Assembly (NCBI RefSeq): GCF_001904615.1
Contig: NZ_MRBY01000002.1
Coordinates: 62,001-126,000 of the forward strand
Reading direction: 5' to 3'
Source of the DNA: [Limnothrix rosea] IAM M-220
GTDB lineage: Bacteria; Cyanobacteriota; Cyanobacteriia; Cyanobacteriales; MRBY01
Length of the DNA: 64,000 bases
Under the pieces are notes generated by a model. The model was not told where the DNA came from. It ran no database searches and saw only the letters and a list, made by a program, of their open reading frames with translations. Positions 1 through 64,000 of the stretch are shown here, one piece after another. A program made the position numbers and the translations under genes. Within the stretch, counting starts at the first letter, position 1. The number at the start of each line of letters is the position of its first letter.

Positions 1-2870
1 GTTGTAGATAGCGTTTGTCTCGTCGTCAAAGAATCGTCAATAACCAGGACTGTCGGCAACACAAGCTTTGGCTTTAGACGGCTAATTTGCGTGTCAATGA
101 CAGCAATATTTTGTGTTCCTTTACGGACAAGTCGTTCAATTAAAGCTGCACTATCGAGCACCGCCACCAAACGTCCATCACCGAGAACCGTACAGCCCGA
201 AATATAGCTTGGTGGATTAATAGCACTACCAAAGGGCTTAATCACTAAGTTTTGTTCCAGTAAAATTTGATCAACTTTAATGCCCATCACATCTGTACCT
301 TGGGAAATGACAAGCACCATTTGTTGTCCAGCCTGTTTCCACACCGTACTCATATTGCTCCGTGCCCAAGTACCCATCATTTGTTGACGGCTGGCGATCA
401 GTGATGAGGGGTAGTTAAAACCAACTAGCAAGTCTTGGATGAGGGGGACAGGGCGACCCTTCCAAGTGAAGATTTCTTTGTTATCTTCTTTTTTGATGTC
501 TCCCGGAGCTGCCGCGGCGATCGCCGCCAGACTGTTAACGGGAATGGCGAGGAAACTTTCCTGGGCGCGGAATAAGAGTAACTTCGTAATCGTCATACTC
601 CAAGGCAAACGCAGCGTAAACGTTGTCCCTTTGCCTCGTTCTGAGGTGATGGAAATATTACCCTTCAGCGAGCGAATTTGCAGCCGTACCGCATCCAGAC
701 CGACACCCCGACCCGATAAATGACTCACCTGTGTCGCGGTCGAGAAACCCGGTACAAACAACAGTTCATAAAGTTGAGCTTCGGGCATTCCCTCTGCTTC
801 TTTGGCATCAATTACACCTTTTTCAATGGCTTTAGCGCGGATTTTTTCAATATCAATGCCCCGCCCATCATCGCGGACTTCTAAATAGGTCGAGTTACCC
901 CGGTTATAGGCTTTAATGACAATTGTGCCGGACTCTGATTTACCCGCAGCAAGGCGTTCTTCCGGGGTGTCGATACCATGGTCAAAGGCATTGCGGACGA
1001 GATGTACCAGCGGGTCGTAGAGCTTTGAAAGTACCGCACGATCAACCAGTGTATTTGTCCCTTCTAGCTCCAAAGAAACAGGCTTGTTTCCTTTAACGGA
1101 TAAATCCCGAATGGTACGGGGAAAACGATTTAACAAATCACCAATGGGCAACATTCTTGCTTCGAGGAGGTTGTGCTCTAGTTGCTTAATGGTTTGCTGT
1201 CGTTGCTTGAGGTTTTGCTGATCCTGCTGGTTAATGAGGGTCGTATCTTCGATGGTTTCTCCGAGTTGCGCCATTTCTTCGGCGATCGTCGCGGCAAATA
1301 CAACGAATTGGGCGAGCTGGGCACGGGCTTGGGGATTTTTAATCACCAGCTCCTTGGCGTATTGCTGGAACTGGTTGGTAATTTTATTGAAGCGGTTAAA
1401 CCAGCGCTTGAGGGAATCTAGGGCATCAAGGCTCTGTTTGTTGCGCAATAAAGCGCTATTGTCTTGGGTTACGAGTTCACCGACAAGGTTGTTGAGATAA
1501 TCCAGTCGTCCCATATCCAAGCGGACGCTCAAACTGCTGGTATCAATCATTGGTGCTGCTTGACTCGGCGATCGCCCAACGGACAAATCTCGCTTTGGTT
1601 GTGCCGGGGTCACCTCTGGTTTAGGGGCGGCGATGGGGGGTTCCGAGGTTTCTAAAGCTGGTGGTGCAGCTGGGGATGTGGTGACAGCAATGTTTGGTTC
1701 TGGGGTTGGAACAGGCGGGGTTTGTTCTCCTGTTGGTGCTGGCTGCGATCCTGCCGCAGTGACGGAGGCCAGATGTGCTTCAATGTCCTTGCCATTGAGT
1801 TCGAGGGGAGAATTAATGGCGGCTTCGACTGTTTCCTCCGCAACAGCACTGAGCAAATCGCTGGAATCTTCATCTTCAATGATCAGGCTCGCTAGATCAT
1901 CCTCTGAGAATAGCGGGATGCTGTCACCTTCTTCATCGTCTTCATCCCAAATATTGAGGGACGTTAGCTGTGCTTGTTCAAAAAGGAGGTCTGCTTCGGT
2001 CGCGATCGCCTCAGACACATTACTACCGTTAGGACTATGGGTTACATCTTCTACCGCCGCAACAATGTTATCTTCACCTGTTTTGGGTTGTGTTAATTGC
2101 AATAAAGTATGACTCGGCTCACCGCCCTGGGTACGATCGCCATTCACGACGGCCTGTTGACCTAAGCGAAAATCAGTTAAGGCCAGTGCTGCAATTTTTA
2201 TAACATCATCGCTATTGACTTTAACCGCGTCTGTAGCTGCTTGGGCGATCGCCGCAAAGCCCTCTAGATTCAGCATATCTCCCAAGGTAGAGAGTACTTC
2301 TAGTTGGGAAGTCAGCTCCGTAGTGGGAGAGCGAGTTGGGGGCTGTTTAACAAATTTCTCCAGACGTGCCAAGGCTTGGGGCACTTCCTCTTGGAAAATA
2401 AATTCTGTTAAATCCCCTTCCATTTGCATTTCGGGGAGTTCTGCCGCTTCGGAAAGGGCATGGCCGAGCTTTGTCTCTAGGGACTCAAAAATCGGTTTGG
2501 CTTTTGCCAAGGCTTGTTCGGGCTCATATTCGCCCATTTGGATCTGCTGCCGAATGGGTTCCTGGAGAGCATCATAGGCTTGCAATAACAGATTTTCTAG
2601 CTCGACATCAAAGACTGTGTCTTCTTTATAGAGGGCGCGAATGCCATTTTCTAAATCGTGGGCGATCGACTGCACAGCCATTAAACCAATACAAGCCGCA
2701 CCACCTTTAATCGAATGGGCAGCTCGCATCAAACCGTGGATTTTTTGTGCTTCATGATCTTGCACAAGAGTCATCAAACCAGACTCAAGATGCTGGAGTA
2801 GTTCCAATGATTCTTGCACAAAAAATTCATATGCTTGATCGTTGGTATCAACGCGTGTTTCGCTAGCCAT
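1..2870 (-). CDS. pixL: Hybrid CheA-type histidine kinase, PixL-like (3' end off the window)
   Basis: Chemotaxis-type kinase that should take signals from the neighbouring receptor and phosphorylate the CheY-like and PatA-like regulators to steer type IV pilus motility. About 956 codons are visible from the ATG at 2870. Domains in order: an HPt domain with phospho-acceptor His52 (AAHSIKGG), a long acidic/Pro-rich linker (residues about 230-440), a dimerisation helix, an ATPase domain with N-box HLVRNAFDHGID near residue 624 and G-boxes DDGRGID and GRGVGLDAV, a CheW-like domain, and the start of a receiver domain (VLVIDDS) at about residue 941, cut by the window edge. It is last in a five-gene minus-strand set. 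PixL is preferred over PilL because the receptor gene is GAF-rich and directly upstream; the family call is firm, the paralogue name less so. Confidence 0.85.
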   Translation of the reverse strand, partial: MASETRVDTNDQAYEFFVQESLELLQHLESGLMTLVQDHEAQKIHGLMRAAHSIKGGAACIGLMAVQSIAHDLENGIRALYKEDTVFDVELENLLLQAYDALQEPIRQQIQMGEYEPEQALAKAKPIFESLETKLGHALSEAAELPEMQMEGDLTEFIFQEEVPQALARLEKFVKQPPTRSPTTELTSQLEVLSTLGDMLNLEGFAAIAQAATDAVKVNSDDVIKIAALALTDFRLGQQAVVNGDRTQGGEPSHTLLQLTQPKTGEDNIVAAVEDVTHSPNGSNVSEAIATEADLLFEQAQLTSLNIWDEDDEEGDSIPLFSEDDLASLIIEDEDSSDLLSAVAEETVEAAINSPLELNGKDIEAHLASVTAAGSQPAPTGEQTPPVPTPEPNIAVTTSPAAPPALETSEPPIAAPKPEVTPAQPKRDLSVGRSPSQAAPMIDTSSLSVRLDMGRLDYLNNLVGELVTQDNSALLRNKQSLDALDSLKRWFNRFNKITNQFQQYAKELVIKNPQARAQLAQFVVFAATIAEEMAQLGETIEDTTLINQQDQQNLKQRQQTIKQLEHNLLEARMLPIGDLLNRFPRTIRDLSVKGNKPVSLELEGTNTLVDRAVLSKLYDPLVHLVRNAFDHGIDTPEERLAAGKSESGTIVIKAYNRGNSTYLEVRDDGRGIDIEKIRAKAIEKGVIDAKEAEGMPEAQLYELLFVPGFSTATQVSHLSGRGVGLDAVRLQIRSLKGNISITSERGKGTTFTLRLPWSMTITKLLLFRAQESFLAIPVNSLAAIAAAAPGDIKKEDNKEIFTWKGRPVPLIQDLLVGFNYPSSLIASRQQMMGTWARSNMSTVWKQAGQQMVLVISQGTDVMGIKVDQILLEQNLVIKPFGSAINPPSYISGCTVLGDGRLVAVLDSAALIERLVRKGTQNIAVIDTQISRLKPKLVLPTVLVIDDSLTTRQTLST

Positions 2871-3121
2871 CACCAAAATACGACCCTCTTAACAGCCAAT
2901 AATAAACATTCAAATTACACCTACATCACCATACGTAGAAATATGGGTTGATTCCGTGACAATCTCAAGACAAAATCGCCCCATATCACTAAATCTGGTT
3001 GCCCAGTACCTGAGCTCGCCTCCTCACCCGGCAGGCGATCGCCAAATCGAAAGTATTTCCTAAACATTTTGATTTAATGATAGGGAAAAAGATCCGGCGA
3101 TCGCCCAGAATCAGAAAGCAC

Positions 3122-6100
3122 CTACTTAACCTTAAACTCAGACACACTCTGTTTGAGTTCCTCAGCAACACCGAGCAGCTTAGTAAAAGATTGAGCAACT
3201 TTCACCGACTGCTCAGATGTTTGATTAGAAATACTCGCCACATCCTGCATTGTCTGATTGAGTTCATTAGAAATACTCACCTGAGTCGAAGCCGAGTTCG
3301 CAATCTGTTCAACCACACGGTTGATACTCGTACTCACCTTCGCCAAATCCGTCAGCGTTTGACGTGTCCCTTTCACCAACTTTGTGCCGATCAGAACCCG
3401 CTTACGACCGATGTCCATCGCCTTAATTACCTCATTAGTCTCCGATTGGATCTCCTCAATAATTTCCTCAATTTCCTTCGTCGCATTCGCCGATTGCTCC
3501 GCCAGAGTACGAACCTCATTCGCTACCGCAAAGCCCTGTTCCTCTTCACCCGCTCGAGTTGCCTCCACCGAAGCATTAAGGGCAAGCAAGTTCGTTTGGT
3601 TCGCCAGTTCACGAATCAAATTCAACACGCGGGAAATCTTTTGGGACGCATCAGCCAAGTTCTTTACCTTACGGGCAGTTGCCTCCACCGTTTGTTGAAT
3701 CGCCAAGATACCCTGTACAGTCCGGTTCATCGCCACATCACCCGCTTTAAGGGTTTTGTTCGCGAGTAATACTTTCTGTTGGGCATCCTGGGCATTCGTT
3801 GCGACCTCACGAATAGAAGTCGTCATATCCGTAATCTTTTGGAGCGCTTGACCAACACTTTCGGCCTGACGCAGGGACTCCGTGGACAGACTCTTAATTT
3901 GAATTTCACTTTCTTGAGCCGTTTCCGACACAATCAACGTAGAATCTTGCACCTGTTCCACCAGTTTTTGGAGATTCTCAATGGTGGCATTAAAAAAGTC
4001 AGCAACCGTCCCCATTTCCCCCTCAGTTACCCCTGCTCTGACGGTCAAGTCACCCTCAAAGGAGTTTTCGATTTCCTCTAGGAAGTTTTCGATCTGTCCT
4101 TGAAGTTGTTCTTTTTGTTGACGTTGTTCTTCGGAAGCTCTCTCAGCTTGCTCCCTCGATTCTTCAATTTCGCGCAGGAGGAGGGCTTGGTCTAGGGCAT
4201 AACCCAACTGAATCGCCACCTGTCGGAAAGACTCCACCAGCGGTGCTTCCCATTCACGGGTTCCGGAACATTGGTGCGCACCGAGCAAACCGTACAGCTT
4301 TTGGTTTACCAAAATGGGGACTACCACATTTGCCTTCACCTGCCACTTGCCGAGCTGTTCTTCGTGACAAGCTGTCAAACCCGCTTGGGACACATCGGGC
4401 GTGACCTGAACACGACCTTGGCGGTATGGCTCCACATAGTCCTCGGGGAAACAGGGCACTTCACCATCAGCCATCATGTCTTGGCTTAGTTTGCGCCAAC
4501 CGGAGGCAACGGCTTCATAGGGAATATTTCCACCCCAGTTTTCATCAAAGCGATAAACCACAACGCGATCACACTTCATGAGCTTGAGGGCTTCTTCCGT
4601 TCCTGTCCGGAAAATTCGCTCAACATCCAAGGATTCACGAATTCGGAAACTGATCAAGTTCACCTGTTTCGTCCGGGTGACCGCCTGTTCTTGGGCGCGG
4701 CGGAGGAGGGCTTGGTCTAGGGCATAACCTACTTGTTCAGAGAGTTGGCGCAGGGTTTCGGTTTCGAGCTCTGTCCAAGATCTTGTGCTTGAGCATTGGT
4801 GGACTACGAGCAAACCGTAGAGTCTCTGGTTCGCCACAATGCCGGCTGCCATGTAGCCTTTCACGCCATAGGGCGAAAATTCATTGATGTGGCAATCTGC
4901 AAAGTCCGAATTAAAAATATCGGTAACGGCTTTAACGTTGCCCTTGAGATAGGATTTGGAGAATTTTTCTGTAACATGGGGTTCGTTCGTCCGTACACCA
5001 AGGGTTGCAGGGTAGCCGGCATTGACTGATTCTGCGGTAATCAAGCCTTTCCACGAGGAGTCGAATTCATACACAATGGCGCGATCGCTGCCGAGGATAT
5101 CGCGGGTTTCTTCCACTGCCACGGTTAAGATTGCTTCAACCTCAGATGTTTCCTGGAGACGCAGGCGGGTTTCATCTAACCGTTTTGCCTGTTCTTGATC
5201 TTGCCGTAGGAAGGCTTCTTCTAGGACATAGCCCACTTGCTGGGCAATTTGTTTGAGGGTTCCCGTTTCCGTTTCATTCCATTGGCGTGGCCCGGAACAT
5301 TGATGGGCAATGAGCAAACCATAGAGTTTTTGGTTCGCCACAATCCCCACAGCCATATAGCCTTTCACGCCGTGGGATTCAAATTCCTTGATGTGGCAAT
5401 CTTGGAATTCTGCGTCGTAGATATTGGCGTAGGCGGTCACTTTACCGCGCAGGTATGACTTTGCGAATTTTTCGGTCACTCGAGGCTCGTTGGTCTTGAG
5501 TCCCATGATCGAGAGGTGGCCTTGGCCAACGGATTCGGCATTAATTAAGCCCCGCCATTCTTCGTCAAATTTGTATACAATGGCGCGATCTGCCTTGAGG
5601 ATATCGCGGGTTTCATCTACTGCAGCGGCGAGGATTTCACTCACTTCAAAGGATTCTTGGAGGCGAGCACTAATGTCACTGAGGCGTTGGGCACGCTCTG
5701 CGGTCATTTGCCGTTGTTCAATTAGACTAATTCGCTCTAGGGCAAAGCTGACTTGGTTACTGATTTGACGTAGTAAGCTATTTTCGGAGTCTTGCCACTG
5801 GCGTGTTCCGTGACAGTTGTGGACGACGATGAGACCAAAGAGTTTTTTCTCGATAGTGATTGGCGCAATCATGAGGGAGCGCACTTGAGCGAGTTCGAGA
5901 TGTTCTAGCTGAAATTCACTTAAGCCGGCACCGGATAAACGGTTAAGGATAGTGGTTTTGCCTCTTTGTGCTTGTTTCACGTAGCGTTCGTCTAGGCCAC
6001 AGTCATGCAAGCTCTTGTCTATTAGGCTCTTCCAACGGGGGTCTGCGGATTCGGCGATCGCCATGCCTTTGAGTTGATCATCAACCTTAAAGACCAAAAC

Positions 6101-7504
6101 ACGATCTGCCTTAAGGGCTTCTCGGGCATCATCCACAATGCTATCGAGGATTTCTTCAACATCATCATACGCACCCAAACGCGATGAAATGTCATTGAGA
6201 ATTTTTGCTTGGAGCGCCGCATTTTCCTGTTGCTGTAGTGCGAAGGCTTGGTCAAGGGCAGTACCAACTTGTCCGGCGGCCTTCTTCAGGAGTTCAGCCT
6301 CACCATCGGTCCAACGGCGCGCCATTGTACATTGGTGCACAACCAAGAAACCCACCAGCCTTTGGCTCGCGATCACAGGGGCAACCAAACTTGCTCGAAT
6401 GGCTCGTGCTTTCAATTGATCAACAATCGCGTCATCTAGTTCTAAATCGTAAATATCATTCACGCGATTTAGTTGGCCTCGCCCATAGCCTTCGTGGTAG
6501 GACACATCAAACCACGGACTCGGCAAAGCCATCCCCATTGTGGTGGGAAACTGACGCTCGACGGACTCGGCCACCACCTGATGTTGTCCATCGGTGCCTA
6601 GGCGACAAATCGTCACCCGATCACTTTTCATGGCACTATGTACTTCCTGTACCGCTGCTGTGAAAATATCATCCGGTGTTAACGATTCTCGAATGCGAAC
6701 ACTAATTTGGTTGAGCCACTGGGCCTGTTCTGCAGCATCCCGCTGCTTTTCCAAGAGTTGGGCTTGGTCGAGGGCATAACCCACCTGCACGGCCAATTGC
6801 CGGAAAAAATCAATTTCGGATTCTGACCATTCCCGGGGATTCGAACACTGATGGGCAACCAGTAATCCGTACAATTCACCTTCTAAAAGTAATGGTGTCG
6901 TTAAGCTTGCTTGGGTCTCTAGTTTCTGGAGCTGCTCTAACAGGGAACTATCCAGTTGAACACTATTACTCGTATCATCAACGGCTTCAACCCGGCCTTG
7001 TTGGTAAAGTTTGACGGCCTGATCCGACATTTCATTGGCCATGTAATAGGAGCCGAGGGCACTAGGCCAGCGGCGTTCAACGGCCTCATAGGCGGCCTTC
7101 GCCAAGTAGTTCTCGTCGAAAATATAGACTAAAACCCGATCAACATCGAGGGCATTGCGGGCATCGGCAACGGTGGCACTCAGAATGTACTCAAAGTTTA
7201 AGGACTCTCGAATGTGGGAGGTCATGGCATTAAGCAACTCTGCCCGCTCTACAGCTGCCCGCTCATTGGCGAGGAGTGACTGGAGCTCGTCCGTCATCAT
7301 GTCGATATTCGAACGCAGACTGCTGAGTTCTCCCACTAAGGCTCCTGCTTTAGATGTGAGGGCGGAGTGTTTGGCCTCGGAGGAAGACAAGGATTGCACA
7401 GGAACAAGGGTCAAGGTTTCCTCAATCCGCCGTTCTTGGGAGGCAGAATCCATGCCATTGTTTTTGTTGGGGTCATTGTTCGGGCGAATAGGGATCTGGG
7501 TCAT
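3122..7504 (-). CDS. pixJ: Six-GAF soluble methyl-accepting photoreceptor-like protein, PixJ-like
   Basis: Chemoreceptor of 1460 residues. Six tandem GAF domains begin near residues 91, 265, 435, 610, 780 and 950; most end with a motif like LYGLLVAHQCS. They are followed by a HAMP-like segment (about 1135-1190) and a cytoplasmic MCP signalling domain whose hairpin tip (ASVEATRAG) lies near residue 1315. No transmembrane segment or periplasmic domain is visible, so it is probably soluble. GAF4, GAF5 and GAF6 carry a Cys-His dyad (C703-H704, C871-H872, C1046-H1047) where phytochromes and cyanobacteriochromes attach bilin. GAF6 also has a second Cys, C1018, in a VPCF motif. This supports a phototaxis photoreceptor rather than a chemical sensor. 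Bilin binding is inferred, not shown. Confidence 0.88.
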   Translation of the reverse strand: MTQIPIRPNNDPNKNNGMDSASQERRIEETLTLVPVQSLSSSEAKHSALTSKAGALVGELSSLRSNIDMMTDELQSLLANERAAVERAELLNAMTSHIRESLNFEYILSATVADARNALDVDRVLVYIFDENYLAKAAYEAVERRWPSALGSYYMANEMSDQAVKLYQQGRVEAVDDTSNSVQLDSSLLEQLQKLETQASLTTPLLLEGELYGLLVAHQCSNPREWSESEIDFFRQLAVQVGYALDQAQLLEKQRDAAEQAQWLNQISVRIRESLTPDDIFTAAVQEVHSAMKSDRVTICRLGTDGQHQVVAESVERQFPTTMGMALPSPWFDVSYHEGYGRGQLNRVNDIYDLELDDAIVDQLKARAIRASLVAPVIASQRLVGFLVVHQCTMARRWTDGEAELLKKAAGQVGTALDQAFALQQQENAALQAKILNDISSRLGAYDDVEEILDSIVDDAREALKADRVLVFKVDDQLKGMAIAESADPRWKSLIDKSLHDCGLDERYVKQAQRGKTTILNRLSGAGLSEFQLEHLELAQVRSLMIAPITIEKKLFGLIVVHNCHGTRQWQDSENSLLRQISNQVSFALERISLIEQRQMTAERAQRLSDISARLQESFEVSEILAAAVDETRDILKADRAIVYKFDEEWRGLINAESVGQGHLSIMGLKTNEPRVTEKFAKSYLRGKVTAYANIYDAEFQDCHIKEFESHGVKGYMAVGIVANQKLYGLLIAHQCSGPRQWNETETGTLKQIAQQVGYVLEEAFLRQDQEQAKRLDETRLRLQETSEVEAILTVAVEETRDILGSDRAIVYEFDSSWKGLITAESVNAGYPATLGVRTNEPHVTEKFSKSYLKGNVKAVTDIFNSDFADCHINEFSPYGVKGYMAAGIVANQRLYGLLVVHQCSSTRSWTELETETLRQLSEQVGYALDQALLRRAQEQAVTRTKQVNLISFRIRESLDVERIFRTGTEEALKLMKCDRVVVYRFDENWGGNIPYEAVASGWRKLSQDMMADGEVPCFPEDYVEPYRQGRVQVTPDVSQAGLTACHEEQLGKWQVKANVVVPILVNQKLYGLLGAHQCSGTREWEAPLVESFRQVAIQLGYALDQALLLREIEESREQAERASEEQRQQKEQLQGQIENFLEEIENSFEGDLTVRAGVTEGEMGTVADFFNATIENLQKLVEQVQDSTLIVSETAQESEIQIKSLSTESLRQAESVGQALQKITDMTTSIREVATNAQDAQQKVLLANKTLKAGDVAMNRTVQGILAIQQTVEATARKVKNLADASQKISRVLNLIRELANQTNLLALNASVEATRAGEEEQGFAVANEVRTLAEQSANATKEIEEIIEEIQSETNEVIKAMDIGRKRVLIGTKLVKGTRQTLTDLAKVSTSINRVVEQIANSASTQVSISNELNQTMQDVASISNQTSEQSVKVAQSFTKLLGVAEELKQSVSEFKVK

Positions 7505-7600
7505 GGTTGTTTCGGCAAATTCAACAGGATGGGGTTTGGAAAAAAGTTAATCTAAAGGTTATGTTTCAAAATTTTGTTGCTGGTCGGTTTGGTCGCCTTT

Positions 7601-8104
7601 TTAGGTTGGCGATCGCAGGGTTTCGAGTAGGGCTTCTAAATTGAAACTTGTTACTTGAATATTCCCGGTCGTTGTCAGGTGACCAGCAATCAAAGGGGCG
7701 ACCTCTGCTTTGAAAGGGACGGGTAATCCGGTTTGAATATCTTGGGGATCGCAACGCATCAGTTGTCGCACTTCTGCGACGAGAATACCAAAGCTTTGTT
7801 GATTGACAGTGACCTTGAGCACATTGCACTTATCAGACTGATAATCCGCACTCAGGAGGGGCGCTAAGCCGAGGGCATAGGACAAGTCAACGAGCCAGAG
7901 TACCTCACCACGCCAACCGCAAACACCGACTACGGCTGGGGGAAGATCGGGGATCTGAACAATTTTGCCGAGCTCTAAATTAATGGTTTCAGTCAGCTGG
8001 CTCGTTTGAACCATGCCCCACACCTTCTGGGTCAGGAGGAAGCTGATAAATTGTTTCTGGGTAGTCGGCGGATCTGTAGAAGTCTTTGGAGCCATGTCAT
8101 GCAA
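7601..8104 (-). CDS. pixI: CheW-like coupling protein, PixI-like
   Basis: CheW-fold adaptor of 167 residues expected to bridge the receptor (PixJ) and kinase (PixL) in the cytoplasm. The CheW domain covers about residues 15-160, with the conserved turn VVGVCGWRGEVLWLVDLSYALG. A second ATG three codons downstream (8095) is an equally good start. It lies about 100 nt upstream of the receptor gene and downstream of a CheY gene, matching the pixGHIJL and pilGHIJL orders. The domain family is clear; the name rests on the operon. Confidence 0.83.
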   Translation of the reverse strand: MHDMAPKTSTDPPTTQKQFISFLLTQKVWGMVQTSQLTETINLELGKIVQIPDLPPAVVGVCGWRGEVLWLVDLSYALGLAPLLSADYQSDKCNVLKVTVNQQSFGILVAEVRQLMRCDPQDIQTGLPVPFKAEVAPLIAGHLTTTGNIQVTSFNLEALLETLRSPT

Positions 8105-8250
8105 CCTTTGAGAGGGGAATGGCAGATGTCCCTAGTAGTACAAATAAAAGCTTAAGATGTAAGGAAAAAAATCTTTGGGGCGATCGCCAGCCGGGTGAGG
8201 GGAGGGCTGACGAAGCAAACAAAACGTGTGTGCGATCTATTACTAAATAA

Positions 8251-8613
8251 TTAACGAACCCATCTACGTACAGCAGCCACTAGCTCGTCTTGGTCAATGG
8301 GTTTTGTCACATAGTCATCAGCCCCCTGCTTTGCTGCCCATTTTTTGTCCATTTTTTCAGATTTACTAGAACACATCACAATCGGAATTTTTTCTGTCTT
8401 CGGATCCTTTTTGAGTTCGCGACATAGGCCAAAGCCACTTTGACCGGGCAACACCACATCCAAGACAATGCCATCTACTGGTTTTTGGCTTAAAATCGCC
8501 TTCGCTGCTTCTGCAGTAGTCACCTTCAGTAGCGTAAACCCAGCTCCTTCAAGACAGGATGTAATAATTTGTGCTTCAGTCGGACTGTCTTCAACGAGCA
8601 ATAATGTTGCCAT
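8251..8613 (-). CDS. pixH: CheY-type single-domain response regulator, PixH-like
   Basis: Stand-alone receiver domain of 120 residues with no output domain. The acidic pocket is at E8/D9, the predicted phospho-acceptor is D52 (IVLDVVLPG) and the conserved lysine is K104 (YVTKPID). It is likely phosphorylated by the PixL kinase and acts as one of two regulators in the taxis pathway. The ATG is preceded by a purine-rich AGAGGT (minus strand). It sits between the PatA-type regulator and the CheW gene. Receiver identity is near certain; the Pix assignment is from context. Confidence 0.86.
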   Translation of the reverse strand: MATLLLVEDSPTEAQIITSCLEGAGFTLLKVTTAEAAKAILSQKPVDGIVLDVVLPGQSGFGLCRELKKDPKTEKIPIVMCSSKSEKMDKKWAAKQGADDYVTKPIDQDELVAAVRRWVR

Positions 8614-8697
8614 CTTAAACCTCTAAAATTAACGAAAAAAGGATATAAATCCTACGGTATTGTAAGGCGATCGCCCTTAGAAAACTTGTCGTTTTCT

Positions 8698-9930
8698 TCA
8701 CAAAGCAGAACTAGAAACCTCAGCACTAAGACTCGCCTCACCTGTTTGCCCTTGCTCAGCTATTTCCTCCAAATATTTTTCAATCAGAGCAATCGTTTTT
8801 TCTGGATCTGGGGGTTTACCCAGAAAATCAGACGCACCCACTAACTTGGCACGATTACGATCAATGAGAGTATCGCGACTCGTCAAGACAATAATGGGCG
8901 TTTTCTCAAAGACCGATGTTTGTCGCAAAAACTTACAAACGCTATAACCACTGGCATTGGGCATCACCAAATCAAGGATAATAATATCCGGCTGGTTTTC
9001 AATGAGCTTGGCAACCCCCCGCATCGGTTCATTAATAGCTAATGTTTGGTAACCTGCACCTTCTAAAATCTTTTTTAATGTTTGAAGAATGACGGGACTA
9101 TCATCAATACAAGCAATCAGACCTTCACGTCCTTTACCTTTACTACCCGCCTTACGGGAACCTCCAGACCCAGAAGCATCAACACTCCTATTGGCAAAGG
9201 GGTGGGGTAAATCAGCAACTTTTTTCAGTTGGACAATGCGCTTTTTCAGCAGGGGTATTAAAGCCTTTGTGACATTGGTGACGGATTTGCCCAGTCGCAC
9301 AGAAATATCCCAGAGGGTATATTTTCCATTGAGGTACTTCCCGAATACTCCCAAGGCTGCCGGGTCAATCCCCGATTTTAGGACTGGGGCAAGGGTCGGA
9401 TTTAAATTCCTCAAACCAGCCACTTGCCACTGGCGTTGGAGAGCCATCACCTTCGAGATATCTGGCTCCACTTCTAAATAGGACAAAGAAAGACTCAAAG
9501 CCATTTCTGTTGGGTTGCGTGCATCTTCCTGCCACTCGACCGTCGCGTTGCCATAACAACCTAAATCAAAAAATACTTCTTGGGCGATCGCCCGAATAAT
9601 TGCCTTAGCCTGCACTACCGAAATCTGTTTATTTGTGATGCCCTGATACAACAGCTGATACTCCCACATGTGAGCATCTTGGAGATCGCTAGGATTTGGA
9701 ATCCACTGGGGCATCAATCGCTGCGTAATACGATTCCAACGGCGTGTCTCATGTTGTCCAGCTTTTGCGTAGAGTAAACGGCCAGACAGCAAATAAATCC
9801 GCCCCTTTGTCTGACTACTACCCACGACCAACTCCCCCGTTGCCCGTTTTTGACAAAGAACATTCAGTTGTTCAGCAATCAATTTTAGGGTGTTAGCTGT
9901 CATATCATTTTTTAGAGCTTTATCGCTCAT
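8698..9930 (-). CDS. pixG: PatA-family response regulator, PixG-like
   Basis: Regulator of 410 residues from the ATG at 9930. The frame stays open upstream to 10029, but that extension has no homology I recognise. The N-terminal half has the DUF4388-like segment (ATGELVVGSSQTKGRIYLL) of PatA/PixG/PilG proteins. The C-terminal half is a receiver domain: IACIDDSP, phospho-acceptor in IIILDLVMP, and a lysine in FLGKPPD. There is no DNA-binding domain. It is the first gene of the minus-strand taxis set; PixG-type proteins are outputs to the pilus motors in Synechocystis. The family is certain; whether this is the pix or pil paralogue rests on the GAF-rich receptor downstream. Confidence 0.83.
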   Translation of the reverse strand: MSDKALKNDMTANTLKLIAEQLNVLCQKRATGELVVGSSQTKGRIYLLSGRLLYAKAGQHETRRWNRITQRLMPQWIPNPSDLQDAHMWEYQLLYQGITNKQISVVQAKAIIRAIAQEVFFDLGCYGNATVEWQEDARNPTEMALSLSLSYLEVEPDISKVMALQRQWQVAGLRNLNPTLAPVLKSGIDPAALGVFGKYLNGKYTLWDISVRLGKSVTNVTKALIPLLKKRIVQLKKVADLPHPFANRSVDASGSGGSRKAGSKGKGREGLIACIDDSPVILQTLKKILEGAGYQTLAINEPMRGVAKLIENQPDIIILDLVMPNASGYSVCKFLRQTSVFEKTPIIVLTSRDTLIDRNRAKLVGASDFLGKPPDPEKTIALIEKYLEEIAEQGQTGEASLSAEVSSSAL

Positions 9931-10687
9931 TAATATTAACTTTAGAATCCTATAGGTTTGTTGATTTTTGCTGATAACTACAGAAAACTTATCTTGCTTA
10001 TATTGTGCGTTTAAAGTCGTCAACAACACTTCGTTGCAACTTCAACTTAATTGCTATTTTAAGTCACAATAAAGCTCAATTTTTTCCTTGGGCAATAACA
10101 TCTAATCAACTTCACTGTAAGTCGCTGTGTGATACTGTTCGAGAGCTTCCCAGAGCAATCCGGATAAGATACAAATAATCTTCAGCACCTAGGTATTTAC
10201 ACGTAGGTACAGCAGTATGCAGTTTTACTTTAAGCAACTTTGTTGTTGTTTAAATAATCATGGTGAATGCCGCTACAAATCACTTGGGTAAAAAGTCTAT
10301 TAAAGAAAAGTCAAAAGAGAAGATTAGATGTCGATCTTTTTGATAAATAGTATTGTTTCTCTTGCCTTTATTTGGCGCTTTATAAAATTGTCTTTAGTGT
10401 TTTTTACACGACAAAACCGAACTTAGAGCCCGGGGAGTGACACTGCTAAGTAGACGAGGGTAAAAAAGCCGAGTTACGCAATCCGTGGAAAAAGGGTGTG
10501 ATGTCAATCCATATCATCTGACTCAGATTTGAGCTCGGTTTAATTAACCAAACTTACTTATAGGGGCAACCCCACAACTCAAAAAAAAGCTTAGTAGATA
10601 AAATATGGTTCCCGACCCTTGTCTGTACGAGTGAGAGGCCAGTGACTTAAGATCTAGGAAGCAAAAGTGAAATAATATTTTTTGACT
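9931..10687. other. Long intergenic region between pixG and a divergent gene
   Basis: About 750 bp without a convincing gene. It should hold the promoter of the pix set (left part, minus strand) and that of the UDG-like gene (right part). The only structure I can support is a long-range inverted repeat between about 10414 and 10541 (AAAACCGAACTTAG against GAGCTCGGTTT), enclosing roughly 100 nt of more G-rich sequence. That could be a small RNA or a relic repeat. No tRNA or IS ends were seen. Confidence 0.4.
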
Positions 10688-11365
10688 ATGGCAGATATTG
10701 CGTCACTGATTCATCAAATCCGTGTCGAAGCAGAGCGGGAAGAGTTTCCCATTGATATTCCGGTGTATAAAGCGGCAAAATTAGAACCGACTCAGCCGAT
10801 TTTGTACGGAGGGAATCTACAAAGTCAATTGTGCTTTTTCGGGCGGGATCTGGGTCGTGATGAGGTGCATGGACGCCAACCCTTATATGGTGCTGCGGGG
10901 ACATTGGTGCGTCAGGGTTTTTATTACGGTATGCATGGCAAAAAAATTCAAGATAAGCAGGAGCTAGCTAAGGTTTGTGAGCGGGTTTTGCTAACGAATA
11001 CAGTGCCCTACAAGCCACCGGGAAATAAGGCTTATTCTGTGGCGGTTAAAAAGCGATTTCGACCGTTTATCGAAAAGTTGTTGGTACTGCATTGGCAAGG
11101 GAATCAAATTATCACCTTGGGTACAGAGGCGTTTAAGTGGTTTGATCCCTACGGACGTCGGGGGGAGGTGAATGGCTTTTTTCGACAGGACGACCGCTTT
11201 GAAACTTCCCTTGAGGTGACGTTAAAGGCAATAGATGATCAAGGTCTCGAACATCAAAAGGTCGTAGCATTGTCTCCTCTGCCCCACCCTTCTCCATTGA
11301 ATCAGCGCTATTACGCAAAGTTTCCCCAAATGTTACAAAGGCGCCTTGGGGCGATCGCCTTTTAG
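10688..11365 (+). CDS. Uracil-DNA glycosylase-like superfamily protein
   Basis: Protein of 225 residues with a UDG-like fold signature. The first motif is around FFGRDLGRDEVHGRQPLYG, then a TNTVPYKPP segment, a LGTEAF strand and a closing LPHPSPLN motif, which corresponds to the HPSPL motif of UDG families. It may excise damaged bases, or be one of the cyanobacterial relatives of unknown substrate. The ATG at 10688 is chosen over an in-frame TTG at 10682; neither has a strong ribosome site. Transcribed away from the pix set. The stop codon lies inside a GC-rich hairpin that may terminate transcription. Confidence 0.7.
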   Translation: MADIASLIHQIRVEAEREEFPIDIPVYKAAKLEPTQPILYGGNLQSQLCFFGRDLGRDEVHGRQPLYGAAGTLVRQGFYYGMHGKKIQDKQELAKVCERVLLTNTVPYKPPGNKAYSVAVKKRFRPFIEKLLVLHWQGNQIITLGTEAFKWFDPYGRRGEVNGFFRQDDRFETSLEVTLKAIDDQGLEHQKVVALSPLPHPSPLNQRYYAKFPQMLQRRLGAIAF

Positions 11366-11377
11366 ATTTTTCTGGGC
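11338..11377 (+). terminator. Possible terminator overlapping the UDG-like stop codon
   Basis: AAAGGCG and CGCCTTTT can pair around a HIP1-containing loop and are followed by a T-rich stretch. The stem overlaps the last codons of the gene, so this is a weak call. Confidence 0.4.
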
Positions 11378-11454
11378 ATTGTTGGGGATGGAACAATTTT
11401 TTTATCACAGAGACTTTTATCATAGAGAACATAAGTCTTTAGGAGAGATCTGGC

Positions 11455-12054
11455 ATGATGGCTAAGTGGTTTACGGTGGGGGCGATCGCCGCACTTTTGG
11501 GTAGTGTTGGTCTGTGTCTAGGGGCTAATGCCTTACCCGGCGACATAAAGGATGATGTGGAAGCTTGGATTGAGGCGAACCCAAGTTTTCGTGAGAGCCA
11601 GATTAATAATTTGACAGTGACTCGCTTTAATACCGCTGCTCAGAAATTCACCTTTGAAGCATCCCTTTACTCGCCGACTTATATAGACGAAGAGCCCTAT
11701 GGCCTCGTGCGCAGCGAAGAAATTAGCTTTTTTGATGTCACTAACGGTGTCACCTTTGAACGTCTTGAAGAGGCACTACGGACTATTTATGGTGTCAATG
11801 TTTACCAAGACTATGCCGCCGCCCGGGAAGTTTATGCCTATCCGAGTATTAGCACGATAAACCGCTCTAAACGCACTAATCTCCTGACCCTGCGCGCCCA
11901 AACGGGCAGACTCTACGAAGGCGATCGCTTTGCCTATTGGATTGAAGTCATTAAAGTCGATCCAGACAACAGTGACTTTGCCAACCGCGGCAAGATCGTT
12001 GTTATGGAAAAATTTGATTTACCGGCTTTAGAAAATCAACTCAGTAGCCGTTAG
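11455..12054 (+). CDS. Secreted protein of unknown function
   Basis: Protein of 199 residues with a clear signal peptide (hydrophobic AIAALLGSVGLCLGANA, cleavage after about residue 26). A good ribosome site (AGGAGA) precedes the ATG pair at 11455/11458. The mature part is acidic, mixed alpha/beta in appearance, and has no cysteines or known catalytic motif that I recognise. It is probably periplasmic or thylakoid-lumenal. The stop overlaps the stop of the convergent CruP-like gene by 4 nt. Confidence 0.75.
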   Translation: MMAKWFTVGAIAALLGSVGLCLGANALPGDIKDDVEAWIEANPSFRESQINNLTVTRFNTAAQKFTFEASLYSPTYIDEEPYGLVRSEEISFFDVTNGVTFERLEEALRTIYGVNVYQDYAAAREVYAYPSISTINRSKRTNLLTLRAQTGRLYEGDRFAYWIEVIKVDPDNSDFANRGKIVVMEKFDLPALENQLSSR

Positions 12055-13586
12055 GTCGTTTCTGTCTCCCGCTCAAAATCATTGCCGGAACCGTATTTAA
12101 GAGCCTCTCGCCATCGCTTCATTTGAAAGTCTGTGGCGGGGGGCATCTTTTTGCTGAGATGGTAGCCAGAGCTATACAAACCGAGGGAAAGATAGTGGCG
12201 TAACCAGTCGGCTAATGCACCCACTCCTAGTTTTGGTAATAGGGGCAACACTGTTGGGAAGTTAACGCGTGGCAGAGTTTTCGCTAATCCTTGGAACTGC
12301 ACTACATCTTGCAAAAAGGGATAGAGCACATCGTCACCGAGATCGGCCATTACTGCAAAGACGGCATTCATTAAATCATTAATTTCGTCGGGATTGCACC
12401 GCTGTTTCACTCCGACGCTCATCGCTTTTTGGAAGAGCCATGTCACTGATAAATTTGGTTGGTAGGGTTGGAGCTGACGAAGGGAGCGGCGATCGCAGCA
12501 ATCTTGTTGCAGGACATCATTAAGACCTGCACTTAGACGTTTTAGGTGGCGTAACATCGAGCCAAACCCGCCAAAACTTACGGGTGATTGCGCGCCGCTA
12601 CTATCACCAATGGGCACGATACGATCCCAGGGATAACGCACGGGACTCTGGCGATAGCTGGGAAAAAAGCCAAATAAAAACCGTTGAAAATCAAGGGCTG
12701 TTAATTCGGTTTGCTGATATTCTGGCAACAGCTTGAGATATTCGTCTAGTAAAAATTCGAGACTAAAGCGATCGGGATGGGCATCGAGATAGGTAAACAG
12801 ATAGGTGGTGCGTCCATCTTTTGCGGGAAATGCTTCCCAGAAATATTGGCATTGGTTACGGATGGGTGTGAAGGAATAAATGAGATCGCCTGTTTTATTG
12901 TGCTCAAAGCCCTTGGCACAACTGCCCACCACTAGGCAAATACCGTCGGGCTTTCGGCCTTGGCGTGCTTGCTGGGCAATGGGAGAAAAGTGTCCCATAC
13001 CGTCGAGAATGAGACGCGTTCTGAGGGTGAGTTTGTCGGTTTTGGCGATCGCCCCACCGTCACATACCTCTATTTCTGTACAGGCATTATGTTCAAACAC
13101 TTTGCCGCCCCAAGTTAAAAACTTTTCCTTGAGCTTGGCTAACAACGCTTTGGGACTGACACCAATATTGAGGATATTCTCCACCCACAGCGGCTCACCC
13201 TTGAGAAACTGTACCCGCGCCGGATTATATTCTGTGAAAATCACTTCCTGTAATTCAGTGGGTGTCAATAATTCCAGTTCTGTTAGTGTATTTAGCTCAG
13301 AGCGAGAAATATTCCATTCCTGATCCCGCCCCTGCAAAATACCTTTTTCTAGCAGCACAACCTGCCAACCTTGGCGTTGGAGCGCCGCGGCTAACATGAT
13401 GCCGAGAGTTCCACCACAGACCACTACGTCGCAGTCATAACCCTGACAGTTGTCTTGGCTCGTTCGGACAATCGTTGGGCATGGAATTTGTCCCTGTCGC
13501 CACTGAGTCCAACGTTGATCCGCAAATTGTAGACCCTTTAGGGGTTCTCCCTTGACCTGAGTGAGAATCTTTTGAACCTGTCCCAC
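12051..13586 (-). CDS. cruP: FAD-dependent oxidoreductase, CruP-like lycopene cyclase relative
   Basis: Flavoprotein of 511 residues. The N-terminal dinucleotide fold is at about residues 53-80 (DVVVCGGTLGIMLAAALQ), followed by EKG and the GRDQEWNISR motif typical of CruA/CruP proteins, and a second conserved patch IVPIGDSSGAQSPVSFGGFG. CruA is a lycopene cyclase; CruP is its paralogue found across oxygenic phototrophs and proposed to limit carotenoid-linked oxidative stress. The length is closer to CruP than to the longer CruA, which is why I chose CruP. No carotenoid gene is adjacent. The family is confident; the subfamily is moderate. Confidence 0.75.
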   Translation of the reverse strand: MGQVQKILTQVKGEPLKGLQFADQRWTQWRQGQIPCPTIVRTSQDNCQGYDCDVVVCGGTLGIMLAAALQRQGWQVVLLEKGILQGRDQEWNISRSELNTLTELELLTPTELQEVIFTEYNPARVQFLKGEPLWVENILNIGVSPKALLAKLKEKFLTWGGKVFEHNACTEIEVCDGGAIAKTDKLTLRTRLILDGMGHFSPIAQQARQGRKPDGICLVVGSCAKGFEHNKTGDLIYSFTPIRNQCQYFWEAFPAKDGRTTYLFTYLDAHPDRFSLEFLLDEYLKLLPEYQQTELTALDFQRFLFGFFPSYRQSPVRYPWDRIVPIGDSSGAQSPVSFGGFGSMLRHLKRLSAGLNDVLQQDCCDRRSLRQLQPYQPNLSVTWLFQKAMSVGVKQRCNPDEINDLMNAVFAVMADLGDDVLYPFLQDVVQFQGLAKTLPRVNFPTVLPLLPKLGVGALADWLRHYLSLGLYSSGYHLSKKMPPATDFQMKRWREALKYGSGNDFERETETT

Positions 13587-13810
13587 GGCGATCGCCTCCA
13601 GTTGACTCTCATTTTTCTAACTTGGTTTTATCATTTTTTTGGAATTTACTGGCTATAAATACTTAAAAACCAGTCAAAAGTAAGGATTATCTTGACTTAA
13701 CAAAACGCAATCAATAGAATCAGCGTAACTTAAGTCACTTGTCCAAGCTTGGGCAATGTCTTCCTCAATTTTAAGAAACATTTATCAATTATTCCCCAAG
13801 GAGCTTGCTG

Positions 13811-14242
13811 ATGCTGAAAAGATTTTTTGGAAATTCCCAAAAGAAATTTGCCATGGAGTTACCCGACTCCCCCGAACAGGAATCCAATGCGGTTTTTGCG
13901 CCCCCTGTTGTCGAGACAAAAGAAGCCAATGATGGCAGTACGCCAGCGGCTGACGAAAAGGTGAATGCCTCCACTGCAGCAGCTAGCGAAGCCCCAACAC
14001 CCAAAGCTCCAACGCCGGCTCCTACCACCAGCAACTATGTTGTTGATCCCCGTGAGTTTATTATTGCGGCAGTGAAAGAGACTTCTGCGGAAACGAAAGC
14101 TGAGGTAGAAAAAACATCTTCTGGCGCTTCTTTTGCTGAGACCTTTCTCCTGACGACTGGTAACAAGAGCGATCGCCGTCGTCCCGGTCTAAGCATGGAT
14201 CCTTTCATGGGACTGGCTAAAACCATGGGTTCTAAACTTTAG
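13811..14242 (+). CDS. Small Ala/Pro/Glu-rich protein of unknown function
   Basis: Protein of 143 residues starting at the ATG 13811, seven bases after an AAGGAG ribosome site; the frame also allows a TTG at 13805. The first ten residues are basic and hydrophobic (MLKRFFGNSQ). The middle is low-complexity (Ala, Pro, Thr, Glu) and the C-terminal 60 residues (DPREFIIAAVKE onward) look ordered and end in MGLAKTMGSKL. It has no enzymatic motif. A strong terminator follows. Function unknown. Confidence 0.65.
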   Translation: MLKRFFGNSQKKFAMELPDSPEQESNAVFAPPVVETKEANDGSTPAADEKVNASTAAASEAPTPKAPTPAPTTSNYVVDPREFIIAAVKETSAETKAEVEKTSSGASFAETFLLTTGNKSDRRRPGLSMDPFMGLAKTMGSKL

Positions 14243-14543
14243 GTTCTAAACTTTAATCTAATAAATATTAGTAAATTAAATATTGGTTATGTACCGGGAG
14301 GCGATCGCCTCCTTTTTTTATGACTATTTTTCTGGCCACAATGTACATTTCCCCGATTTAGTCACTTACTAGCGACGATCAGAACAGTTTGACAAACTCC
14401 CCCTCCATGGCGATGACAAAATACCGTCCCTTAGCATTAGCCTTAACATTCATCACAATTCGCATAATTAAACATCGACAAACACCAAATTTGCCGAAAC
14501 ATCTATCTATAATGAGTCCAAACCACCGTGTACTGCCCCGTTT
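14243..14543. other. Intergenic region upstream of tamB-like gene
   Basis: About 300 bp holding the terminator at 14297-14319 and then unstructured sequence leading to the tamB-like start. A promoter for the long gene is expected here, but I see no convincing motif. Confidence 0.5.
14297..14319 (+). terminator. Rho-independent terminator built on a HIP1 palindrome
   Basis: A perfect 16-bp palindrome, GGAGGCGATCGCCTCC, is followed directly by seven T. It follows the small acidic protein gene. The stem centre is a HIP1 octamer. Confidence 0.8.
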
Positions 14544-17500
14544 ATGAACCCCAACGAGCCAGACCCTTCATCGCTCCCGGAAGAGAAACCCCAAACAAAA
14601 AAAAAGAACCGCCTCATAATCGGGCTCCTTATCGGTGCGCTCATTTCCATAGGCGGTGGCTTAGGCTATGCCCGTTATTTCATTTTTAAGCGGCTTTCCC
14701 CCACCGTCGAAAAACAATTATCAAAAACCATTAACCGCCCCGTCCAACTCGGCGAAGTTAAGTCCTTTTCCTTAGGTGGTGTTCGACTAGGCTATTCTGC
14801 CCTACCCGCAACATCAGAATCCACCGATGAAGTTTTAATTGAAAGTGTCATTGTCAACTTCGATCTTTGGTCACTGATTACCCAACAACAGCTCAACTTA
14901 GATCTCACCCTCCTCAGACCACAAATTTACCTAGAGCAAGATATTGATAATGTTTGGCTAGCACTGGATATCGAAGAATCAGACGACGATGAAGAAGGCG
15001 GTTTAGAAGTTGATATTGGCAATATTTATCTCAAAAATGCCGCCTTGACCGTCCGCTCTCGGATGGAGTCGGGAACCCTAAAAACCCCCATCAAAATTGC
15101 AGTTCCCTACGGCGAAGCTGAATTAATCGAAGGCGACACAGTCATTGACTTTGACCTAGAAGGGGAGTTAGAGCGTGGCGGCATACTCGGCGTTTCCGGA
15201 CTAGCTGATTTGAGTGACACCTCTTTTTCCCTAGATTTACGGGCGAAAAAATTACAAATTTCAACCGTTACAGATTTGCTGCCGCTACCTTTTACCCTAT
15301 CTGAAGGGTTAGTGGACGGCCAACTGGCTATGAATTTAGCGCCGGGCGGTGAACTGACCGATTGGCAGGGGGAAGTCGTCACAGAAGGTGTGACTTTGAT
15401 TTTGCCTCAGCTGGTCAAGCCTATTAAAAATATGGATAGTGTGATCGCCTTTGAAGAGCAGCGGTTAGATTTTTCAGATCTTTCAGGCAGTCTTGGGGAA
15501 GTTGACTTAGCTGGAGAAATGGCGCTGGATTTGAGTGGTTCTATGGAAGGGAACTTGATTAGTCAGCCTGTTACTATTGGTGGTCTAATGCGTACTTTTG
15601 ATTTGGCTGAACCAGAGTTTGTGGTTGATGGTCAGCTCCGCGCTTTGGTTTCGATTACGGGAGCCTTGGAAAATCCTCAATTTTTCATTGATGCGGTCAA
15701 TTACGATACTTTAACGTTTGATCGTGTTACCTTTGGTCAGTTTCAGGGCACATTGACGGTTATTGGTAGTCAATTTTTTGTTGAAAATTTTGTGGCGACT
15801 CCGACCCTTGGGGGTCAGTTTCAGGGGCAGGGTCTCATTCAACTGCCGACGGTGGATCTTCCTGAGGGTGACATTCTAATCTCGGCAACGGGTACGCGGT
15901 TACCAACTAATGCTTTGGCGCAACTTTATGAGATTCCTACGCCGGTGCCTTTGGGTGTTGGTATGGGAGAATTTATTTTTGAATCGACTGTTGATAGGGT
16001 GGACGAGTTTGTGGTGTCGGGACGTGCTGTTGTTCCAGTCGCGGGAGGCTTGGTCACGGCGACGGATTTAAATGTGACGAAGGATCGGTGGCAAACGCCG
16101 GCGATCGCCCGTGGTTTGAGGTTATCGGGACTCTATACGCAGCCGCTACCGCCTTTTGTTCAAAATAGTCTTGTTAATGGTGAGTTTGAGGCGACGGGTT
16201 CCCTTGTGGCGAATGTCGGCGATCCGCTTCAGGTTACGGGTGAAGCGCGCACTAATCTTGCGGGTGGCACGGCCACGGCGAATAATTTGACGGTGAATGA
16301 CGGTGTGTGGCGCTCAAATATTCGTTTGGCCGGCTTGGAACTCAATCGTTTAGCGCCGGATTTGCCTCCGGTAAATGCGACGTATCAAGGGGAATTTGTG
16401 GCGACGGGAACCCTCGATAATCCCAGTGCTGATGCTATTGATGCTGCTGGTGTGGGTCGGTTGACCATTGCTGATGGCGGGGTGATTCGGACAGAGAATG
16501 TGGCGATCGCCAAGGGTGAGTGGTACAGCCGCGCGGAGGTAGATAATGTTAATTTGGTGAATTTTTCGCCCCAACTGGGCAACTATGTCACGACTGTGCC
16601 CACGAATGGCTCCTTTGAGGTGCGTGGTGTTCTCGATAATATTGCCCTCGATGCAGTGCTGGCTCAAGGTTCGGCGATCGCCCAACTGGCAGGCGGTGTG
16701 GTGAATGCAGGCACTATTACGCTCCGGGGGGGTCAAGTGACCAGTCAAATGACCGCCATGGGGGTGGCGCTTTATCCCTTTTCTGAACAGCTTAGTGGCG
16801 TTGCGTCGGGGACTTTTGATGTGGTTGCTGATGCGATGAATCCTGACCTTAGCCGCCTTCAGGCTCAAGGGAACGTTCGTTTCAGTCAAGGATTGTCTTT
16901 GATTAGTTCTCCCCTCACCAGTGAATTTGCTTGGACAGGTTCGCAACTGCAAATTCAGGAGGCGATCGCCGCCGGATTTTATGCCAATGGCCTAGTGGAC
17001 ATCGACACTAACCGCCTCAGTACTGACCCCCTCGCCGCTATCCAAAACTTAGCCCTCAATCTTGATATCGAAAATCTTGACCTTGCCACTTTACCCCTGC
17101 CGCCAACGGCTCAATCCTTAGATCTAACCGGACAGACGAGTTTTGAAGGCACAGTCCAAGGTGCACCCCGCCAGCCCACAGTGAATGGCAATATTTTCCT
17201 CAATAATGTCGCAGTCGGGAGCCTCGATTTTGAAAATCAGCTCAGGGGCTCCATTCAAACCCGCGGCGATCGCCGTCTTATGATTGCCGTCGAAGGGGAG
17301 CGCGATCGCCTCCTTGCCCGACTCAATCCCAACCTCCGTCCCGAACAAGCCTATCTACAAGTCGCCGACACCAGCCTCGACCTCGCCGTGCAATACGGTG
17401 CAAATAACCTAGACCCCAAACAACTCCGACTCCAAAGCGAAAATTTCCCCGTTGCCCTCGCCCAGGCGATCGCCAAAGATCAACCCCAAATACAACAACT

Positions 17501-20357
17501 CGATTTCCCCATTGCCACCATTCAAATGGGCGGTCGCCTCTCAACCCAACTCACCGCCGATCTCCAAAACCTATCAGCCTCTGGGCGTTTAAATATTACC
17601 AATCCAGCTCTCGGCACTGTCAGAGGTGATCAGCTCAATGGCGACTTTTACTACGGCAACAATCAATTCATGGCGCGGGATATGCAGTGGCAAAACAATG
17701 GCAGCATTTATGCCGTTAATACCACCATTAATCTTCCCACCGGCGATCGCCCCCAACCCACCATTGCCCTCACCGGACAAATTGAACAAGGCCGCATTGA
17801 AGATATCCTCGTCGCCATGCAGCTCTTCAACTTCACCGACTTTCAAAACCTCGGTCAGCTTTCCATTACCGATTACTTTGGCCGCTCCAGCATCTTTGAT
17901 AACAGCAAAGACCTCTACGAAACAGCAACCCAAACAGACCCCACAGACATTTCCCAAGACGTTGCCCTCCTCGAAGTACCTGCCAACCCCGATTTACTAG
18001 AAATCACAAATGACGTACGACTAACCCTGAGCTGTCGCGAATTAATCGAACACCATCAAACCACAACCTCTGAAGCCCTATTTAGCATCAATAGCCAAAA
18101 CCTACCCTTTGCTGAACGCATTGCCCTTGTCAATTGTATCAACGCCCAACTAGCCTTAAACGACGAAGAAGCCGCAGAATCAATATTGCCCGCCCAACTT
18201 GCCGATTTAAGCGGTGCAGTTAACGGCGAAATCACGATGAATCTAGATAGCGAAGCCAATCTAGAAGCCGAGTTTGACTTCCGGGGCGGTTACCAAGAAA
18301 TTGACGAACTAGGAGAAACACGCCTTATCGGCCAACCTTGGCAATGGGGAGAAATTGAGATTCCCTACGTTGTGGCCCGTGGTGTTTTACGTAACAACGT
18401 CCTCACCCTCAGACCAGTAAACATCCAACTGCCCAATGGACAGGTCATTTTCATTGGTAGCTTCGGTGGTGAAACCCAAACAGGCCAGTTACGCCTCAAT
18501 GAAATTCCGGTCGCCTTCGTCAAAAAATTCATCGATTTACCAGAGGCGATCGCCCTACAAGGCTCTATCAACGCCAACGCCAACCTTGCCGGGACTCCCC
18601 AAGATCCCTCAGCAAGAGGTGACATGAGCATGACCAATGTGCGCATTAATGACGCAGAAATAAATGCCGTCACAGGGAACTTCACCTACGAAGACGCTCG
18701 CCTTGACTTTGCAGTTGATGGAGAACTAGTGACCGATGCTGAACCTCTCACCATAGTTGGCAGTATCCCCTACCAATTGCCGAACGCAGAAATTGCACCC
18801 ACTAGCAATGATTTAAATCTCAAATTTCAGCTAGAAGATGAAGGATTCATTTTGCTCAATATTTTGTCGCGGGGACAATTAGCCTGGCTAGATGGCGAAG
18901 GTCAAATGGATCTAGAAATTGATGGCACCTTTAATCCAGATACAGGTCGCCCCACAAATTTAATCGCCAATGGTCAGGTGGCGATCCAGACAGCAAAGAT
19001 CCAAGCAAAAACCCTACCAGATGCACCCCTGACAAATGTCAAGGCCGACATCGACTTTGACTTCGACGACTTTACTGTCCAAGAACTAACAGGAGACTTT
19101 AGCGGTGGCAACGTGCAAGTCAAAGGTAGTTTGCCGATCGCCAAAGCCATAGCCAACAACGAAAAACCCCTTAGCGTCGAACTAAAAGACCTAAATTTTG
19201 AACTACCCAATCTCTACAAAGGCGGCGTTAACGGCAATTTAAGCATTGTCGGGACAGCCCTAGAGCCGATTATTAGCGGTGAAATTAACCTCAGCGAAGG
19301 ACGAATATCCCTCGTCGGCGATCAGCAACAGCAGCAAGCCGAACAAAATACACTCGAAGCAGAAACCTCAACTCCCGACACTCAATCAACAATAGAAGCC
19401 GTCGATACCAGACAAACCAAGCAAACTTCACCATCAAATATACCCACTTCAAACCTTGACCTGAGCGCCATTACAGAATTTCAAGATCTCAAAATCAACC
19501 TAGGCCGTAATATTCAGATTACCCGTAGTCCCATTCTCAACTTCTTGGCGACTGGAGAAATGCTCTATAACGGCACACTCATTGCTCCAAAACCCAGCGG
19601 TGTAATCACCCTAGAACGAGGGCAAGTAAACCTATTTACTACCCAGTTCCGCCTCGACAAAGGCTATGACAACACCGCCACCTTCATTCCTAGCCTTGGC
19701 CTCGACCCTTACCTAGACGTTGTCCTACAGGCCTCCCTCATTGAAACCCCCCAGTCTTCTATCATCAACACCGATCCCTTATCCGCTGAAATCCAAGACA
19801 ATAGCGTCTTTAGCGCCACACAAATTGGTACCATCGAAACAATACGAGTTAGAGCCGCCGTTCAAGGTCAAGCCAGCGAGCTAAACCAAGACAACCAAAG
19901 CCAAGCTAGTGCCCTCAATCAAGTTCTAGAACTCAGCAGCAGCCCCCCCCGTAGTGAAACAGAACTTGTCGCTCTACTCGGCGGTACATTTTTCGATAGT
20001 TTCACCTCAGAGGGATCCAACAGCGGCCTCGCCCTAGCAAACCTTGCGGGTTCTGCTTTACTCAACTCTATTCAAGACACTATTGGTAATGCATTGGGTC
20101 TCAGCGAATTTCGTCTTTTCCCCACAGTGATTACCGACGACGATGAAGGCGATCGCAACTCAACCCTCGGCCTTGGCGCAGAAATTGGCGTTGACATTAG
20201 CTCCAACTTCTCCCTATCCGTCCTCCAAATCCTCAATAGCGACGAAGCAACCCAGTTTGGTTTGCGCTACCGAGTCAACGATCAAATTTTTCTGCGAGGC
20301 TCAACAAACCTAAACGACGATAGTCGTATAACAGTGGAATACGACCTGAAATTTTAG
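14544..20357 (+). CDS. tamB: TamB-like translocation/assembly module protein
   Basis: Very long protein (1937 residues). A short basic N-terminus is followed by one transmembrane anchor (about residues 24-46, IIGLLIGALISIGGG), then a huge repetitive beta-rich region. The C-terminal TamB (DUF490) domain ends in VNDQIFLRGSTNLNDDSRITVEYDLKF, a typical beta-strand finish. Members of this AsmA/TamB/YhdP class span the periplasm and help outer-membrane protein assembly or lipid transport; the plant homologue is TIC236. The ATG at 14544 is the only good start. It reads toward ftsH, 138 nt away. Codon style changes within the gene (G/T-rich codons about 15300-16950, C/A-rich elsewhere). Confidence 0.88.
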   Translation: MNPNEPDPSSLPEEKPQTKKKNRLIIGLLIGALISIGGGLGYARYFIFKRLSPTVEKQLSKTINRPVQLGEVKSFSLGGVRLGYSALPATSESTDEVLIESVIVNFDLWSLITQQQLNLDLTLLRPQIYLEQDIDNVWLALDIEESDDDEEGGLEVDIGNIYLKNAALTVRSRMESGTLKTPIKIAVPYGEAELIEGDTVIDFDLEGELERGGILGVSGLADLSDTSFSLDLRAKKLQISTVTDLLPLPFTLSEGLVDGQLAMNLAPGGELTDWQGEVVTEGVTLILPQLVKPIKNMDSVIAFEEQRLDFSDLSGSLGEVDLAGEMALDLSGSMEGNLISQPVTIGGLMRTFDLAEPEFVVDGQLRALVSITGALENPQFFIDAVNYDTLTFDRVTFGQFQGTLTVIGSQFFVENFVATPTLGGQFQGQGLIQLPTVDLPEGDILISATGTRLPTNALAQLYEIPTPVPLGVGMGEFIFESTVDRVDEFVVSGRAVVPVAGGLVTATDLNVTKDRWQTPAIARGLRLSGLYTQPLPPFVQNSLVNGEFEATGSLVANVGDPLQVTGEARTNLAGGTATANNLTVNDGVWRSNIRLAGLELNRLAPDLPPVNATYQGEFVATGTLDNPSADAIDAAGVGRLTIADGGVIRTENVAIAKGEWYSRAEVDNVNLVNFSPQLGNYVTTVPTNGSFEVRGVLDNIALDAVLAQGSAIAQLAGGVVNAGTITLRGGQVTSQMTAMGVALYPFSEQLSGVASGTFDVVADAMNPDLSRLQAQGNVRFSQGLSLISSPLTSEFAWTGSQLQIQEAIAAGFYANGLVDIDTNRLSTDPLAAIQNLALNLDIENLDLATLPLPPTAQSLDLTGQTSFEGTVQGAPRQPTVNGNIFLNNVAVGSLDFENQLRGSIQTRGDRRLMIAVEGERDRLLARLNPNLRPEQAYLQVADTSLDLAVQYGANNLDPKQLRLQSENFPVALAQAIAKDQPQIQQLDFPIATIQMGGRLSTQLTADLQNLSASGRLNITNPALGTVRGDQLNGDFYYGNNQFMARDMQWQNNGSIYAVNTTINLPTGDRPQPTIALTGQIEQGRIEDILVAMQLFNFTDFQNLGQLSITDYFGRSSIFDNSKDLYETATQTDPTDISQDVALLEVPANPDLLEITNDVRLTLSCRELIEHHQTTTSEALFSINSQNLPFAERIALVNCINAQLALNDEEAAESILPAQLADLSGAVNGEITMNLDSEANLEAEFDFRGGYQEIDELGETRLIGQPWQWGEIEIPYVVARGVLRNNVLTLRPVNIQLPNGQVIFIGSFGGETQTGQLRLNEIPVAFVKKFIDLPEAIALQGSINANANLAGTPQDPSARGDMSMTNVRINDAEINAVTGNFTYEDARLDFAVDGELVTDAEPLTIVGSIPYQLPNAEIAPTSNDLNLKFQLEDEGFILLNILSRGQLAWLDGEGQMDLEIDGTFNPDTGRPTNLIANGQVAIQTAKIQAKTLPDAPLTNVKADIDFDFDDFTVQELTGDFSGGNVQVKGSLPIAKAIANNEKPLSVELKDLNFELPNLYKGGVNGNLSIVGTALEPIISGEINLSEGRISLVGDQQQQQAEQNTLEAETSTPDTQSTIEAVDTRQTKQTSPSNIPTSNLDLSAITEFQDLKINLGRNIQITRSPILNFLATGEMLYNGTLIAPKPSGVITLERGQVNLFTTQFRLDKGYDNTATFIPSLGLDPYLDVVLQASLIETPQSSIINTDPLSAEIQDNSVFSATQIGTIETIRVRAAVQGQASELNQDNQSQASALNQVLELSSSPPRSETELVALLGGTFFDSFTSEGSNSGLALANLAGSALLNSIQDTIGNALGLSEFRLFPTVITDDDEGDRNSTLGLGAEIGVDISSNFSLSVLQILNSDEATQFGLRYRVNDQIFLRGSTNLNDDSRITVEYDLKF

Positions 20358-20403
20358 GCATAGAATAAGAAAAATGAACAATCTTTCCTGAGAAACGTTA
20401 ACA

Positions 20404-20418
20404 TTAGTTAATAACTAA
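20404..20418. promoter_or_regulatory. Short palindrome upstream of ftsH
   Basis: TTAGTTAATAACTAA is a perfect 15-bp inverted repeat with a 3-nt centre, about 80 bp before the ftsH start. It could be an operator. No regulator is identified. Confidence 0.3.
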
Positions 20419-20495
20419 CCTGAATGACAGGATAAGACTCTCTTTTAAGAAACACACCATATTGCTTATCCTCAGATGCTAGGAGGCTCCCAGTA

Positions 20496-22358
20496 GTGAA
20501 TAAAAACAATAAAAAATGGCGCAGTGCAGGGCTTTATGCCCTTTTGGCGATCGTTGTGATCTCCTTAGCCGTGTCCTTCTTTGATCAGCAACCCCAGAGC
20601 CGTGAAACATGGCGCTATAGCGAATTTCTACAACAAGTTCAAAGCGGCAACATCGAAAGCGTCAAAATTAGTTCGGATCGCTCCCAAGCATTCGTCCCCG
20701 CCCAAGATGGCACACCTATTCTGGTTAACCTTCCCCCCGGAGATACAGAGCTTATCGATATCCTCAGCGACAACAACGTTGATATCGCCGTTCTGCCCCA
20801 GAGTGATGACAATTGGGTTTTCCGTGCCCTTAGCACCTTAATTTTCCCCATCTTGCTACTCGTCGGCTTATTTTTCTTGCTCCGCCGTGCCCAGAGTGGC
20901 CCCGGTTCCCAAGCCATGAACTTTGGTAAATCTAAAGCTCGCGTCCAGATGGAACCCCAAACCCAAGTTACATTTGGCGATGTTGCCGGTATCGAGCAAG
21001 CCAAGCTTGAGTTGACTGAAGTTGTTGACTTCTTGAAAAATGCTGATCGCTTTACCGCTATTGGCGCGAAAATTCCTAAGGGAGTCCTCCTCGTTGGCCC
21101 TCCCGGAACTGGTAAAACCCTCCTTGCAAAGGCTGTAGCTGGTGAAGCCGGTGTACCTTTCTTCTCCATCTCTGGTTCTGAATTCGTTGAAATGTTTGTG
21201 GGTGTTGGTGCATCCCGCGTCCGTGACTTATTTGAACAAGCAAAACAAAACGCACCTTGTATCGTCTTTATCGATGAAATTGATGCAGTTGGTCGCTCCC
21301 GTGGCGCAGGCCTTGGTGGCGGTAACGACGAACGTGAACAAACCTTGAACCAACTTCTCACTGAGATGGATGGCTTCGAAGGCAATACAGGTATCATCAT
21401 CATCGCGGCAACTAACCGTCCTGATGTGCTAGATGCAGCCCTCATGCGTCCTGGTCGTTTCGACCGCCAAGTCGTCGTTGACCGTCCTGATTATTCTGGT
21501 CGCCTCGAAATCCTGAATGTTCACGCCCGTGGCAAGACCCTTTCTAAGGATGTTGACCTTGAGAAAATCGGTCGTCGTACTCCCGGTTTTACTGGCGCAG
21601 ATTTATCTAATCTTCTCAATGAAGCTGCGATTCTCGCTGCACGCCGCAATTTGACTGAAATTTCGATGGACGAAATCAACGATGCGATTGATCGCGTTAT
21701 GGCGGGTCCTGAGAAGAAAAATCGTGTGATGAGTGAAAAACGCAAGACCCTTGTGGCTTACCACGAAGCCGGTCATGCCCTTGTTGGTGCTCTAATGCCT
21801 GACTATGACCCCGTACAAAAAATTAGCATTATTCCCCGCGGTCGTGCTGGTGGTCTAACTTGGTTTACACCTAGTGAAGATCGCATGGACTCTGGTTTGT
21901 ACTCCCGCTCCTATCTCCAAAACCAAATGGCTGTTGCCCTTGGTGGTCGGATTGCTGAGGAAATTATTTTCGGCGCTGAAGAGGTGACAACTGGTGCATC
22001 CAATGACCTTCAGCAGGTTGCTAATGTCGCCCGTCAGATGATTACTCGCTTCGGTATGAGCGATCGCCTTGGTCCTGTAGCACTTGGCCGCCAAAACGGT
22101 AACGTGTTCATGGGTCGCGATATTGCCTCTGACCGTGACTTCTCCGATGAAACAGCATCAGTAATTGATGAAGAAGTACGTGGCCTTGTTGAAGAAGCGT
22201 ACATTCGTGCGAAAGATGTTCTCGTGAGTAATCGTCCAGTTCTCGATAAATTAGCAGACATGCTTGTTGAGAAAGAGACAGTCGATTCCGAAGAACTTCA
22301 AAACCTCCTCATGGAAAGTGATGTGAAAATGGCAGCTTTCTCAAACGCTTCGGCGTAA
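20496..22358 (+). CDS. ftsH: ATP-dependent zinc metalloprotease FtsH
   Basis: Membrane-bound AAA+ protease of 620 residues that removes damaged membrane proteins, in cyanobacteria notably photosystem II D1. The start is GTG at 20496, eight bases after a strong AGGAGG. Two transmembrane segments (about 12-29 and 108-128) flank a short lumenal domain. The AAA domain has Walker A GPPGTGKT at 201-208 and Walker B IVFIDEID, plus the SRH arginines. The protease site is HEAGH at 423-427. All catalytic residues are intact. A strong terminator follows. Which of the several cyanobacterial FtsH paralogues this is cannot be settled by eye. Confidence 0.96.
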
Positions 22359-22828
22359 AACAAATATTCACTGGCGCTTTTTTGCTCTCGAATATTTTTA
22401 AATAATTAAAAGAGCGACTTTCAATTAATTTTGAGGGTCGCTTTTTTGCTCACAATAGTTTTATAGTAGTTTCGACTAAGATATAGAATTCTTTTTTTCG
22501 CTAGGGTCTAAGGGGAAATGAGCATGAGTGGCGTAGCTTTCTAAATCCCCTTCTTCATATGAAGAACTTTCCCAAGGAAGGAGAGGAGAGAGCCTCTAGA
22601 GCTTATTCGGAATGGCGATATAGTCGTGGTCGGCAGGATTAGTAAGGAGCTTAGTATGTTAAATCCATAGAGCAAGGCTTTAAAGACTGTTAGATGCCTT
22701 AACTTTGATAGCTTTGAGTATGGTTGTGCAGGATTAGTAAAGTTTGTATTTCACAACAAAACTGAGCTCAATTGCTACCGAGCAGCTTGGTCTCATGAAT
22801 TGTTCAAAAATTGTTCAAATTAAATTGT
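22359..22828. other. Intergenic region between ftsH and der
   Basis: Convergent gap of 470 bp. It contains the ftsH terminator, then AT-rich non-coding sequence in which GCAGGATTAGTAA occurs twice (about 22636 and 22728), perhaps part of a decayed repeat. No gene is supported. Confidence 0.5.
22412..22447 (+). terminator. Rho-independent terminator after ftsH
   Basis: AGCGAC pairs with GTCGCT, extended by TTCAA/TTGAG around an AT loop, and is followed by six T. Confidence 0.85.
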
Positions 22829-24190
22829 TTAAACTTTTGTCGCTCGGTTACTGGAACCGCGTTCAATTTCTCGAACTTTTTTGCCACGCCATACGAGTCG
22901 AATCGGTGTACCGGGAAATGCTAGATCTTTTCTAAATTGTTTTTCGATATAACGGCGATAGTTATCGTTAAAGCGCTTTGGATCATTCACAAATAGTGAA
23001 ATTGTTGGTGGTTGGTTGCGGACCTGCGTGCCGTAGTAAATTTTGCCCTGACGGCCTTGGCGATTTGTTGGTGGGGAGTGCCAAGTAACGGCCTCTTGAA
23101 TGACTTCGTTGATTACGGAAGTACTAACGCGACGGCGGTGGGATTCTGCGGCTTGGTCTACTAAATCTAAAATTTTATTGACCCGCTGGCCTGTCTGGGC
23201 ACTGATAAATAGTATGTCGGCCCATTCCATAAAGAAGAGACGGGCTTGCAATTCTTTTTTGTATTCGTTGATGGTGTAGGTGTCTTTTTCGATAGCGTCC
23301 CATTTATTGGCGATTACAACTACGGCGCGGCCTTCGTCGATAATGCGGCCTGCTAATTTTAGGTCTTGTTCTGTAGCGCCATCTAGGACATCGACAACGA
23401 ATAATACGACATCTGAACGACGAATGGCTTTAAAGGCGCGGTTAATACTAAAAAACTCTGCGCCGTAGTCAACGTTCTTTTTGCGACGGATACCGGCAGT
23501 ATCAATGAGGCGGTATTGTTGACCATTACGTTCGACGAGGGTGTCGATGGCATCGCGGGTTGTGCCTGAGATCGGGCTAACGATCGCCCGCTGTTCTCCG
23601 GTTAGGGCATTCAATAGGCTTGATTTGCCGACATTGGGACGGCCAATAATGGCAACGTTAATGGTTGTGTCTTCTGTTAAATTATCGATGGCTGGAATAT
23701 GCTCGATCACTTGGTCAAGCATGTCGCCAGTGCCGCTACCGTGAATGGCTGAGATGGGAAAGGGTTCGCCCATACCTAATTCCCAAAATTCTGCGGCTTG
23801 AACATAGCCTTGGTCGATGGATTCGCATTTATTTACTGCGACAACGATGGGTACGGTTTGTTTGCGCAACCATTCTGCGATTTCGATGTCTGCGGCGCTA
23901 AGGCCATTTTTTCCGTCAACGACAAAAATACCAACGGCTGCTTCATTCAGGGCGATCGCCGCCTGTTCGCGAATCAGGGGGAGAAATGCCTCTTCGTCAT
24001 CAAAGACAATTCCACCAGTGTCTACAATTTGAAAATTACGATCTTGCCAAAAACCCGGACGATAGGTGCGATCACGGGTAATACCGGGTTGGTCATGGAC
24101 AATGGCTTGCTGATCACCAGCAATTCGGTTTACAAGGGTCGATTTACCCACATTGGGACGACCAATTACGGCGATAATAGGGAGCTTCAT
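22829..24190 (-). CDS. der: Ribosome-biogenesis GTPase Der (EngA)
   Basis: Double GTPase of 453 residues needed for 50S subunit assembly. Two G domains each carry the P-loop GRPNVGKS (near residues 10 and 185), DTGGI/DTAGI switch motifs and NKCE/NKWD specificity motifs. They are followed by the KH-like C-terminal domain. The length is normal for Der. It converges on ftsH and diverges from the Nudix gene. Confidence 0.96.
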
Positions 24191-24415
24191 AGGATTTCGG
24201 CGGCAGTTAACGGAAAAGACTGGATATTTTGGCTCTAAACTTGATGCTGGCTCAATTTGTGGCGATTTTTGCTATGATAATAGTACGTAAGATCTATTTT
24301 GCGTTTTGCCAGTACTTAAACTTAAAAATTTTTAGAATATCCAATACTACAGGATTTTTGAGGCGATCGCCATCATCCGGTATTATCTTCTCAGTTTTAA
24401 GGAACCAAATTACCT

Positions 24416-24964
24416 ATGTCGGCTGATTATGCATTGCCCCAGTTGCTAAAGCCCATTGCCAAATGTTTTGGGTCGAAATTCAGTTACGAAGTGAACCGTA
24501 TGCGGTTACCAAATGGTACTGTCGGTGAATATGGTTGTGTGCGGCATCCCGGTGGTGCTTTGGTCGTACCAGTGACGGAAGATGGCAAGTTAGTCCTTGT
24601 GAAGCAATATCGATTTGCTATGCAAGGGCGAATTTTTGAGTTTCCTGCGGGAACGATTGAAGACGGTGAAAAGTCCTTGGATACCGTCAAGCATGAACTA
24701 CCAGAAGAGGCGGGTTATGACGCTGCAAACTGGCAATTTTTGGGTAAGTTTCCGATTTGTCCGGGTTATTCTGATGAGTGGATTTTTTCTTATCTGGCGA
24801 CGGGTTTAACGAAACTGGATAATCCTCCAGCCCAGGATGAAGATGAGGATATTGAGGTTGTTTTGTGGACACCTGATGAATTTGAAGAGGCTGTTAAACG
24901 TGGCGATCGCATTGATGCGAAAACAATTGCAAGTTTCTATTTGGCGAAGCCATTTTTAGTTTAG
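24416..24964 (+). CDS. Nudix hydrolase, ADP-ribose pyrophosphatase-like
   Basis: Protein of 182 residues from an ATG preceded by AAGGAA. It has the fold of NudF-type ADP-sugar pyrophosphatases: YRFAMQGRIFEFPAGTIEDGE leads into the Nudix box, then a P-G-Y-S-DE motif and C-terminal acidic residues. The box reads G-x5-E-x7-HELPEEAGY, so the first Arg of the usual REUXEE helix is His, while the metal-binding glutamates are kept. It likely cleaves nucleoside diphosphate derivatives; the substrate is unknown. Single-gene unit divergent from der. Confidence 0.82.
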   Translation: MSADYALPQLLKPIAKCFGSKFSYEVNRMRLPNGTVGEYGCVRHPGGALVVPVTEDGKLVLVKQYRFAMQGRIFEFPAGTIEDGEKSLDTVKHELPEEAGYDAANWQFLGKFPICPGYSDEWIFSYLATGLTKLDNPPAQDEDEDIEVVLWTPDEFEEAVKRGDRIDAKTIASFYLAKPFLV

Positions 24965-25258
24965 AAATTAAGTCAAAGAAAGGGGCAATAACTTTAGACA
25001 ATCATTGTTTAAATTTATTGCCTTAAATGCAGTTCTTTTATCGGGCTAAAAAAGCAGTTTGTACGATGCTAAATGGCTTTCTGCGGCAAGGGATTGGCTT
25101 AGATTTTAATACTTTCCCAATGGGCGATCGCCCGTTTATTTTGACAAAAAAAGAGACCCATCTAAAACTTTAGACCAGTCCCATAATATTGCACAAAGAG
25201 AAATCAAACTTGAAAGCGACGATCAGTTACTCACATCACCGCCAATACATACCCAGTC

Positions 25259-25492
25259 TTACAATTTATCTACCGAAATCGGTTTAAGTGGAAAGTAGAA
25301 ACGGTAGCGCACTAAAACGAAAAGACACAGCAGGTGTAAACCCCAATGGGTGGCAGCAAAACCCCAAATAATGCAAACAGCGGCCATTGATGCAGCGAGA
25401 ACTTTTGTCACCTCGTGTTCAGAAGCTTGGTACAAATAAATACTCACAAAGGCGATCGCCCAAAGTAATGGAGCTAGAAAAAAACTCATCAT
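25259..25492 (-). CDS. Small two-helix membrane protein
   Basis: Protein of 77 residues (first or second Met possible). It has two hydrophobic helices, about residues 5-22 and 30-63 with a break, and a basic C-terminal tail. No family recognised. The third-position bias is like its neighbours and a HIP1 site lies inside it, so it is plausibly real, but support is limited to composition and topology. Confidence 0.5.
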   Translation of the reverse strand: MMSFFLAPLLWAIAFVSIYLYQASEHEVTKVLAASMAAVCIIWGFAATHWGLHLLCLFVLVRYRFYFPLKPISVDKL

Positions 25493-25687
25493 ATTGGCGA
25501 CCTCGCATCTTAGGAAAACTGCAAGTCAACTTTGAGGAAAACTGTTATTGTTCAGCTTTACTTCTCATTTACATTAGCATTATTTATTTATTGTTTTGGA
25601 GAGGTCATGTATTTTCGAAAAAAGTTTTAAAAAAAGTACATAGTCCATGGGTATGGCGGCGTAAATTTGCCCTAAACCCCTTGGGGA

Positions 25688-27157
25688 TCACGATAAAAGG
25701 GCAATATTTTCCTTGGATTCAATAAATTCTGTTATCCATTGTTTGAGGTGATGGGTTGCTCGACAATCGTCTTCGTTATAACGAATAATGGCATCTAAAA
25801 GTTGGCGATCGCCCGTTTCAAGCCATGTATCATACCAGCACACCGTTTGATCCCCACTCACACCCACTTCATACCAGTGATAACCTAAAGCATTGGCAAG
25901 GGATTTGAGGGAATAACTTTCAACGGGAAAAATCAGATATTTTGTCACCCATTGATGAACATCCATTAGCCGACCAACGATCCCCTGCAATTCATTGATG
26001 GGCGTTCCATATTTTTTGCCGAGACGATTTAAAGTATCCCGCTCATAGGGCGAAAAATGAAAGATTGGCGCTTGGGGAAACTGTTGTACAAAAGCGACAA
26101 ACTCATGCCAAATCTTTTCTTCTTCTTCTAGGGTCTCTGCCACGAAAGCATAGAACTTTTCCACTTGATTGCGATGGTCAATAAAATAAACACCGAGTAA
26201 ATAGTCCACATTGCGATCCGGCTCAGCTTCGATATCAAAAAATAGTTCTACGTCACCTTTCGGCATTAATTGTATTTTATTAGGACGATTAACTCGCCAG
26301 ACGACTTCCTTGTAAACGATCGCCTTTGCCTGCTGTTGTAATTGCATTGCAACATCGGGTCCGAGGTGTTGCCCGAGATGTTTGGGAGGCGTATTTGCCA
26401 AGGTTTCAATGCTATGGATGCCCATTTCTTGAAGAGATTCGTAGCGATTGGGGGTAACGCCGGGAACGAGGGATAAATGCTGATCTGCTTGGGCGATCCC
26501 GTAACAATGGTTGTACCAAGAACAGAGATGACAGCGTTGTCGAGAAATAAAAACTTCTGGTTCGGTCGGGTTGCTTAGCACTCGCACACAGTCAGTGATG
26601 GTCTCCCGGAGTTTTTCGGACCATAGCTCCATATCAACTTTGTGGGGGCGACGGGAGCGCAAAATTAACTGGGTCAGTCGCGGCGATCGCCCTTGAATAT
26701 GTTCCAACAGAAAGCTATGGAGCATCGATATCAGCTTATATTCGGGCTTCGGTTTTTGCCCCAGTTTGACGCTGACAGAACGATAGTGCCATTTTCCCCA
26801 GCGGGATTCTCCGGCCTGCCGTAGCAATACCGTGGGTTTGCCCACGAGGGTCAACTGCTCAATCTTTGTCCCCTCCCACTGGTCAAAGCGATGTAATAGT
26901 ACACCTTTATAAATGCACTCAACCCCTTGAGCCATCAGCTCTTCCGTTTCCTTCGCCCGCGTTTCCCAATCCTCTGACTGGGGTTGACGATAGGGACGTT
27001 GACCTAAATAAATATTGATGTGTAGTTGATTTTCCTTGCGCAGCTTCATTAAAAAATCTTTCTCAGAGGATTTTTCGCGGCGATCACCAAACAGATTCAG
27101 AAAAGCGCGTCGCTCACACCGCTTAAAATTCAACAACAAATCATCGGTCAATAACAT
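25688..27157 (-). CDS. TM0106-family RecB-like putative nuclease
   Basis: Protein of 489 residues matching the RecB-like TM0106 family. N-terminal cysteine FKRCERR and the later CHLCSWYNHC form a likely Fe-S or Zn site. A helix-hairpin-helix-like stretch follows (LVPGVTPNRYESLQEMGI). The C-terminal half is an RNase H-like domain, starting at VELFFDIEAEPD with acidic residues and ending with YNEDDCRATHHL. It probably processes nucleic acids; the pathway is unknown. It stands alone, with no CRISPR-cas genes beside it. Confidence 0.82.
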   Translation of the reverse strand: MLLTDDLLLNFKRCERRAFLNLFGDRREKSSEKDFLMKLRKENQLHINIYLGQRPYRQPQSEDWETRAKETEELMAQGVECIYKGVLLHRFDQWEGTKIEQLTLVGKPTVLLRQAGESRWGKWHYRSVSVKLGQKPKPEYKLISMLHSFLLEHIQGRSPRLTQLILRSRRPHKVDMELWSEKLRETITDCVRVLSNPTEPEVFISRQRCHLCSWYNHCYGIAQADQHLSLVPGVTPNRYESLQEMGIHSIETLANTPPKHLGQHLGPDVAMQLQQQAKAIVYKEVVWRVNRPNKIQLMPKGDVELFFDIEAEPDRNVDYLLGVYFIDHRNQVEKFYAFVAETLEEEEKIWHEFVAFVQQFPQAPIFHFSPYERDTLNRLGKKYGTPINELQGIVGRLMDVHQWVTKYLIFPVESYSLKSLANALGYHWYEVGVSGDQTVCWYDTWLETGDRQLLDAIIRYNEDDCRATHHLKQWITEFIESKENIALLS

Positions 27158-27362
27158 GCAGCTTTAATCATAAAAAGTCTTCCTTGGAAAATAACACATT
27201 CAAATGAGCCACGAAAAATCCACTCCCCAAGCAAAAACTTAAAATGCCAAACATCATCATTCGGCGATCGCTGACCAATCCCACCACAAATCCCGCTCAA
27301 ACCATTAAATACACAAACCTAAACCATTCAGTTCAAACACAAAAAAAACAAAAAAAGAGCCA

Positions 27363-27641
27363 TTACAAAGACTCATCAAAACGACTTTTAAAACTCCCTT
27401 TCTTATACCAATATTGCTTCAATTCATGGTGAGGAGTATGCAAACTCGCCTTTGCCTGATAAAGCAAAATACGCCGATGAGTCCCAATCCAAACACGCTT
27501 CAACGGATCCACAGAAATCAACGTCCCCCCCAAACTTTCAACACATTCTTCAAACCGCTCAATCGTTGAATAATCAAGCGTTTCAAAAACAAAAAAGTTG
27601 CCGGAACAAATCAAGTGACGACTCCGAATCCACGCTTTCAT
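27363..27641 (-). CDS. Small conserved cyanobacterial protein of unknown function
   Basis: About 92 residues from the internal Met at 27641; the frame opens from 27668. It reads MKAWIRSRHLICSGNFFVFETLDY and continues with an ordered, codon-biased sequence ending KKGSFKSRFDESL. It looks like a family of about 90-residue cyanobacterial proteins without known function, an impression from memory. Transcribed on the minus strand away from the cpe operon's 3' end. Confidence 0.6.
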   Translation of the reverse strand: MKAWIRSRHLICSGNFFVFETLDYSTIERFEECVESLGGTLISVDPLKRVWIGTHRRILLYQAKASLHTPHHELKQYWYKKGSFKSRFDESL

Positions 27642-27843
27642 TTTTTTGCTGGCGACCGGAGGTAACATCGTGACTTTAAACTACCGTAGGAAAATCTTAA
27701 AAAAGCTAACAATATATTAGTTATTGCCCAAGGCAAATAAATCTTTCTTTTGACTGTTTATCTCCCAAATTTTATTTTTCTAGTCTGTTCCATAACAAAA
27801 AACAATTATTTATATCATGACAACAATACTGACAATTTTAATA

Positions 27844-28470
27844 CTAGTAATTTTCAACAACCTCAGAAGCATAACTATCTGTCTTCTCAAACTTTAAAGG
27901 ACCAACAGCAGACCCCCAAACTTGTTCATCCGTATCAATATCCAAACCTCGATCCCAACCCGTAAAACTCGTTTCCGTGAACCGAGCATCACTGACTAAA
28001 TAAGTCTTTTTTCCACGCTTCTCAATCACACAATCCCGCCCTTCTACCCGCCCTTGAAACCCATCATGATCTGGCCGAAAAATCATCGAGCAGTGACAAC
28101 GGCGTTCAATAACATCCGGCTTAATACTGCAGAGAATATCTAAATTACGACCAGCACCAGCATAAACCAGCGCATCTTTAAGACTGTAATTTTCGATATA
28201 AACTTCATCACCATAGGGAACAAAACGATGAATACCTTGACGATAGGGTAACCACAAATCATAGTCATACACTTGCTCTGAGTAGAAGCCAATACCGTCA
28301 AAAAAGTCCCAAGGTAAAGGCCGAAAAAAGACACGAATATGGGCATAATTCTTAGGGTCAGCAAATGACTGCTTCTGATTACTAAAACCACCAGCCATCG
28401 TACGAGCCAAAGCATACATCAATGACTGCTCTGCAGCAGTAGGAATTTTTTCTTCTAGTTGATAAGCCAT
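27844..28470 (-). CDS. cpeT: CpeT/CpcT-type phycobiliprotein bilin lyase
   Basis: Lyase of 208 residues that attaches a bilin to a beta-subunit cysteine of a phycobiliprotein. Conserved CpcT/CpeT patches are ARTMAGGFSNQKQSF, YAHIRVFFRPLPWDFFDGIGFYSEQ (split here by eye), YIENYSLKDA, and the C-terminal DRGLDIDTDEQVWGS. It is the last gene of the linker/lyase operon, 42 nt after cpeS. The operon order C-D-E-S-T matches the phycoerythrin operon of Fremyella, which favours CpeT over CpcT. Confidence 0.78.
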   Translation of the reverse strand: MAYQLEEKIPTAAEQSLMYALARTMAGGFSNQKQSFADPKNYAHIRVFFRPLPWDFFDGIGFYSEQVYDYDLWLPYRQGIHRFVPYGDEVYIENYSLKDALVYAGAGRNLDILCSIKPDVIERRCHCSMIFRPDHDGFQGRVEGRDCVIEKRGKKTYLVSDARFTETSFTGWDRGLDIDTDEQVWGSAVGPLKFEKTDSYASEVVENY

Positions 28471-28512
28471 CGGTAGAGTAAGTTCGTGAATATGTTAAAT
28501 CGTTGGAAATAT

Positions 28513-29046
28513 CTAAGATGGGACTTCTGCGCGAATTTCAGAAGAAAAAGAGGCTGTTACAACACCACTACCACCACTTGTTTTAATTAGGGAAACTCGC
28601 ATTCTAAAATTGGGATTTGCAAACCAAATTCGCTCCTCTGCAGCAGCACGTTCATAGGCTGTTTCCAAAACAAAAGCTCCATCTTGATCAAAATGATATT
28701 CGCCAGCAGAACTAATGGTTTCAGCATAGCCTTGGTCACGTAATAGTTTTCCCTTTTTGACATCATTAGCATCGGGAACAGGTACTAAAATAGTTGTCCC
28801 CGAAAACGTTTCATCATCATCCCAATCAGATTCCCCCTCCCAACTCATGCGGAAGGGTGTCGCTGCCACTGTGGGGTCAACATTGTAGGTTTTACAAAGT
28901 GCAATTACTTCAGAATCATCTTTAGTCAAAGGTTCAATCTTAATGGTCGAAGTGACCTGTTCAAAATGTCCAAAAGCGAGATGATGGGCACTACGTTGCG
29001 ATCGCCATTGACCTAGGGAAGCACTAATAAATTTTTCTATATCCAT
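28513..29046 (-). CDS. cpeS: CpeS-type phycobiliprotein lyase
   Basis: Lipocalin-like lyase of 177 residues of the CpcS/CpeS/CpcU family, which ligates bilin to the Cys82-equivalent site of phycobiliproteins. Typical features: start MDIEKFISASLGQWRSQRS, a TTILVPVPDA strand, AAAEERIWFANPNFRMRVSL and the final FSSEIR. The length fits CpeS. It starts about 250 nt after cpeE, beyond a terminator-like hairpin, and 42 nt before cpeT. CpcS or CpcU cannot be excluded. Confidence 0.78.
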   Translation of the reverse strand: MDIEKFISASLGQWRSQRSAHHLAFGHFEQVTSTIKIEPLTKDDSEVIALCKTYNVDPTVAATPFRMSWEGESDWDDDETFSGTTILVPVPDANDVKKGKLLRDQGYAETISSAGEYHFDQDGAFVLETAYERAAAEERIWFANPNFRMRVSLIKTSGGSGVVTASFSSEIRAEVPS

Positions 29047-29197
29047 AGAATAATCAATATTAAAAAATAATTAAAAAATATTTTATATTGGGCTCAATAG
29101 CCAAGTTTTAAAAAAGAAAAAATATAGCACTAATATTCTCTCAGTTTAAATTAGTGCTGATGCTTTTGTGGAGCAGTTATCGTAATATTTCGAAACA

Positions 29198-29229
29198 TAA
29201 AAAAGCGGACTACCTTGGTAAGCCGCTTT
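29198..29229 (-). terminator. Hairpin terminator or attenuator between cpeE and cpeS
   Basis: On the minus strand AAAGCGG pairs with CCGCTTT around a 14-nt loop and is followed by a run of T. It lies after the cpeE stop and before cpeS, so it may end or thin transcription of the linker part. Confidence 0.75.
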
Positions 29230-29297
29230 ATGTGGATCCGCAATATTTATGGGAAATAAGCACAGCCTAAATATGATTTAGAGCTGAAACAATCAAC

Positions 29298-30065
29298 CTA
29301 GGCGACCTCAGAAACGCCAAGAATTGTGCCGCCCATTTTCTGGATGCTTTGGATATTACGAGAGAGCTGCTTATAGTTGACTTCGATGAAAGTTTTGCTT
29401 TGTTTGCTCACGGGAGTTGTACCTGCCCCGGCAATATCAATGCGAAAACGCTTACTCGTTGAAGTAACAGCGCCACCGCGGGAACTGGCAACCTTGATGG
29501 ACTGGGGTAAATTGCTAGCAATGCTGGTAACGAGCTGAGCTTCACTGCTGCGATCGCTAGTTGCATAGCCACCGAGCAAGGAAACGGTTTGGTTAAAGGT
29601 ATTATTCTTAAAACCAGTTTGGGTGCTGATTGTGCGGGGATAGGGCACAACATTTTCACCAAACGCTTCGGTGTATTCACGACTATCGATGAAGGAATCG
29701 ATATCAGCGTTATAGCCTTCGGTGTTATAGATTTTGACGTGCTCAGCAATTTCAGATTGATCTTCAGGAGAACGACCTAAAAGGTGTTTGAAGTTCAACT
29801 CAGTGCTGCGATAAGCTGGGTTTCCCTCGAAGAAAAGAGATTTGTACAGCTCAGACTGGGCAACAGTGCGTACAAAATCACGCACGGTGATGTCGCCATT
29901 GCGTAATAAAGATTCTGCATTTTTAAATGCTTGTTCTGAGAGAACGTGAACATTGCCGAGGACTTGCTTGTAAACCGCACGAATTACAATTTGCAAATCA
30001 TCTTCAGAAGCATTGTCTCGTAGCTCTACGGGGGCATCTGTAAAGCCAGCAGTTAAAGTCGACAT
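29298..30065 (-). CDS. cpeE: Phycobilisome rod linker, CpeE-like
   Basis: Rod linker of 255 residues. The PBS-linker domain covers about residues 18-155 ([70 protein letters not shown]). A C-terminal CpcD-like domain (about 205-255) starts at RFRIDIAG. Size and order match CpeE of phycoerythrin rods. It lies 77 nt after the CpcL gene. A phycocyanin-rod role (CpcC-like) is the alternative. Confidence 0.75.
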
Positions 30066-30142
30066 GGTGTCACTTCCTTTGGAATATAGTAGGTTTTAAA
30101 GTGTTTTTTATGCTGCCACTTTAGTAGGTAGCAATCGCTGTT

Positions 30143-30877
30143 TTACAAACTGATCAGTTCGAAGGCAGCAAGGGCAGTTGCCACAGTCAGTGCAATCAAT
30201 GCTGCTGCGCCGCTAAACACAATAGTTTTGCCGACTAAGGTCACCCAAGCTGGTGCCACCCAAGGGGCTTCTTCTAGAGGTTTGTTGCTAAAGTAACCCT
30301 GTGCAATGAGGCGATCGCGGTGATCGTTCCCGTAGCGGGGCATCCGCGCCGTGGGTAGGTCTCCCTGGCTTTGCTGCGGTAGAATGCGGCGTTTTTGATA
30401 GGGCACAGTATCAAGGCCGAAACTGGCAAAGTATTCGTCGCTTTCGAGGAGTTCATCGACGAAACCTTGGAAGCCCTTAGTGGCAATGACAATAGACCAA
30501 GCAATTTTCTCTTGCTCGCTGTAAACTTCCCGTCCAAGCACGCGCTGCACTGTCATCTGGACAAGACGGTAGTTATTATTGACATCGACATTACGCTGAC
30601 GGAATGTGTCAGACAGGAGTAACCCACGCACAAAATCACGGACAGTGATTTGACGGTTCTTGAGTTGAGATTCTAGTTCACGCTTACGGTTAACGGACAA
30701 CATTTGTTGTTCGTTAAAAATCTGTTGGTAAGCGGCTCTAATGACCAATTCAATCTCTAAATTCGAAGAAAGATTTTCGGCACTAAAAACCTGTAGCTGT
30801 TCGTCACCAGGCACTTCAAAGCCTTCTACCCGTTGGTTTTGGCTGCGTGGCGCGTAACTCAGTCGAGGAATAGCCAT
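30143..30877 (-). CDS. cpcL: Membrane-anchored rod linker CpcL (CpcG2 type)
   Basis: Linker of 244 residues with an N-terminal PBS-linker domain (about 25-165: MAIPRLSYAPRSQNQRVEGF is the CpcG-type start, then VIRAAYQQIFNEQQML and VRDFVRGLLLSDTFR). Instead of the usual core-binding C-terminus it ends in a hydrophobic helix (about 213-240, LVGKTIVFSGAAALIALTVA). That tail defines CpcL, which anchors rod-only phycobilisomes to the thylakoid membrane, next to photosystem I and NDH-1 in studied species. It lies between two phycoerythrin-type rod linkers, suggesting co-regulation with green-light antenna genes. Confidence 0.87.
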   Translation of the reverse strand: MAIPRLSYAPRSQNQRVEGFEVPGDEQLQVFSAENLSSNLEIELVIRAAYQQIFNEQQMLSVNRKRELESQLKNRQITVRDFVRGLLLSDTFRQRNVDVNNNYRLVQMTVQRVLGREVYSEQEKIAWSIVIATKGFQGFVDELLESDEYFASFGLDTVPYQKRRILPQQSQGDLPTARMPRYGNDHRDRLIAQGYFSNKPLEEAPWVAPAWVTLVGKTIVFSGAAALIALTVATALAAFELISL

Positions 30878-31108
30878 GATTTTAAATTAAAAAAGAAAAT
30901 AAATTAAATTAAAAAATTAAGGTTGTGACTAGAGAGAAGCCGTTGATGATCGTCTCTTTGACAAATATTTCTTTAGAAAATGTTTTCTTTAAGGAATGTC
31001 TCTGCCCTAAGGGGCGATCGCCAACGACTCAACTCACAATCAAGACCGAAGTCGTGTAGTTACAATGATTTAGTTTCGATTAAAGACAACCGAAGCCAAG
31101 CTCAGCAA

Positions 31109-31882
31109 TTAATCAACTTCAGTAATGCTCACAATGCGACCACCAGCACGGTGGATACGCTGAATCTGAGGACTCATGCGATCGCCGGGAACGATGTACT
31201 CATTAGAGCTAATCCGACGGGGACTATCAAACTTGAAGCCAGTGGCCACAATCTTGAAGGTCTTATCCGTCGCATCCGCATAGCCCGCAATACGGCCACC
31301 AGTAGAAGGCGTATCTGCATCAGTAGGTAGATTTGATGCAAGATCACCCACCAGACGAGCACCAGTAAACGCACTATCAACCCCGGCATAACCCTGATAT
31401 ACAGAGAGAGTACGGTTGTAAGTTACATTCTTCTGACCGACTTGTGTCTGAGCACCACGGTAGTAAGGAACAATGTTTTCACCGAAGTTGCTGATGTACT
31501 CATCACTATCGATATAGGAGTCAATTTCAGCGTCGTAGCCACTATTAACAGTCGTTTGAATATGCTCCGAAAGCTCCGCCTGGTCTTCAGGAGAACGGCC
31601 TAGTAGATGTTTAAAGTTAAGCTCGACAAAACGGTAGGGAGCGCAACTCTCAAAGTAACGGCTTTGGTAAAAGCTGGACTTTGCAACAGCACGCACAAAT
31701 TCTCGGATAGTAATGTCGCCATTGGCAAGCTGAGACTCAGCCTCGGTCAGACGCTCACTCTCCATCACATGGGGATTACCGAGCACCTGCTTGTAAACAG
31801 CACGAATTGCGGTAGCAACATCATCGACGCCCGAATTACGAAGTTCTACCGGAGAATCTAAAACTACACTCATAAAAAGCAA
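31109..31882 (-). CDS. cpeD: Phycobilisome rod linker, CpeD-like
   Basis: Rod linker of 257 residues: PBS-linker domain at about 20-155 ([71 protein letters not shown]) and a CpcD-like C-terminal domain (about 207-257, FKIVATGFKFDS). An alternative Met at residue 4 may be the start. It follows cpeC by about 50 nt and precedes cpcL by about 230 nt. Assigned by size and order. Confidence 0.72.
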   Translation of the reverse strand: MLFMSVVLDSPVELRNSGVDDVATAIRAVYKQVLGNPHVMESERLTEAESQLANGDITIREFVRAVAKSSFYQSRYFESCAPYRFVELNFKHLLGRSPEDQAELSEHIQTTVNSGYDAEIDSYIDSDEYISNFGENIVPYYRGAQTQVGQKNVTYNRTLSVYQGYAGVDSAFTGARLVGDLASNLPTDADTPSTGGRIAGYADATDKTFKIVATGFKFDSPRRISSNEYIVPGDRMSPQIQRIHRAGGRIVSITEVD

Positions 31883-31933
31883 GCTCCTAAATAAATTAAA
31901 TTAGGTTTTTTAAAAAAGCTTAGAATTTGAGAC

Positions 31934-32815
31934 CTAGCAAGGCGTAATGCTAGAAATCACACCGCCAGTTGCGTGAATGCGCTTGTATTCATCGCTCAGA
32001 CGCTCGAAGGGCACGTAGTACACCTTGTTGCTGCGGCGGAATTTGGAAATACGATTGACTTTGCCGGGAGAAGAATAGCCAGTAACTTCGATACGGAAGA
32101 CTTTGCCGCTATCACCTGCACCTGCACCAAGACGGGTTAAGCCAGCATCGCGAGTGGTGGATTCTTGGAAAGACCAGCCATCACCAGATGCACCAGCAGA
32201 AGGTGCAACCACAGGCATTGGCGTGGGGTTGATCACGTTACGGTTGAGGACTGGGCTAATGCCGGAAAGGCTACCTTTGAGGTCGCTGCTCGACGCACCA
32301 CGTTGCATTGCAAAGATATGGGTAAAGCCAACCATGCTAATGCCAGCATCGGTCTTATAACCACGAAGGTAGGGAACAAAGTACTCACCAAAAGTGGCTT
32401 GGTACTCGTCACTGTCGAGGTAAGAGTCGATCTCTGCTTCGTAACCGCCGTTATCTAGGAGGTCACTGTGCATGCGCATTTCTTCGAGGTCTTTGGGTGT
32501 ACGACCAAGGAAATGTTTGAAGTTTAGTTCAATAAAACGGTAGCGGGGGGTTGTTTCGAAGAAACGGCTGCTGTATAGGTCTGATTTGGCGATCGCCCGA
32601 ACAAATTCCCGTACACTTAGTTCGCCATTTTTAAACTGCGACTCAGGTACAGAAGCGCGCTCACTTTCCATCACATAAGCATTACCGAGGATTTGGCGAT
32701 AGACAGCACGAATAATTGCTTCTTTCGCATCATCACTCTGTCCCGGAATAAACTCAATGGGGTCAGTCTCTTCAAAGAGAGCAACACCGAGTCGGGATGC
32801 GGGTCCAAAAGTCAT
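31934..32815 (-). CDS. cpeC: Phycobilisome rod linker, CpeC-like
   Basis: First gene of the operon, 293 residues. The start MTFGPASRLGVALFEETDP resembles CpcC/CpeC/PecC linkers. PBS-linker domain at about 28-165 (IIRAVYRQILGNAYVMESER, LSVREFVRAIAKS, DSYLDSDEYQATFGEYFVPY). A Gly/Ser/Pro-rich spacer leads to a C-terminal CpcD-like domain at about 238-293. A ribosome site AGGAGA-like sequence precedes the ATG. CpeC is preferred because CpeS/CpeT-type lyases and two shorter linkers follow in Fremyella order. Confidence 0.76.
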   Translation of the reverse strand: MTFGPASRLGVALFEETDPIEFIPGQSDDAKEAIIRAVYRQILGNAYVMESERASVPESQFKNGELSVREFVRAIAKSDLYSSRFFETTPRYRFIELNFKHFLGRTPKDLEEMRMHSDLLDNGGYEAEIDSYLDSDEYQATFGEYFVPYLRGYKTDAGISMVGFTHIFAMQRGASSSDLKGSLSGISPVLNRNVINPTPMPVVAPSAGASGDGWSFQESTTRDAGLTRLGAGAGDSGKVFRIEVTGYSSPGKVNRISKFRRSNKVYYVPFERLSDEYKRIHATGGVISSITPC

Positions 32816-33406
32816 AAGAAGAGGATCTCCTTGTTATCAATCAATATTTAGGTTTTTAGCTGGGAATGTGACCACTGAGGAAAATCACCCAACACGACAC
32901 CTGAGTAAATCAGTTCACCATCTATGCGGAATTTCGCCTCGGAATTGGGGCACAATGCCGAGCTAACAGGAGCAACCATAGCGCTTTGCCCAGTCAACTA
33001 CTGCGGGGAAATCCGTAGCATATGTGACGATCAACATGGGATACTCAAAACAAATATTGCGTTCTAGAGGACACAAACTACGAATGAGTGACATATAACG
33101 TAATAAACGTTACACAACGTTATGTGACGACCTTAAGGGCTTTAGAGCTTGGCCATTGGCAGGAAAATCACAATAGTTCAAAGAGTCAACGGACTGGAAA
33201 TTTGTCTCTTTAACTAGGTCATGGTTCACGTTGTGCAAGGTTTTCTTAAGATTTAAAACTATTTTTTGTCCAGCAGTCTTAGGAACGGTGGCTCGTTAAT
33301 TGATGGGCAGGTAAAAAGGGGGTTGGTTAGGGAGATTTACCTACGTTACGGATGGCGATCGCCTACAATCAGAACTTAACGTTTCTGCTGCTAATTTTGT
33401 TTGTCC
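32816..33406. promoter_or_regulatory. Regulatory region upstream of the cpe linker operon
   Basis: A divergent 590-bp gap expected to hold the cpe promoter. It contains an imperfect 40-bp palindrome with three ACGT cores at 33088-33129, including a perfect TAACGT-N5-ACGTTA. Further upstream there is one TTGCACA half-site on the minus strand (33232-33238), the half-site of the Fremyella L-box; the second half-site is absent. No CcaR G-box was found by eye. Confidence 0.5.
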
Positions 33407-33919
33407 ATGAACTATCTGATTGCTGTTTACCCTGACCGTATGACCGCCGAAGCTGCCTATACAGATCTAGAGGAAGCGGGCATTCCTAAGTCAGATTTAG
33501 TCATCCTTGGTAAAGGATACACAACGGCGGATGAATTTGGATTTATTGATCCGACCCAGCAAGGCAAAAAACAGGCGAAATTAATGTCCTATTGGCTGAT
33601 TCCCTTCGGCTTTTTTGGGGGGTTTGTTTTTGATTACATTACAGGTCTGAATACTTTTGCTTGGGCAGGAACGCCCGGTAATCATATCGTTGGTGGTTTA
33701 GCTGGTGCGGCCAGTGGTGCCATGGGGAGTTTTTTTGTGGGTAATAGTATTGGTGTTTTAACGGGCAGTGGCGATGCTCTGCCTTACCGTAATCGCATCA
33801 ATATGGGGAAGTATCTTGTTATTTATAAATACGAAATAAATCGGTATCGTGATTTAGCGACCCGCGTTTTTCAGGATAGTAATCCCGAAAATTTACAGGG
33901 CTATTCGGAAGGTTCTTAA
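33407..33919 (+). CDS. Membrane protein of unknown function with glycine-rich hydrophobic core
   Basis: Protein of 170 residues from the ATG at 33407 (an in-frame TTG at 33401 is possible). The N-terminal 45 residues look like a ferredoxin-like fold (YLIAVYPDRMTAEAAYTDLEEAGI, seen in general stress-type proteins). A Gly/Ala/Phe-rich membrane segment covers about 60-130, and a basic tail includes MGKYLVIYKYEINRYRDLA. Many cyanobacteria have such proteins, function unknown. Miniature repeats follow the stop. Confidence 0.7.
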   Translation: MNYLIAVYPDRMTAEAAYTDLEEAGIPKSDLVILGKGYTTADEFGFIDPTQQGKKQAKLMSYWLIPFGFFGGFVFDYITGLNTFAWAGTPGNHIVGGLAGAASGAMGSFFVGNSIGVLTGSGDALPYRNRINMGKYLVIYKYEINRYRDLATRVFQDSNPENLQGYSEGS

Positions 33920-33924
33920 GGTTA

Positions 33925-34077
33925 GTCAGAGGTTTGTTGAAAGGTGGTAAAACGACGCGGTGAAGGGGAGAGTGGGTGACGGGGAGATTTTCATTGAATT
34001 GATTTTGGGTCGAGTAGAGCTTGCCAGATTGATTCCGCCGCGTCCCCTTGTCTCCGTGTCTCCCTCGCTTTCGGGTT
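33925..34077. repeat. Degenerate miniature repeat, possibly same family as the next element
   Basis: Contains ACGACGCGGTGAAGGGGAGAG near its left side and CCGCCGCGTCCCCTTGTCTCC near its right side, which pair as an imperfect inverted repeat. The ACGACGCGG block is shared with the elements at 34087 and 57157. Its ends and target duplication are not clear. Confidence 0.45.
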
Positions 34078-34086
34078 TTAAATATA

Positions 34087-34277
34087 ACGTCCGTTCGGGT
34101 TAAGGAGTTATCTGAATGCCTTGAAGACATGGGGACATTGGGATGGGGAGACATGGGACATCAACGGACACTCGCATTTTTTGACTCCTAGAATTGTTTG
34201 AATGAAAAATCGCCCCATCCTTCGCTCTCCCTGTCGCCGCGTCGTCATTCCAGACCATGCTTAAACCGAACTCAGGT
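34087..34277 (-). mobile_element. Miniature inverted-repeat element, copy A
   Basis: About 191 bp flanked by a direct repeat TAAATATA (34079-34086 and 34278-34285, extendable by one T). The ends are imperfect inverted repeats: ACGTCCGTTCGGGTTAAG on the left; ACCTGAGTTCGGTTTAAG on the right, read inward. From the right end inward it aligns well with the left part of the element at 57157 (shared CATG, ACGACGCGGCGA and GGGAGAGCGA blocks). It has no coding capacity. It abuts the stop codon of the M42 peptidase. Confidence 0.75.
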
Positions 34278-35380
34278 TAAATATAGGACATCAATAGTTT
34301 TAAAACACCGGCGATCGCCGACAAAGAAGCAGTTTCCGTTGCTGTGTGATAATCCGTCGTCGGAATTTGTAGCGTTGTGCCGTTGATTTCTCCTTCAGTG
34401 GCAACAATAATCCGGCCTAACTCCGTGCGACCAAGGGGATAGGGTCTACTACGGGTTTCGTTTTGCGTTGCAATATATTCATCCTTAAAGCCGTAACTTA
34501 AACCTAATTCCTCGCAGCGAGTCACTAATTCTTGGGTCATGGCCTCCGAAAATTCCCCATTAGCATCTCGATGACGCAACGTTACCTGTTGAACATCCGC
34601 ATCTTCGCGGGTGGCGTAGGGACTTGTATCGAGCACCACTAATCTTTGGGTGGTCAATCTTTCCCGTTGAAACCAAGACAAGGCATAGCGCCAACTGCGG
34701 CCAGACTCTTCTTGGGCTGTAAATAAACCTGTGCCCTGAAATCCTTTCCGAAACAGATAAATAATCATCGCAGCACTGACGACATTATCCAGCTGTGCCG
34801 ACATTAAACCATTTTCAATTTGCAAACGATCTAGAAAAGAGATGGGTGTACCCGGTTGCAAAAATTCCAGACCATCGACTTCAAAAATTAGATTATTGCG
34901 TTCGGGGCAAATGTAGGAATTTGTGATTTCTCCTTGGGCAAGGTAAGTGCCGGTATAGGGAAAATGTGCTTGTACCCGCTGTCCTTGGAAGCGATTTTCG
35001 ATGGTATTCAGCATATGTTCCGATACGGAGTCTCCCATTACTTCACCGCGATTTCCGGCGATAAAGGCGGCATATTGAAATTCATTGGGCCCTGTGCAGA
35101 GTAAGCCGTGGCGGTCAATGTGGGCGGAGAGAAATAGGTCATGGGGTTTACTGCCCTGGGCGACGAGGACACCGTGGTAAAGCTGTACGTTGAGGTGGTC
35201 AAATTCTTCTAGCTCCCGGCGCAAAATTCGGAAGAATGCGTCTTCGTTACCCACTACGGATGGCTGACGAATGAGGGGCTTAAGGATATCAATGAATTCT
35301 GCGAGTTCGGCATAGTCGGTTTCGACATCGGCGATCGCCCCGAACGTTAATTGTTCAAGTCCCAATTCCAAAGCATCCAT
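34277..35380 (-). CDS. M42-family aminopeptidase-like protein
   Basis: Metallopeptidase of 367 residues of the M42 (glutamyl aminopeptidase/FrvX) class. Visible zinc-ligand regions are LSAHIDRHG (about residue 84), SAQLDNVVSA (bridging Asp, about 195), TAQEESGR (catalytic Glu pair) and VVLDTSPYA. A C-terminal His is present in TTDYHTATE. Likely a cytosolic tetrahedral-type aminopeptidase trimming peptides. Its TAA stop sits in the target duplication of a miniature element. Confidence 0.82.
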   Translation of the reverse strand: MDALELGLEQLTFGAIADVETDYAELAEFIDILKPLIRQPSVVGNEDAFFRILRRELEEFDHLNVQLYHGVLVAQGSKPHDLFLSAHIDRHGLLCTGPNEFQYAAFIAGNRGEVMGDSVSEHMLNTIENRFQGQRVQAHFPYTGTYLAQGEITNSYICPERNNLIFEVDGLEFLQPGTPISFLDRLQIENGLMSAQLDNVVSAAMIIYLFRKGFQGTGLFTAQEESGRSWRYALSWFQRERLTTQRLVVLDTSPYATREDADVQQVTLRHRDANGEFSEAMTQELVTRCEELGLSYGFKDEYIATQNETRSRPYPLGRTELGRIIVATEGEINGTTLQIPTTDYHTATETASLSAIAGVLKLLMSYI

Positions 35381-35629
35381 GTATGTCGTCCTCTTGGGGG
35401 AAATGATGGGATATTGCTATCAGTTTAGTCTTCTCGGTTGTTAATTAGTGGGGACAAAAGTAAAGAATATTCGCTAAATGTAGACCCGTATGGTGGCTGG
35501 AACGGGAGAAAGGCGATCGCCTGATTACAATTCTGTCGCGCGGCGGCTTCTGCAATCGGGAAAAGTGAGGTTAAATGGGATGGGAATTTTCCCATTAGCC
35601 TTTAGTGTTCGAGCATTAAATACAAAATT

Positions 35630-37021
35630 ATGGTTGCCCTTACCCCCAATCCCAGTTACAGCGTTACCCTCCGTCTGCGTATCCCAAACCAAGCGGGAAC
35701 CTTAGCGCAAGTAACTCAGGCGATCGCCGCAGTGGGGGGCAGCTTAGGCAATATCGAGCTCATTGAACGGGATCTCAAGTTTTTGCTGCGGGACATTACC
35801 GTCGATGCTTCTAGTGATCAACATGCCGACGAAATTGTCGATGCCGTTAAAGCTCTCGAAGATATTGAAGTTCTAGATGTTGCAGACCGTACCTTTGCCA
35901 TTCACCGGGGCGGCAAAATCACTATCGAAAGCCGCATTCCCCTCACCGTGCAGTCAGATTTAGCCATGGCCTATACGCCCGGTGTTGGTCGGGTTTGTAA
36001 GGCGATCGCCGAATCCCCGGAGCGGGTGTTTGACCTCACCGTAAAAAGTAATATGGTGGCGATCGTCACGGACGGCAGCGCCGTTCTAGGCTTAGGGAAC
36101 CTCGGCGCAGAAGCTTCAATGCCCGTGATGGAAGGTAAAGCCATGCTCTTTAAAGAATTTGCTGGGATCAACGCCTTTCCCATTTGTCTCGATACCCAAG
36201 ATGTCGATGAAATCGTCAAAACAGTAAAATATCTCGCCCCTGTTTTCGGTGGTGTCAATTTAGAAGATATTGCTGCCCCCCGTTGCTTTGAAATTGAAAA
36301 ACGTCTCAAGGAAGAAACTGATATTCCTATCTTCCATGACGATCAACACGGTACGGCGATCGTTTCTTTGGCTGCGCTGTTTAATGCCATCAAGCTCGTC
36401 AAAAAATCCCTAAAAGATGTCCGCATTGTGATCAACGGTGCTGGAGCTGCCGGTATTGCGATCGCCAAACTTTTGCGTCAAGCAGGCGTGGGCGCAATTT
36501 GGATGTGTGACTCTAAAGGCATCATTTCCACCACACGCGAGCATCTCACCCCAGAAAAAGCCGAATTTGCAGTAGATGCCACAGGCAATCTTGCCGATGC
36601 AATGAAAGGAGCCGATGTCTTCCTTGGTGTTAGCGTACCGGGCGTTGTCACCCCAGAAATGGTCACCTCAATGGCGAAAGACTCCATCATTTTTGCCATG
36701 GCAAACCCCATTCCGGAGATTCAACCCGAACTCATTTTCGATAAAGCCGCAGTTGTGGCCACAGGTCGAAGCGATTACCCCAACCAAATTAACAATGTCT
36801 TAGCATTTCCGGGCGTTTTCCGCGGTGCATTAGATTGTCGCGCCTCAAGTATTACCACTAATATGTGTCTCCAAGCCGCCCAGGCGATCGCCTCCCTCGT
36901 CAGCAATGCCCAACTGGATAAAGAGCACATTATCCCCTCTGTCTTTGACGAACGCGTAGCCGTAGCCGTATCAGCCGCCGTTGGTCAAGCAGCACGCCAA
37001 GACGGTGTCGCCCGTAGCTAG
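35630..37021 (+). CDS. ACT-domain malic enzyme
   Basis: Oxidative decarboxylation of malate to pyruvate, 463 residues. An N-terminal ACT domain (about 10-85, VTLRLRIPNQAGTLAQVTQA) precedes the malic enzyme N-domain (MAYTPGVGRVC, catalytic Lys in VMEGKAMLFKEF) and a Rossmann NAD(P) domain (VINGAGAAGIAIAKLL, MANPIPEI). The ACT domain suggests allosteric control by a small ligand, probably an amino acid. Monocistronic with a strong terminator. NAD or NADP preference cannot be read safely. Confidence 0.92.
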   Translation: MVALTPNPSYSVTLRLRIPNQAGTLAQVTQAIAAVGGSLGNIELIERDLKFLLRDITVDASSDQHADEIVDAVKALEDIEVLDVADRTFAIHRGGKITIESRIPLTVQSDLAMAYTPGVGRVCKAIAESPERVFDLTVKSNMVAIVTDGSAVLGLGNLGAEASMPVMEGKAMLFKEFAGINAFPICLDTQDVDEIVKTVKYLAPVFGGVNLEDIAAPRCFEIEKRLKEETDIPIFHDDQHGTAIVSLAALFNAIKLVKKSLKDVRIVINGAGAAGIAIAKLLRQAGVGAIWMCDSKGIISTTREHLTPEKAEFAVDATGNLADAMKGADVFLGVSVPGVVTPEMVTSMAKDSIIFAMANPIPEIQPELIFDKAAVVATGRSDYPNQINNVLAFPGVFRGALDCRASSITTNMCLQAAQAIASLVSNAQLDKEHIIPSVFDERVAVAVSAAVGQAARQDGVARS

Positions 37022-37053
37022 CCACCTTACCCCAATCCACATCCACCTTAAAC

Positions 37054-37084
37054 TCGCCCAAACCATGACGGTTTAGGGCGATTT
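37054..37084 (+). terminator. Terminator after malic enzyme
   Basis: TCGCCC-AAACC pairs with GGTTT-A-GGGCGA around ATGAC and is followed by TTTAGTATATT. Confidence 0.75.
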
Positions 37085-37166
37085 AGTATATTCAGACAAA
37101 AACTGTGTCAGATCCCTTCACGGCCTAGACGGCGATCGCCCACCCAGCCATTACTTCCGATACACA

Positions 37167-37195
37167 CAAAAAAATACCCCGCTCAAAAGAGCCCT
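37167..37195 (-). terminator. Terminator of the small minus-strand gene at 37207
   Basis: Minus strand: GGGCTC-TTTT-GAGC hairpin followed by GGGGTATTTTTTT. Confidence 0.6.
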
Positions 37196-37206
37196 GAACA
37201 CAAAAC

Positions 37207-37464
37207 CTAATAATGATAGTCCGTTTCCGTCTGAGTCTGGGGATAAGCCATTTCAAAATTTGAGGGATCACGCAAAAAGCGAAAAGCCTCATCCTCTAGC
37301 CGATGAATTTTGTACGCCTCCAGTGAGCCAGTATGGCGCAAGCAAGCGATGTAGCCATCCATATAGTTACGAATATCCTCATAGCGGCTGCCCCGTCGCC
37401 ATAGTTCCACCATCGCATCGGTCAAACGCTGATAATAACGAATTGTCAAACTGTCTTGAAGCAT
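37207..37464 (-). CDS. Small conserved protein (DUF6761-like)
   Basis: Protein of 85 residues, helical and rich in Tyr/Arg (IRYYQRLTDAMVELWRRG, YMDGYIACLRHTGSLE). It resembles a cyanobacterial family I recall as DUF6761; function unknown. Good codon use and its own terminator support it as real. Confidence 0.68.
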   Translation of the reverse strand: MLQDSLTIRYYQRLTDAMVELWRRGSRYEDIRNYMDGYIACLRHTGSLEAYKIHRLEDEAFRFLRDPSNFEMAYPQTQTETDYHY

Positions 37465-37992
37465 AAATAAAAGGAAAAAAAGTTACTAAAGCAGCAATAG
37501 TTTTGAGGACTACAATTTGGCTCAAAAACCACTATTTTTTGCCCTTATGCTTCATTTTACCGATTTTTGTCGTCCGAGGAGATATTTTTCAGATCCGAAT
37601 AGTACTGATTACCCTTAAGAAAAAATACTTATACAGCTTTCAGCTCTTCCATTTACCCCTCCGATTCAGAACGCTTTTTCTATCGTCAAATACCGATTCA
37701 TCCTTAGCAGAAAATATAGCTTGCCCTCCCCCATTTCAAGCAACAATCACTAAATTTAGTGACCAGAATTTAAAGAAAAACAAAAAATATTTTTTGCTAA
37801 AATACCTAAAGCGTAGAAAATTTCAAGGACTGACTTTCACCGAACAATATCCCTTTAAATCCAAGCTAAATCAGCCTTTTAGTCATTCGATAGGTTTTAA
37901 CTAAATGCACCATTAGGGGATAGAGTCAGCACTATTATTTTTATTGTCTAATTTTGCGACTCTACCCATTGACCAACCAAACCAGTAGAGAC
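37465..37992. other. AT-rich intergenic region
   Basis: About 530 bp. A plus-strand open frame (37503-37904) exists, but its composition (Lys/Phe/Leu-rich, no ribosome site, no domain) looks like AT-rich noise. I see no RNA or repeat here. Confidence 0.5.
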
Positions 37993-38259
37993 TTAAGCAA
38001 CATCAGGACAAGTTGACGGCTCAGTCAAAGCTTGCACCATAGACTCTCCCGCAAACTCCAATGTAAAAGAGTGTTCCAAAACTTCAATAGGCTGTACCTC
38101 CTTGGGTACTGTCTCAAAGGCAGCAACCCCTAGTGGACAGGCATTCCAAGCGGGATCCATGAATGTCCCAAATTGCTCACAAGTACCACCTCTTCTCCCT
38201 TCTGTCCGGAAGTAGCGACAAGTTTTACAGGTAGAGATGGAGCAATTTTTACTGTTCAT
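37993..38259 (-). CDS. Small cysteine-rich protein of unknown function
   Basis: Protein of 88 residues. The N-terminal half has a Cys-x2-Cys pair (CKTCRYF), then RRGGTCEQFG and WNACPLGV, giving four spaced cysteines in an ordered motif that could bind a metal or an Fe-S cluster. The C-terminal half is acidic and variable. I recall similar small proteins in cyanobacteria with no known function. Flanked by long gaps on both sides, suggesting its own regulation. Confidence 0.65.
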   Translation of the reverse strand: MNSKNCSISTCKTCRYFRTEGRRGGTCEQFGTFMDPAWNACPLGVAAFETVPKEVQPIEVLEHSFTLEFAGESMVQALTEPSTCPDVA

Positions 38260-38640
38260 TATGGTGGCTGACTATTAGATGAGAAATTGTGATCGGGTCT
38301 CTTATGTCTGTTTATTATGACTTGTGTAAGAATTGCTACAAAGTAAACTCAACACCATAGAAGGTCATCTATGTAGAGCCTTTTTTCGCTTGGTAAGATT
38401 TAGCTTTTTTTTATATTCTCTATTGCGTTATGTAAACAGACTTGTATTTTCTTTGGCTTGATAAAATCTGTGGTTATTTTGATTAGAAAACAGTTTTTCG
38501 GCACTGGGATCAATTTAAATATTTTTTTCTAATCAGACAAGTCTTACCCGGACAGGTTAATGAACTAATTTAAAGTGATAAAAAAATGAGTAGGGAAAAA
38601 TACTTTACTGAGTCATTTTTCTAGGTATTAACTGTCAAAG
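38260..38640. other. Intergenic region upstream of the Cys-rich gene
   Basis: About 380 bp of AT-rich sequence between two minus-strand genes. It should include the promoter of the Cys-rich protein. No clear hairpin, repeat or ORF was seen. Confidence 0.45.
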
Positions 38641-39249
38641 TTATGTCGTGATTTCTTGATTAGTGGTGGGGTTATTACGTAACTGTTGCGACATATTTTG
38701 TTTGTGATGCCATTTTTGCGCGATGCAGCATCGACAAACTTGCCAACGTTTAAGTTCGCCGGGGGGGGTGGGAACGTGACATTTTGGACAGGGGGGTTGA
38801 TTTTCCAGTTGTTGCTGTTGTTTTGTTAGCCACGCGCGTACGGCTGCACTGGGGGAGTCGCCACCGGCTCGTTTTGCTTGGGGGGAACGGGAAGTGGTTC
38901 GACTGGGGTGGGGGGAATCTGGATCGGCTAGGGGGGAATAGGCGGGTTTTTGGTGCCAGTGGGTGCTGGTAAAGCGAATATTTTGTATGGCTTCGCTCGG
39001 GGGCAATTTTGCGTTGAGTTTTTTTTGAATGTTGAGGCGCTGGAGGGTGAGGTGCTGGGACCAGGTGTCGTTACTTGTGGCGATGAACAGGGTATTGTTT
39101 TTGATGCTGTGGGGATAGCTATTGAGTTTGGTTTTTGGGGGGAGCAGTTGCTGCCACAGGGTGGTGATGGTTTGTAGGTGTCGTTGATGTTGCCATGCTT
39201 TTTGGTGCATGACTGTTTTTAGGACTGATTCTAGGGGCTTAAGGGTCAT
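38641..39249 (-). CDS. DUF721/DciA-like protein
   Basis: About 202 residues from the ATG at 39249; the frame extends to 39318 with a hydrophobic stretch that I judge untranslated. The N-terminal 100 residues match DUF721 (LKPLESVLKTVM, ITTLWQQLLP, LFIATSNDTWSQHL, IQNIRFTS), the domain of the DciA helicase loader. A Pro/Ser-rich linker and a C-terminal zinc-ribbon-like motif, CPKC...CRCC, follow. It probably acts in DNA replication. Divergent from the J-domain gene. Confidence 0.75.
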   Translation of the reverse strand: MTLKPLESVLKTVMHQKAWQHQRHLQTITTLWQQLLPPKTKLNSYPHSIKNNTLFIATSNDTWSQHLTLQRLNIQKKLNAKLPPSEAIQNIRFTSTHWHQKPAYSPLADPDSPHPSRTTSRSPQAKRAGGDSPSAAVRAWLTKQQQQLENQPPCPKCHVPTPPGELKRWQVCRCCIAQKWHHKQNMSQQLRNNPTTNQEITT

Positions 39250-39377
39250 GGCGATCGCCGCACTCACAGGAAAACTAAAGGTCAAAAAAAGGGCTATAGC
39301 ATCCCACAAAAACGGCATAGTTAAGCCGAAATTTATTGTGCGGGGTAGAATATCAAAAATTTTGGCATCTGGTTACG

Positions 39378-39857
39378 ATGGCACAAACTTCGCCGGATTC
39401 TCGTGCACAACAGGCAAAAAAAACGTTAGATGTAAAAACGCGCATCGCTCTTAGTTATTATGGCGTGTTGGGTTTAAATCCGACGGCTTCGCCGATGGAA
39501 ATTCGTCAAAAATATCGGCAGCTCAGTAAAAAGTTTCATCCTGATACGACTGTTTTACCGGAGGCGGAAGCTCGGGCAAAGTTTCAGCGTCTCAATGAGG
39601 CCTATGGGACGCTCAGTAGTCCGGAGCGGCGATCGCTTTATGATCTAAAAATTGGCTTTTCTCGATATAGTGTTGTGCAAACTGACCGGGAGTCCAGCTC
39701 TGGTGAGTCGAATTACACCAGTTCGGCTTATCTTGATCCCACGGATCGACCTTTATCGGCAGGAGAAATTTTTGCGCTATTTATTATGTTGACTACTTTT
39801 GCGGGCTGTTTACTGTTGGCGATCGCCCTGAGTTTGAGCCAGGGTAATGCAGGTTAA
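39378..39857 (+). CDS. Membrane-anchored J-domain protein
   Basis: DnaJ-type co-chaperone of 159 residues from the ATG at 39378. J domain at about residues 26-90 with the HPD motif (KKFHPDTT) and LNEAYGTLSSPERRSLYD. One transmembrane helix sits near the C-terminus (about 130-152, IFALFIMLTTFAGCLLL). It lacks Gly/Phe and zinc regions. Followed by the DUF3143 gene, a pairing I recall in other cyanobacteria. Confidence 0.85.
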   Translation: MAQTSPDSRAQQAKKTLDVKTRIALSYYGVLGLNPTASPMEIRQKYRQLSKKFHPDTTVLPEAEARAKFQRLNEAYGTLSSPERRSLYDLKIGFSRYSVVQTDRESSSGESNYTSSAYLDPTDRPLSAGEIFALFIMLTTFAGCLLLAIALSLSQGNAG

Positions 39858-39940
39858 TTCCAGAAATAACGTCAAATTGTTAAACTAAAGCCACATTTTC
39901 TAAACTTTGTTACGTCGCGTTATTGCCAAGCAAAAAAACT

Positions 39941-40216
39941 ATGTCTGCCATGCCGTCCGTTGACAGTCCGCTGTACAATCATCCTTTACCAAAAATTGAG
40001 CAATGGCTATATTCCCTTGGCTGTGAGCAGCAGTCCGAAGAACTACATTGTTGGATGGTAAGTCGCCCGACTTGGGAAGCAGAAATCTGCCTAGAAATTG
40101 AAGAACTTGCAGTGCGTTATGTGAAAGCGGGAGCTGACGGTTCGGACATTGAGCGGTCTTTTAAATATTCCCTCAGTCGCAAAGATATTGAAGATGCTGT
40201 TTTTTCAGGGCCCTAA
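39941..40216 (+). CDS. DUF3143 family protein
   Basis: Protein of 91 residues from the ATG at 39941 (a TTG at 39923 is also in frame). It matches DUF3143: PLPKIEQWLYSLGC, HCWMVSRPTWEAEICLEIEEL, VRYVKAGADGSDIERSFKYSLSR. Function unknown. It is 83 nt downstream of the J-domain gene. Its last 44 nt overlap the convergent kinase gene. Confidence 0.82.
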   Translation: MSAMPSVDSPLYNHPLPKIEQWLYSLGCEQQSEELHCWMVSRPTWEAEICLEIEELAVRYVKAGADGSDIERSFKYSLSRKDIEDAVFSGP

Positions 40217-40694
40217 GCGTCGATATATCGCTATTTGGGACTGCAATAATTGCTCGTAAACCTTCCTCACATCGCGGCGGATTCTCTATAAGTTCCCGCG
40301 CCATTTTTTGCAGGATTTCACAAGGTACTTGCCGCGATCGCCGTTGATTACGCTGCCAACACTCATCAAAAGGGGTTTGTAAGTGCCAGCCAATCCAGGG
40401 GATTTGGTTGTACTGCGCTAAAAAATCTTGCCGCCATTGCCGATTAAAATTCGTGGCATCGTAAATAATAGTTTGCTGGGTGGCGATCGCCTCTTGTATG
40501 AGCTGATCAATGACAGCCGCAATGGCAGCCCAATCTCCTTGGATACTCGCAGCACCGTAAAGCCGTTGACGAATATCATCGGGTGAGACAATTTGTCCTT
40601 GAGTTTCAGCTTGGAGCCAGCGTGCCACCGTAGACTTGCCGGCTCCCGGTATCCCAATTAGAAAATGCGAGATATGCTGGGAGAACTGCTTCAT
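40173..40694 (-). CDS. P-loop kinase-like ATPase (polynucleotide-kinase type)
   Basis: Protein of 173 residues from the ATG at 40694. Walker A GIPGAGKSTVARWL at the start, then SPDDIRQRLYG and IIYDATNFNRQWRQDFL, the pattern of AAA_33/T4 polynucleotide-kinase-like ATPases. The substrate is unknown. Divergent from the O-antigen ligase-like gene with only 26 nt between starts. Convergent overlap with DUF3143. Confidence 0.78.
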   Translation of the reverse strand: MKQFSQHISHFLIGIPGAGKSTVARWLQAETQGQIVSPDDIRQRLYGAASIQGDWAAIAAVIDQLIQEAIATQQTIIYDATNFNRQWRQDFLAQYNQIPWIGWHLQTPFDECWQRNQRRSRQVPCEILQKMARELIENPPRCEEGLRAIIAVPNSDISTLRALKKQHLQYLCD

Positions 40695-40720
40695 TTTGAG
40701 GGAAAATTTGAGGAATTTCC

Positions 40721-43255
40721 ATGGAAAAACGGTCAATGCTTGAACGACTTCAACTGCCTTGGTGGCAATGGCTTGGCAATGTCGGTGTCGCTCTCCTAAC
40801 CATTTTTATGGTACTGCCAGAAAGCTATTACCTGATGGTGACATTTCCTTGGATTTTGATGTGGCAACTGGGCTTTCTGTGTTTGGGGATTGCCTTGATT
40901 GGTGTGATTCGGCAATTTGATTTGCCCTTTCGTCCCCTCGGTTATGGTTTGGATTGGGCGATCGCCGCAGTTATTATCGCTTGTGTTTTATCAACAATTT
41001 TTGCCCCGTTTCCGCGAGTTGCTGTGTGGCAGCTGATGACGATCAGCGGCTATGGCGTTGCCCTGTACACCCTCAGAAATTTTTTAGGGCAAGGGGGCTG
41101 GAATGCGAAGAATTTACGGCGCTTTCTCGTGATCCTCAGCTTCGGGATGAGTGTCTGGTCAATTGTTGGCTGGCTATACCTAGAGCGCCTAGATCGTAAT
41201 CTTTTTCCTATTGGTCACCATAATTTTGTTGGTGCGTATTTTTGTTTAGTGTTGCCGCTGCTCCTCAGTTTTGCCCTTTCCCTAGGGGGTCATGTCAAAA
41301 AAATAATAGGCGTACCGCTTCTTTGTTTCCCCGCACTTTTTGTGATTTATACCAGCTCTTCGCGGGGGGCATTTGTCGGATTTTTGTTGTGGGCGATCGC
41401 CTCGATTGGATTTGTCATTTGGCGAACTAAAGGTAGAAAACGGTGGATACTTAGCAGCATTGCCCTCGGTTTCTTAACGTTATTTTTTGTCATTGCACTA
41501 CAACATCCCCGTGTTCAGCGCCTTATCTTGGTTGACACCTCATCAAGTGGCTTACCAAAAGTGGAATTTCGAGTCGACGGGGAAACAGAAGACCGACTGT
41601 TTATGTGGCGTAGTGGTTTTAATATTTTGCAAGATCGCCCCCTCACTGGCGCTGGCTTGGGCAATATGTCCCGCATTTACAATCTCTATCGACCTATCAC
41701 CGTTGGCACAGGCGCTGCCCACATCCAACAGCTCCACGGCACAGCTCCACACCTATTAGCGGAACTTGGTTTAATCGGCGGCGCGGCGATCGCCTTCCTG
41801 CTATTTCAGTTGATCAAGCTTGGTTGGCGGGTACAAAAAACGACCGATCATCCCAAAATTAAGCGACTCATTTACGGTCTCGGTGGTAGCTGGCTTGCCT
41901 ATGGTGGCGCAACCTTGACAGATTACCAGCTCGAAAATATATCAATTAGTTTTACGTTGCTACTAACCGTTGTTCTACTCGTGGCGATCGCCGACGAAAC
42001 CTTAACAACAGAACCAAAACCCCTAGCAACGCCCCTACGCCGTATCCTGAGCATCGGCAGTTTAGGAGGTGTCTTTGTGGCGCTTTTTGCTATTTTTCCT
42101 AGCGTTTGGTCAATGAATTTATTTCGCTCTGGACGTATCGCTTGGGAACAAGGGCAAAACGAAAAAGCTTTTGTTGATATGGCCACAGCCAGTGAAATCC
42201 ACGCTTGGAATCCAAATTATGCCCTGTATCTCGCCTTTTGGTTCCTTGAAAATCGCACTTACCAAGAAGACTCACCCGAAGATTATCGAAAAAGTACAGC
42301 GCTCGCCGCTGAGTATCTCATGCAGGCACTAGAGGCCGCTCCCAACGATTCGTATTTCAATCAAAATGTCGGAATTATCCTCTCGGAACTTGATTTAGTA
42401 AAAGCCCAACCCTATTTCGAGCGTAATATTCAGCTTCTCCCCCGCGATCCAGTTTCCTCTAGTTACTTTTTATTGGGGTTAAGTCATCTCGCCCAAGGCA
42501 ATGAGGAGAAGGCGATCGCCGCCTTAGCACTACAAGGACTAATCTCACCCGGCCATATGACCCTCGGCAACTGGAATGACAAACAGTTGGCAGGTTATCG
42601 CATTGCGGCAGTAGAAGCCTGCCTCGCCTTACACAAAGAGCTACTAGCAAGGATTGATCCCGACGATCCCTTAGTTATTTCCCTAAAAGAGCGCATGGCT
42701 TGGATTAGCTGGTGGCACGGATTACCGATTCCATATTTCGACGAAAAAGACCAATTTTCACCCATTATCCAAACTTTACTGCTGAGTGACAGCGAGCCAG
42801 AAGCCGCCTTTGAGCTCGTGGAAGCGAACCTTGCCGCTGACCCCGGACGGACTATTTGGCTGATTTTACAGGCGTATTTTAATCCGGAAAAACAACTAGA
42901 GCTAGGTTTCCGCGATCGCCTCGGACAAGTCACACAATATGTACTAGAAACACCCACCGAATCAGAGCGCGATTTACGCCAATGGTTGCGACAAATCCCC
43001 ATGGATTCCCGCCGCACAACGGATCGCACAGCTTCCCAATTAGTTTATCGCAGCCAAAATTTTACAGGGGTTGATGCCATCCTTCATCCGGAGCGCCTTG
43101 AGCAATTTCGTTTGGTCTCCATCCTTAGTTTAGGGGGTGGCTTTCCGCGGACTTTACCGGAGCTTGATCGACTGGTGAATGAAGTTAACCGAGAAGAATT
43201 GGGCTTACCCCATCCCACCCAAAACGGCTTTACACTAGTAGATTCTGGCAATTGA
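40721..43255 (+). CDS. O-antigen ligase-like membrane protein with C-terminal repeat domain
   Basis: Protein of 844 residues. The first 480 or so are about twelve hydrophobic helices with an O-antigen ligase/polymerase (Wzy_C) signature: GHHNFVGAYFCLVLPLL, SSRGAFVGFLLW, FMWRSGFNILQDRPLTGAGLGNM and a large loop. A TPR-like region follows (about 495-650, AAEYLMQALEAAPNDSYFNQ). It likely joins or polymerises surface glycans. It is a stand-alone gene rather than part of a glycan cluster. ATG 40721 or 40736. Confidence 0.8.
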   Translation: MEKRSMLERLQLPWWQWLGNVGVALLTIFMVLPESYYLMVTFPWILMWQLGFLCLGIALIGVIRQFDLPFRPLGYGLDWAIAAVIIACVLSTIFAPFPRVAVWQLMTISGYGVALYTLRNFLGQGGWNAKNLRRFLVILSFGMSVWSIVGWLYLERLDRNLFPIGHHNFVGAYFCLVLPLLLSFALSLGGHVKKIIGVPLLCFPALFVIYTSSSRGAFVGFLLWAIASIGFVIWRTKGRKRWILSSIALGFLTLFFVIALQHPRVQRLILVDTSSSGLPKVEFRVDGETEDRLFMWRSGFNILQDRPLTGAGLGNMSRIYNLYRPITVGTGAAHIQQLHGTAPHLLAELGLIGGAAIAFLLFQLIKLGWRVQKTTDHPKIKRLIYGLGGSWLAYGGATLTDYQLENISISFTLLLTVVLLVAIADETLTTEPKPLATPLRRILSIGSLGGVFVALFAIFPSVWSMNLFRSGRIAWEQGQNEKAFVDMATASEIHAWNPNYALYLAFWFLENRTYQEDSPEDYRKSTALAAEYLMQALEAAPNDSYFNQNVGIILSELDLVKAQPYFERNIQLLPRDPVSSSYFLLGLSHLAQGNEEKAIAALALQGLISPGHMTLGNWNDKQLAGYRIAAVEACLALHKELLARIDPDDPLVISLKERMAWISWWHGLPIPYFDEKDQFSPIIQTLLLSDSEPEAAFELVEANLAADPGRTIWLILQAYFNPEKQLELGFRDRLGQVTQYVLETPTESERDLRQWLRQIPMDSRRTTDRTASQLVYRSQNFTGVDAILHPERLEQFRLVSILSLGGGFPRTLPELDRLVNEVNREELGLPHPTQNGFTLVDSGN

Positions 43256-43280
43256 GGGTGGCATTTTTCGTCATTAGTTC

Positions 43281-44540
43281 ATGGGTAAAACGTCAAACAC
43301 GTGGCTGTTAGGCTTGGATATTCAGGTTTGGATCTTAGCCGCGGGCAGATTGCTGTCCCACATTGGCACAGGCTTTGTGATGTTCTATGCGCCGATTTTT
43401 TTTGTGAATGATGTCGGACTCACGGCAACTCAGGTGGGTCTTGCCCTCGGTAGTGGTTCGATATCTGGGATATTGGGTCGCTTTGTGGGGGGATCTTGGG
43501 CGGATAATCCTCAGTGGGGTCGCAAAAAAACGCTATTGGTGGCTCTGGCGATCGCCGCCGTTGCGGATCTTGTTTTTGCGTCAACGAATACTTTTTCGAT
43601 GCTGGTGGCAGGGAATCTTTTACAAGGTTTAGGGATTGGTTTGTATTGGCCAGCGACAGAAACGGTGGTAGCGGATCTGACCACTGGAGAACAGCGAAAT
43701 GAAGCCTTTGCGATCGCCCGTCTAGCGGACAATGTTGGTTTAGGACTAGGTGTAATTCTGGGTGGTGTGATTATTTCGACCCTCGACAATTACCGTTTAC
43801 TTTTTGTCCTTGACGGCATAACTTTCGTTGGTTTTTTCTGGCTGATTTTTTTCGCGATTCAGGAAAGTCAAACTTACCAACATCCGGATGGTGGTCCATC
43901 GCCCTCTATTTTTGAAAGCTGGTTTAAAGCCCTGCGCGATCGCCGTCTTGTGGTGTTTTTAGCGGTGAATATCGTTTTCACAATTTATATTTCACAGATT
44001 CAAAGTACCGCACCCCTCTACCTCACCAATTTTGCGGATGTTCAGCCCCAGTTAATTAGTATTTTGTTTACATGGCATGTGGTCTTTGCCTCGGTTTGCC
44101 AACTACCCGTGGCGCGCCTACTCAACCGCTTTTCTCGACCAAAGGCCTTAATGGTTTCGCTGTTGTTTTGGGGCATCGGTTTTATTGTGATGGGGGGAGT
44201 GGGCATGGCAACATTTCCGGTTTTTGTGGGGGCGATCGCCAGTCTAGGGATTTTATCTTTTGCGGTTGTCACATACACCCCTTCTGCATCGGCATTGGTG
44301 GTGGATCTCGCGCCCGAATCCCAGCGGGGGGTTTATCTCGCGCTCAATTCCCAATGTTGGGCGATCGGTTATTTCATTGGCCCTCCCCTCGGTGGTTGGG
44401 CGCTGGATCAAGCTCCGGCGATCGCCCACGGATTTTGGTTAGTGGCAGCCCTCAGTATTGTGCCTTGTATCGGCGTATCACTCTTTTTAGAACAATTACT
44501 TGGACAAAAAAGCCCTTCTTCAGCACCGTCCAAACAATAA
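43281..44540 (+). CDS. Major facilitator superfamily transporter
   Basis: Protein of 419 residues with twelve predicted helices and the MFS loop motif GGSWADNPQWGRKKTLL after helix 2, repeated more weakly in the second half (ARLLNRFSRPKAL). It is 25 nt after the O-antigen ligase-like gene and may share its transcript. The substrate cannot be told from the sequence; drug or sugar efflux types are likely. Confidence 0.88.
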   Translation: MGKTSNTWLLGLDIQVWILAAGRLLSHIGTGFVMFYAPIFFVNDVGLTATQVGLALGSGSISGILGRFVGGSWADNPQWGRKKTLLVALAIAAVADLVFASTNTFSMLVAGNLLQGLGIGLYWPATETVVADLTTGEQRNEAFAIARLADNVGLGLGVILGGVIISTLDNYRLLFVLDGITFVGFFWLIFFAIQESQTYQHPDGGPSPSIFESWFKALRDRRLVVFLAVNIVFTIYISQIQSTAPLYLTNFADVQPQLISILFTWHVVFASVCQLPVARLLNRFSRPKALMVSLLFWGIGFIVMGGVGMATFPVFVGAIASLGILSFAVVTYTPSASALVVDLAPESQRGVYLALNSQCWAIGYFIGPPLGGWALDQAPAIAHGFWLVAALSIVPCIGVSLFLEQLLGQKSPSSAPSKQ

Positions 44541-44582
44541 GAGTAACTATGTGTTTGGGAGAGCATTAGGAAAATATTGCAT

Positions 44583-45011
44583 TTAAATTATTTCGTAAGA
44601 CTTTTCCAACACTTCTTCTAATTCAAACGGACACTCAACGGGAAAATCTGATAATCCAGTTTCTCGCTCTGCCCTCAACACAGCCAAAGGATATGATTTC
44701 TCGACATATTGTTGAAGCTGAGAACGTAGACTAGGGTTTTCGGACAACAGCTTTTCAATGCGAAGACGTTGTTCTTTAATCGTAAATTGCCAACTGCGAG
44801 ATTGACGATTGGGCTGATATTGCCATTTGAGCATATGCATCATCAGCACTTCCAAACGACTTTCTAGTTGTCTTTTTTCAGAACGCCCCATGCTCTCTAT
44901 TTCTTCGGCAATATTCGACCAATCCAAGTCGCTGAAATCTTGATTTCTCAAAAGTTCTGCCTGCTGTTGTGTCCATGCATGGAAATCGTCTTCGTAAGTA
45001 ATAACATTCAT
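44583..45011 (-). CDS. DUF29 family protein
   Basis: Protein of 142 residues from the ATG at 45011 (a TTG at 45023 is in frame). Clear DUF29 pattern: YEDDFHAWTQQQAELLRNQ, LDWSNIAEEIESMGRSEKRQL, LMMHMLKWQYQP, CPFELEEVL. These helical cyanobacterial proteins occur in many copies and have no agreed function; a toxin-antitoxin or mobile link has been suggested. An inverted repeat lies just upstream. Confidence 0.88.
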   Translation of the reverse strand: MNVITYEDDFHAWTQQQAELLRNQDFSDLDWSNIAEEIESMGRSEKRQLESRLEVLMMHMLKWQYQPNRQSRSWQFTIKEQRLRIEKLLSENPSLRSQLQQYVEKSYPLAVLRAERETGLSDFPVECPFELEEVLEKSYEII

Positions 45012-45060
45012 CCGATTCACCAATTAAAGCGATAGGAGCGGCGATCGCCCCCATTTATTA

Positions 45061-45126
45061 AGATCTCCGACTTCTTTTGTTGCACTGCGACATAAATCAA
45101 TGTCTAGCCAAAGAAGTCGGAGATCT
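45061..45126. repeat. Inverted repeat with 17-bp perfect arms
   Basis: AGATCTCCGACTTCTTT (45061-45077) and its exact complement (45110-45126) enclose 32 nt. It lies between tldD and the DUF29 gene. The arms resemble a palindromic repeat found in many cyanobacterial genomes. Confidence 0.85.
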
Positions 45127-45142
45127 AGCCTGCATGTTTAAA

Positions 45143-46528
45143 TTAACGACCACCAACGACGACATTTTTAATGCGCAGGTGAGGGCCACCCACACTAACA
45201 GGCAAGCCACCTTGACCGCCCTTACCGCAACCACCGTTGGTATAAAGCGTATCGTCACCGATCGCCTCAATATCATTGAGAGTTTGGAAGACATTACCAC
45301 TGAGGGTGACATCGCTCACCGGCTCCGCAATTTTGCCGTCGCGAATCATGTAGCCTTCCGCCGCCGCAAAGGTAAACATTTCACCGTTAGTTTGACCGCC
45401 GAGCATCCGCACCGCGTAAACACCCTCGTTGATGTCTTTGATCATGTCCTCAAAAGATGTATCACCGGGTTCGATCGCCGTATTGGTCATGCGCACCAGA
45501 GGAGGATAGGACGCGAGAATGGCGCGGGCATTACCAGTGGGTTCCTCTGCCATTTTTCCCGCTGTTTCGCGGGAGTGCAGACGCTGGGTTAAAACACCAT
45601 CTTTGATCAAATATTTGCGCTGTCCGGGAACCCCTTCATCGTCGTATTTCATTGTGCCGGGCAAATTCGGTAAAGTCGCGTCGTCAATGACATTGAGCTG
45701 TTTAATGCCCAAGGGTTTGCCGATGGTGAGCAGCTCCTGCATCCGAGGATTTTCATAGACAAAATCAGCTTCAGATAAATGACCAAAGGCTTCGTGAATA
45801 AACACACCGGCAAGATAGGGATCGAGCACGACGGTATATTGACCACCTTTGACAGGCTTCGCTTCTAACTGACGCACTGCTCGCACGGCTGCCCCTTTGA
45901 CGCGATCTTCAATGCCAATGAGGGCATTAAAGTCACAGCGAGAGTTGAGCGACTCAAAGCCCTGCCGCACCACACCGTCTTCACCACGGGCGATCGCCCC
46001 AAATCTGCCATTCACATCAAGACGTTCTTGGACAATGCAACTGCCATTGGAATTAACGAAGTAGGTGGTGACGAATTTATCGCTAATGCTACTCATCGTC
46101 GTTTGGATGCGAGGGTCATAATCCAGCAAAATCTGGTTATACTTCGCCACGAGATCCCGTTTTTCCTTCAGAGAAACGGCACGGGGATCTTGTTTAATAT
46201 CAACCGGAACATAATCTTCAATCGCGCCGTTCGGTGCTAACTGCGTCGATTCCTTACCGACAAGTTTTGCTTGGGTAATCGCATCATCAAGGCGATCGCC
46301 CAGTTCTTCCAAACCGTTAAAGGTGACAAAACTCCAACCACCATCATGGCAAGCGCGGATGCCGCCTGCGAGGGCAAAACTGCGGTTACTGCCATCAAAC
46401 TGGGGACCTCGAAACGAAATACTGGTCGATTCACTTTGCTGTACCCGTACTTCGAGGTAATCCACCTGAGCCTTTCGGTCGGCGATCGCACTCTTGAGGG
46501 TATCAGTCATCTCTTTGTTTAGTGGCAT
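45143..46528 (-). CDS. tldD: TldD metalloprotease
   Basis: Protein of 461 residues of the TldD/PmbA family. The metal site is HEAFGH (H245, E246, H249) followed by SEAD. The Gly-rich C-terminus (NGGCGKGGQGGLPVSVGGPHLRIK) is typical. TldD normally pairs with TldE/PmbA to degrade unfolded peptides or mature peptide antibiotics; no pmbA is next to it. It starts 4 nt after the peptide-binding lipoprotein, so the two are probably co-transcribed. Confidence 0.93.
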   Translation of the reverse strand: MPLNKEMTDTLKSAIADRKAQVDYLEVRVQQSESTSISFRGPQFDGSNRSFALAGGIRACHDGGWSFVTFNGLEELGDRLDDAITQAKLVGKESTQLAPNGAIEDYVPVDIKQDPRAVSLKEKRDLVAKYNQILLDYDPRIQTTMSSISDKFVTTYFVNSNGSCIVQERLDVNGRFGAIARGEDGVVRQGFESLNSRCDFNALIGIEDRVKGAAVRAVRQLEAKPVKGGQYTVVLDPYLAGVFIHEAFGHLSEADFVYENPRMQELLTIGKPLGIKQLNVIDDATLPNLPGTMKYDDEGVPGQRKYLIKDGVLTQRLHSRETAGKMAEEPTGNARAILASYPPLVRMTNTAIEPGDTSFEDMIKDINEGVYAVRMLGGQTNGEMFTFAAAEGYMIRDGKIAEPVSDVTLSGNVFQTLNDIEAIGDDTLYTNGGCGKGGQGGLPVSVGGPHLRIKNVVVGGR

Positions 46529-46532
46529 GGGA

Positions 46533-48317
46533 TTACTCCTTAAAGTCAGTATCAGTAGCAGTTAAAGTCAACTCTTCAATATTCCAAAGCGGGCCGCCAA
46601 GGGCAGAGTGTTGTACCCCTTGAATTTTGTTGCGGACAGCCGCGAGGGAAAAATTATTTACAAGATAAATAAAAGGCAAATACTCAGAACCAATTTCTTG
46701 GGTACGGTCATAAATTTCCTTACGTTTCTCAAATTCCAGCTCCTGGGCAGCCTTGACATAGAGATCCGCAATCTCCTGTTCCCAATCACTGACCTGACGA
46801 TCAGTAAGAGGCGTTGTGCCGGGACGAGCATTTTGATTAAACATGTGTAAATTGCCATCTATAGCCCAGACATTCGCCCCACTATTGGGTTCATTACCGC
46901 CAGTTAGGCCGAGGAGATGACATTCCCAATCAAGGGAGTTTGTCAGTTTATCCACAAGGATATTAAAGCCAATCGGAGTGTAGTCCACCTCCATGCCGAT
47001 CGCCTCCAAATCCTGCTCGATCTGTGTGGCCATCGATTCACGGATCTTATTACCCGCGTTAGTGATGAGATTAAAGCGCACCTCATTGTTATTGATATCA
47101 AACAGCTTGCCTTGATCATCGTAATAAAAACCTTCAGCCTCTAGCAATGACCGGGCTTTTTCAGGATCGTAACCATAGCCTTCAATATTTTCATTAAAAA
47201 AAGGTGACTGGATCGATACGCCAGAATCCTGCGGCACACCCAAGCCCCGATAAATGTTGTTGACCATGCGATCGCGGTCGAGTGCGTAGGCGACAGCTTG
47301 GCGGAAATTGACATTATTGAACCAGACAGACTTGTAGGGTTCGACTAGCGGTTTGCCATCCCGTTTACCGGTATTGAGATTAAAGGCAATAAAACTTGTG
47401 CCGTAGCTAGGGCCGCCATTGTAAATGGTGAAGTTGCCGCGTTCTTCTTCTCTTTTAAGCAGAGAAAAATATTCGGGACTGACGCTGGTGACATCAAGAT
47501 CACCGGAACGAAACTGTAGCAATGTGGTGTCTGTATTTGGCACAATTTGCCAGACTACTTTTTCGACATTGGGTTTTGGTGCATCCCAGTAGTGGGGGTT
47601 CGCTTTAAAAATAACCCTTTGACCAACGCCGTAACTGTCAATCTGATAGCGACCATTGACGACTAGTTCATTCAACGGTGTGCTAATCCCCCAAGTGTTG
47701 ATAAACAGGGGATTACCTCCACTGTCTGAGGTTTCAATGGATTCCCTTAGGGCATGTTCCGGTAAGATTGGTAGTCCGATACTACTTAATATCGGCGCAA
47801 AGGGCTCGGACAGGGTAAAGCGCACTTGGCGATCGCCCACCTTAGCGACAGTCGGTAAAGTCCCTTCAACACCGATGCGGAGAATATCGCGGGAACTGGT
47901 GGGAATTTTGTCGTTGAGGTAAATATCGTTAAACGTAAACACCACATCATCAGCGGTGAGGGGTTCGCCATCAGACCATTTTAGATTTTCCCGCAGCGTA
48001 AAGGTGAGGTTTAATTTATCTTCAGAAAATTCCCACGACTCAGCAAGATGGGGTTCAAATTCTCCCGTTTCGGGATTTTGATCTAGCAGTCCTTCAAAGG
48101 TCAAACTAAAAACATTAGGCGACTCGGTGGATAGGGCCGGATTAAAGGTTTTCGGATCGCTGAGAATGCTCACGACAATCTGATTATCAGAGCCTGCACT
48201 CAAAAGTTGACCACTACAAGCTGTCAATACCGAGGGCAATGCCACCATCAGGGCGATCGCCATTACTATGCCCCACCACCGTAGAGTTTTGATACGCCGT
48301 AAAAAACTACTCTTCAT
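46533..48317 (-). CDS. Peptide-type ABC transporter substrate-binding lipoprotein
   Basis: Solute-binding protein family 5, 594 residues from the ATG at 48317 (a further in-frame ATG at 48338). Lipoprotein signal with lipobox LTAC near residue 34. Family patterns are visible: LAESWEFSEDKLNLTFTLRENLKWSDGEPLTADDVVFTF and YALDRDRMVNNIYRGLG. It should capture oligopeptides in the periplasm. No permease or ATPase genes are adjacent. Its 5' end overlaps the upstream membrane-protein gene by 11 nt and its 3' end abuts tldD. Confidence 0.88.
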   Translation of the reverse strand: MKSSFLRRIKTLRWWGIVMAIALMVALPSVLTACSGQLLSAGSDNQIVVSILSDPKTFNPALSTESPNVFSLTFEGLLDQNPETGEFEPHLAESWEFSEDKLNLTFTLRENLKWSDGEPLTADDVVFTFNDIYLNDKIPTSSRDILRIGVEGTLPTVAKVGDRQVRFTLSEPFAPILSSIGLPILPEHALRESIETSDSGGNPLFINTWGISTPLNELVVNGRYQIDSYGVGQRVIFKANPHYWDAPKPNVEKVVWQIVPNTDTTLLQFRSGDLDVTSVSPEYFSLLKREEERGNFTIYNGGPSYGTSFIAFNLNTGKRDGKPLVEPYKSVWFNNVNFRQAVAYALDRDRMVNNIYRGLGVPQDSGVSIQSPFFNENIEGYGYDPEKARSLLEAEGFYYDDQGKLFDINNNEVRFNLITNAGNKIRESMATQIEQDLEAIGMEVDYTPIGFNILVDKLTNSLDWECHLLGLTGGNEPNSGANVWAIDGNLHMFNQNARPGTTPLTDRQVSDWEQEIADLYVKAAQELEFEKRKEIYDRTQEIGSEYLPFIYLVNNFSLAAVRNKIQGVQHSALGGPLWNIEELTLTATDTDFKE

Positions 48318-48705
48318 CTTCGTATCGCTGTTCCCCATCGAGGCGACCTAACTCAAATACACCACAGCCGGCACAGGCCATGACACCCAAACTAATGGCC
48401 CAGCTATGGCCTAAGGATAATTCTACGATCCAATTAAATAGAATACCGAGCACCAAAAACGGCACAATACTGAGGAGAGATGCGGAAAAGGCACTTTTTA
48501 ACTCACGAATTTCTTTATCTTTGTTGTATTCCTCTACCGAAAAATACAGCGATCGCTCTGCCCAATTCATCCAGCGTTCTAGCCCATCCGTAATGCCTTC
48601 ACGCAAGGGGGCAATGCCGATATACAGCGCAAATGCCCATAGGCAAATTCCCGCGACGGTACTGGGGTCAAAGGGAATCTGAAACTGTAAAAACTCGCTA
48701 AGCAT
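48307..48705 (-). CDS. Small membrane protein of unknown function
   Basis: Protein of 132 residues from the ATG at 48705; the frame extends to a TTG at 48723. Hydrophobic helices at about 18-35, 75-92 and 100-118, with an amphipathic, charged middle (WMNWAERSLYFSVEEYNKDKEIREL). No family recognised. Overlaps the binding-protein gene, suggesting translational coupling. Confidence 0.65.
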   Translation of the reverse strand: MLSEFLQFQIPFDPSTVAGICLWAFALYIGIAPLREGITDGLERWMNWAERSLYFSVEEYNKDKEIRELKSAFSASLLSIVPFLVLGILFNWIVELSLGHSWAISLGVMACAGCGVFELGRLDGEQRYEDEE

Positions 48706-48808
48706 AGGTTGAGACAACAACAATAGAATCGTTTAAAGATTGTATCGATTGTCGTGGCTTTCGGCATCCTCACAGCGATGATTCCTTAGATTTGCATCCG
48801 GTTTCACG

Positions 48809-50254
48809 CTAGTTTTGGCCTTCGAGGAACTCAGCTGCAACATCGCTATCTACATCAAGGGGAACAAAATCAAAGCCTTTTTCAGAACGCTCATCCCTCA
48901 CGACTTTGACAATTTTTAAAGAGTGTTGGCGATCGCCATTGTCCGAAAAAATAATTTCATCAGCAGCCCCTTGGGTCACGAAATCAGGATCAGCTAAAAC
49001 AGCTTGCACAGCATGACGTTCATACTCCGCCGCTTCTTGCAGTCCCTTTAATAAAGCCCGGGTCGCATCATAGGCCATCGCGGTACGCCAGCTGACGTTT
49101 TCAATCCAGAGATCCCGCGAATCCACCGGGAATAAAGCCGAGGGATTGGTTAAAGCATGCCAAGGAACCGGCGCAACTAAGCCCAGACTGGCCTCAGCTT
49201 CAGCAGAGGTTTGCCAATCGTTATCAATCGCATCATCACCGGAAATTATTGGTAGGGCACGGTTATTTTTTTCGATGATTGCGACAGAATGGGGCGTGGT
49301 ATATCGATCCAAGAGAAGGGCGATCGCCCCAACATTTTCTGCTGCCAAGATACTAAAGTCCTCGTCCACATCAAACCCTGGGCGATCAGCATCAATCACC
49401 ACAACATCAGTGCCATCATGCTGCCCTAATTTATTGACAACAACCCTTTGCAACGAGCTACTGTAGGGACTTTTACTGCTATAGAACACCCCTAGTTTCC
49501 CAACCTGAAATTCATTGACAACATGGTCAACAATCGCCTCCCCAAAGTACAGGTTATTCGGCCCTGTTCGAAAAATAAAATCACCGATATTCGTCAAATC
49601 AGGTGCTGCAGCTGTATGGGTAATCATCACAAGACCCGCATCTTGATAAATCTGACCCGCTTCAAAACTCAGGGCGCTACTGTAATGACCGATCACGCCT
49701 AAAATTTCAGACGAGGCGACAAATTTATTCGCTAGGGCGATCGCCGATTCAACATTAGAATCATCATCACCAATGACAACCTTGAGATTATTCCCCTGTT
49801 CGATAAATTCCTTCTGAGCCTGAGCAACACCTTTTAAGATTTCCTTAGCGACACCGACTTCTAGATCATCAGCAAGATTCACAGTTACAGCAACCGTTAA
49901 ATATTTGTCCTCCTGCCTCACCCGCGCATTATTCAAGTAAATTAACGCTTCGGGATCACGCTCAACAGATAAAGAATCCTGAAACAACCTTTCCGCTTCG
50001 CTATAGTTTCCCTCGCGATAGGCCACAATACCCGCATCCTTCAAAGGACTATGGTAATTTGCCAAAATTAATTGTTCTCCTTCGCTCACCCTTGCAGGAC
50101 GATCAAAGTAAACAACAGACTCCGCTTCCGGCGATCGCCATAAAATCCCAGAGAGATCAGGCCGACCAAACAGTCCGATTGCCCCAACAACCGACAGAGC
50201 AACACCGAATAGTCCCCCTAGCCGCCAATCAAATTTCGAGCCTTTAAGCGCCAT
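48809..50254 (-). CDS. Branched-chain-amino-acid-type periplasmic binding protein with TPR-like N-terminus
   Basis: Protein of 481 residues from the ATG at 50254; the frame reaches 50368. An N-terminal hydrophobic anchor (GGLFGVALSVVGAIGLFG) is followed by a TPR-like unit (DAGIVAYREGNYSEAERLFQDSL). Then comes a Peripla_BP_6 ligand-binding domain (VTVNLADDLEVGVAKEILKGVAQAQ, VIGHYSSALSFEAGQIYQDAGL, MAYDATRALLKGL). Such fusions may be sensors or orphan binding proteins; no transporter genes adjoin. Confidence 0.8.
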   Translation of the reverse strand: MALKGSKFDWRLGGLFGVALSVVGAIGLFGRPDLSGILWRSPEAESVVYFDRPARVSEGEQLILANYHSPLKDAGIVAYREGNYSEAERLFQDSLSVERDPEALIYLNNARVRQEDKYLTVAVTVNLADDLEVGVAKEILKGVAQAQKEFIEQGNNLKVVIGDDDSNVESAIALANKFVASSEILGVIGHYSSALSFEAGQIYQDAGLVMITHTAAAPDLTNIGDFIFRTGPNNLYFGEAIVDHVVNEFQVGKLGVFYSSKSPYSSSLQRVVVNKLGQHDGTDVVVIDADRPGFDVDEDFSILAAENVGAIALLLDRYTTPHSVAIIEKNNRALPIISGDDAIDNDWQTSAEAEASLGLVAPVPWHALTNPSALFPVDSRDLWIENVSWRTAMAYDATRALLKGLQEAAEYERHAVQAVLADPDFVTQGAADEIIFSDNGDRQHSLKIVKVVRDERSEKGFDFVPLDVDSDVAAEFLEGQN

Positions 50255-50477
50255 TTCCCACCTCAAATTGCGGCACAATACGCGAATAATTTGCCAAACT
50301 TTTGCTTTCCTTAACAGTAAAACAAGAAGATCTAATTGAAAAAAACAAAAAAATTGCCAGAAACCCACCTATTTTGGCCAATTTTTGAGTGCAGATACCT
50401 ATAACTGCGCCAAGAGAAGTCTTATACTAAAAAGAACGTAAAATTCCAAGTCACAACTACGAGGTATTACCCGATCT

Positions 50478-50840
50478 GTGTTTATCCTCTCCGGCTATGA
50501 ATACTTTCTGGGCTTTCTACTCGTCAGTAGCCTAGTCCCTGTCCTTGCCCTCACCGCTTCCAAGCTCCTACGACCGCGAGGTGGCGGCCCTGAGCGCAAA
50601 ACTACCTACGAATCCGGCATGGAGCCCATTGGTGGTGCCTGGATTCAATTTAATATCCGCTATTACATGTTTGCCCTAGTTTTTGTGGTTTTTGATGTGG
50701 AAACAGTCTTCCTATATCCCTGGGCTGTTGCCTTTAACCAGCTCGGCCTTTTAGCTTTTGTTGAAGCACTCATCTTTATCGCAATTCTTGTCATTGCCCT
50801 TGTGTACGCCTGGAGAAAAGGAGCCTTAGAATGGTCATGA
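50478..50840 (+). CDS. ndhC: NAD(P)H-quinone oxidoreductase subunit 3 (NdhC)
   Basis: Membrane subunit of NDH-1, 120 residues, with three helices and the conserved [26 protein letters not shown]-type core (residues about 40-65) and [15 protein letters not shown] start at 50478, the position expected for the family start MF-L-GY. Its 3' end overlaps ndhK by 10 nt. Confidence 0.96.
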
Positions 50841-51562
50841 ATTCCCCTGCTTTTGAACAACAACAAGCGGATAAGCTACTCAATCCCATGGGGCGATCGC
50901 AGATCACCCAAGACTTATCCGAAAACGTCATTCTCACCACAGTTGACGACCTCTACAACTGGGCAAGACTTTCTAGCCTATGGCCCCTACTATATGGAAC
51001 AGCCTGCTGTTTTATCGAATTTGCAGCTCTCCTCGGCTCCCGCTTTGACTTCGACCGTTTTGGTTTAGTACCCCGTTCGAGTCCCCGTCAGGCAGACCTG
51101 ATTATTGTGGCAGGGACAGTCACGATGAAAATGGCACCGGCACTTGTACGTCTTTACGAAGAAATGCCTGAGCCTAAATACGTGATTGCTATGGGGGCTT
51201 GTACGATTACTGGCGGTATGTTCAGTAGTGACTCCACCACAGCTGTACGTGGTGTTGACAAGCTCATTCCCGTTGATCTATACATTCCCGGTTGCCCACC
51301 TCGCCCGGAGGCGATTATTGATGCGATCGTGAAGCTCCGCAAAAAGGTTTCTAACGAGACCATTCAAGAGCGTTCTGTTTTAACGGAACAAACCCACCGC
51401 TACTACAGCACAACCCATAATATGAAGGTCGTTGAGCCGATTTTAACGGGCAATTATTTGGGACAAGATACTTGGAATAACCCCCCTGCCGAATTAACAG
51501 AAGCCATGGGCATGCCAGTACCCCCGGCATTATTGACATCAAAGCAAAAAGAGGAGGCCTAG
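50831..51562 (+). CDS. ndhK: NAD(P)H-quinone oxidoreductase subunit K (NdhK)
   Basis: Subunit of 243 residues that binds the terminal [4Fe-4S] cluster N2. Cluster ligands are seen in [10 protein letters not shown] (two adjacent Cys), MGACTITGG and IPGCPPRPE. Two start choices (50831 or 50837) exist. It overlaps ndhC and ends 1 nt before ndhJ, forming the usual ndhCKJ operon. Confidence 0.97.
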
Positions 51563-51563
51563 C

Positions 51564-52085
51564 ATGACAGAAGAGCAACAGACAAATACTGAAGAAACGG
51601 CGATCGTCGAAGCTGGTGCTGTTTCTCAACTTTTGTCAGAAAATGGCTTTGCCCATGATTCTTTAGAGCCGGATCATAGTGGTGTTGAAATCATCAAAGT
51701 GGATGCGGAGCTGCTTATTCCCCTTTGTACTGCGCTATATGCCTTTGGTTTTAATTATCTTCAATGCCAAGGTGCCTATGATATTGGTCCGGGTAAGGAG
51801 CTTGTCAGTTTTTACCATTTGACCAAGGTTAGTGATGATATGACTGACCCGGAAGAAGTTCGCATCAAGGTATTTTTGCCCCGTGAAAATCCGGTTTTAC
51901 CTTCTGTTTACTGGATTTGGAAGGCTGCTGATTGGCAAGAGCGGGAATGCTATGACATGTTTGGCATTGTTTATGAGGGTCACCCTAATCTGAAGCGTAT
52001 TTTGATGCCGGAAGATTGGATTGGTTGGCCGTTGCGCAAGGATTATGTTTCGCCGGAATTTTATGAGCTCCAGGATGCATATTAG
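51564..52085 (+). CDS. ndhJ: NAD(P)H-quinone oxidoreductase subunit J (NdhJ)
   Basis: Peripheral-arm subunit of 173 residues (complex I 30-kDa family). Signature [20 protein letters not shown] and the end [25 protein letters not shown] precedes the ATG. Last gene of the ndhCKJ operon, followed by a terminator. Confidence 0.97.
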
Positions 52086-52127
52086 GGTCTAATCTCGGCG
52101 CTTGTTAGTTTTTGGAATTTTGCAAAG

Positions 52128-52152
52128 CACCTCTGTGATGGGGGTGTTTTTT
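52128..52152 (+). terminator. Terminator after ndhJ
   Basis: CACCTC pairs with GGGGGTG around TGTGAT and is followed by six T. Confidence 0.75.
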
Positions 52153-52178
52153 CTTGAACGTTTTTTTCAATGTTGGCT

Positions 52179-52604
52179 TTAGAGTTTGGTTATATTGGGA
52201 CTTTGCAGGGATTCAAGGTAGCGTTCAATGAGCAGAATTGCGACAATGTCGTCGATGGGACGTGGGGGTAATCGCATACCTTTGGGTAGTAGTTTTTGTC
52301 TAAAGCTCGGCGGGAACATCTCCCAATATCTCTCCCGGGCTTCTAGGGTACTGTTGCGCTCGTTCACAAGGGCGATCGCCAATGGTGGAGAAATTTCGGT
52401 TTGTAAGCGCTGCTGCCATTGCTGTGCTGTTGTTTGATTTCCCATAATTAGTAATGAAAAATCATAGGTTTTACGGAGAGATTCCACCGTTTCTAGGACA
52501 GCATCGGCAAGAATGACTTCGTGGTAAAACAGGTTTGTGGCATCGTCCATTACTGCAACACCACATTTATCGCGTCCGGGGTCAAATCCTAAATATATGG
52601 TCAT
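52179..52604 (-). CDS. YqgF/RuvX-like RNase H-fold protein
   Basis: Protein of 141 residues. It begins with the RNase H-fold motif YLGFDPGRDKCGVAV and has later acidic residues in NERNSTLEARERYWE and PPRPIDDIVAILL, consistent with a Holliday-junction-resolvase-like or pre-16S rRNA nuclease domain. It is downstream of the DUF3084 gene on the minus strand; I recall ntcA-DUF3084-YqgF neighbours in other cyanobacteria. Confidence 0.75.
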   Translation of the reverse strand: MTIYLGFDPGRDKCGVAVMDDATNLFYHEVILADAVLETVESLRKTYDFSLLIMGNQTTAQQWQQRLQTEISPPLAIALVNERNSTLEARERYWEMFPPSFRQKLLPKGMRLPPRPIDDIVAILLIERYLESLQSPNITKL

Positions 52605-52742
52605 AGCAGCTAGTCTCTTGAGTTATCTTCAACTGTGATCAGCACCCCAAATCACAATGTTCAGCAATGGTTATTTCTATGGATACAGATTTAGCATGGC
52701 TGTAAGGGCAGATTCTTCTGCATATTGCTGTTATTTATCAAC

Positions 52743-54113
52743 TTAGCGTCTAAATACGACTTTACCATTGCTTAGAGCTACAAGTTCGAGTTTTAAGGGG
52801 CCGGCGTTATCGGTGTCTTCCATGGCGATCGCCCGAATTTCAGTGACTGGTTCAAGGGACTCATTAATAGCATCGGCAAAGGCAATAATATGGCTAAGAT
52901 CACCGTCTCTCACTTGGATATCACCCAGAATACCGGCTTGACGCGCTTGGAACTGCGCCGCCCCTAAAAGAAAATCAATGGGTTGACGGGCGGCTGTGGG
53001 GTTTTGGATGCTGAGGTTTTCTAGTGAAATGGCCGCAATCACCTCACCGGCATCAAAAACGTCTTCTCGCAAGACCGCATCAGCAAAGACTTGCACCTGA
53101 CTTTCTCCCTGTAGATAATTACCGGCAGCTAACAAGCGTACGACGTAGTCACGTCCATCTTCAATTTCGTCAGCGAGATTTTGAACCTGTGTGTTGGTGA
53201 TTTGTACCACTCGCTCATCAAAGTCAGGATTACGACCCCTTGTGGCCAAAATGGCATTGCGGTTTGCTTCCCGTAGTAGTTCATCTACGGCTTGATTGAC
53301 CACGTCACGGTCTAAAATTCGTACGACACCAAAGGCTAATACTTGACCCGTTGTGAGGGCAACATTACCGCTGCGAAAATTGATGTAGCTGGCTTCTAAA
53401 ATATCGATTTGTTCTTGTAATCGGAAGATCTGGGACTCGACATTTTGTAAAATTTGGTCTTTGTCGGCGATCGCCTGGTCAAGGCTGGCAATGGTCTGAT
53501 CGCGACTATTAATTTCATTTTGTAGCCCTTGGCGCTGGGATTCGAGGGAGGCGATTTGGCTAGAACGCGCTTCAATAATCTCGTTTTGCTCACTCACCTT
53601 AGTCTGTAACATTTCACTTTGGGTCGCAAGCTGATCCCGCTGTGTCTTTAAATCCCGTTGCTCTGCCGCAAGCGCTTCAATCTCTTCCTCTAGAAGAGCG
53701 GCTTGATCCCGGAAAGTAGTGAGCTGGGACTGGGCCGTGGCAAACTTTGCTTCGATACCCTCTAGCTCAGTTTGAGCCGCCAATTGATCTTGGCGGGCTA
53801 AGTCTAGTTCTGCCTCGATTTGTTGCTTCGCATCAGTAATCTCCTCCAGTTCTTGGCGACGTTGCGCCAAAATTTTGTCCAACTGAAAGACCCCTTGGCG
53901 TAGGGACTTACTAAGACCAAATAGTAACCCTAATGTACTAGCAGCAATCACTGTACCCGTCATTACCGTGACCACTACGGCAGTTTGTTTGGGGCGTAAA
54001 TTGAACAGGCTTAAGCGAGCCTTACCCACTTTGCTACCAAGGCGATCGCCCAAAGCCGCAAGGATACCGCCTAGTATCAAGACCGAAAATATCAGTACAA
54101 AAGCACTAGTCAT
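52743..54113 (-). CDS. DUF3084 coiled-coil membrane protein
   Basis: Protein of 456 residues. Two N-terminal hydrophobic helices (about 3-22 and 44-68) are followed by a long coiled coil (about 80-245, Gln/Glu/Leu-rich) and a C-terminal DUF3084 domain (about 250-456, starting near NFRSGNVALTTGQVLAFGVV). Membrane-tethered with a large cytoplasmic part; function unknown. Lies 57 nt downstream of ntcA. Confidence 0.85.
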   Translation of the reverse strand: MTSAFVLIFSVLILGGILAALGDRLGSKVGKARLSLFNLRPKQTAVVVTVMTGTVIAASTLGLLFGLSKSLRQGVFQLDKILAQRRQELEEITDAKQQIEAELDLARQDQLAAQTELEGIEAKFATAQSQLTTFRDQAALLEEEIEALAAEQRDLKTQRDQLATQSEMLQTKVSEQNEIIEARSSQIASLESQRQGLQNEINSRDQTIASLDQAIADKDQILQNVESQIFRLQEQIDILEASYINFRSGNVALTTGQVLAFGVVRILDRDVVNQAVDELLREANRNAILATRGRNPDFDERVVQITNTQVQNLADEIEDGRDYVVRLLAAGNYLQGESQVQVFADAVLREDVFDAGEVIAAISLENLSIQNPTAARQPIDFLLGAAQFQARQAGILGDIQVRDGDLSHIIAFADAINESLEPVTEIRAIAMEDTDNAGPLKLELVALSNGKVVFRR

Positions 54114-54170
54114 TTAATGACACAAATTGTCTCACACCACAAATACAACCGTAACGTTATTACTGTAGCG

Positions 54171-54899
54171 TTAAGCGAACTGTTGGCTCAGATTTACTGG
54201 GTCATGCACTGTAATTTTTTTCTTATAAATCGAAATCATGTTTTTTTCGCGCAGTTCTCCGAGTAATCTCGTCACCGTTACCCGCGTTGACCCGATCGCT
54301 TCGGCGATCGCTTGGTGAGAGAGCTTCAGATCCACACGGATCCCCTCTTCCGTCGGCACCCCAAAATCGCGACAGAGAATTAACAGAAAACTCACCAAAC
54401 GCGATCCCATGTCCCGGTGCGCTAAAGTCTCAATCATCATCTCCGTTTGTAAAATCCGCGAAGACAGTCCCCGCAGCATCAACATCGACAATTCAGGATG
54501 CTCCTGTAACGCCTTTTGTACCTGTTCAATCGGCGCAGACAAAAGCTCCACAGGCGTAAAGGCCACTGCGTGATAAAAACGATCCGACTTTTGACCCGTT
54601 AACAGGGACAACACACCAAACACACTATTTTCCCGGAGCAACGCCACCGTAATCTCTTCCCCAGCTTCATACACCCGGGAGAGACGCACCGCACCTTTTA
54701 ATAAAAAATAAACCCGCTCAGCCGGGTCACCAGGAAAAAAAATCGTTTTACCGCGATCATAATTTTCAACAACGGGAGGAAATGGGCCACTGTGGAATTG
54801 TCGGAAAGCAGCAGCCAGATCAGTAATTTGATTCACGGGTAATTCAGGGACTTGATTCGGATAAAAATCGCTTTGGGCAGTATCAGAGTTATAGATCAT
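54171..54899 (-). CDS. ntcA: Global nitrogen regulator NtcA
   Basis: CRP-family transcription factor of 242 residues that activates nitrogen-assimilation genes on sensing 2-oxoglutarate. The cyclic-nucleotide-type beta-roll (about 45-125) has the NtcA pattern [21 protein letters not shown]. The dimer helix [19 protein letters not shown] and the [23 protein letters not shown] are almost identical to known NtcA proteins. The N-terminus is about 17 residues longer than usual, with no internal Met to replace it. I could not find a GTA-N8-TAC box upstream by eye. Confidence 0.96.
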
Positions 54900-55172
54900 A
54901 GACTCACATCTGGAAGGATATCCCCCATTCGGGAAAATACACTTACTGGTGGGGACTTTAGTATGACGATGAATTCTCTTAACTAAATCTTACTCTGGTA
55001 TAGTACTTTGTAATTTTTGCTTCAAATTAATTATGGTTTTCAGGGCAATGTCTCTTGTGATTCTGAAGATTTTGCACTGTTTTGCCGTAAAGTAGCGAAT
55101 GGCTAGGGGGTCTATTGGTGTAATGGGACTCGCTCTAGCTCGACCGAATTTTTAAGAAACTTGGGAACCTTT

Positions 55173-55949
55173 ATGCTTGATCTAACTGGAAAAAACGCCC
55201 TTGTCACAGGGATTGCAAATAATAAATCTATTGCTTGGGGCATTGCGCAACAGCTCCACGCGGCAGGCGCAAACATTGGCGTAACTTATTTACCCGACGA
55301 TAAAGGTCGTTTTGAGAAAAAAGTCGGCAAACTGGTTGAGCCCCTTAATCCCACGCTATTTCTGCCTTGTAATGTTCAGGACGATGAGCAGGTGGATCAA
55401 GTGTTTGAAGCGGTCAAACAAGATTGGGGTAAGCTCGATATCCTCATCCACTGTTTGGCTTTTGCCCACCGTGAAGATTTAACGGGTGAGTTTAGTGATA
55501 CTTCCCGGGCTGGTTTCCAGACGGCTCTTGATATTAGTTCCTATTCTCTTACGCGTTTGGCTCGTGGTGCAAAGGAAGTCATGACGGATGGGGGGGCGAT
55601 CGTCACCATGACTTATCTTGGTGGTGTCAAAGTGATTCCTAATTACAACGTGATGGGTGTGGCGAAGTCTGCGCTGGAAATGAGTGTTCGTTACCTTGCG
55701 GCGGATCTAGGCCCTAGTAATATTCGCGTCAATGGTATTTCTGCTGGCCCGATTCGGACGTTGGCTTCTTCGGCGGTGGGGGGCATTCTGGATATGATTC
55801 ACCATGTGGAGGCGACTGCGCCTTTGCGACGGACGGTGACTCAAACGGAAGTGGGCAATACGGCGGCATTCCTTTGTAGTGATTTGTCTAGTGGCATCAC
55901 GGGTCAGATTATTTATGTGGATTCTGGTTACGAAATTATGGGTATGTAG
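55173..55949 (+). CDS. fabI: Enoyl-[acyl-carrier-protein] reductase FabI
   Basis: Last step of each fatty-acid elongation cycle, NADH-dependent. 258 residues from the ATG at 55173 (the frame also allows TTG at 55161). FabI pattern: LTGKNALVTGIANNKSIAWGIAQ, catalytic Tyr/Lys in YNVMGVAKSALEMSVRYLA and the ISAGPIRTLASS loop. Length is normal. A short tandem repeat separates it from rsmH. Confidence 0.95.
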   Translation: MLDLTGKNALVTGIANNKSIAWGIAQQLHAAGANIGVTYLPDDKGRFEKKVGKLVEPLNPTLFLPCNVQDDEQVDQVFEAVKQDWGKLDILIHCLAFAHREDLTGEFSDTSRAGFQTALDISSYSLTRLARGAKEVMTDGGAIVTMTYLGGVKVIPNYNVMGVAKSALEMSVRYLAADLGPSNIRVNGISAGPIRTLASSAVGGILDMIHHVEATAPLRRTVTQTEVGNTAAFLCSDLSSGITGQIIYVDSGYEIMGM

Positions 55950-55954
55950 GGTCA

Positions 55955-56025
55955 GGTGTCAGTTATCAGTGACCAGATATCAGTGACCAGTTATCAGTGA
56001 CCAGTTATCAGTGACCAGATATCAG
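55955..56025. repeat. 14-bp tandem repeat
   Basis: Four consecutive copies of AGTGACCAG(A/T)TATC from 55968 to 56023, with partial copies on both sides. Lies just after the fabI stop. Similar GTCAGTTATCAGTGACC repeats are common in cyanobacterial intergenic DNA. Confidence 0.9.
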
Positions 56026-56083
56026 TTTTTTTTGGGTTCCTCTAGGATGACTAGGGGGACTTTATTTTTCGTTAGGTAAAGAT

Positions 56084-56962
56084 ATGCCAGAAGAGTTTGT
56101 TCACATTTCGGTATTGCGGGAGGAGCTAGTTGATGGGCTGGATATTCGTGATGATGGGCATTATCTGGATGTGACGCTGGGTGGTGGTGGTCATACGGAA
56201 CTGATTTTGCAACGATCGCCGACCTGTAGAGTGACAGCGGTGGATCGGGATGCGATGGCTATTGAAGCGGCTTCGGTGCGGTTAAAGGGATTTGGCGATC
56301 GCCTCAAGATTGTGCGGAGTAATTTTGCAGAATTCGAGCCTTTTGGTCAAAAGTTTGACGGGATCATTGCAGATCTAGGGGTGAGTTCGGCGCAATTTGA
56401 TCAAGGCGATCGCGGCTTCAGTTTTCGGATGGATGCACCGTTGGATATGCGCATGGATCAGCGGCAAAATCTGTCGGCAGCAGATATCGTCAACCGTTAT
56501 GGCGAAAAAGATTTGGCGGACATTTTTTATGAATATGGTGAAGAGCGTTTAGCGCGGAAAATTGCGAAAAAAATTGTTGATCAAAGACCGATTCACACCA
56601 CAAAAGAATTAGAAAATATTGTTTTTTATACCTATCACCCCAAGGCTCGTAAGGGTCGACTACATCCGGCAACTAAAGTTTTTCAAGCACTACGCATTGC
56701 AGTCAATGGTGAACTAGAGGCATTAAAAGGTTTACTAGACAAAACGCCTCAATGGCTGAACCCCGGCGGCAAAATCGGTATTATTAGTTTTCACAGCCTC
56801 GAAGACCGCATTGTTAAAAATACCTTTCGGGGACATGATTTATTGCGAGTGGTCACAAAAAAACCCATTGTGGCGACGGCAGCGGAAATCAACAGAAATC
56901 CCCGCGCCCGCTCAGCAAAATTACGATTTGCAGAGGCCAAAGACATAACGGTAGAAACGTAG
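56084..56962 (+). CDS. rsmH: 16S rRNA (cytosine1402-N4)-methyltransferase RsmH
   Basis: Methylates C1402 in the 30S decoding centre. 292 residues with the SAM motif LDVTLGGGGHTELIL and family patches IIADLGVSSAQFDQGDRGFSF, MDAPLDMRMD, ATKVFQALRIAVNGEL and IGIISFHSLEDRIVKN. Length is typical. It is alone rather than in a division cluster, as in other cyanobacteria. Confidence 0.96.
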   Translation: MPEEFVHISVLREELVDGLDIRDDGHYLDVTLGGGGHTELILQRSPTCRVTAVDRDAMAIEAASVRLKGFGDRLKIVRSNFAEFEPFGQKFDGIIADLGVSSAQFDQGDRGFSFRMDAPLDMRMDQRQNLSAADIVNRYGEKDLADIFYEYGEERLARKIAKKIVDQRPIHTTKELENIVFYTYHPKARKGRLHPATKVFQALRIAVNGELEALKGLLDKTPQWLNPGGKIGIISFHSLEDRIVKNTFRGHDLLRVVTKKPIVATAAEINRNPRARSAKLRFAEAKDITVET

Positions 56963-57064
56963 ACATAGCAGAAAAAAAAAACTATTGTTGCCCCAGTAAA
57001 ATTACAGACAATAATGCAATAATCAAAAATTTTTAGACTGCTTTAAATTGGCGGACGGTAAACG

Positions 57065-57814
57065 ATGGGCGCAGATAAAACCAATTCTCAAACAGCGATT
57101 ATTGTGGCCTCAATTACGGTGGTCGGCACATTAGGCGCTTCATTGTTTGCTAATTGACGTGAGTTTTGCTTAAGCATGCTCGGAAGTACGACGCGGCGAA
57201 TGGGAGAGCGAGAGATCGGGAGATGTTTCTATGCCAACAATCCTACTAGCTTTCAAACAATGCAAATTTTCGTTGCTTCCCCGTGTCTTTCCCTCTCCGT
57301 GTCTCCTCTTCTCTAAAGAATTTTGGCTACATTCTTATCCATAACTGACGTTAATTGGGATAAAGTTTTTCCACCAAAAGAGTCGCCCTCTAGCTCGACT
57401 CCAACCGTCGAAGTGCCTGCACCAAATACCTCATCAGATTCCCCACCAACCCTAGAAACAACACCCATTAGCTCAGACGGTTTTGCAGGCTTTTGGTCGT
57501 CGGAGAAAGATGTGACGGCGCAATATTTGGTGGATATTATCTTAAAGTCAGACGGCACGAAACTATCTGGTGAATTGCAGAGTTTTAACCAAGCGGGTGA
57601 GGATCAGTCACCATCGTTCTCTATTGCAGGAGAGTTTACTGGGGAGCAAGGTACTGTGGAGATTTTTGATCAAAGTGGTGCTGCACTTGGTAAGGCTGAG
57701 CTGACGCTGGCAAATGGGGCTCTAGAGCTAAAGATGCTGGAAGCGGCAGGCCTTGTGCAAGAAACCGTCCCGACGCAGGCGACTTTGTATCCCATTGATG
57801 CGGCAGAATTTTAG
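57065..57814 (+). pseudogene. Membrane-anchored protein gene split by a miniature element
   Basis: The left piece (57065-57157) encodes MGADKTNSQTAII plus a hydrophobic helix ending LGASLFAN, then a stop created by the element. The right piece continues from 57358 with WDKVFPPKESPSS. Removing the 195-bp element and one TAATTG copy joins the two in frame, giving about 182 residues: a short cytoplasmic start, one helix, a Pro/Ser/Thr-rich linker and a beta-rich domain (about residues 70-180, GFAGFWSSEKDVTAQYLVDII). Function unknown. The right part could still be made from an internal TTG (57323), and the left part as a 30-residue peptide. Confidence 0.75.
57157..57351 (+). mobile_element. Miniature inverted-repeat element, copy B
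   Basis: A 195-bp element flanked by TAATTG (57151-57156 and 57352-57357). Ends read inward as ACGTGAGTTTTG and ACGTCAGTTATG, 10 of 12 matching. It shares the end and the ACGACGCGGCGA...GGGAGAGCGA block with the element at 34087-34277 in opposite orientation. Non-coding. It interrupts a gene. Confidence 0.8.
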
Positions 57815-57913
57815 TGAAATTTTCGAGGGGACTATTTCGGTATTTTCCCGGAGCGATCGCCGATTGTTTTGTTCTAAATTCAAAGTAGCAACAATTTTGG
57901 CAGAACAAATTTC

Positions 57914-58486
57914 ATGGCACAGCATAAATTCGCGTTTGGTCTTTTAGTAAGCTGTCTAGTTACCGGTGCAGTCTCCCCAGAGGCGATCGCCGACGATACA
58001 AACCCCAACGTCATGTATGTGGCAAATATGGCAAAGATTCCCATGGGTGGTGTCAAAGCTTTGCAGGGGCTGGATGTACCGGTGGCCGTCTCGACCGCAG
58101 TTCCTGATGAGTTTTTCTTAAGAGAAATTGAGCTGGAGTTTGGCGACTGGGGTGGTACAACCTATCGCCTTATTTATGATGGCTATTACGATAATTCTTT
58201 GGTGAAAACTTGCTTTGCCATTGAAGGCACAAATGATGGTGTTGGTGGCTTAGCGTTAGGGAATGCGTCCTACAGCTTTGCTTCGTCAGTCTTCGGACGC
58301 GGCACGATTGAAGCGGGTTATTACGGTAGCTCGGAAAGCAGCACATTTCTTGGCGACTGGGTTGGTCGTGGTAATGGCTATTATCGTTTTGTGGGTGCTG
58401 GCGTTTATGACAGTCTTGCTGGTTGTGAAAACGTTTCTGTAGATCAGGCGATCGCCATTTCAGAGTCCTTGCAATATCTCCCCTAA
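57914..58486 (+). CDS. Secreted glycine/tyrosine-rich protein of unknown function
   Basis: Protein of 190 residues with a signal peptide (about 1-26, FAFGLLVSCLVTGAVSPEAIA). The mature part is rich in Gly, Tyr and Ser with short beta-like repeats (YGSSESSTFLGDWVGRGNGYYRFVG) and two cysteines (TCFAI and GCENV) that could form a disulphide. Probably periplasmic. No family recognised. The stop overlaps the convergent CPBP gene by 4 nt. Confidence 0.72.
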   Translation: MAQHKFAFGLLVSCLVTGAVSPEAIADDTNPNVMYVANMAKIPMGGVKALQGLDVPVAVSTAVPDEFFLREIELEFGDWGGTTYRLIYDGYYDNSLVKTCFAIEGTNDGVGGLALGNASYSFASSVFGRGTIEAGYYGSSESSTFLGDWVGRGNGYYRFVGAGVYDSLAGCENVSVDQAIAISESLQYLP

Positions 58487-59319
58487 CTGGTGGAGATGGG
58501 GATAACAGTTGTCACTGCCCTCGTTTTTCTAAACATTGTTTTGCGCTTGAGCCAGACAATCACAATCGCCGCAACAATAAAAATAAATATGTCATAGGGT
58601 TGAGCGTCGGGCCAGATCGGGTTGTTGCACTGGAAATGAAAAATGGCAGGGAGCAAAATACTGCCGCGTGAGGTGTTAAATAATGGCGTGACAATCACGC
58701 TCAGGGCAATAGAACCCGCTAAAAAGGGCGTAAAGGACCAAGCACTTTGGGGTGTACCGCTCAACAGGAATGCAGGCAGATGCCAGAATCCCCAGATTAT
58801 TCCCAAAATTAATGCTGCTCCTATGGGCGCGAACTTGCGTTGTAACAAAGGTAAAGCCAGTCCTCGCCAGCCAAATTCCTCAACTGGGCCAGTAATTATC
58901 GTCATAACTAAAGCGAGGATCAGTGACTGAAATGAGTCAAAGGGCAATGCTGTGGCGAAAAGATCACCTTTTAATGCAGAGCCGCCAAAAAATAGTAGTG
59001 GAACGCCGAAAATTAGAAAGAGATACCAAGATGGGGAGCAGCGCCAGAGGAACAATCGAGACAAATAACGTTGCAAGCCTTCTCGTCCGCTGTGAAAGGT
59101 GACGAGGATAAACGTGGCGATCGCCGGAGCCCAGACGGCCAAGATAAATAGGGGGTGTTGACCGCTCACTGCACCAAAAATCTCAGTTATCGGTTCAGAA
59201 AAAAAGATAAACAGCGCGAATAGCCCCCATGTTAAGCCGAAGGTCATCAGCAAAAACGGCACGAGGGAGACGAAAGGAATCTGATATTGTTGGTCAGCAT
59301 TTGAGGGGCGAATATTCAT
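58483..59319 (-). CDS. CPBP-family intramembrane metalloprotease
   Basis: Protein of 278 residues from the ATG at 59319. About eight hydrophobic helices carry the CPBP/Abi motifs: EEFGWRGLALPLLQ (catalytic Glu pair and Arg), FWHLPAFLL (His) and a late HFQCNN. Related to Rce1 and bacteriocin-immunity proteases; the substrate is unknown. Confidence 0.9.
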   Translation of the reverse strand: MNIRPSNADQQYQIPFVSLVPFLLMTFGLTWGLFALFIFFSEPITEIFGAVSGQHPLFILAVWAPAIATFILVTFHSGREGLQRYLSRLFLWRCSPSWYLFLIFGVPLLFFGGSALKGDLFATALPFDSFQSLILALVMTIITGPVEEFGWRGLALPLLQRKFAPIGAALILGIIWGFWHLPAFLLSGTPQSAWSFTPFLAGSIALSVIVTPLFNTSRGSILLPAIFHFQCNNPIWPDAQPYDIFIFIVAAIVIVWLKRKTMFRKTRAVTTVIPISTS

Positions 59320-59372
59320 GAAAAGTTCCCATCGAATTTGTGACAACGAAAGGGTTAAAACTGTCTCAGAGA

Positions 59373-60317
59373 TTATTTAATGAGGCGATCGCCGCGCACC
59401 AAAAAACGCCCGTCAAAGCTCATGGGTAAAGGATCGCCAGAGAATGGGGTATTGGCTAAACCGGGTCGCTGGGCATGGATATGCAAGTGGGGTTCATTAC
59501 TTGCCCCAGAGTTGCCCACTTCAGCAAGGCGATCGCCGACTTTCACATTCACCCCAGCCTGAACAGCAAGACTTTGTGGTCGAAAATGAGCCAATAAAAT
59601 ATCGATATCATCGCAGCGCAAAATGACATGATTTCCCGCGAGATTTTCCCTATCGACTTCAGGGATTTGCATATCTGGCAGATGATCAACCGCCTGAATA
59701 ATTTGACCATCACAGGGGGCTAGCACGGGCTGACCATAAATCTTGTAAGCCGACAGATCACGAGGCAAAATTCCAGTGGCTCGCCAGCCAAATCGATCAA
59801 TTTGGACAATATCCACTGCATAGCCATTGCCTCGATAGGCACGAAAACGCGGCACAGATTCATCCATGGTTTTGAGATGGGCATTAATCCGAATGTCGCT
59901 GCCACCATTGAGAATTAGATAATCTCCTCCGCGCAACGGGAAACTAAGGTTGACAGAGGGCAATGACGGTGGAAATTGTCCCAGCCAACTGCTTACGGCT
60001 TCATTCCCCGCAAATACGCCGAAAGCAACCAAGCTTGTCACGAGAACCCATCCCAGCCAATTTGATGGCATTTTTTGCGTCGGTTTATGCCATCGCCACC
60101 CAATCCCTAGGGCAATGATAAACAGCAATCCATAGAGATATGGTGTCCACCAAGGCGGCAAGATCCACAGACCCATATTGGCGATCGCCCACAAAACAGT
60201 GGCTGTAACGGCAGCCTGTAGCCAAAAACCCATCACATTACGAAGGGGGGCGATCGCCATCCAGACAATGAGCACCAAAGGTAATAAAACTTGTGTCAGC
60301 ATTAGACCAGTGATCAT
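59373..60317 (-). CDS. M23-type peptidase-like membrane protein
   Basis: Protein of 314 residues from the ATG at 60317. Three or four N-terminal helices (about 3-110) are followed by an M23/LytM-type domain (about 170-310: VLAPCDGQIIQAV, NHVILRCDDIDILLAHF, VGDRLAEVGNSGASNEPHLHIHAQ). The second zinc motif HLHIH is intact. In the first motif the position four before the Asp (GYAVD) is Gly instead of His, so peptidase activity is uncertain; it may be a non-catalytic M23 protein. Confidence 0.8.
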   Translation of the reverse strand: MITGLMLTQVLLPLVLIVWMAIAPLRNVMGFWLQAAVTATVLWAIANMGLWILPPWWTPYLYGLLFIIALGIGWRWHKPTQKMPSNWLGWVLVTSLVAFGVFAGNEAVSSWLGQFPPSLPSVNLSFPLRGGDYLILNGGSDIRINAHLKTMDESVPRFRAYRGNGYAVDIVQIDRFGWRATGILPRDLSAYKIYGQPVLAPCDGQIIQAVDHLPDMQIPEVDRENLAGNHVILRCDDIDILLAHFRPQSLAVQAGVNVKVGDRLAEVGNSGASNEPHLHIHAQRPGLANTPFSGDPLPMSFDGRFLVRGDRLIK

Positions 60318-60406
60318 AAAACCCCCATTAAATCCAAGAGTTACCACTCAAAATTTTTCTAAACGATCATCGCCCCAACCTTGAGAATCCTGCCCCAATT
60401 CACGCT

Positions 60407-61186
60407 TTAACGGTAGATGGCATTGTCAATAGTGCAACGGAAAAATTCCCCTTCTGACGCAAAGCGATCGCCGCCGAAAAACCAACCGATGCGGAGACGA
60501 GTGGGAATGGTGTAGCCCGAAAAAGTCTCGTTTTTTTCAACAATGCCGCCAAAATTCACATACCCATAAGTATCCCCGGCCGGATTTCCCCACCGTGCTA
60601 ATTTCACACTTTCCAGCAGACCAACATGATTCACACTAAGGACAAGATGGGCTGGCTCCCCAAAAATTGTAAAGTTAGCCTGGGCGGTAGATTCATCCAA
60701 ATCGAGCCATCCTATTTCCGGCTGACAGAGCACAGAGGGCAGCCACACCGCTTCGCCTTGCACTCGCCCAACCCCAGAACGGCTAACATCCTGACCCGAT
60801 GCTTGCATTACGGGAAATAACCCCAACATTTTCCATTGCATACTACCCACACCGTCCACCAATCGATCCGCTCCCCAAATGGGCAAACCTTTCATCCAAG
60901 TGGTAGCTCGCCAAACCATACCCCGCTGCCAATGGATCACTTCTTCCCCTTTAAAGGGATGCCATTGTTGCCCTAACTTGATTTCACCATGCATCCATAA
61001 TCTGACCGCAGAGGCTAGTGGTTTGTCAGCGATAGTATTGCGCAGCTGGGGGCTGATGGCAGTTTCAAGATAGCGTTTGGCAACGGGTGGGAGGTTAGTT
61101 AAAAAGTCAGGGTCAAAGGGGCGATCATGAATAAGTGGCGATCGCCATAAATCCTCCATTGAAACCAGTTTAGTATTAGCCATCAT
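60407..61186 (-). CDS. DUF6544-like protein of unknown function
   Basis: Protein of 259 residues (two possible Met at the start). Family-like pattern: LPPVAKRYLETAISPQ, RLWMHGEIKLGQQWHPF, MVWRATTWMKGLPIWGADRL, and a closing IPTRLRIGWFFGG. I recall it as DUF6544/DUF6920. No catalytic motif is visible; a lipid- or ligand-binding beta barrel is possible. Lies upstream of the M23-like gene on the same strand. Confidence 0.72.
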   Translation of the reverse strand: MMANTKLVSMEDLWRSPLIHDRPFDPDFLTNLPPVAKRYLETAISPQLRNTIADKPLASAVRLWMHGEIKLGQQWHPFKGEEVIHWQRGMVWRATTWMKGLPIWGADRLVDGVGSMQWKMLGLFPVMQASGQDVSRSGVGRVQGEAVWLPSVLCQPEIGWLDLDESTAQANFTIFGEPAHLVLSVNHVGLLESVKLARWGNPAGDTYGYVNFGGIVEKNETFSGYTIPTRLRIGWFFGGDRFASEGEFFRCTIDNAIYR

Positions 61187-61244
61187 TTCAGCCTTAGAGA
61201 CCTCCAGTTAAGGATATTTCTAAACCTTTGATTAATCCGTCCTA

Positions 61245-61556
61245 ATGTTTTATCAACTTAGCTCTACTCACACAATTCTCTTAGAAATCCAGCCAAAACA
61301 ACTCAAAAAATCTTCAGAATACCTCCAAAGAGAGAGTCAACTCATCCCAGTATATTCAAGCAATAGAAACCAACACGAAATAATCTCATTCTCTTGGTGG
61401 AGAAATATCCAACTACAGTTTAATCATTTAATCTTTACTGCTTCACTTTCATTCTATCCCCAAAAAATAATCTTCTTGGGTTTTTGTAGATCAAAACTTA
61501 TTTCTTGGTATAATTTCTTAAATATTATAAAGTCAATCAAGCTTGTCTCAAAATAA
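61245..61556 (+). CDS. Possible small AT-rich gene
   Basis: An open frame of 103 residues rich in Ile/Ser/Phe/Lys with no recognised domain. Its stop overlaps the next ATG (TAATG), a layout typical of coupled genes, which is the main argument for it. The base composition is much more AT-rich than its neighbours, so it may be foreign or spurious. Confidence 0.3.
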   Translation: MFYQLSSTHTILLEIQPKQLKKSSEYLQRESQLIPVYSSNRNQHEIISFSWWRNIQLQFNHLIFTASLSFYPQKIIFLGFCRSKLISWYNFLNIIKSIKLVSK

Positions 61557-61798
61557 TGAACCAGCCTCAATTTTTAACCGAAGACGAATCCCTTAGCGTT
61601 GATGCCGCATTATTATCAAGCCCTGAAAAATTCTTAGCTCGTCTCACTATTTCCTCCCACCGTCTGCTCACAATTATTGCTAAAGACTATGATTGTGCCA
61701 TGGGAGAATTAGAATATGCGCAGATTATTGCGTGGTTTGAGCAGGATAGTAAAACCCGTCGTGAAGAGGGAGTCGATGCGGCCGTCCTGAAGTGGTAG
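61556..61798 (+). CDS. Small conserved cyanobacterial protein
   Basis: Protein of 80 residues: acidic start MNQPQFLTEDESLSVDAALLSSPEKFLARLTISS, then a helical segment and a Trp-containing end. The TEDESLSVDAALL...FLARLTISSHRLL pattern resembles small cyanobacterial proteins of unknown function, from memory. Codon use is normal for the genome. Confidence 0.6.
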   Translation: MNQPQFLTEDESLSVDAALLSSPEKFLARLTISSHRLLTIIAKDYDCAMGELEYAQIIAWFEQDSKTRREEGVDAAVLKW

Positions 61799-62206
61799 AG
61801 TGAGGGCGCTCAATGCAGATAGTCATCCAACGACGATCGCGCTCGAATCTTTGATTTCCTCTCCCTGCCATATCTTTTTAGACGCTTGCGACGAAGAACT
61901 AGAAGCAGCAAGCTAAGATGGACAAACTTTTCGGGGATTTTGCTAAAGTTTATCACTCTTTTATCACTTCAAATATCATCGTAATACTGAGATTCTAAAG
62001 ATTCAATGTTTATCCTTTGACCCGGAGAATGTTGACTATGGTGATGGTGAGGCGAAAACGGCTGAGGCTTTTATTCAAAAATGCGGTCAGCTTCTGGAGC
62101 AGGCAAATTGTTCTTCTTTTCGAAAGCCATACTTTAGGAAGCCTTTGCCATAGAGTTTTTAATTTCTTTCAAAATAGATGTGAATTTTTATGAGTTTGTT
62201 GAGGTG
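61799..62206. other. Non-coding region with coding remnants
   Basis: About 400 bp without an intact gene. Near 62000-62154 one frame reads SFDPENVDYGDGEAKTAEAF and runs to a stop after KPLP, with no plausible start, which looks like the tail of a decayed gene. Confidence 0.5.
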
Positions 62207-62687
62207 ATTTTTTATTGTCAGGGGGATATTTTTTCAGGGGGTTAAATCCAAAAAAATTTTTAGAGAAATCAGCAAATATATTGATATTTACGAACGGGCT
62301 GTCTTGCTTATTTGGTTTAAATTAACTGATTATTTTAAGCGCAAAAATATTGATGTTAGTAGGTTGTTTTTTAAGCTGGGGGAAATCCATATTTTTATGT
62401 CTAAAAATATCTCTAAAAAAGATATTGAGTTTATTTTGCCAAATGTTGCAGTGGGTATGTGGCTTTGGGACAAGTTGCTGTTTTGAATGCTGGCGATCGC
62501 CGCGGGTGTGCTGACTGTTTTGAAGATTATTCCGCAGTTTACTTTGATGATGGGCGTGATTTTATTTGTGCTGTTTATGGCAAAGTTTCTAAACTTTTGG
62601 GCAGGAACATCTAACCTTGCAAACCACGGATATAGGCTTGGGTTAGTGGATCCTTGGGTTGTTCAAAAAATTCCGCTGTGGGGCTGA
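62207..62687 (+). pseudogene. Decayed membrane-protein gene with in-frame stop
   Basis: One frame is open from about 62207, reads YIDIYERAVLLIWFKLTDYF and then a hydrophilic stretch to LWDKLLF, a TGA at 62484, then continues in the same frame with MLAIAAGVLTVLKIIPQF and two hydrophobic helices. The stop interrupts what looks like one membrane protein. The 3' part overlaps the end of pstB. It could instead be two small genes (62304-62486 and 62487-62687). Confidence 0.45.
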
Positions 62688-63435
62688 CTTCGATCAGTTT
62701 GCCACAATGATCCTGAGTCCAGAAAAGTGCCGTTTGGTGGGCAATGCGTTTGGCTTGGGCAAGGTTGTGGGTGACGATCACAATGGTGTGGCGATCGCCT
62801 AATTCCCGAATCAAATCTTCAATCACTTGAGTCGAAATCGGATCGAGGGCACTGCAAGGTTCATCCATTAAAATCACTTCTGGTTTGAGGGCAAGGGTAC
62901 GGGCTAAACACAGCCGCTGTTGTTGCCCACCGGATAATCGCAACGCACTGCGTTTAAGGCAGTCTTTCACCTCATCCCACAGTCCCACAGCTTTGAGGCT
63001 AGATTCGATGCAGTGGTCAATGTCAGTACGCTGTTTGTAGCCATGTTCGCGCAGTGGAAAGGCGAGGTTTTTATAAATTGAAAAGGGAAAGGGATTCGGT
63101 TGCTGGAAGAGCATGCCCACCCGACGACGCAACGCAATGACATCGAGCTTTGGGTCAAAAATATTTTGTCCGGCAAGGAAAGCTTTGCCTGAAATAGAGC
63201 ATTGAGCCGTTAAGTCACACAGACGATTTAGACAGGTCAAAAAGCTACTTTTTCCTGACCCCGACGGCCCGACGATCGCCGTAATTTTTTGGGCAGGAAT
63301 TTCTAGAGAAATATCTTGAAACGCTATTTTTTCACCATATTGTAGGCTAAGTCGCTCCGTTCGCATGGACACAGGACGATGAGCAAGTTTTGACGGCGGC
63401 TGGAGAGTGGTCATCGATAATTTTTTTTTGAGCAA
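62611..63435 (-). CDS. pstB: Phosphate ABC transporter ATPase PstB
   Basis: ATPase of the high-affinity phosphate importer, 274 residues (internal Met at residue 8 possible). Walker A GPSGSGKS, Q-loop FQQPNPFPFSIY, signature LSGGQQQR and Walker B VILMDEPCSALDP are all intact; the PCSALDPIST stretch is the PstB hallmark. It follows pstA with a 13-nt gap. Confidence 0.95.
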   Translation of the reverse strand: MLKKKLSMTTLQPPSKLAHRPVSMRTERLSLQYGEKIAFQDISLEIPAQKITAIVGPSGSGKSSFLTCLNRLCDLTAQCSISGKAFLAGQNIFDPKLDVIALRRRVGMLFQQPNPFPFSIYKNLAFPLREHGYKQRTDIDHCIESSLKAVGLWDEVKDCLKRSALRLSGGQQQRLCLARTLALKPEVILMDEPCSALDPISTQVIEDLIRELGDRHTIVIVTHNLAQAKRIAHQTALFWTQDHCGKLIEVSPTAEFFEQPKDPLTQAYIRGLQG

Positions 63436-63448
63436 GTTTTTAGTGTTT

Positions 63449-64000
63449 TTAAAATTTGAGGTGGCGGCGCATCCAGTAGTTACCCAGCAAACTAGTGCCG
63501 CCGTTAATCAGTAAAAGTAGCAAAATCAAGATAGTTGCTGTGCCGTAGGCGTTCCCATTGCCATTGGAAATATTCATCGCCAAATCGTAAATATGAATCG
63601 ACAAACTGCGACCTGAATCGAGCCATGATGTGGGCATGCGATCCACATAGCCACTGGTGAAAATTAACGCAGCAGTTTCGGCGATCGCCCGACCGAGACC
63701 AAGGGTAAATCCCACAATTAAACCGGGAGTCGCAGCGGGTAAAACTAAATACCATAGCGTTTTTACTTGGGAAATGCCGAGGGATGCAGCACTCAGACGA
63801 TAGGAACGGGGTACGGCGCGCAAACCTTCCTCTGTCGAGCGAATTAGGAGGGGTAATACCATGCAGGCAAGGGTCAAGCCGCCCGCCAAAATTGAAAAAC
63901 CGAACCCCAACATTTTCACAAATAACGCATTACCAAACAGCCCAAACACGATAGATGGCACTCCGGCCAGAATATCTAAACTGCGTCGAATTAATCGGCC
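63449..64000 (-). CDS. pstA: Phosphate ABC transporter permease PstA (5' end off the window)
   Basis: The C-terminal 183 residues of the permease. The frame is open to the window edge, with LDILAGVPSIVFGLFGN at the visible start. It has the EAA loop region (AASLGISQVKTLWYLVLPAATPG), LGRAIAETAALIFT and three helices. PstC and PstS presumably lie beyond the window. Confidence 0.93.
   Translation of the reverse strand, partial: GRLIRRSLDILAGVPSIVFGLFGNALFVKMLGFGFSILAGGLTLACMVLPLLIRSTEEGLRAVPRSYRLSAASLGISQVKTLWYLVLPAATPGLIVGFTLGLGRAIAETAALIFTSGYVDRMPTSWLDSGRSLSIHIYDLAMNISNGNGNAYGTATILILLLLLINGGTSLLGNYWMRRHLKF

Follow-up and report, generated by a model that had tools for sequence, protein, structure and literature searches.

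In the 64,000-nucleotide stretch of DNA analysed here (the window), the interval 57065-57814 is a gene split by a miniature insertion, as an earlier note made from the sequence had described it. The insert is very probably a non-autonomous miniature inverted-repeat element (MITE) of the IS982 type, mobilised in trans, whose insertion broke up a small gene lying downstream of rsmH. The locus shows cleanly how a miniature transposon can split a gene, the pre-insertion state being kept in a related species, and it connects IS982, with few MITEs described to date, to a MITE family of high copy number. The features are as follows, G005 being the related genome of the same genus used for comparison:

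57065-57157, plus strand: left part of the disrupted gene: MGADKTNSQTAIIVASITVVGTLGASLFAN (30 codons) followed by TGA; corresponds to the N-terminal end of the uninterrupted G005 protein
57151-57156: TAATTG target-site duplication, left copy
57157-57351, plus strand: MITE1 element, 195 bp, without a transposase gene; ends placed by alignment of about 30 copies and by the duplications flanking them
57157-57178, plus strand: terminal inverted repeat of the left end, ACGTGAGTTTTGCTTAAGCATG, with 83% identity to the G005 IS982 ends over its first 18 bp
57323-57814, plus strand: 163-aa frame with a putative TTG start within the element, continuing into the right part
57330-57351, minus strand: terminal inverted repeat of the right end, reading ACGTCAGTTATGGATAAGAATG on that strand, with 89% identity to the G005 IS982 end over 18 bp
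57352-57357: TAATTG target-site duplication, right copy
57358-57814, plus strand: right part of the disrupted gene, from WDKVFPPKE... to its stop codon, with no internal stop
34087-34277, minus strand: copy of the MITE2 subfamily, 191 bp
34079-34086 and 34278-34285: 8-bp duplications TAAATATA of the 34087 copy

The two TAATTG copies bounding the 195-bp insert are perfect, and its terminal inverted repeats, which had likewise been claimed, are present in imperfect form, with 17 of the 23 outermost positions of the 57157-57351 element matching between the two ends. The TGA that closes the left frame (57065-57154, 30 codons) is made by TAATTG together with the first base of the insert. Dropping the insert together with one TAATTG copy removes 201 bp, a length divisible by three, and joins the flanks into a single 182-codon frame (...LGASLFAN-WDKVFPPKE...), upholding the earlier claim that excision rejoins one reading frame. 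No additional stop or frameshift interrupts the right part, and the element itself encloses only a trivial 46-aa frame.

The locus had also been put forward as a before-and-after record of the insertion, to be checked against an uninterrupted orthologue. Such an orthologue was found in G005, as one stop-free 186-aa frame with 65% identity over query positions 1-182, which keeps LFANWDKVF intact across the position of the insertion junction. In both genomes the gene neighbours what appear from their sequences to be rsmH and fabI. Since the G005 gene is unbroken beside these same neighbours, the split represents the derived state. In a search covering the six genomes available for the genus, the gene turned up split in that of the window and unbroken in G005, while the four others returned no match; the opposite arrangement, an orthologue with the left peptide and the right protein as separate genes, was sought and not found, one orthologue having been recovered.

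Comparison of the split gene with its G005 orthologue gives a dN of 0.25 and a saturated dS of about 2, suggesting constraint on the host gene for most of its history. No Pfam or NCBIfam family was recognised for its protein, for which reason a family name was dropped, and the scan of the named genome collection gave no match to it. The protein is putatively membrane-anchored, a hydrophobic N-terminal stretch being the sole basis for this description. Close downstream of the unbroken gene, G005 carries a remnant of IS982 (L090:1090-1255) that ends in CCAGAACTCACGT.

As opposed to plain disruption, the right part could still be expressed from the TTG in the element to give a truncated cytosolic protein, a reading that accords with the 163-aa frame starting there, the freedom of the right part from additional stops or frameshifts and the constraint on the gene between lineages. 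It is nevertheless unlikely, as by eye no strong ribosome-binding site is seen ahead of the TTG, the hydrophobic N-terminal stretch would be missing from the product, and the absence of decay is equally expected after a recent insertion. That the two frames were always separate genes, with the element merely in the intergenic space, is scarcely credible, because although the window shows two distinct frames, in G005 a single stop-free frame runs across the junction through an unbroken LFANWDKVF, and leaving out the element and one repeat copy restores the frame exactly.

The splitting of the gene by a mobile element can further be set against the occurrence of the element across its own genome, where the 195-bp sequence has at least 41 matches, 40 of them at 88-100% identity (the count being a lower bound, with the best 40 candidates scored). 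The 22-bp terminal repeat, allowing up to 3 mismatches, has 230 matches there (116+114) as against 0 for a reversed control pattern. On account of these two counts, the TAATTG-bounded insert is not a product of chance, and the 230 ends suggest that the family probably exceeds a hundred copies in the genome of the window. Aligned copies lie at a mean distance of about 2% from their consensus, and the window copy at 3%. The results of this survey of copy number and target bias, which the earlier note had proposed, fit a miniature inverted-repeat element, and the insert has the marks of a MITE: a length below about 300 bp, lack of a transposase gene, terminal inverted repeats, many near-identical copies and target-site duplications, coupled with a relative in which the gene is unbroken.

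Beyond this genome, the whole element had no copy in 39 other genomes, which returned one weak 42-bp match, and a search of 388 further genomes from the order yielded 7 matches to the terminal pattern, in 5 genomes. Scanning the named genome collection with the exact 22-bp repeat gave no match, and no earlier description of the family was found in the papers searched. The DNA of the window is GCGATCGC-rich, and its sequence and gene content would fit a cyanobacterial host. A structured RNA was rejected as the identity of the element, since Rfam returned no match and the folding z-score, at -1.4, did not stand out. A candidate 1.55-kb autonomous element at C29:8426-9978 turned out to consist of separate short elements and ordinary genes.

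The family comprises a second subfamily, represented in the window by the copy at 34087. The earlier note had linked the two window copies through a shared block in opposite orientation; this is borne out by a common block of about 150 bp (73.5% identity over 151 bp), inverted between them, which includes one end while the other ends differ. The insertion point of the 34087 copy coincides with the stop codon of the minus-strand gene 34277-35380, and the gene keeps its stop, the TAA at 34277 being regenerated by the duplication and the end of the element. Adjoining this copy at 33952-34060 is an interior-like block (GACGCGGTGAAGGGGAGAG...) without recognisable ends, perhaps a degraded older element. 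Elsewhere, a second-subfamily element apparently sits within a MITE1 copy at both L034:1408-1790 and L061:5964-6380, with TAGTA flanks in each; either the target was hit repeatedly or the composite moved as a unit. At L057:1699-2079 a tandem pair of different subfamilies is separated by only TATTTA.

Perfect target duplications of 6-8 bp, mostly 6 bp, flank most intact copies. Among 16 six-bp duplications, positions 1, 2, 5 and 6 are T, A, T and A in 16, 14, 16 and 14 cases, respectively, giving a TANNTA consensus. Duplicate records were removed by hand from the set of 39 distinct insertions and genes were taken as simple open frames, making the following figures approximate. Frames of at least 100 codons hold 5 of the 39 insertions, compared with 100 of the window's 164 TANNTA sites (Fisher p = 3e-8). 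Of the five insertions, four are at most 50 bp from the end or start of the frame, and the 57157 copy is the sole one among the 39 cutting a gene body. Of the 34 intergenic copies, 30 have a stop codon as their nearest feature, while background sites do so in 30 of 64 cases (p = 2e-4, a conservative value calculated with 30 to 5). This closeness is partly explained by the TA contained in stop codons, and 12 of the 64 intergenic TANNTA background sites are likewise within 10 bp of one. About ten other copies (at L005, L006, L014, L015, L021, L028, L029 and L039) lie at, or a few bases from, the stop codon of a gene. The simplest reading of the site pattern is selection against insertion in genes and promoters.

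The earlier note did not name IS982 as the parent; the lead by which this family was recognised is the IS982 remnant near the intact gene in G005. That genome has 117 matches, full and partial, to the IS982 transposase domain, and the transposase of its full-length copies scores 255.9 bits for the NCBIfam IS982 equivalog (cut-off 130). These copies measure 963 bp, start with ACGTGAGTTCTGGATAAG and carry 6-bp T....A duplications. IS982 ends are known to start with AC and their direct repeats to vary in length (PMC7335449). The MITE ends agree in their AC start, the duplications are mostly 6 bp and T....A in both, and the outer 18 bp of the two MITE ends show the 83% and 89% identity to the G005 ends listed above. 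This similarity stops after 18-28 bp, with nothing detectable in the interior. Additionally, a full-length IS982 match in a more distant genome of the same order (G094) has the ends ACGTCAGTTTTGGTTAAGC, which closely resemble those of the MITE. On comparison of these sequences, the parental type of the MITE would be IS982, but, with nothing detectably shared beyond the ends, direct descent from the G005 element itself need not follow.

Mobilisation by a transposase of another family with coincidentally similar ends is very improbable. The lack of an intact IS982 gene in the window assembly and the restriction of the likeness to the ends would suit such a scenario, but the transposase-bearing IS982 elements of G005 share both matching ends and target duplications, and matching ends also surround the IS982 gene in G094. 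Further, the one DDE_Tnp_1 gene of the genome sits in an element with unrelated ends, ruling it out as the parent, and the 42 contig starts that do not fall in the MITE family reveal no other element with these ends.

An origin from IS982 raises the matter of the transposase source. In the window's own 92-contig assembly, a search for an intact IS982 transposase returned only two decayed IS982 fragments, and no IS982-type end appears at any contig start not belonging to the MITE family. The MITE family accounts for the assembly of this genome into many contigs: 49 of the 91 contig starts inspected fall inside it, typically about 53 bp in (e.g., L068-L077, L146-L197), which makes it the main cause of the breaks. 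Contig C92 reads N at both ends shown. The assembly would also conceal any IS whose first 53 bp are those of the MITE, so that the absence of an intact IS982 is unproven. The source has been either lost or left unassembled. An IS982 with ends like ACGTSAGTTWTG, if intact in the strain, would be that source. A tentative reading, to which we give less than even weight, is that the family is a fossil burst of over a hundred copies whose own IS982 transposase has since decayed, with G005, which has more than 100 IS982 matches and lacks the MITEs of this family, as the mirror case.

Under the mechanism proposed here, an IS982-family DDE transposase acting in trans would recognise the AC-starting inverted repeats of the MITE and insert it at the TA-rich hexamer TAATTG, which repair of the staggered cut would then duplicate. 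The resulting junction would create the TGA after codon 30, splitting the small gene downstream of rsmH with probable loss of its function, and the same IS982-type transposition would give rise to the more than a hundred copies in the genome, the related 34087 subfamily included. Copies, ends, target duplications, the unbroken orthologue and the matching IS982 ends in relatives are directly observed, and it is the transposase step that we infer, as the window assembly holds no intact IS982 gene.

Nezha and other cyanobacterial MITEs are likewise short, non-autonomous inverted-repeat elements, and are tied to other IS families. The 963-bp IS982 of G005 resembles the present MITE in its AC-starting ends, 83-89% identical over the outer 18 bp, and its 6-bp T....A duplications, while the MITE differs from it in lacking a transposase gene and in its unrelated interior. 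The genome of the window and G005, where IS982 is abundant and the MITE absent, form a natural pair for relating MITEs to the abundance or loss of their parent. The closest parallel is MITECca01, the MITE of the IS982 element ISCca4 in Cardinium cOegib (PMC9769881). Like the present MITE, it is short (~240 bp), has IS982-like inverted repeats, exceeds 100 copies per genome, is restricted to a lineage and is mostly intergenic, rarely disrupting genes (PMC9769881). The present MITE differs in its presumably cyanobacterial host, its sequence and its two diverged subfamilies; further, Cardinium has kept intact ISCca4 copies, whereas the present assembly contains no intact parental IS. IS982-derived MITEs are thus already published, and the novelty here is the family, with no new mechanism needed.
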